A stretch of 29,017 bases of DNA, taken from the NCBI GenBank assembly GCA_025399215.1, contig MU621304.1:1-29017 (forward strand). The letters are read 5' to 3'. Made by a program: the position numbers and the translations under genes. Positions within the stretch are counted from its first letter, which is position 1. Each line of letters begins with the position of its first letter. The notes below the pieces were generated by a model that saw only the letters and a list, made by a program, of their open reading frames with translations, was not told the origin of the DNA and searched no databases. The stretch is from Globomyces pollinis-pini. Its lineage: Eukaryota > Chytridiomycota > Chytridiomycetes > Rhizophydiales > Globomycetaceae. Below, piece by piece: positions 1 through 29,017 of the stretch.

Positions 1-202
1 GCCATATTTGGCCCAGCAATGCTCGGGGGCACCACCACGGCCAATTAAACCTTTCCGGCTACGCGCCATTCAACTGAAACATGTGTCTCCCGTTCAAAAA
101 AAAAGAACGAGAGATACCTTTGAAGATCTCATTAAAAATGGGATCAAAAAATTTAGAAGCTATTCAGATGATGAAGAGCAACAATCATCATCTTCTTGGT
201 AG
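1..202 (+). CDS. 3' end of an unidentified protein gene
   Basis: An open frame enters from the left edge and ends at a TAG at 200-202, giving about 66 C-terminal residues. The tail is basic and then acidic/serine-rich: a PPRPIKPFRLR stretch, a KKRTRDTFEDLIKNGIKKF segment that could form a helix, and a final SDDEEQQSSSSW. I do not recognise the family. An initiation codon is not visible, so this is most likely the last exon of a gene starting outside the window. It converges on the AMP deaminase pseudogene 50 bp downstream. It could also be a chance open frame, but the biased composition and the clean stop favour real coding sequence. Confidence 0.4.
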   Translation, partial: PYLAQQCSGAPPRPIKPFRLRAIQLKHVSPVQKKRTRDTFEDLIKNGIKKFRSYSDDEEQQSSSSW

Positions 203-252
203 TTTAGTCGAAATAAAATGTCCAGTTGAATCAATTGAATCAATTTTCTTTT

Positions 253-1735
253 TCAGTTATAGACTTTATTAAATTCATTAACAGTATCTGCTAGTATCTT
301 TGTACTTGGACTACGAAAACTTGGTGATTTTTTTAATACATGTTCCAACAGGGGTTCAGCGGGTAATTGAAATGAATTTTCTACACTAAATCGTCCTGAT
401 GCTTCGGTACTATATGTAGGATCGACAGGTTGATCAGGCACTTTTAATTCATTTGTTCCCATTTCTCTTAATGATGATAATACCATCAATCTTTCTTCTC
501 TTCGATAAGCTACTCTGATATTTGGTACATTTGATTTATGAATATCATCCCCACCTATAATATATATAATCATCTTTTCTGGTTACTCGGTCCTGGAATA
601 TCACATTTTGATCCGATCCAACGTTTCTTAAGTTGTAATTCCCATCCTGATTGTAAAACACTATTTCTAGCAATTTCACACATATCCGTTGCACTTAATT
701 TGAAAATCTACATTCAATATAAATCAACATGATTACTTGTGATGCAACACTATATTCTTCAATAAAGGGTTCTTTGGTGAAATGGAATTGTAATGGATCA
801 TCAGTTGATAATGATACATTCAATCCTCTTTAGAAAAATGTCAAGAAAGGATTTCGTTCATAAGTTAAGAATAAAGCATTGTTCGATAAATGGTGAGATG
901 GCTATTCCAATTTGTTCCAAATAAAACCTATTATTAAATGGTATTGATCATTACAGATATTGTAATACTGGAACTTTACGAAGTAGAATTACCATGACTA
1001 ATGCTATGAGATGTTAAGAATGCAGATGCTAAATGATCAGGATCTCCTGATTCTTCACAATGTGGTCGCAACAAAAGTATCTATATACTATTAAAACTTT
1101 TGTAATTTACTAAATCCACGACTTTGACGAAATTTGTTCAAGGTTGTCAAATTCGTATACATATAATATCAATAGTATGAATATGGCGGGTTTAGTGGAA
1201 TATTCCATTCCGGTGGAGGTGTGTGTTCTTCTTTCTGGTTTACTTTCATCATCTACTAAATCAAATCAAATGACTCTTTGAAGGAAAACGTGCAACTCAG
1301 GATGACTTTGTGGATTCTTTGTTACTTCAAAAAAAGGTGCAATAATATCTAATAAATAAGCTAAGTAGGACATTACTTGTGAGTACATCCTGAAATGAAT
1401 TGAACAATCCCGTTTGTTTGTAAAAACTTGTATCAACCAGCATACGTTGTGAGAAATAATTTGGGTTTCCACTACCCATTTTGCCAACTTATCCCATTCA
1501 TCCACCAGATCTGAAATCATTATTAAATTGCAAACAATACCGTCCATTGATTGAAATTCTGTATTCTACCATCTGATACTTGCTTGCTTCTAAATCGGAA
1601 ATGACCTCTATATATTAATTATACATCCAACTCACCCTTTGTTAATTCGGCCACGTATTTTCCCTTGATAAAGCTATCAGTTTTCAAGAACTTCTGAATT
1701 CAGTACTCATCAAAAGCATGGGTTAGTTGAAGTAC
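253..1735 (-). pseudogene. AMP deaminase pseudogene (5'-truncated, multiple lesions)
   Basis: The minus strand carries the C-terminal catalytic half of AMP deaminase, which converts AMP to IMP in purine interconversion. Recognisable blocks in order are [96 protein letters not shown] and DIHKSNVPNIRV. The N-terminal half, including the first metal-binding histidines, is missing. Lesions include TGA for a conserved Gly at 1266-1268, TGA at 1169-1171, TAA for Lys at 830-832, loss of about 17 nt near 1420 (the PRLY block), a 2-nt loss before LRPHC and single-base shifts after SISHG and before LSNNALF. Several ancestral 26-30 nt introns remain intact. The last ~580 bp read cleanly. Neighbouring genes are undamaged, which argues against general assembly error. 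Confidence 0.87.
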
Positions 1736-1751
1736 AACATTATTATGGTAA

Positions 1752-1782
1752 ATGCTTTTTGATGCTTTTTGAATGCTTTTGA
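1752..1782. repeat. Short tandem repeat, ATGCTTTTTG-type, three copies
   Basis: Three imperfect copies of a 10-11 nt unit (ATGCTTTTTG, ATGCTTTTTGA, ATGCTTTTGA) lie head to tail. They sit where recognisable AMP deaminase sequence stops and about 70 bp upstream of the beta-lactamase start. They could mark the truncation breakpoint or be simple AT-rich repeat. No function is evident. Confidence 0.5.
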
Positions 1783-1850
1783 AACAGTGTGGATTTGTAT
1801 AACCATTCGATACCATTCATATTGAACGATATCAGTATGTGAAATGATAA

Positions 1851-3433
1851 ATGGTTACTATCAAAGTATCAATCAAGGATAAATCAATCAAGAAAGAATC
1901 AGAAGAAGAATTCTACTTGAAAGCAATTGAAAGAATTGAAAAGTATGCATCAAAGGCAGTTGAACATGCAAGTACTCCAGGGATGGTTGTAGCAATATCC
2001 AAGGGTGACCAAATGCTTTTAAACAAGGGATTTGGTATCAAATCGTTAAACAATATTGGAAAGCCAAACAATGAGTACACCAATAATACTCTCACACCAC
2101 TATGCTCCATGACAAAATCCATTAGTGCAGGTGCAATTTCGATACTTGTCAATCAGGGAAAGTTAGCTTGGAATACTCCTATACAAAAGTACGTGCCTGA
2201 AATTGAATTTTCAGATCCTTGGATTACCAAACACGTCACCATCCTAGATATCCTTACCCATCGAACAGGATTATCCCCACATATGAATGCTATTCATGGC
2301 AAAAACGGTTTGTTAACTTCTCGTAAAGATTTCCTACAAAATTTGAAATCATTACCATTTGTGGGTGAATTTCGTTCAAGTTATATCTACAATAATATGA
2401 TGTATAGTTTAGTAAGTTTTATCATCAAGGTTGTTTCTGGAGTTTCCTATTCAAAATTTGTACAAGATAATATCTTTACACCGTTGAATATTACAAATTT
2501 TACTTGGACGACTAGTGATCTCAAGAAAAGTGGTGATTATTCATCACCACATGATTATGGTTATTCATTACAAGAATTTTATAAAGAATTCAAGGATACA
2601 ACAATAGATGATACTGTTGAATTTAAATTTAAAGAAATTGCAGGATGGGAATTTAATGATGATGTTATGATTGGAGTAGGAACTCTTGCATTATCTTCTA
2701 CAGATATGATGAAATGGGTTCAATGTTTGATGAATGATGGTAAATCTTGGGATGGAATTCAAGTTATTTTTCAAGTTGATTTTCTATCTAAACCACATAA
2801 TACTTGTACTAGTAATACTTTGGGATATGGTTAGTTATTGAGGAGTTAAATTTAGGTTGTGGATTGCAATACTCGGTAATAGAAGGGCATGAAATGGTTT
2901 CTCATACAGGGGGATTACCAGGCTATGGTGGAGTCTTTTCGTACATTAAAGCAAAGAAAATTGCCATATTTATTGGATACAATTCCAGCGATGCAGTAAG
3001 GATAAAATCTGCCGTTGATGCCGAAATATTGAATTTGAATGAAAAAGTGGTCCCTGAAGTAGATAATCCTTTTCCATTCATTGAATTTGTAATTCAAAAC
3101 TATCAAAATGTTAATGATGGAATTAAGGTTATTCATCCTCGATTTGAAGAGTTGGTGGGAACTTATACTCATCCAGCATATGGTGAAGTCATTATAGGAA
3201 AAGAAGCTAGATCTGGCCATTTATCTATGGTGAGACAGCCAGAATACAGTGTCCTCTATCCATGTTCTAAACTCGCCGATGATGATGATGGTTCCTTGTC
3301 ATTCTTTGCAATTGATGGATTGTTTTATCATACTTGGGTTTTCAAAATTAATGAAGATGAATCCATTTCATTGACATTAAAAGATGAATCTGCGATTGGC
3401 AAAGTAGAAGTTGTCTTTGTAAGGAACGATTAA
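1851..3433 (+). CDS. Beta-lactamase-related serine hydrolase (class C / peptidase S12 type)
   Basis: 518 residues after removing a 26-nt intron at 2830-2855, which rejoins NTLGYG to CGLQYS. The three catalytic motifs of the penicillin-binding/class C fold are present: S-M-T-K (the nucleophile motif, in CSMTKS) near residue 87, Y-N-N (YxN) near residue 183, and H-T-G (KTG equivalent, in VSHTGGLPGYGG) in exon 2. The LTHRTGL block is also typical. These eukaryotic relatives (LACTB or esterase-like) are usually hydrolases or esterases of unknown substrate, not antibiotic resistance enzymes. There is no signal peptide, so it is probably cytosolic. The C-terminal ~130 residues resemble the beta domain often appended to this family. 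Without the intron, the gene would look frameshifted. Confidence 0.85.
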
Positions 3434-3545
3434 TATATCTGTGAAGAACAATAATATTACATCTATTTCCATTGAGAACGAACAAAAAACGAGATAAAAA
3501 ATCGTTCAATGAATAGCTTTGAACAGCATACATTCTTTATTCAAC

Positions 3546-5158
3546 TTATTCAATATTCTTAGTAATAGAATGTACCATTTCTTCTTTCGCAATCAAGTGA
3601 TTAGTTTTAACAATTAAATCCAACAGCGAGTGGATAGTATTGGACCATTCGTTCAAAACGGAATTGGCATCTTTTTTAGCTTCAAAATTGACGATTCCTG
3701 CTAATCGATCAATTCTTGCATAGATTGTCTTTTTTACAACTAAATCTGATAAGAATTCTTCTGCTTCCTATTTTTGTAAGATTGAAATATATTACAGCTG
3801 CAGGCAAATCCAATAATACTGTTAGTTTCTTCAATGTGATTCGTTTGTAATACTTGGAGATGACACGAATGTTCTAAAGTTAATCTGATTGTTTTTGTAC
3901 ATGTTCTATAACTCTCTTGTGAAGTACTTCGTATCTCTTTTTGCCTTCTTCTTGAGCAACTGGGAAAACATTGGTCGCCTTTAAAGTAGCACCATAGAGT
4001 TCATCAATCTTGGACCATCGCATTAGTTCATTGGTAATAAAGCATTTCAAAAAGTTTCTAAAGATTAATACACTCAAACAAAAGGATATAATTTCGTGAA
4101 GTAGAAATAAAAGTCACATATTTGACAGCTTGCAAACACTTACTTGATTAGAGGCAGTTTGGCTAATTGAGGATCTTGATTAATTCTGTGAATTAAGTCG
4201 GATTGTTCATTGTCAAAAGGAGCTAGAGTAATGAACAATACAGAATTGGTCAAAGCCTAACATACATTAAAACAGCAGACTCAAACCTCTTTCCATTGCG
4301 CATCATTTTCTTTGACAATAGGTGTATCATACAAACTTCTGTAGTTTTTGCAAGTCTTGAGAAATTCATCTCCGTGAATTGAATGTTGAATCATTAATGT
4401 ATAGTAACGTATTTTCAAATCAGAATATTGTGGATCCTCAAAGAATTTTGTTGATATTTTTCTACTGATAATCTGAGCTCTGACATAATCCTTTTTGGCC
4501 AAACATAATCTAAATTGTTCCAAAATAAAGTCAGTTTTTTCGCGTTTTTCCATTGAACCATAAGTTTCAACCTGAGAATGTTTGAATACGATACAATTTA
4601 TACCTGAAGTTCTTGGAGTAATTCTGCTGCTTCAACAATTTTTCCTTCAGATTCCTTGATGTTTGTTAATGTACGAGTTAATCTAGCACGTTCCACTTCG
4701 ACGAAGATCTTTACGGTTATTGTATAATGAATTACTTTTCCATCTGTTACAGTTCTTAACGTATCGATTAATTCTAATTTTAAAGTTAAATCCTTTAATT
4801 CATCGACATAAATGATAGCTTGTTGAATCATTTTCGTGACGGCCTAATAATTAAGTTATAATAGAATACTTGTTTTAATAAAGCTCTTTTTTTTGAGAGT
4901 AATACAATATTTTCGTTCAATAGTTTAAAATCTTTTGCTTTATAGCATAAATGAATGATTTGCAAGAGTACTTTAGTATTTGAAGCTAAATCAGCCGACT
5001 AATATGATTAAATTGAGAGAATATACTGTTCTAGAGTGTTTTTCTAGAAGGGCTAATTGATCTAAGCTAGTAAGTAAAGGAGCATTATTTGATTTTTGAA
5101 TTCCTTCATCGACTTCCTTTGACCAATCTTTTTCCATTTTAATTACTTTGTTGTCCAT
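3546..5158 (-). CDS. RPN5: 26S proteasome non-ATPase regulatory subunit Rpn5 (PSMD12)
   Basis: 442 residues after eight introns (26-32 nt, plus one of 86 nt at 4058-4143); the yeast and human proteins are about 445 and 456. It begins [12 protein letters not shown] and matches Rpn5 through [85 protein letters not shown] and a C-terminal PCI domain ending near NKTVYARIDR-like sequence and HLIAKEEMV. Rpn5 is a solenoid/PCI scaffold of the proteasome lid, contacting Rpn11 and Rpn9. One 27-nt intron (4709-4735) is a multiple of three and lacks a stop, so retention would add nine residues within a conserved helix. The gene converges on the beta-lactamase gene (112 bp) and follows the protease gene on the same strand. 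Confidence 0.95.
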
Positions 5159-5240
5159 CGTGATAATAATTGAAAGAAACCAGGGTTACAACTCAAACTA
5201 GGGTTATCTTAGGGTTCATTTTTTTTTATTTTTTTTTTGT

Positions 5241-6615
5241 TCAAAACCAAGACAATGAAAGAATCACTAGAGTAATCATCCAAGTACAAGTTACAGTAGA
5301 AAAACCAGAGGAATCTGGAATGTTAATTACAGGGTTGTCTGATGGTTGGGCAAATCCTATTTGCTTTCTACCATAATCAAATATAACATAATAGTTCTTC
5401 AAAAATTGTGCTCCAATAATAGGTGGAATCCCTCGTGTTCCCGGTTGGAAAATTGATATACAAATCTTTTCTTTAAATGCGATGTTAACTAATTGACTTC
5501 CACTCAACGTTAATGTACTGCTTCCAAAATTAAATGTAATCGGTTTGATTTTAGAAACATCATTGCATGGTATCCTATACAATCCACCTAAACTATCATC
5601 TTTTACTGCATTCATTTGTTTGTTGAGTTTATCAAATGTAGCTGCCGGAAGTAAAGTGTATGTAGTTCCTAAAGACTGAGCAAATAAATCCTGTACCAGT
5701 ATCTATGATGATGTTAAATGGTGAAGCGTTTGCTTGACTATTATCTGCTAAACCTATACTGTCCAATTTAACTTCCCAGTAATGTGTAATAGACTGAATC
5801 AGAGGAACAAATTTAGGAGAGCCAGTAAACTTAGCAGTGTCCGTTCCACCTATACATTAATAGAAATATAATACCAAAGGTGATTTCTCCACCATTGTTC
5901 CTCTCTGCATTGGGATCTCTATTATACCAGAAACTGATCATGGTAGTGGTTGAATCGGATTGATTTAAAAGTGTTTTAAAAACGTCTGCTGGACTGCCAC
6001 TACCGTCAGGAGGACCAATTCCTATAATCCCGTCAGTAGAAGCCGTGGTAGTCTCGATATTGTATGCTTCACAAATGTTTTGATTCTGTATAATTCTGGT
6101 TCCAATGATCAAACTATCTTGATTGACTGTACAGTTCACCAAAGTCCCATCCCCATATGTAATTGTTTGCTCCTGTTCACCATTAAGTGATGCAGGTGTC
6201 AACTTCTTGTATGTTGAACTAAAGTTGTTAGTTAATAGTAAAACACACCTTTTAGCGTTGTTATAAGTAGCTTGATTGATACATTCCTTTGCCCTACAAT
6301 TCGAAGAACGAACCCAAAAAAGACTGGATCCAGTATCAAATAAAACAACCATTGGTTGTCTTGGAGTTCCAATTTGAATAAACCCTACAAGTGTCCCAGC
6401 CAAATAAGCAGCCGGAATCGAACCAACTTCTCCTGCAGCTTTTGATATTTTGCTAGTCATCATTTTAAATTGCATTCTATAATTAATTTTTTGAACTGCA
6501 ATTACTTTATAGTGTTTGTGAAATTTCTAGAGTCCAAATCCTCATCTGGTAACATATAGCCAAAGTGCTTTGCCATAGTATACTGAATAACCAGTACTAA
6601 TGTAAGGAAATTCAT
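5241..6615 (-). CDS. Secreted pepsin-like aspartic protease, possible GPI anchor
   Basis: 420 residues after four introns (29, 30, 25 and 28 nt). The N-terminus MNFLTLVLVIQYTMA is a likely signal peptide, followed by a short propeptide. The two catalytic aspartates are in LFDTGSSLFWV and IIDTGTTYTLLP; the second motif is rebuilt across the 28-nt intron. YGDGT is the flap region and GIIGIGP is typical of family A1. The C-terminus has SSGFST followed by a hydrophobic tail (WMITLVILSLSWF), a yapsin-like arrangement that suggests a GPI anchor. I chose the ATG at 6615 because the exon before the 29-nt intron supplies the signal peptide. The 30-nt intron (6219-6248) is in frame without a stop. Probable role: extracellular or wall-associated proteolysis. 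Confidence 0.9.
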
Positions 6616-6619
6616 TAGC

Positions 6620-6866
6620 AAAGTAAAGAATATTCGATTGAATTCGTTACATCATTGGGCGTACTTGCCTGTGTTTCAAATCTTACCAATAGAACCCAAA
6701 AGACTTTGCCCAAACCGAGTATCTAATAGGAAAATTACCAATAAGTTTATATGGAGTATGACCAGATTTATTGTGTATTGGATCCTTAGTTCCTGTTGAT
6801 AACGTGTATCCTTTCATTCTTGATCGAATATGTTGCTTCTCTTTGTGCCTCTTTTGCCTCCAACAT
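6620..6866 (-). pseudogene. Relic of a second aspartic protease N-terminal region
   Basis: Immediately upstream of the intact protease, the minus strand has scattered coding-like pieces in different frames. These are a propeptide-like MLEAKEAQREATYSIKNER, then YTLSTGTKDPIHNKSGHTPY with KLIGNF, then LLDTRFG overlapping a frame reading VFWVLL. The order matches propeptide, mature start and DTGSS-LFWV of the neighbouring gene, with stops and frame changes between pieces. I read this as a degraded tandem paralogue. The rest of the gap up to 7019 has one more short coding-like piece (ELDSRVIEFTPSTVFSGELV) that I cannot place. The similarity is by eye and short. Confidence 0.45.
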
Positions 6867-7019
6867 CCTTATTCTTTCAAGTTTTACACTATTCAAAAAG
6901 CCTTAATATCAGTGATGCTGTATAAAGTGGGTAGTTTTTCAACCAGTTCACCACTGAATACGGTTGAAGGTGTAAATTCAATGACACGCGAATCAAGTTC
7001 ATTAAATATATTATCTTCA

Positions 7020-7439
7020 CTACAAGACATTAAAGTGGAAATTTCTTCCATAATCACTATCATAAGTCGTTCCTAATTCTGATGAGCACATAATCCACAC
7101 AGCCATATCCCCACGTTTCAATTCAACCAAGGGTTGATAATCAATTTGTGGAGATCCCATACTTGGATGATTTGCAATAGCATAACTCTTTGTATTGGAG
7201 AAATCATTATTAAATGCTACAAAGGCATACACACCCCAAGTATCCGTTGCATGGGAAATTGCATGTGGACATTTTGCTCGAGATAAATCATAACGAATTA
7301 TGGCAGATTCTCCTTCAATCAAAGGACCAGATATTTTCGTGTTATAGTTAGAAGTGAAATCAATGGTTGTATGGTTAAGTTCAGGGATGACAGATGCAAG
7401 CGTTGAGGCGGTAATTAATAAAAACTTGAATGAGTACAT
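7020..7439 (-). CDS. Small secreted protein, possibly DUF6209-like
   Basis: 139 residues, intronless, beginning MYSFKFLLITASTLASVIPE, a clear signal peptide. The mature part is about 120 residues and predicted mostly beta: ESAIIRYDLSRAKCPH, TWGVYAFVAFNND, LVELKRGDMAVWIMCSS and a C-terminal YDSDYGRNFHFNVL. The RYDLSR...AVWI...YDS-YG-NFHF pattern recalls the bacterial/fungal domain named DUF6209, but I am recalling that family from memory and cannot verify it. Two cysteines in the mature part could pair. A TATA box lies 35-42 bp upstream. It is next to a secreted protease, so both may be part of the secretome, but nothing shows co-regulation. Confidence 0.75.
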   Translation of the reverse strand: MYSFKFLLITASTLASVIPELNHTTIDFTSNYNTKISGPLIEGESAIIRYDLSRAKCPHAISHATDTWGVYAFVAFNNDFSNTKSYAIANHPSMGSPQIDYQPLVELKRGDMAVWIMCSSELGTTYDSDYGRNFHFNVL

Positions 7440-7977
7440 ATTTGGGAGTATAAATGAAGTAAACTATTCATCCCTTTTATATTCATAGTAAAGCGAGCAC
7501 AGACTTTGGACAGGGGACTGTTAAATGATATCAATAGCTTATCTGTATGAATGATGAAAAAAACGGTAATCATAATAAGTCAATCTTTTAATATTACCTA
7601 ATTCGTTATTTGGCAGAGTGTTACAATAAAATATAAATAGAAGTAACATAATCAAAAGTTTGAACTTAAATGATGATCTGTTCAACATCAACGATCAACA
7701 AACGTGGAGTCTCTTTGCGCTCAATAAAAGACATCATGATGTCAAGTGTTATCACCTGGTATCGACAAGTCTGTGTAATTGTAATGATAATTAGTCACAA
7801 AAACGGACTGTAATTTAACTAATCAGACGTGGTAGTAATAAACCGTGTCCCGATCAAATGAAAGGTTTCATAAATCTTTGGGACATCAAATTAATAATTA
7901 ATTTGAAAATAACCGCTATTCATTTCCAAGTCCAAGTAATTTGATTTAAAATGCCCTTTATTCAGTTAAACGAGAAC
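7440..7977. other. 538-bp intergenic region
   Basis: This gap lies between the start of the small secreted protein and the 3' end of the ABC transporter, both on the minus strand. It should hold the promoter of the secreted protein gene (TATA at 7474-7481) and the ABC transporter 3' UTR. I found no coding frame, RNA gene or long repeat. A short AT palindrome (TTAATAATTAA) lies near 7890-7902. Confidence 0.6.
7474..7481 (-). promoter_or_regulatory. TATA box of the small secreted protein gene
   Basis: The minus strand reads TATAAAAG here, inside ATATAAAAGGGA, about 35 bp before the ATG at 7439. Most other gene starts in this window lack so canonical a TATA element, which suggests a strong or inducible promoter. 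Confidence 0.5.
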
Positions 7978-10900
7978 CTAACGTCTTTCAAAAGTAGTTT
8001 TCGCAATATCTCGTAAAATCCTACTGTTGGTTTGTCCTGTAGCATCAGCCAACATACTGAACAGTCCATCCACTTTTGATAACAAAACATGAGGATGATC
8101 GTATTCAATCAATTCACCTTTATCCAGCACCAATACTCGATCAAAATCAATAATGGTGTTTAATCGATGAGCAATACTTAAAACGGTAGTATTTGCAAAA
8201 TGCGTTTTGATTGATTCTTGAATTAGTTTATCAGCGTCAGCATCCACAGAAGCGGTTGCTTCATCCATAACAAGAATTTTGGGTTTGACTAGGATTGCTC
8301 TACCAAGACAGATTAGTTGACGCTGTCCAACAGATAAATTTTCACCATTTTCAGTCACCGGACTGTCCAATTTATCTGCCAAGCTATTGACATAATCTTT
8401 CAGTCCAATACGTTGTAACACATCCCACACATCAGCATCACTGTAAAGGGATTGAACATCAAGATTATCTCTTATTGTACCAGAGAATAACACAGGTTCT
8501 TGGGGAATAATTTGAATACCATTGCGAAGTGTATTCAAACCTAATTGTCGAATGTCCAACCCATCAATCTCAATCTTTCCTTCCTTTAGTTCAACAATCC
8601 TAAACAAAGCTTGCATCAATGTACTCTTCCCCGATCCAGTCCTACCAATCACACCAACCTTCTCTCCAGCCTTTACGTCTAGGGACAGATTCTTTAGCAC
8701 CAACACATCTGGCCGAGAGGGATAACTCATTGAGATACCTTGAAATTGAATTTCACCCTTGGATGGCCATGATTCTTTGTTTGGATCTTTTTCCAAAACC
8801 TCTGCTGCTTCCATTGGTAACTGATCACAATAAACCGATAATCGCTCAATGGCATTGAATTCATTTTCCAATTGTGAAGTCGAAATTAACAGTAAAGCCA
8901 AAGTACGAGTGAAATTGATTGCATAAGTCAATGCTACACCAGTGGCAGATGCATTATCTTTATCCATGGTTGAAGTGATACATAGCATAAATGTTATAGC
9001 TGCAGTCAAAAATTCCAGTCTTAATGATATCCAAATCCCAGCCATTAATCTTAGAAATGTCGGGGTGTTACTGAAATCCATCAACAATCGTTGCTTCTCG
9101 ATAAATTCTTTTTCAACTCCGTATGCTTTGACAGTGGAAATACCTGCCAATGTTTCACTCACATGAGAATACAAGGGGGATCGATTGGTAGATTCGAATC
9201 TTTTGAATGCAATATTTGATTTTTGATAGTATCTAATCATAACAAAGAATATAACAAGTAATGGTAATAGTAAAAATACCATTGTCCATTTGGTGTAAAT
9301 CAGAAATATTGTTGTTGCAATAATTCCGGAAGTGGAAATAGTCACCAAAAACATAAGGATCCAAATGGCTTGATCAACACTCTCAATGTCTTTTGACATT
9401 CGGTTTAGTATTCTACCAATAGGCTGGCTATCAAAGAATCCCATGGGAGATCGCATTAACCCGGCTAAAGCCTTACCATGATAAAATTTTGCTGCTCTAA
9501 ATGCCCCTGCTAAAAATACAGTGTTGATGACCAAAGCAAATACAAATTGTGCAACTCCAAGTAAGCCATATACCAGCATGTAGGTATCCAGTGAAAGATT
9601 ATATTTGTTATCCGTCCACCAAGATAACCACAGATTGTTGATCACTTGAGTTCCAGAATTGAGTAACCCACCACTCACAAAGGTAAACACATAAAACCAA
9701 CCACCACATTTATCAAAGTAATGCCAATATACATTCCAACCTACCGTTCCTTTCATTGTATCTTCTTCAGCTATAATTCCAGTTTTCTGCACAATATCTT
9801 TTTCTTCCTTTACTGCAACAGAAAGGTCCTCCTTTTTCTCTGCGGATTTTTCATCTACACTGTACGATTTCATTAGTTCTGTCAAAACTCCATTCCGAGC
9901 CATTAGATCTTGAAATGTTCCTTGTTCAGCAATACTTCCTTTACTCATCACCACAATATGATCAAAATCGGGAAGGAAATGTAATTGATGCGTCACCACA
10001 ACTACTGTTTTCTCTTTCAAATATTTTAAAACAGCCTCTTTAAAAAGAAAAGATCCAACATGTGCATCAAGTGCCGATAACGGATCATCAAGTAAAATAA
10101 CCTCAGGTGCTCGATACATGGCACGCGCTACTGCAATTCTAGCCTTTTGACCACCAGACATATTAACACCCTTCTCTCCAATTTCAGTCATGACTCCAGA
10201 TGGAAACAGTTCCAAATCTTTGTCCAAACCACATGCAACTATGATCCTTTCTAACTTTGCTTCATCCAAAACTTGATTAAATACAATATTTCCTCGGATT
10301 GAGTCAGTGAGTATCCAAGGCTGTTGTGAACAGTAAGCGAGACTACCATTAATACCAAGTGTTCCGTCAGTCTTTGCCATTTCCCCAATAATCGCTGATA
10401 ACAGTGAACTTTTACCACTCCCAACAGGTCCAACTATAGCGATTTTGGATTTTTTAGGAAATTCCAAATTGATGTTTCGTAAGTGAAAGACCTTATCGCT
10501 TTCGGGTACATTTGGACCAGATTCAGTAATGACTTCTGCGTTTGAGGTGGCAGGTGCAGAGCTTTCTTTCACTTCTACAATAACAGGTTTTGGTTTATTG
10601 GAATTGTTCGAATCCGGATCGTTCTCAGTCACTTCCCATTTAAACGAACCATCCTTGATCGAAACAGCCAACAAGTCATTAACCGTTTCCGACGTTGCCA
10701 GCGCAGACTCGCTTACTTCTTCTGCCAATAAGAAGTCTGACAATCGATTCCACGATACCACAGCAACCGCAACAGCAGTAATTGACTGAGGGACAACAAG
10801 AATAGGTTGAAACAAACCTCCAAACAACGATAATGCGGGGAAAATGATAGCAGGGGTCAGAGTACCAACAGATGCACCATAGACTAGAAAGGCAATCAGT

Positions 10901-12163
10901 GGCATCGAGATTGGTGCAATTTGAATCAATCCGATAAAATATACTTGAATAGCATAATATTTTTTTAAGATAGATATTTGTTGTGTACGTATTTTTGCAA
11001 TACGATCACTAAAAAATTTCTCCAATGCACGAAATTTGATGATTTTCATCCCTAAAATGTTAATTATATAATATTTCATACCATACAAAACTTCACGAAC
11101 AGATTTTAGTCTACGATCACCGACAGCAAGAAATTCTTTCTGGAATTTTACCAAGAAACCTACAATTAAAAAAGAATCAAAAACAAACCAATGACGGCCA
11201 ATTGAAGAAATAAGATACCAAAAAGAGCACCAGCTCCACCCCAAACAGCATACCCAATAAGTTGACCAAGTAAAACAATAGAAACCACAACTTGAATAGG
11301 AGCCATTATTAATCCAGTGATCTGTATGAACATCATTGATATTTTTTCAATATCCACATTAATGAGATTCAAAATATTTCCTTGAGTGAATATCTTTGAT
11401 GAAGATTGAGATAAACGTAATGATTTTTCATATACAGCACCAATCAAGATCGTCTTCATATCAACTTGTATCAATGCCATCAACTGTTGAGATATCTTTT
11501 CAAACAAAGAACTGCCAATTTGTAAGAGAGTCAAAATAATGGAGATAGTGATACCACTTTGAAATATCAAGAGTTCGCGAGGGTACATTGGAGTAAGGTA
11601 TAACAACAATTGCTTCAAGAATGTTGGTTGAACTAGTAAGCAAGTGACACTTAAACCTTGAAAGATAATTCCCATTATACTATCATGAGAATATCTTTAA
11701 AATACCATATAAACGCATATTTGGCAGCAATTGTTTTAAACAATGAAGAACGCTTTGGATTTGCTTTAAAACTGGACCAGAATGGTAGTAACAGAGAAGA
11801 TAAATGGTCTGCCTTTGCATTTTTAGGTAAATCATAGAGATCCTTTTTATAAGTTCAAATTTTTATACCTCATCCGTCAACTGTGATTTTGTTCCTTTCC
11901 ATAATAACGGTGTGATCCATGAAATTGTCAGAAAGTTGAAAGCCGTTATGTTCACCTGAGTTTTCATCAGAAGGAATAAAGAATTGAAGAACGGATCAAG
12001 TTTGTCGGAATCGGCCAACAATTTTAACCGACCACTTTGACAAATGCGGATTAATACAATATCATGATCTTATCAATGATAACATACTTGAAAATATCAT
12101 CCTATAACTATCCATTGAATTCCGATTTATCGTGTGAAAGTCGCGTAAAGTCTTGCTTGTCAT
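7978..12163 (-). CDS. ABCC-type (MRP/Ycf1-like) full ABC transporter
   Basis: Full transporter with TMD1-NBD1-TMD2-NBD2, about 1344 residues with the start used here. NBD1 has Walker A GPVGSGKSSLL, signature NMSGGQKARIAVARA and Walker B EVILLDDPLSALD. NBD2 has Walker A GRTGSGKSTLM, signature LSVGQRQLICLGRA and Walker B KILVMDEATASVD. The lasso/linker block SWITPLLWKGTKSQLTDEDLYDLP is typical of ABCC proteins lacking TMD0. Introns are 26, 26, 29 and 30 nt; the 30-nt one (11052-11081) is in frame and stop-free, and lies in VLYG-MKIIKF. The first exon is uncertain: an ATG at 12163 joins downstream exons in frame through a 40-nt (or 19-nt) intron. Substrates are probably glutathione conjugates or other organic anions, at the vacuole or plasma membrane (inference). 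Confidence 0.9.
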
Positions 12164-12283
12164 TTTCACTCAACTACAAGATAACCAATACAATAATTAA
12201 ATATAGAAAAACAACTAAATGTATCAGGTATATTAAGAATCATCCATTGAAATGTGTCAAGATATGATATGAAAAGTGATAAT

Positions 12284-13354
12284 TTACAATCCAACAGGAT
12301 CAATAGATACTACATGATCACCACATCTTGGACAAACAAAAGATCTATTCGCCATCATATTTGATTGAAGACAATAATAACAAAACGAATGACCACAATT
12401 AGTTTCATATGGAATTGATATTTCACTTGATACATTATTATTTTGAAAACAAATCAAACATAAATGAGATGGTAATTCGGAAATCTACAAGATCATTAAT
12501 AAAAAATCATTTTACAGATTGTTTTGATTTAAAATAAAGTTTTAAATTAGATTTGAATTTTTTAAAATTCAAGAATGGTAAGATGGAAACAAAAAATTCA
12601 GTAAAGGCATGCCAAACTAATTGTCGATTCATATATTCAAAACTGATCATTCGAGACATATCCACTTGATCAAATACTAATCGTATACCCAAAATACGAT
12701 CCATTAAATTTCTATATCTATCATTCATATCAATACAAACAAAAACAAAAATTACTTTCCTTGATGTAAGAAAATCAGTAAATTAATTAAATTGAAGGAT
12801 TGATACGTAATTTCGATCCGTTGAATCCATCTCCATACTTTAAATTTCCAACTTGACTTTTTAATCAATAAACATCAAAAACATCTTACTTGTGATTCAT
12901 TACTCCATCCTTTACTAATAAAATATTTTTGTAATCTTGTCCATCCCCAAATGAAACCAATTCGAAATCCAATAAATAACCATTTTTGTAATTGACTCAA
13001 TGGTAGATATAAATGTTGATCATCTACATGTATAAATCATGTCTAAATTTACTATTGGATGATTTTTTATAGACAAGATTTTGTAATTTTAATCCATAGG
13101 TTGTACTGGTAGATAATACTGATCCACCAATGACAATCAAATCTAATACAGTATTGATTTCAGGTTCATATTTAGATTTAAATGAGGTCTATTGATAAAT
13201 GAATCATGATTGTTTAATACTTTAAAGAAACTAAACATATCTAGTATTTGTTCTCGAAAGATATTGTCTAATTCTTTATCCAATTCGTTGGCATCCAACT
13301 GTTGATTAGTTGTGGATTGAATACTTGACTGGATCGTAACACTCTTGGTTTCAT
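12284..13354 (-). CDS. PEX2: Peroxisome biogenesis factor 2 (RING peroxin)
   Basis: 293 residues after six introns (26, 32, 29, 33, 38 and 31 nt). The Pex2/Pex12 domain includes SSQLDANELDKEL, RILGIRLVF, SFEYMNRQLVWHAFTEF and ILPFLN. The C-terminal RING reads HLCLICF, then TNCGHSFCYYCLQ, then FVCPRCG, giving a C3HC4-type finger. Pex2 with Pex10 and Pex12 forms the peroxisomal membrane ubiquitin ligase that recycles the receptor Pex5. The ATG at 13354 (MKPRVLRSSQ) was chosen because the 26-nt intron after it restores the conserved SQLDANELD block. An ATG at 13418 can also be joined in frame through a 22-nt intron, so the N-terminus is not settled. Confidence 0.92.
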
Positions 13355-13562
13355 TGAAAAAAAAGTCAACTGGAACTTGATGGCATCTACAATAAATATA
13401 CCATAAACCAATTGCCATTATGAAATGGAATTCAAATAATCCGGTACATTCACATTAGAAAAACAGTTAAAATTGAAGCATTCATTTCACTTTATTAGTC
13501 CAAACCAAACAGTAAGACCAATCCCCAGCCAAAAGCAACTAAAAAGAAATTCCAATACAAAA

Positions 13563-16500
13563 TTAGAAATTAGTAAAGCCACCTTGACTCAATCCACCTT
13601 GACTTTTCATACCATAATCATAAAAATCAAATTGTGATTTGTAATCGTCACCTTCAAGCCGATCAAATTGATTGAAAGGTTGCTGTGATAATTCACTAGT
13701 AGGTTGCGAAAAGAGTGATTGTTGAGATAAATGTGATCGGATCAATCCTCGACCATTAGATTCTTGAGTAAATGATTGTGACATGAATGATTGAGTTTGT
13801 GATTCTTGTGTGAATTGTGAGGTTGGAATCATAGGAATTGAAGATTGTGAAAATAAAGAATTGGAATCAATTTGTGAATGCGGATCATGTAATATAGGCA
13901 TCAATGATTTCCGTTCGCGTTCCTGCTTTGGTCTTGTAGTTCGTTGAGTTCCAGGACCAGATCGAGGTTTGGTAAACTGAATCATCGATGTTTTAAGTGA
14001 ATGTAATGGGCCTTCTACCAAACAATTCTTTTCCTTGAAATACATCAAGAGTTGATACCATAACGAATGCTTTGCTAATACCTTTGGATTTCCAATAATG
14101 ACAAGTCCATACTTGGCACGAGTCAATGCAACATTCAACCGTTTCGCATTCGTCAAAAACCCAATACCAAGGTGTTCATTAGAACGGACACAGGTCACAA
14201 TCATATAATCCTTCTCACGACCTTGGAAAGCATCCACAGAGGCAACTTCCACCTCTTTATACAACTCTTTCTTCAAAGCACCATTAAACTGCATATGTTG
14301 AACCACGTACGATCGTTGACCTTCATACGGAGTCACAACACCAATCTGATGAGGATGAATGCCAGCTTTTAGAAATCGAGTCACACATTTTTCGACCAAA
14401 CCAGCTTCAGTCACATTCAAGTACGATGTTCCAGATGAACTGATTTCTTCTTGTCCAAAACATCCATGAAACATCATCGGTGTTTCCATTACAGGCCATG
14501 GAAAATCAATGTTCTCTCTAATACGTTCTTGAGTAGTTACACCATTTTGTAAACTTCCTTCATAAAACATCTAAAATACAATAAACAAATGATAAATTAC
14601 GTTGGATGGAAAAGCGGATAAACAAGGATGCATACGATACTGAACTTGTAATCGCATAGGTCGGATTCCAAGCGCAATTAAACGTTCAAACAAAGATTGC
14701 GATAACCCAGCCCGAGCAGCTTTCTTGTTTATAATTACAGGTCCCAATTGTTGATGATCACCTACAAGCACAACTTGTTTAGCACCTAGCACCAAAGGGA
14801 TTAACGCTTCCGGTTCACACTAGTTTAAGACTATTATTTAATATACCGCTTGCGAGGCTTCATCAATCAATACTGATCGGAAGGTAAAACGGGCTAATCT
14901 AGGATCCCCGGCACCAGTACAAGTACAACAAATCACATCTGCATGCTCCAACAATTCACGTTCAGCCTTTCTCTTCAACATTTTGTATCTTTTTTCATCA
15001 GCTGAACTTAACTCTCGTAATTCATTCTTTAATCGAATCAATTTTTGTAATTGTGGATCAGTATCGTTATTATTCACTTGCTCATGTAAGGTCAAGAATG
15101 AAACTGAGGATTCGAGTGCTTCGCGTGATTTGGCAGCCAATCTGACTACCTTTAACCCGGTTTGATGGATTTTGGCAGTTAAATGATCAACAGCCACATT
15201 ACTTGGAGCACAAACTAAAACCTGCCCTTGGTTTGCTTTTGCCAAATGGTACACAATCGTTGCAGATGTGACAGTTTTACCCGTTCCTAATATAAATACG
15301 GGTTTGAATTACCAGGTGGTCCTTGAATTAGACTCAATGGTTTCTGCAAGACAGACTTGATGGCATTTACTTGAGAAATATTTAACTCTGGTAAATTTGG
15401 AGCAGTCATGCGTTTAGGTAGATTCGTACGTAGCACTTGAGGTTCGACATCATGACCCAAAAGTTTGTGATAAATATAACTACTAACTGAACTTTCATCA
15501 AATGCTAAATTCTTTAATGCATTTTGCATTCTAACAATGAGTATTTGAATCTATTTACCTATCAAAAGATGTTGGTTTCCAAACAAAATCCACAGAAAAG
15601 TTGTGTGAGCAATCGATAGGTGTTTTATCATCTCGTTTTAATTCGATAGCAACTTCATCCGAATGACCTGAATGTTAATCAAAAGACTAAATACCTAATA
15701 ATCAATAAAATAAGCATTACTATCCGGTATTTTTATGACATGACCTCTTCTTTCCCAATATGGATGCAACTCACCCTTGTACTTTAACAATAATTCATCC
15801 CCTGGAGCTAATCGAATATCACCTAATTCTAACCGTGGTAAAATGAAATTAGCGACACGTTTCATGTTCAATCCCATTGACCAACGAACTACAACTTGTT
15901 CCTGAGTTTGAGATTCTTTCATTTTTTTATCATAATCTGCTTCAAGTTTGACTAGTGGACCAAATATATTTTGATATTGGTAAGCATCATCGTAGGTTAA
16001 GAGTACAGGTTGTGGTTCATCATCCATTCCTGGCTTTTCCAAATCTTCAAGTGTTGCAGTAGCATTTTCTTTCCAGATATCTTCTAGTTTAATAATTTGT
16101 TGTGTAGTAATATGTCTAGACCTTAACTGTTCTTGATCGGTTGGTACTTTAACTAACCAAGGTAAGAAACTGCGGTCTTCAATCAAAGGTAACCATTGAG
16201 TTAAATCCCAATTCACATCTTTACTACTAGTTGATCCAGCACATGGTTGTCTTTTTTTGTTAGGAAGTATTCATACCTAACGGTAAGTGGCTAAATAAAT
16301 ACCTGCAGAGTAATACTACAACAGTATCACTTTTAGCAGGAATAAAACCCAATAAGAATACATTACGATATCCACAGTTATAACATTCCAAGTGAGTGTC
16401 ACCTAAAGGAGAGTCTGGATGTAAACAGACTTCTTTATGTTTTGCACGAACCAAATGAGAGATGATATGAGAGCCAGAAGTATTTCCTCTAGCATTACAG

Positions 16501-16820
16501 AACCATTTTTGACAACCCATACATTTTACGACAGAAGAAGGGGAATGCTAACAATTAATTTTTTTGGAGAGAATACGATTCCACAATAAGCACAAGCATG
16601 AGGATGAGATTCTAAAGAGAATTCTTCATTTAAATCGTCATCATCATCATCATTAAATTGATCTAATAAATTTGAATTATCAGTTAAAGATAAAGAATTA
16701 AAATCTAAATTTTGATGATCATTAAAATCGTTGAAATCGAATTGAGATTGTTGAGATTCTTGAAACTAAATAATGAATTGAATTGTTTTTTTTTACATTA
16801 AAATCATGGTTGAAATTCAT
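13563..16820 (-). CDS. UPF1: ATP-dependent RNA helicase Upf1 (nonsense-mediated decay)
   Basis: 993 residues after ten intron units. The N-terminus is Asn/Asp-rich and followed by the Cys/His-rich UPF2-binding domain ([10 protein letters not shown], then [19 protein letters not shown], then [16 protein letters not shown]). SF1 helicase motifs follow: GPPG-TGKT (P-loop, split by a 26-nt intron), DEASQAC (Walker B; DEST in human and yeast), [28 protein letters not shown] and LNVALTRA. The C-terminal ~130 residues are rich in SQ/TQ dipeptides, a possible target region for SMG1-type PI3K-like kinases. Two intron sites (15668-15720 and 16251-16302) each hold two introns in tandem. Upf1 drives decay of mRNAs with premature stops, including those made by intron retention. 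The start at 16820 is joined by a 31-nt intron to the acidic exon 2. Confidence 0.96.
15668..15720 (-). other. Tandem intron pair (26 + 27 nt) in UPF1
   Basis: Between codons for IPD and SHSDEVA there are 53 nt that read as two complete introns with no exon between. Unit 1 is 15720-15695 (GTAATGC...TTATTAG) and unit 2 is 15694-15668 (GTATTTAG...CATTCAG). Each has a GT donor, an A-rich or TTAAC-type branch-like segment and an AG acceptor, and each matches the usual 26-32 nt intron size here. Splicing from the first GT to the last AG as a single 53-nt intron gives the same protein, so DNA alone does not show whether one or two steps are used. Confidence 0.65.
16251..16302 (-). other. Tandem intron pair (26 + 26 nt) in UPF1
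   Basis: Between LLCR and QPCAG there are 52 nt composed of two abutting GT...AG units. Unit 1 is 16302-16277 (GTATTTATT...CCGTTAG) and unit 2 is 16276-16251 (GTATGAATAC...AAAAAAAG, with a CTAAC branch-like motif). Retaining either 26-nt unit alone would shift the frame of the helicase message. The pair is equally compatible with one 52-nt intron. Confidence 0.65.
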
Positions 16821-17076
16821 TAAAAAAGAAAGAAAAATACCCAATCATTTTGATTTCATTTATAATTCAATCAAAATAAATGAATTAGTATATAATTCAA
16901 TAGTTTATTTTGTTATAGTTTATTGTAGTTTATTGAATGGATGAATTCAATTCATGAAATTCATTCATTCATTCAATATGAATAATAAAATTCATTCATT
17001 CATTTGTATTCAACATCATAATTCATTCAGTTGTATTCATGTCAAGTTTTGATCAAATTTTACCTTTTCTTTTTTA
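16821..17076. promoter_or_regulatory. Divergent promoter region of UPF1 and NTF2 with TTCA repeats
   Basis: These 256 bp separate the two divergent starts. They are very AT-rich and contain ATTC/TTCA tetranucleotide runs at about 16959-16976 and 16991-17005 plus scattered ATTCAAT copies. There is no coding frame. A shared bidirectional promoter is the simplest reading; no specific factor site can be named. Confidence 0.5.
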
Positions 17077-17590
17077 ATGAGTGGACAAGAAGCTGCTATT
17101 GCAAGATCATTCGTTGACTTTTATTACGCTACTTTCGATAGAAATCGTCAAGAATTATTACCACTTTATGTAAATTAATCAAAATAAATTTAATCTTATT
17201 AGAAACCTCATTCAATGTTGACTTTTGAAGGTCAATCATTCCAGGGTTCAAATGCTATCGTTGAAAAATTAGTGGTATGCTGTTTATTATTCACTTTTTT
17301 ATAGGTATGAATTCTTTAAATTATTTATTGATTCATTTCTTTATAGTCTTTACCTTTTCAAAAAGTTCAACATCAAGTCGTTACTGTAGATGCTCAACCT
17401 TCTAATCCTCAACAAGGTCCTGTATTAGTTTCTGTTACTGGTCGATTATTGGTACTTTTTATCTTATTTAAATCTTTAGGTTGATGAAGAACAAAATCCT
17501 CAACAATTCTCTCAAACTTTTCAACTTGTTCCTGATAATGGTTCTTATTATGTCTTTAATGACATTTTCAGACTTAACTATGGTTATTAA
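17077..17590 (+). CDS. NTF2: Nuclear transport factor 2
   Basis: 126 residues, the normal NTF2 length, after introns of 33, 72 (tandem 30+42) and 28 nt. It starts [20 protein letters not shown] and has the family blocks [51 protein letters not shown] and [23 protein letters not shown]2 is a small cone-shaped homodimer that binds Ran-GDP and FxFG nucleoporins and returns Ran to the nucleus. It is transcribed divergently from UPF1. Confidence 0.97.
17275..17346 (+). other. Tandem intron pair (30 + 42 nt) in NTF2
   Basis: The site between KLV and SLPF holds 72 nt that split exactly into GTATGCTG...TTTTTATAG (17275-17304) and GTATGAATTC...TTTATAG (17305-17346). Both units start GTATG and end TATAG, and no exon base lies between. 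A single 72-nt intron is the alternative; it would be the second longest in the window. Confidence 0.65.
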
Positions 17591-17789
17591 TTGTAGTAAT
17601 AAAATCAATCATTCTCATACAGATCTAGAAACCTTTTCATATTGAGTATTATGGATCAATCTTCATATTGAGTATTATTGATCAATCAATTGAATTGAAT
17701 ACAATTCTTTTTAATATTTTCGTGGCTAAAGGTGACGTAAAAAACAAACCACCAAGAAATCTTGATTATAAACAATAATTGGAAAAAAT

Positions 17790-19924
17790 ATGAAATCTCC
17801 TAAATCTTCAATATCAAAAGGAGATTCAAAATCAAATAAGGTATTCATAAATTCCATTTTAAAAAAATTAAGAATGTTAATATTGATCAACAACTCATAG
17901 AATCTTTATCAAGTGATGATTTCGAATTATTGGAAATATTATGTAATTGTGTTAGTGGAGATACTGCTGCTACAATGGCAAAAGGAATGTTAAAAGTTTT
18001 AGATAAATATCCTGGTGCTACAGAAAGCTTCCTAAAAAGAATCATTAAAAAGAGAATGATGGATTATAGTACATTTTATTGATTTATTTAAATTATTAGG
18101 AATGAGAAGTAGAGATTTAGCTGATATCACTCGTGATAATGGGTAATTTGTATGTATTAACTAAATTATAGGTATTCAATCATTTATTATTAACAAATAT
18201 AGGTATACTAATATCAATTATTAACCAATATAGGTAAAACTATTCGTTTTGTATTAATCTATTTAGTCTTGTGACAATGTTATTGATAGCATATGCACGT
18301 CAAGAAGGATCATCATTTTTAAATCAATCCATTACTCAACCATTAAAATCAATCTTACCTTTACTAGCAGATTGTGAAATCGATCCACAGAAGATACATT
18401 TACAACCTCCAAATAATACCACTCAAGATATAAACACTAAACTTCTCTCTAATCGTCATAATTTACAATTAGCTTGTCAACAATTGTTTATCACCATATT
18501 TGATTTTTCTAAAAAACCACCTCCAAAATTATTATCAATGTGTCATTTTCTTTCTAAAAGTGTGGATGAAGTATTAAAGATGGAAATCAAAGTCATTCCA
18601 CTACCGGCATTTCAAATTGATCGATCAACAAGTGTATCAAGCCATATGGGAAAGGATGAGTTGGGAAGAAAAGGATCAAGATTGGGTAATAAGAAACGAA
18701 CAATATCCCAAAATTTACAATTACCAATGAATTTGTTGGGTGCTACTCCAGCTGTATCTACCGCATTAGCGACTTCAAATACATCAGTGGCTCAACCATC
18801 TGTTGCTGAAGGTCGTTTATCAAAGTCCATTACTGTTTCCACGAATCTTGGTATATCAAATCCTCCCTTGAGTAATTCTGCCGCAGTCATGACAACTGAA
18901 AATTCAATCAATAGTCAAGCTTTCGATCAATCTGTTGGTGTTCTGAATAGAAATGGTACGAATCAATCCAAAGCAAATACACCTACAGCATCTACCGATC
19001 TATCACCAGAGAACAAAACCATGTCACCGACATTGGAAGTAGCAGAGCCAACAAATTCAGTAGCTAATTTAGGAAATTTATCGATATCAGATAAAGTGGT
19101 GGGATCATTCATGTTTCTTCGATTCATTATTCCAGGTAACTTTAATAATCATAACAAGTAGCCATCACATCACCCGAAAGTAATGCGGCATTTACAGAAA
19201 AACTCAGTCCTCATGTACGTCGAGGACTTGTTTTATGTGGAAAGTTATTAACATCTCTATGTAATGACAATGAATTTGGTCATAAAGATCTCAATTTAAT
19301 GGAATTTAATGGATTTCTAGTTCCATACAGACAATCCATGAAAGGATTTCTAGAAATGTGTTCAGCCGAAGATAATTCATGGGTATTGAATATCAAACTA
19401 AACCTTAGGAATCAACCAACAAAGTTGAAGCGAATGTATCAACACGACTTAAAACCATGAAAACAGGTAAATCAACACAATATGGGTCAAGTCCCACGAT
19501 ATGCAACCCAACCAAACAATCATCCGTCAAAGCTCATCATGGACGTACAGCCAGTCAACCACTTGATGGTATTCCACCACAAATTGAAAATGAACCACGT
19601 TTTAAATCACTCAATTCCAAAGTCAAAGGACAATCATTAAGTGCTGAAAATCTACGTACCAAAACTCTTCCCACATATCCACAAATCGAACCTGAAATAT
19701 CATCCCTACTATTATCCATTTCCAAAAATCTTGAACGATTTGATAAAGATATCCAAGATCGTAAAAAAACATTAACCAATGATAAATCCGAATTATTAGT
19801 GTCAAAATTCAATCATTTCAAGGATTTATTAGATCATTCTCCTTATATCTGTGAATCCGAACCTGGAACTTTTAAAAAGAAATCTTCTTGGTGGTTTAAA
19901 ATTTGGGGTGCTTTTAAAATATGA
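17790..19924 (+). CDS. Ras GTPase-activating protein (RasGAP domain)
   Basis: 631 residues after introns of 32, 31, 124 (tandem 29+31+31+33), 26 and 26 nt. The RasGAP domain spans roughly residues 50-400. RSRDLADITRDNG contains the likely arginine finger (Arg of TRDN, aligning with FRGNS in neurofibromin), followed by LVTMLLIAYARQEGSSFL, SFMFLRFIIPAITSPES (the FLR motif) and VRRGLVLCGKLLTSLC. A serine/threonine/asparagine-rich insert of about 130 residues, probably disordered, interrupts the domain before the FLR block. The C-terminal ~170 residues include a possible coiled coil (LERFDKDIQDRKK) and a basic/aromatic end. It should switch off Ras-type GTPases; the closest subfamily is not clear. 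The ATG at 17790 follows an AATA context 199 bp after NTF2. Confidence 0.88.
18143..18266 (+). other. Array of four consecutive mini-introns in the RasGAP gene
   Basis: One intron position, inside the Gly codon two residues after the arginine finger, holds 124 nt that divide without remainder into four GT...AG units. They are 18143-18171 (29 nt), 18172-18202 (31), 18203-18233 (31) and 18234-18266 (33). Each unit has a TATTAAY branch-like motif near its 3' end and ends in TATAG or TTTAG. Units 2 and 3 agree at 24 of 31 positions by hand alignment, sharing TTATTAAC followed by AATATAG. Removing all four rejoins RDNG to LVTMLL in frame. Each unit alone has the size of an ordinary intron in this window. 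Confidence 0.75.
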
Positions 19925-20090
19925 AATCATTTCTAAATACCTTCAAAGTATTTTTTTGGAATGATGAAATTATTAGTAAATTTGTGTATATGATAATAAA
20001 CTATTTGTTTTCCTTCAAATCTTGTAGATTTTCAATTGATAAATCATCATAACAATGTATATTTGATCCCATAGCGTTTTTTATTTGATT

Positions 20091-21077
20091 TTATGATTTT
20101 TGATGTTGTGAATGAACATATTCACGTATTTCAGATGAACTTAATTTACCTTGAAAATCATTTGAATTCACTATACTATCATGTGATACGCAATCAACCA
20201 GATAGATATCCAATATATTCATTCCCAATTCATTTCGTACTTTATTCACTATTTAAAAAAAAGAGTTAAAAATACAGGAATTGATTACCAATTTCACAAC
20301 CTTTTGCTGTTTCTAATGATCCGACTAATGCTTGTATATCAGTATCCGTTTTTGTAGGTCCAAAATCATCTGTGATTGGTACAACATGTAAATTGATATG
20401 ACGTTTTACTTTTGATAAAAATTTCTTGACTTGTTCAAGTCGTACATCAATTGATTGCATATATTCAACATATTTTTTCTTTAATAATCTATCAGAAGAA
20501 AAATCTATCAAGTTTTAAAAAAAAATCACGTATTTTTACTGGTAACTCCACAAATCAATCTTTTTTTACAGATCCAAATTGCCATTGTCAATAAAATTTT
20601 ATGACCAGTATGTAAATAATCAAAAGTACCCTAATCTTGAGAAAAATGAACAAATACCCCCAATGCAACATTATCATATTCTTCAACATCTTTTGTATCA
20701 AAAACTTCAATTGTTTGATTCATCAACTTTGGTTTTTCAAATCGAATGACATTCTCTTTTTGTAAATTTGAATCTGTAAAAGTAAAATAAATATCATGTT
20801 GTTCATCATAATCATAACCACAAAAATCTAAACAAATAATATCCACATCCAATAAAATAAGATTTAATTCAAATGCTACTTTAGTAGCTGCATTATATAA
20901 ACCAGTTAAGAAATGATCAAATTGTTTCCAATTTGGTTCAATTTTACAATTAACAAGTATCGTTAATGATGGATTTGAATCATTTTTAATTAAATATTCA
21001 CAACATTTTGAAATGATATGTTTTTGTATTGCATTATCTTTGTTGAATTCACAATCGATTTGTAATAATCCTTTCAT
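20091..21077 (-). CDS. Phosphopantetheine adenylyltransferase (CoA biosynthesis, Cab4-like)
   Basis: 294 residues with introns of 27, 35 and 40 nt. The nucleotidyltransferase signature VALGGTFDYLHTGHKILL is rebuilt across the 27-nt intron. It is followed by KRLICGVT, YVEYMQSIDVRLEQV, DFGPTKTDTDIQALVGSLET, NKVRNELGMNILDIYLVD and KLSSSEIREYV, the substrate-binding end. Eukaryotic PPAT converts 4'-phosphopantetheine and ATP to dephospho-CoA. The N-terminal ~140 residues are the usual poorly conserved extension. The frame is open upstream to about 21156 but has no earlier ATG; an extra 5' exon is possible. The gene is convergent with RasGAP, 166 bp away. Confidence 0.9.
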
Positions 21078-21468
21078 TTTTGATAAAGAAAATTTCAATT
21101 TTAAAAAACTAGAATCGATTGTAGGTATTTCGAAAAGAGTATCTTTTTCAAGATTATCCTAGATGGATATACGGATGAACCATTTTGGGATTGATGTACT
21201 TTTTAATTCGGTTTGAAGAATACACGTTTGTGAATGTACAACAATTAGAAGGAATTATAGCACCAGTTTTCAGAACCAATGCCAATAGATTAATAAAAAT
21301 TATCATATATCTATAATTGTCTGTTGAGGACTAAAGGCCCTACGATAATCTAGATTTATTTTTCGGAATAACTATAAGTATGAATTGGATTTATAAAACC
21401 CAAATGTAAATTTAATGTTCTTGCAATGGATTCCTCGTCTGACCTTCATTTAATTTTTCATCCTTTAA
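21078..21468. promoter_or_regulatory. Divergent upstream region of the PPAT and aminomuconate deaminase genes
   Basis: About 390 bp without a convincing coding frame. A TATAAAA at 21392-21398 (+) lies about 70 bp before the deaminase ATG and is a candidate TATA element. Part of the left end may contain an unrecognised first exon of the PPAT gene. Confidence 0.4.
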
Positions 21469-22043
21469 ATGAGTCAAAGTCCAAATGGTCAGGGTTACAT
21501 TGTCGCTTCTAGAGCTCCAGGATTAGCTAATTATCCTCATGCTAGAAAAGCTGGTGGTTTGATTTTTGTCTCTGGAATTAGTTCAAGAAATCCTGATAAT
21601 TCTTCTTGGGAAGGTATGATGTTCTTTTGGAATCATGGATTATAGGAGTATATCATAATCCTTTACTGATTTAGGTGGTGGAGAATGCTGATGGTACATT
21701 TACTCTAGATATTAAAGCTCAAACTCATGCTGTTATTAAAAAGTATTTTGATTCTTTTAAATTCATTATAGTATTGAATCTATCTTGAAAGAAGCTGGAG
21801 CTGGATTGGAAAATATCATTGATTTGACTGTATTCTTGGTATGACTTGTCCACTAAAATAAAAGGTGGACATGAAAGATTACAATGAATTTAATCAAGTT
21901 TACAATCTTTACTTCAATGCTGAAACTGGACCTTCAAGAACTACAGTAGCTGTCAAACAATTACCAAATCCTCGGTTATTGGTATAAACTTCAATTGACT
22001 CAACAATTAGATTGAAATTAAATCAACAGCTTTAGCACCATGA
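21469..22043 (+). CDS. 2-aminomuconate deaminase (RidA/YjgF fold, AmnD type)
   Basis: 143 residues after introns of 32, 27, 29, 26 and 29 nt with a 2-nt exon between the first two. Characteristic blocks are LANYPHARKAGGLIFVSGIS, SSRNPDN, LDIKAQTHAVIKNIESIL, VDMKDYNEFNQVY and GPSRTTVAVKQLPNPRLLIE, which is the AmnD-like branch and not generic RidA. The enzyme deaminates 2-aminomuconate in tryptophan/2-aminophenol catabolism. The dehydrogenase that makes its substrate is encoded 1.8 kb downstream on the other strand. A generic enamine deaminase role remains possible because functions in this superfamily are hard to separate by sequence. Confidence 0.88.
21614..21674 (+). other. Two mini-introns separated by a 2-nt microexon (GA) in the aminomuconate deaminase gene
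   Basis: Between SSWE and VVENADG the best reading is intron 21614-21645 (32 nt), exon GA at 21646-21647, and intron 21648-21674 (27 nt). This gives GAA-GGA-GTG (E-G-V) and keeps the frame. One 61-nt intron from the first GT to the last AG puts the downstream exon out of frame and reaches a stop (TGA) within five codons. No other GT/AG pair I tried restores frame. Confidence 0.65.
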
Positions 22044-22171
22044 AAAAAATAAATTGTTCTATCATTCTCACAACTTTGGATTGGTAAAGTGGACACTACA
22101 ATTTTTAGTGAGCAAATTTTGGTTTATTCTTGGTTACAAAGATTCATTTTCGCCATCATAAATCAGAAATT

Positions 22172-23095
22172 TCATTTGGTAGATTTAGACGCTTTCTTTG
22201 CTGGTGTCGCTTTCTTTACCACTTTTTTTACTGGTTTCTTCACGACTTTCTTTGCCTTCACTGCGACTTTTTTCTTCTTAACTACCTTCTTTACTTTGAC
22301 AACTCGTCTTGGTTTACGCTTGTATTTTTCTTTAGCTGCTTCTTCCACACTTTTGATGAATTCAATTGCTTTTTTGTTGTCTTCCAAATACTTTTCCATA
22401 TCTTTGTTATACTTTTCAATCTCTTGTGCACTGGCATTATATTTCTATACCATTAAGGCAATTCATTTACTTGCTTTTCAGTTTCAGATAATAACTTCCA
22501 TTTTTGACCATAGTTTTTACTTTGAGCAATGATCGAATCTGTTGATAGATCATTCTTTCTCAACTCGGTTGTGAATTTCATGAAACCACTTAAAGGCTTT
22601 TTTGGTTTTTTAGGATCTTTTGGTGCCTGTTTAGTGGTACCGTATGCACGCAAATGTAAAAATGCACGTCGTTTTAGGATCAGATAATTGATTTTTTGAT
22701 CTGCAACTTGTAGATTGACTTTTTCTGCTTCACTAACGAATTTCTAAAGAAGCTATTTAATAATGATCTAAATTTACATTCTTTGTTGCAAGGTCCAATT
22801 CTGACCATTGTTTCGCAGTTGCCTTGAAATCAACGGGATTGGAGTTCCCATCCTTATTTTTGAATTGTGATTTGATGAACAAGTTGTAACCGGATACTTT
22901 ACCTTGTGGAGCATCATACTTTTCAGATAGTAGTTTTAGTTGATACTTTGCTTTTCGTTGTTCCAAAGTTTTACGAGCATCTGCAGCTTCGATCGTTTGC
23001 ACTTGTATAAATCTTTACAAGAGATTACCTGTTGCAAAGTATCTTGCTTGACTTTGGATTTGTCGTGAGTAGATGGAATACCTCACCAAGAACAT
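22172..23095 (-). CDS. Mitochondrial two-HMG-box DNA-binding protein (TFAM/Abf2-like)
   Basis: 278 residues after introns of 27, 34 and 26 nt. The first exon gives MFLVRYSIYSRQIQSQARYF, a basic, hydroxylated, acid-free presequence typical of mitochondrial import. Box A is around VSGYNLFIKSQF...AKQWSEL and box B around KPLSGFMKFTTEL...NYGQKWKLL. A helical Glu/Lys segment follows, then a ~50-residue Lys/Val/Ala tail (KKVVKK repeats, then ATPAKKASKSTK) resembling linker histone tails. The architecture fits a nucleoid packaging protein of mitochondrial DNA; transcription activation is not shown. The basic tail is longer than in yeast Abf2, which ends near box B. The tail accounts for the long opposite-strand open frames here. 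Confidence 0.85.
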
Positions 23096-23278
23096 GATGA
23101 AAATTTTACCCTGGTACTGGACAACTTTTAAACTGTCCACAAGTCAGTCCAATTAACACAGTTACGTAAATCAATATTCAGGTTGGAATATCTATGCTGA
23201 ATTGTCATCCAAAGTTCAACTGCCACATCGCAGATTTGAGGGAAACAAGGAAAAGAACAAACAATTCACAAAATAGTT

Positions 23279-23605
23279 TTATTGTATTGATTCAACTTGC
23301 TTTCCTTTAGATTTTTCTTGTTGTGTTTTCCAAGCTTGAACTGTCTTGATTATCTTCATACGAACTTCATATTTGGCACCAGCTCGAGGAATTCCATTCT
23401 CCATACAAATACACTTTAAAGTCTCACAATTGGTCTTGTCAAGCATTTTAGTTAATGTTTCGGTTTCCACCCATTCAAGAAGATCTCCTCGAAGTTCAAT
23501 GGACTTGTTTTCTTTTAGTTTCTGTTTGAAATTTCCAACTCGCTTCTTCTTTGCTACTTTACTTATTTTACCACTTCCACTCAAATTTCTGATTGATTTG
23601 AACAT
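23279..23605 (-). CDS. Small basic SAP-like protein, probably mitochondrial
   Basis: 108 residues, intronless, starting at the ATG at 23605 (MFKSIRNLSGSGKIS). The N-terminus is rich in Lys, Arg, Ser and Asn without acidic residues until about residue 35, fitting a mitochondrial presequence. Residues ~55-95 (TLTKMLDKTNCETLKCICMENGIPRAG and following KYEVRMKIIK) have the helix-turn-helix spacing of a SAP domain (Leu...Leu-x-x-x-Leu/Cys..Gly-Ile-x..Gly..K-x-x-L/M). SAP domains bind DNA. It lies 183 bp upstream of the HMG-box gene on the same strand, so the two could share a mitochondrial nucleoid role (inference). The SAP call is moderate. Confidence 0.6.
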   Translation of the reverse strand: MFKSIRNLSGSGKISKVAKKKRVGNFKQKLKENKSIELRGDLLEWVETETLTKMLDKTNCETLKCICMENGIPRAGAKYEVRMKIIKTVQAWKTQQEKSKGKQVESIQ

Positions 23606-23878
23606 TAGGAAAGAATAAAATATCAAATAGTGTCCAGTTGGTCACTAACTGGACAAACGTCGAAAATTCACCGAAAGAACAGAATTTCAGTTCTTATACA
23701 ATCATTTGGATTGAACCCTGATTCGCCAAATTCAGTAAATCAAGTTCCTACACCTTGAGAGTAGTTTCGCTTCATGTGTGCCATCACGTTCGCCTATAAA
23801 ACTTCATGTTCAATTAAATCTAGTAAAGTGATTTTCCAAGCAGTAATGAATTGGGTTTTATTGAAAATGATAATCTTA

Positions 23879-25533
23879 TTAATGCTTGATACAAATGGTT
23901 TTTTCCTAAAAATCAGATAAGAAAACATTCAAACCTCGCAAAAGAAATGCATGGAATAATCTTTGCCTTCTCTTCCCAATCCAGAATTCTTGACTCCACC
24001 AAATGGCATGTTCAAGTCTCGTGTCATCCATGTATTAACCCATACTGTTCCAACCTTCAAGCCTCGAGCAACTCGATTGGCTTTTCTGCCATTTTCAGTC
24101 CATACACTGGCAGATAGTCCATATTCAGTCGCATTGGCATAACCAATTACCTCTTCTTCAGTCTTGAAAGGACTGATTGTAACGACAGGTCCGAATATTT
24201 CTTCTTTCTGGCATCTAGATTCAGTTGGATGTAATCTAAACATCAATTAATATAACAATTTGGTACCCTGTGATAACTGTAGGTCTCAAAAAGTAGCCTG
24301 ATTGTAACTGTTGGTCTTGAATACGTGACCCACCACAATGGATTTTACCACCTTCTTGTTTGGCGATTTCAATATAAGACACAACCTTTTCTAAATGTTG
24401 AAGACTTGCATAACGTGAAGATGATACTGTTTACCTAACCAATGCTATTTAAAAGTAATTAGTGATTTAAAAGTGTTACCACCCATCTGTGTGCTCGGAC
24501 TAGTAGGATCACCAACAATCAATTCATTTGCCTTTTTCACAAATTCAGTCACAAATTTTTCGAATATGGATTCTTCAACAAAAATTCTTGATCCACACAA
24601 ACATATTTCACCTTGGTTAGCAAACGATGAACGAATAGATGTAGTCAGTGCTATGTATTTAAAAGATATTATCTTACCTTCATTAAAGTCTGCATCTGCA
24701 AAAATGATGTTGGCATTCTTTCCTCCAAGCTCCAAAGACAACTTTTTGTTCTGTTTTGATGCAGCATTATATATAATACCACCAGTGACGGTACCTAATT
24801 GATAATTAGTATTTAAAAATTACCTCCAGTAAAAGAAATTAATGGAACTTGAGGATGATTGACAAGGAAGTTCCCTGCGTTTGGTCCAGTTCCAAAAATC
24901 ATATTAACAACTCCTTTTGGAACACCTACATCTTGCATGACTTGACATAACATCCAAGCAGTAACACTGGTGAATTCACTAGGTTTACACACGCTGGTAC
25001 ATCCAGCTTGAGGGAAAATTAGTAAAATTGTACATACATGCCATACAAGGAGCAATTTTCCAGGTTAGCAGATACAATGGTAGATTCCATGGAGAAATTA
25101 AAGCAGCAACACCAACAGGGTCCTTGACAACAAAGCTATGAGCAACTCCATCCAACTCTGTATAGCGTTCCTGTTCATGCAACATACTGGTAGCAAAGAA
25201 CCTAAAGTTATAAATTGCTCTAGGGATATCGACAGTGCGAGCCAACGACACTGGTTTTCCTTGATCCTGAGATTCAGCTAGGGCAAACTCTTCCAACCTT
25301 GCCTCTATTCCATCAGCAATCTTTAGCATTAAATTTGATCTAAATTGTCTTGTAGTCTTAGACCAAGTCAAAAACGCTTTTGAAGCAGCTTCAACAGCCA
25401 ATTCCACATCAACATTATTTGAATTTGGTATTTTTGCAAAGACAGTTGCATTTGCAGGATTTAACGAATCCAAATAAGTCTGATTAGAGGGCGCAAGAAA
25501 TGAACCATCGATAAAGTTTTGTAATTGATGCAT
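23879..25533 (-). CDS. 2-aminomuconic semialdehyde dehydrogenase (ALDH8A1 type)
   Basis: 480 residues (human ALDH8A1 is 487) after introns of 31, 29, 27, 35, 30, 31 and 29 nt. It starts MHQLQNFIDGSFLAPSN. Conserved blocks are AESQDQGKPVSLARTVDIPR, ISPWNLPLYLLTWKIAP, KPSEFTSVTAWMLC, LISFTGG, SLELGGKNANIIF, FANQGEICLCGSRIF (catalytic Cys in GEIC), EEIFGPVVTISPF and MPFGGVKNSGLGREG. The FANQGEICLCxSRIF and EFTSVTAWMLC forms favour the ALDH8 subfamily over betaine or general ALDHs. It oxidises 2-aminomuconate semialdehyde in the kynurenine pathway. Introns four and five are separated by a 10-nt exon. The last exon ends EKTICIKH, as in ALDH8. Confidence 0.9.
24405..24479 (-). other. Two mini-introns separated by a 10-nt microexon in the ALDH gene
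   Basis: On the minus strand, intron 24479-24445 (35 nt) is followed by a 10-nt exon, CATTGGTTAG (24444-24435), and intron 24434-24405 (30 nt). The assembled reading is QMG-ALVS-LQHLEKV, matching the conserved ALDH block GA(M/L)VS..HLEKV. Skipping the exon would lose the frame. The exon itself ends TTAG and is followed by GTAA, so it could be mis-recognised as intron sequence. Confidence 0.75.
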
Positions 25534-25815
25534 TCAAGTTTTGTGGGGGAAACTTTGGTGCAATTCCAAATTGGTTAAATGCATGTCACATGTTTCAAGA
25601 AATGAATGAACAGAATTCAATCATCTTGTCAGATATAAATGGAATAATTGAATAAAATTCTCGTTGGTTTGATGAGCTAGTCTCTCAGTAAGCGTCTAAT
25701 AACGTGAAAGATATTTGTATTAATATCAGATCTCTATTGATTGATAAATGGTGAATTTATTGGGAAGACTTCAATAATCAAACTAATTAGAAGGCGACGT
25801 GTTGAGTGCTACTAT

Positions 25816-26790
25816 TCAGATTTTCAGGATTGCAAGATAATCGTTAATCTCTTGTGCTGTTTTCCCCTGTTGAATCAAAGTCTTGATCAATTCTGTTCGC
25901 TGATCTTGTTTTGCCTTCGTTTGATCAAACAAAAGTCTCTCACGCTGAATCTGCAATTCTGCTTCTTTAAATGCCTTGTTAAAATCAAATGCTGCGCGAT
26001 CCAATTCTATTTGCTTACAGGACGATTCGGCATACATAGATGAAAACTCCTTGTGCTGAAGAGGCCCAAAGCTTACCGAATCACGTTCAAAAGATGCTAA
26101 TCGTTTCTTTGAATTTGACGTTCCCAAGAAAGCAGTCGAGTTTTGCACAGGTTCTAAAAATGGGCGAGCGATATCAATATCATCGTCTCCGGAGAGTGAT
26201 ATCGTAAGATCACTTTCCGCAGTATCAATTTGCTTCGTTAAGGAGGTCATACGATCACTTTCTTGGATATCAATTGGGTTAGTGGAAGATATTATTGGAT
26301 TATTTTCTTGGATATCAATTGGCTTTGTGGTTGGGATCATGATATCACTTTCCTGGGTATCAATTTGCTTCACGTCCTGGCTGTCGGCAAACAAAGCGTC
26401 CATTGCAGCAAAGTTGGGGCACATGTCTTCTAACTTTTCCTCTATAGTTGTAATCCCAAGACCTCTATCATCATCTGTAATGCCCCAGCCCGTGCAGCCA
26501 GCAGCATGTTTAGTTTTCTTGTACGTATTAAAGTAACCTTCATATCTGGATTTCGTTTGTTTGGCATCCCATGGAATCTTACTACCCTCTGACACATACT
26601 TTGCCAACTCTTTGTAAGCATCAATTTTCCTGAACTTTTTTTCTCCTTGAATAGCGGATTTGGTAATCATGGCGAAGTTCTCCTTCACTTTCAGCCAGTT
26701 AATAATGAGCAGCCGTTGCTCATTGTTTGTATGAGGTGTCCGAGGGCCAACTTCGTTCTTATCTGACAGGTACTTGTTTCTTTTGGCCAT
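25816..26790 (-). CDS. Myb/SANT-like DNA-binding protein with a 15-residue repeat
   Basis: 324 residues, intronless, ATG at 26790. The N-terminal ~110 residues (NNEQRLLIINWLKVKENF, then FRKIDAYKELAKYV, KQTKSRYEGYFNTYKKT, GWGITDDDRG) look like the trihelix Myb/SANT-like domain found in fungi and oomycetes and in some Harbinger-type transposon partners. Residues ~145-205 contain four degenerate 15-residue repeats beginning ID(T/I)xE (IDTQESDIMIPTTKP, IDIQENNPIISSTNP, and so on). The C-terminus is a charged helix (FDFNKAFKEAELQIQRERLL) ending QQGKTAQEINDYLAIL. The gene is visibly richer in G+C than its neighbours and lacks introns, which suggests a transposon-derived or recently acquired gene. 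No transposase is nearby. Confidence 0.75.
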   Translation of the reverse strand: MAKRNKYLSDKNEVGPRTPHTNNEQRLLIINWLKVKENFAMITKSAIQGEKKFRKIDAYKELAKYVSEGSKIPWDAKQTKSRYEGYFNTYKKTKHAAGCTGWGITDDDRGLGITTIEEKLEDMCPNFAAMDALFADSQDVKQIDTQESDIMIPTTKPIDIQENNPIISSTNPIDIQESDRMTSLTKQIDTAESDLTISLSGDDDIDIARPFLEPVQNSTAFLGTSNSKKRLASFERDSVSFGPLQHKEFSSMYAESSCKQIELDRAAFDFNKAFKEAELQIQRERLLFDQTKAKQDQRTELIKTLIQQGKTAQEINDYLAILKI

Positions 26791-26818
26791 AAGCAAATTT
26801 CGTCCAAAAAAACTTTAT

Positions 26819-26833
26819 AAAAAAAAAAAAAAA
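26819..26833. repeat. Poly(A) tract between divergent genes
   Basis: A run of 15 A residues lies in the 105-bp gap between the SANT-like gene (-) and the MYND gene (+). It is probably a nucleosome-depleting element of a compact bidirectional promoter. Confidence 0.5.
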
Positions 26834-26895
26834 TCGAAAAAGCCCGACTTTCTTATTTTTGATGGTTGAAAAAATGTCAATCTTTTTTCGTTATA

Positions 26896-27450
26896 ATGGA
26901 TTTGACAGCACCAAAACCAATATCAAAATGTGGATTTTGCGAATCTGAAGAAAACTTTAAATTATGCGTTCAGTGTAGAGAATGTGGATATTGCTCAAAA
27001 GAATGTCAAAAAAACGATTGGGTGGATCATAAACTATTTTGTAAAGCAATTTCAAAATTCAAAGAAATCGCTAACTTATTCGAAACTAATAATAATTATA
27101 AATCACTTTTAAACGAATATGCTACAAAAGAAACAACAGGTAGAAAATTACTCTCAACTTATTTGTTCTTAGGTTTCGAATTAAACTCTAGAAGATTAGT
27201 TCAATTCTCATTCAAAAATTTACAAAATGTCAAAATGATGGCGGATATTAGTTATATGTCTTCTGGTGGACACGCTGATGTTGATATAAAATTGGCAAAA
27301 CCAACAGATGAAGAAAGAGGTGGGTCACAGTGGGCTATTGCAATGGATTATACGAATCGCTATGATATGGATAAAGAATATTCAGTTGTGTTCACTCTAG
27401 ATTTACCTGATGATATTTATCTAGTGAAACCATTCATAATAAATAAATGA
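26896..27450 (+). CDS. MYND-type zinc-finger protein
   Basis: 184 residues, intronless. The MYND finger occupies residues ~12-50: CGFCESEENFKLCVQC, then CGYCSKECQKNDW, then HKLFC, giving the full C-C-C-C-C-C-H-C zinc ligand set. The remainder has no domain I recognise; it includes LLSTYLFLGFELNSRRLVQF and ends with an Asp-rich segment (TLDLPDDIYLVKPF). MYND fingers usually bind proline-containing peptides of partner proteins. The ATG at 26896 was chosen; the frame is open a little further upstream but without an earlier ATG. The gene is divergent from the SANT-like gene. Confidence 0.85.
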   Translation: MDLTAPKPISKCGFCESEENFKLCVQCRECGYCSKECQKNDWVDHKLFCKAISKFKEIANLFETNNNYKSLLNEYATKETTGRKLLSTYLFLGFELNSRRLVQFSFKNLQNVKMMADISYMSSGGHADVDIKLAKPTDEERGGSQWAIAMDYTNRYDMDKEYSVVFTLDLPDDIYLVKPFIINK

Positions 27451-27582
27451 GAACCTTAAATCAAACGAATAATGTTTACGAACCCTCTTGATCTGATTAT
27501 ACCACTATAACCACGCGACTTGGTAGCAATGTCGTGGATCTTGGAATGTTTAAATATTTGCCAGTCCATCTGAATCATTCAA

Positions 27583-28762
27583 ATGTCAAGTACTAATGTA
27601 ATCAGATCAGTCGCACCTCCACTCTTTCTGGATCCAATGGACTATGTTGCTTTGGTAATTGTCATCATCCACTTCGTATGTATCTTTATCATATTTCTCT
27701 TTGCCATTCTACAAAAATTAGACATAAAGAATCAGAATACCAAGAAATATTTAACAATGCTGACAGTTCTAAGCTTAGTATGGCAGATATTTATGTTTTG
27801 GGCATATTTCTGCAAAGGACATCAAATAGTTAGATTTATTGGAGCAACATCTGCATTGCCACTAACATTGATGACTGTCGTTGGCCAAATGGAGATACTA
27901 AAAGCGGTGAGTCTATATCACTCTACACGACACAAAGTTAAAATACTACAGATCATGGCAGTTTTACTGTTTGCTTTGGCATTGATTGGACGTTTGACAG
28001 TGACTCCATATATGGACAGTGATACTCCAGACTTTTGGGCAATGGTAAATGAAATTACTTGTTTGACCATGTAGTTTCAAAAAGTAACTTATATGGGGTT
28101 TATGGTCCCCTGTGTGCTTTACGAAAATTACCATTGCATTTATGTTAGTTATACACTATTTCATATTGCTAAGGCCTATGCTGCATTAGGCAATTTACAT
28201 CCTGCGATTTGGAACTCGCAGAAAGCGGCATACATGCGACTATTTGCTCTTGTAGGATTTTCTTTAATCTTTTCATGGATTGGATTAGTTCTGTGGATGA
28301 TATCCTATGGAAGTAATGAATTTTCAATATTTCCAAATTTGTATGTAATCGGAGCGAACACTGGCATTCTCCATGTTGTCTTTGGTAAAATCCTTGCCTT
28401 ATTAACTGTTTCTAGTTGCTTTATTTATAATTCAACTCACTAAAGTGCCATTAGAGAAACATGCAAAAGCCATAAAGGCCAGAAACCAAACCACAAAATT
28501 ATCCGTCACGCCAAAAGTCCAAGATTATTTCAACACCAATCTAAATGATATAAACAACGCTTCCCGAGATGAGATCATTCCCAATGAAATTGCTCCTAAC
28601 TCCCCTGCTCCAAACAATACTGAGGAGTATAAGTTACCAGATGCGCTACAAGATGAAAATTATGAGATGTTCTCTTTCCTCGAAACTTTCGCTTTCACAA
28701 ATACCCTTATACCGTCCGATAAAAACTCTCAAAAATCACTGAAAAGTTTGGCAGCAAAGTAA
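27583..28762 (+). CDS. Seven-transmembrane protein, GPCR-like
   Basis: 374 residues after introns of 24 nt (28041-28064 region) and 31 nt (28412-28442 region). Seven hydrophobic segments follow a short, uncharged N-terminus: YVALVIVIIHFVCIFIIFLF, YLTMLTVLSLVWQIFMFWAY, LPLTLMTVVGQMEILKAV, ILQIMAVLLFALALIG, LTYMGFMVPCVLYENY with the following helix, LFALVGFSLIFSWIGLVLW and YVIGANTGILHVVFGKILAL. The C-terminal ~110 residues are hydrophilic with several Ser/Thr and Asn/Pro, as in a cytoplasmic receptor tail. There is no DRY or NPxxY motif, and I cannot assign a receptor family. It could be a nutrient or pheromone-type receptor or a non-signalling membrane protein. Confidence 0.7.
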
Positions 28763-28967
28763 AACAAGTAAAAATGTCCATGCACATAAATTAAATACAA
28801 ATAAACCAAACAAAAATATGCGTCAATCTCCAAAAAGAAGTATGAAAATAATAAAAATCAACCACAGTTTACAAGATTTCCTCAGTATTTCCATAAATAT
28901 TACAGAAAAAGCAAAGTGTTAGAGATGATAATTTAATATATTCATCAAATATAGATAGCATTTTAAT
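28763..28967. other. Intergenic region between convergent genes
   Basis: About 205 bp of AT-rich sequence that should contain the 3' UTRs of the 7TM gene (+) and the edge gene (-). No coding frame or repeat was seen. Confidence 0.5.
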
Positions 28968-29017
28968 TTAGCATTGTCCAGCTTTGGTGGCAGTGGCTCC
29001 AGCAACTTTAGCAACAC
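28968..29017 (-). CDS. 3' end of an unidentified gene at the window edge
   Basis: The minus strand reads VAKVAGATATKAGQC followed by TAA at 28970-28968. The Ala/Thr/Lys composition and G+C-rich codons (GTT GCT, GCC ACT GCC ACC) look like a well-expressed protein end. Only about 15 residues are visible, so the product cannot be named. Confidence 0.45.
   Translation of the reverse strand, partial: VAKVAGATATKAGQC

Follow-up and report, generated by a model that had tools for sequence, protein, structure and literature searches.

Burnette 2005 is cited as a reference for recursive splicing at Drosophila ratchet points. In the accessible portion of one report, such splicing in long Drosophila introns takes place at zero-length exons, the ratchet points (PMC8605326). 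Stwintrons are spliceosomal twin introns of fungi in which an internal intron interrupts the donor, branch or acceptor of an external one, as defined in the available sections of three papers (PMC7138796, PMC5639578, PMC12403724). For the human UBC gene, excerpts of a published study describe a tandem AGGT array with dual-specific splice sites and propose repeat expansion as a source of introns (PMC10809524). Introns gained through the expansion of repeats or through tandem duplication are also described in the parts available of work on Cryptococcus (PMC2395259) and potato (PMC4974935).

The stretch of DNA analysed here (the window; 29,017 nucleotides) is the entire contig C215 of Globomyces pollinis-pini, a Rhizophydiales chytrid whose genome comprises 18.55 Mb in 459 contigs. 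Intron models throughout are predictions of this analysis. On the forward strand, the window carries a RasGAP-domain gene (17790..19924), as judged from its spliced translation, a match to Pfam PF00616 (E 1.1e-16) and a deposited protein of the same species, P0001 (BC833DRAFT_162530), that is 100% identical over the overlap. Its exons are placed at 17790-17840, 17873-18068, 18100-18142, 18267-19135, 19162-19382 and 19409-19924. Four of the intervals are predicted ordinary introns of 32 nt (17841..17872), 31 nt (18069..18099), 26 nt (19136..19161) and 26 nt (19383..19408), all supported by the spliced translation, and the joins of the last two are also found in P0001.

The fifth interval is different. 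A preliminary description of this DNA, made from the letters alone, had read positions 18143-18266 as four abutting GT..AG units of 29, 31, 31 and 33 nt, and this proved to be correct to the letter. Units 1 (18143..18171), 2 (18172..18202), 3 (18203..18233) and 4 (18234..18266) together make up 124 nt and meet at AG|GT junctions (18171/18172, 18202/18203 and 18233/18234) with no exon base between them. Each unit was described as being as long as a normal intron; the four other modelled introns of the gene measure 26 to 32 nt. Each was also said to have its own branch-like motif; TATTAA is indeed present in all four, and the motif is looser genome-wide (YTRAY). When all 124 nt are removed, the reading frame is restored in the spliced translation (..DITRDN-G-LVTMLLIAYARQEG..), and the alignment across the join is free of gaps against P0001 and five of six chytrid relatives (P0002, P0003, P0004, P0006 and P0007), P0005 being the only one to differ there. 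Every way of retaining at least one unit (15/15) introduces a stop. Furthermore, when the dinucleotides were shuffled and the ends kept fixed, only 5 of 20,000 sequences could be tiled into units of 22-40 nt. The reported likeness of units 2 and 3 (24 of 31 positions, ungapped) also holds: with trimming and gaps their identity is 0.80, which exceeds the 99.9th percentile (0.76) of 3000 cross-array unit pairs and supports the suggested tandem duplication at least for these two units. Unit 3 has no other copy in the genome at <=3 mismatches.

An excess of AG|GT junctions at one-intron spacing across the genome, which the preliminary description had raised as something to look for, is real. We counted pairs of TAGGTA on both strands in classes of 15 spacings, with the reversed pattern as control. 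There are 61 pairs with gaps of 5-19 nt (control 303), 360 with gaps of 20-34 nt (control 266), 52 with gaps of 35-49 nt (control 257) and 140 with gaps of 50-64 nt (control 235). The count at one-intron spacing is thus about six-fold higher than in the adjoining classes while the control stays flat (235-303), and the junctions therefore peak at one and at two intron lengths. Three consecutive TAGGTA junctions occur 105 times, as opposed to 12 for the control. If unit numbers are assumed to be geometric, these spacing counts give an estimate of about 306-400 arrays with at least three units and about 841-898 in total. The array pattern is real, strongly non-random and genome-wide. AAGGTA pairs (n=143) were also tried as a junction marker and set aside as a poor one, those among the 100 listed looking mixed and many of them coding-like by eye.

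The pairs at two-intron spacing bear on whether internal junctions are kept. Among the 100 two-unit TAGGTA intervals listed (of 140), 86 have a middle AGGT at a permitted place, compared with 4% of shuffles. In 59 of these 86 the middle junction is exactly TAG|GTA, and the others are mostly TAG|GTT, AAG|GTA and CAG|GTA, the usual splice-site variants of this genome. The 14 of the 100 listed that have no middle AGGT (~20/140) do not exceed the background of 23/52 in the neighbouring spacing class, and thus there is no surplus of decayed junctions. Moreover, 140 of 187 adjacent unit pairs are less than 0.667 identical (the 95th percentile of unrelated introns), and their junctions are nevertheless intact. 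Because the junctions persist while the units diverge, it is reasonable to propose that selection acts on the internal junctions and hence that they are used. The internal AG|GT junctions therefore seem to be maintained, which favors the separate splicing of every unit.

We modelled 63 arrays, each of 2-12 units, with 8 coming from the window and random stretches and 55 from loci chosen for their TAGGTA chains. In the window and five 10 kb stretches picked by contig number, with introns called by a gene finder, 8 of 152 intron positions are in arrays (4/93 excluding the window). Among these 8, one was rebounded by reading the sequence, one in an aldehyde dehydrogenase-like gene of the window (45+44 nt; 24391-24479) is doubtful and was left out of the verified arrays, and one is a predicted array near a gene start (L065, minus strand). 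The second array of the window (17275..17346, plus strand; 30+42 nt) is in an NTF2 gene, where residues 8-122 of the Pfam NTF2 match cross the join. The third (15668..15720, minus strand; 26+27 nt) is in a UPF1 helicase gene, where the Pfam UPF1_1B_dom match (residues 28-119) crosses the join at residue 90.

Conserved genes host 22 placed arrays, and a Pfam match crosses the join in 17 of them. The other five were placed by the alignment of relatives (RasGAP) or by weaker matches (SEC22-like, MCM and two in one katanin-like WD40 gene). The array bounds for pantothenate kinase, MCM and the WD40 gene in L065 were settled by reading the sequence. Several host genes are what we take to be Ran, SEY1, SEC22, katanin, APC8, CSTF64, MAK, SNF1, RPN5 and SNRNP40, and their joins were judged by motifs presumed to be typical of these proteins.

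The longest array, in a protein kinase gene, has 12 units (26, 25, 34, 32, 32, 28, 29, 29, 32, 36, 28 and 34 nt; 365 nt in all) at the join VKIT|DFGLSNF, which a Pfam match crosses, and none of 20,000 shuffles reproduces its tiling. A search with 180 residues of the kinase protein at a cut-off of 1e-70 gave no match, the cut-off probably being too strict. A phytanoyl-CoA dioxygenase-like gene (L043, contig C12) has 10 units in 285 nt at the join IFK|QPDIGGEV, again with a Pfam match across it. The protein deposited for this gene (P0011) has 19 extra residues that are exactly the translation of array units 4 and 8 and that are missing from all five aligned relatives. In the deposited model, internal AG|GT junctions therefore act as exon boundaries. 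A pantothenate kinase gene has a 9-unit array at GG|TSLGGGT, also crossed by a Pfam match. At L072 (contig C451), the model of a single pantothenate kinase-like gene contains three arrays (9, 7 and about 5 units), and two more, of 5 and 2 units, were modelled on the opposite strand.

The units resemble ordinary introns in several respects. YTRAY is present in 55% of array units, 58% of single introns and 30% of shuffles (135 GTA..TAG units out of 185 chain units, compared with 317 single introns), and the motif lies at a similar distance from the 3′ end in units and single introns. Mean lengths are also close (29.5+-2.9 nt for chain units and 28.6+-3.1 nt for single introns), partly by construction because the chains were restricted to spacings of 22-40 nt and the single introns to 24-38 nt. 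Lengths that are multiples of three are underrepresented among single introns (98/369, p 0.003; 34/126, p 0.08, in the window and random stretches alone). Such 3n depletion, sought as a sign of individual splicing, is absent from the array units (74/235). As far as the available parts of the literature state, introns of 3n length are depleted in Paramecium, like the single introns here, and some ciliates have introns of ~25 nt with the same depletion; the word "tandem" is absent from the ciliate short-intron paper.

Longer introns also appear to exist in this genome. An RPN5-like gene of the window (4058-4143, minus strand) has an apparent intron of 86 nt and the WD40 gene in L065 (3116-3234, minus strand) one of 119 nt, and neither can be tiled by internal AG|GT junctions. 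Their joins were judged by motifs that we presume to be right, and the host genes look conserved. Longer introns therefore seem to be tolerated, a ban on them is not supported, and the notion in the preliminary description that the spliceosome here handles only very short introns is weakened. A flat-length intron model extending to 260 nt produced many long introns that were judged false, and it was replaced. At about 253-1245 (minus strand) of the window is a gene that we assume, from its motifs, to be AMP-deaminase-like; read by eye, its conserved stretches seem to contain one additional base and a stop codon in frame. Coding-like sequence at this locus was absorbed by the gene finder into two introns (152 and 163 nt), and the gene seems to be a pseudogene or an assembly error.

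Some units are evidently copies of their neighbours. Identity between units of one chain reaches 100%, and 24 of 131 adjacent and 28 of 201 non-adjacent same-chain pairs lie above the 99th percentile of cross-chain pairs. Measured against unrelated introns, 31 of 187 adjacent pairs are at or above the 99th percentile. A genome-wide search for dispersed copies of two tested units at <=3 mismatches found none outside their own arrays. The exon context is also distinctive: 19 of 22 arrays are flanked by exon AG| or |GT, compared with 121 of 369 single introns, and both flanks occur together in 5/22 and 7/369, respectively. Four arrays that are positive for AG| or |GT (Ran-like, the first of NOT3, MAK-like kinase and VPS35) were then dropped because the TAGGTA search may have favored their discovery, and the preference persists (15/18 vs 121/369, Fisher p 2.5e-5). 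This preference suggests that arrays are born by exact tandem duplication, although insertion at proto-splice sites would yield the same one. Since the exons flanking the RasGAP array supply neither AG| nor |GT, a duplication through the flank is unsupported for this array. At L075 (contig C68), the array's first unit and its downstream exon both start with GTAAAAGA, a repeat of 8 bases that may be a trace of the duplication from which the array arose.

We consider it rather probable that four complete spliceosomal introns stand in tandem in the RasGAP interval, each removed individually, and that arrays of this kind number between several hundred and about a thousand in the genome. Judging by the letters of the DNA, individual removal of the units is likely, and bringing two neighbouring codons together probably takes several rounds of splicing at the same place. 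Every unit would be recognized by intron definition and excised separately in a stepwise manner, probably successively during transcription, with each AG|GT junction serving as the acceptor of one unit and the donor of the next. Because every unit is complete, any order of removal would work and would leave an identical mRNA. Perhaps arrays are born when a short intron is duplicated exactly by way of an AG or GT direct repeat provided by the exon context. Misalignment between two AGs (at the exon end and the intron end) or between two GTs (at the intron start and the next exon) would produce an exact GT..AG copy. Arrays would lengthen through further duplication, and their units would diverge while selection keeps the splice sites and branch-like motifs.

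Some of the same observations could be explained by one longer intron that has grown by internal tandem duplication and is removed in a single step from the first donor to the last acceptor, leaving the internal GT and AG as relics. Near-identical units show that duplication occurs, array units have no 3n depletion, and, to judge by the apparent 86- and 119-nt introns that have no internal junctions, an interval of 124 nt could be removed at once. Relics should decay, however, and the middle AGGT is kept in most of the listed two-unit intervals, those lacking it are no more frequent than in the neighbouring class, and the 140 pairs that have diverged to the unrelated range have intact junctions. 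We therefore regard a single long intron as unlikely. That AG|GT words arise by chance within AT-rich introns deserves almost no credence: TAG and GTA are common in such a genome, yet shuffles very rarely tile the window array and never the kinase array, and the spacing peak against a flat control refutes chance for the genome-wide pattern.

Two further explanations concern the source of the units. Mobile introners or reverse-spliced introns from other sites might have inserted repeatedly at AG|GT, which would account for the many neighbouring units with no recognizable similarity and is compatible with the exon AG|GT preference. We think this quite improbable, given that the two tested units have no copies elsewhere at <=3 mismatches and that units of the same chain resemble each other more than those of different chains. 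The preliminary description had also offered the erosion of microexons, in which case the units would be leftovers of separate introns whose intervening microexons shrank to zero length. AG|GT junctions would be expected there too, but up to 11 exons would have to erode exactly to zero at one codon, neighbouring units can be identical, and at both of the joins examined in relatives, their proteins align collinearly with those found here (dioxygenase, 5/5; RasGAP, 5/6). Erosion is thus unsupported, and we judge it very improbable. The preliminary description as a whole is partly supported.

If each unit is indeed spliced as a complete intron, the arrays would form a natural series, from 1 to 12 introns per fixed position, in which the order, speed and fidelity of minimal-intron splicing can be studied. 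They also constitute what looks like an active route by which introns multiply without altering the coding sequence. On balance, we favor the view that they are a new class of gene architecture, with trains of introns at roughly a thousand sites of a single nuclear genome, a spliceosome that acts up to a dozen times per exon-exon junction while rebuilding the next donor in each round, and introns whose AG and GT termini allow them to be copied exactly. An intron's defining splice signals would therefore serve as the template for its duplication as well. The arrays disturb annotation as well, since P0011 keeps units 4 and 8 as exon. These residues stem from either prediction or partly spliced RNA, and the arrays may cause further such errors in the Globomyces pollinis-pini genome.

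Arrays of short complete introns came up nowhere in our search of the open-access literature, which covers few subscription journals. Among the described systems, which are compared here as far as the available portions of the cited reports describe them, stwintrons are likewise complex fungal introns that need several splicing reactions at one position. There, the introns are nested and the order is forced, whereas the units here are complete and unnested: each RasGAP unit has a GT start, an AG end and a TATTAA word of its own, and the junctions are AG|GT. The UBC array resembles ours in its regular AGGT spacing within a tandem repeat. In UBC, AGGT acts as both acceptor and donor, a dual use that the sequence would permit here. 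However, the UBC units are coding monomers that are spliced variably, and those in Globomyces are non-coding, intron-sized and must all be removed. As in Cryptococcus and potato, new intronic sequence is made by duplication, and both the 0.80 identity of RasGAP units 2 and 3 and the 31 of 187 highly similar adjacent pairs agree with intron tandem duplication. The gained introns of those species sit within repeated or duplicated gene sequence, whereas the copies here abut without any exon. Introners are characterized by near-identical copies over many genes, and the two units searched at <=3 mismatches had 0 copies outside. The arrays also resemble Drosophila ratchet points, where acceptor and donor are also juxtaposed with zero exon bases and the donor is rebuilt after each step. 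The RasGAP junctions share this abutting arrangement, and the interval, at 124 nt, is not one of the long introns that are typical of the Drosophila cases but do not strictly define them. Here, up to 12 complete minimal introns are spaced at ~30 nt in a fungus with tiny introns, and they would probably be used stepwise. We therefore propose that the Globomyces arrays be placed, as a putative new variant, within zero-length-exon splicing.
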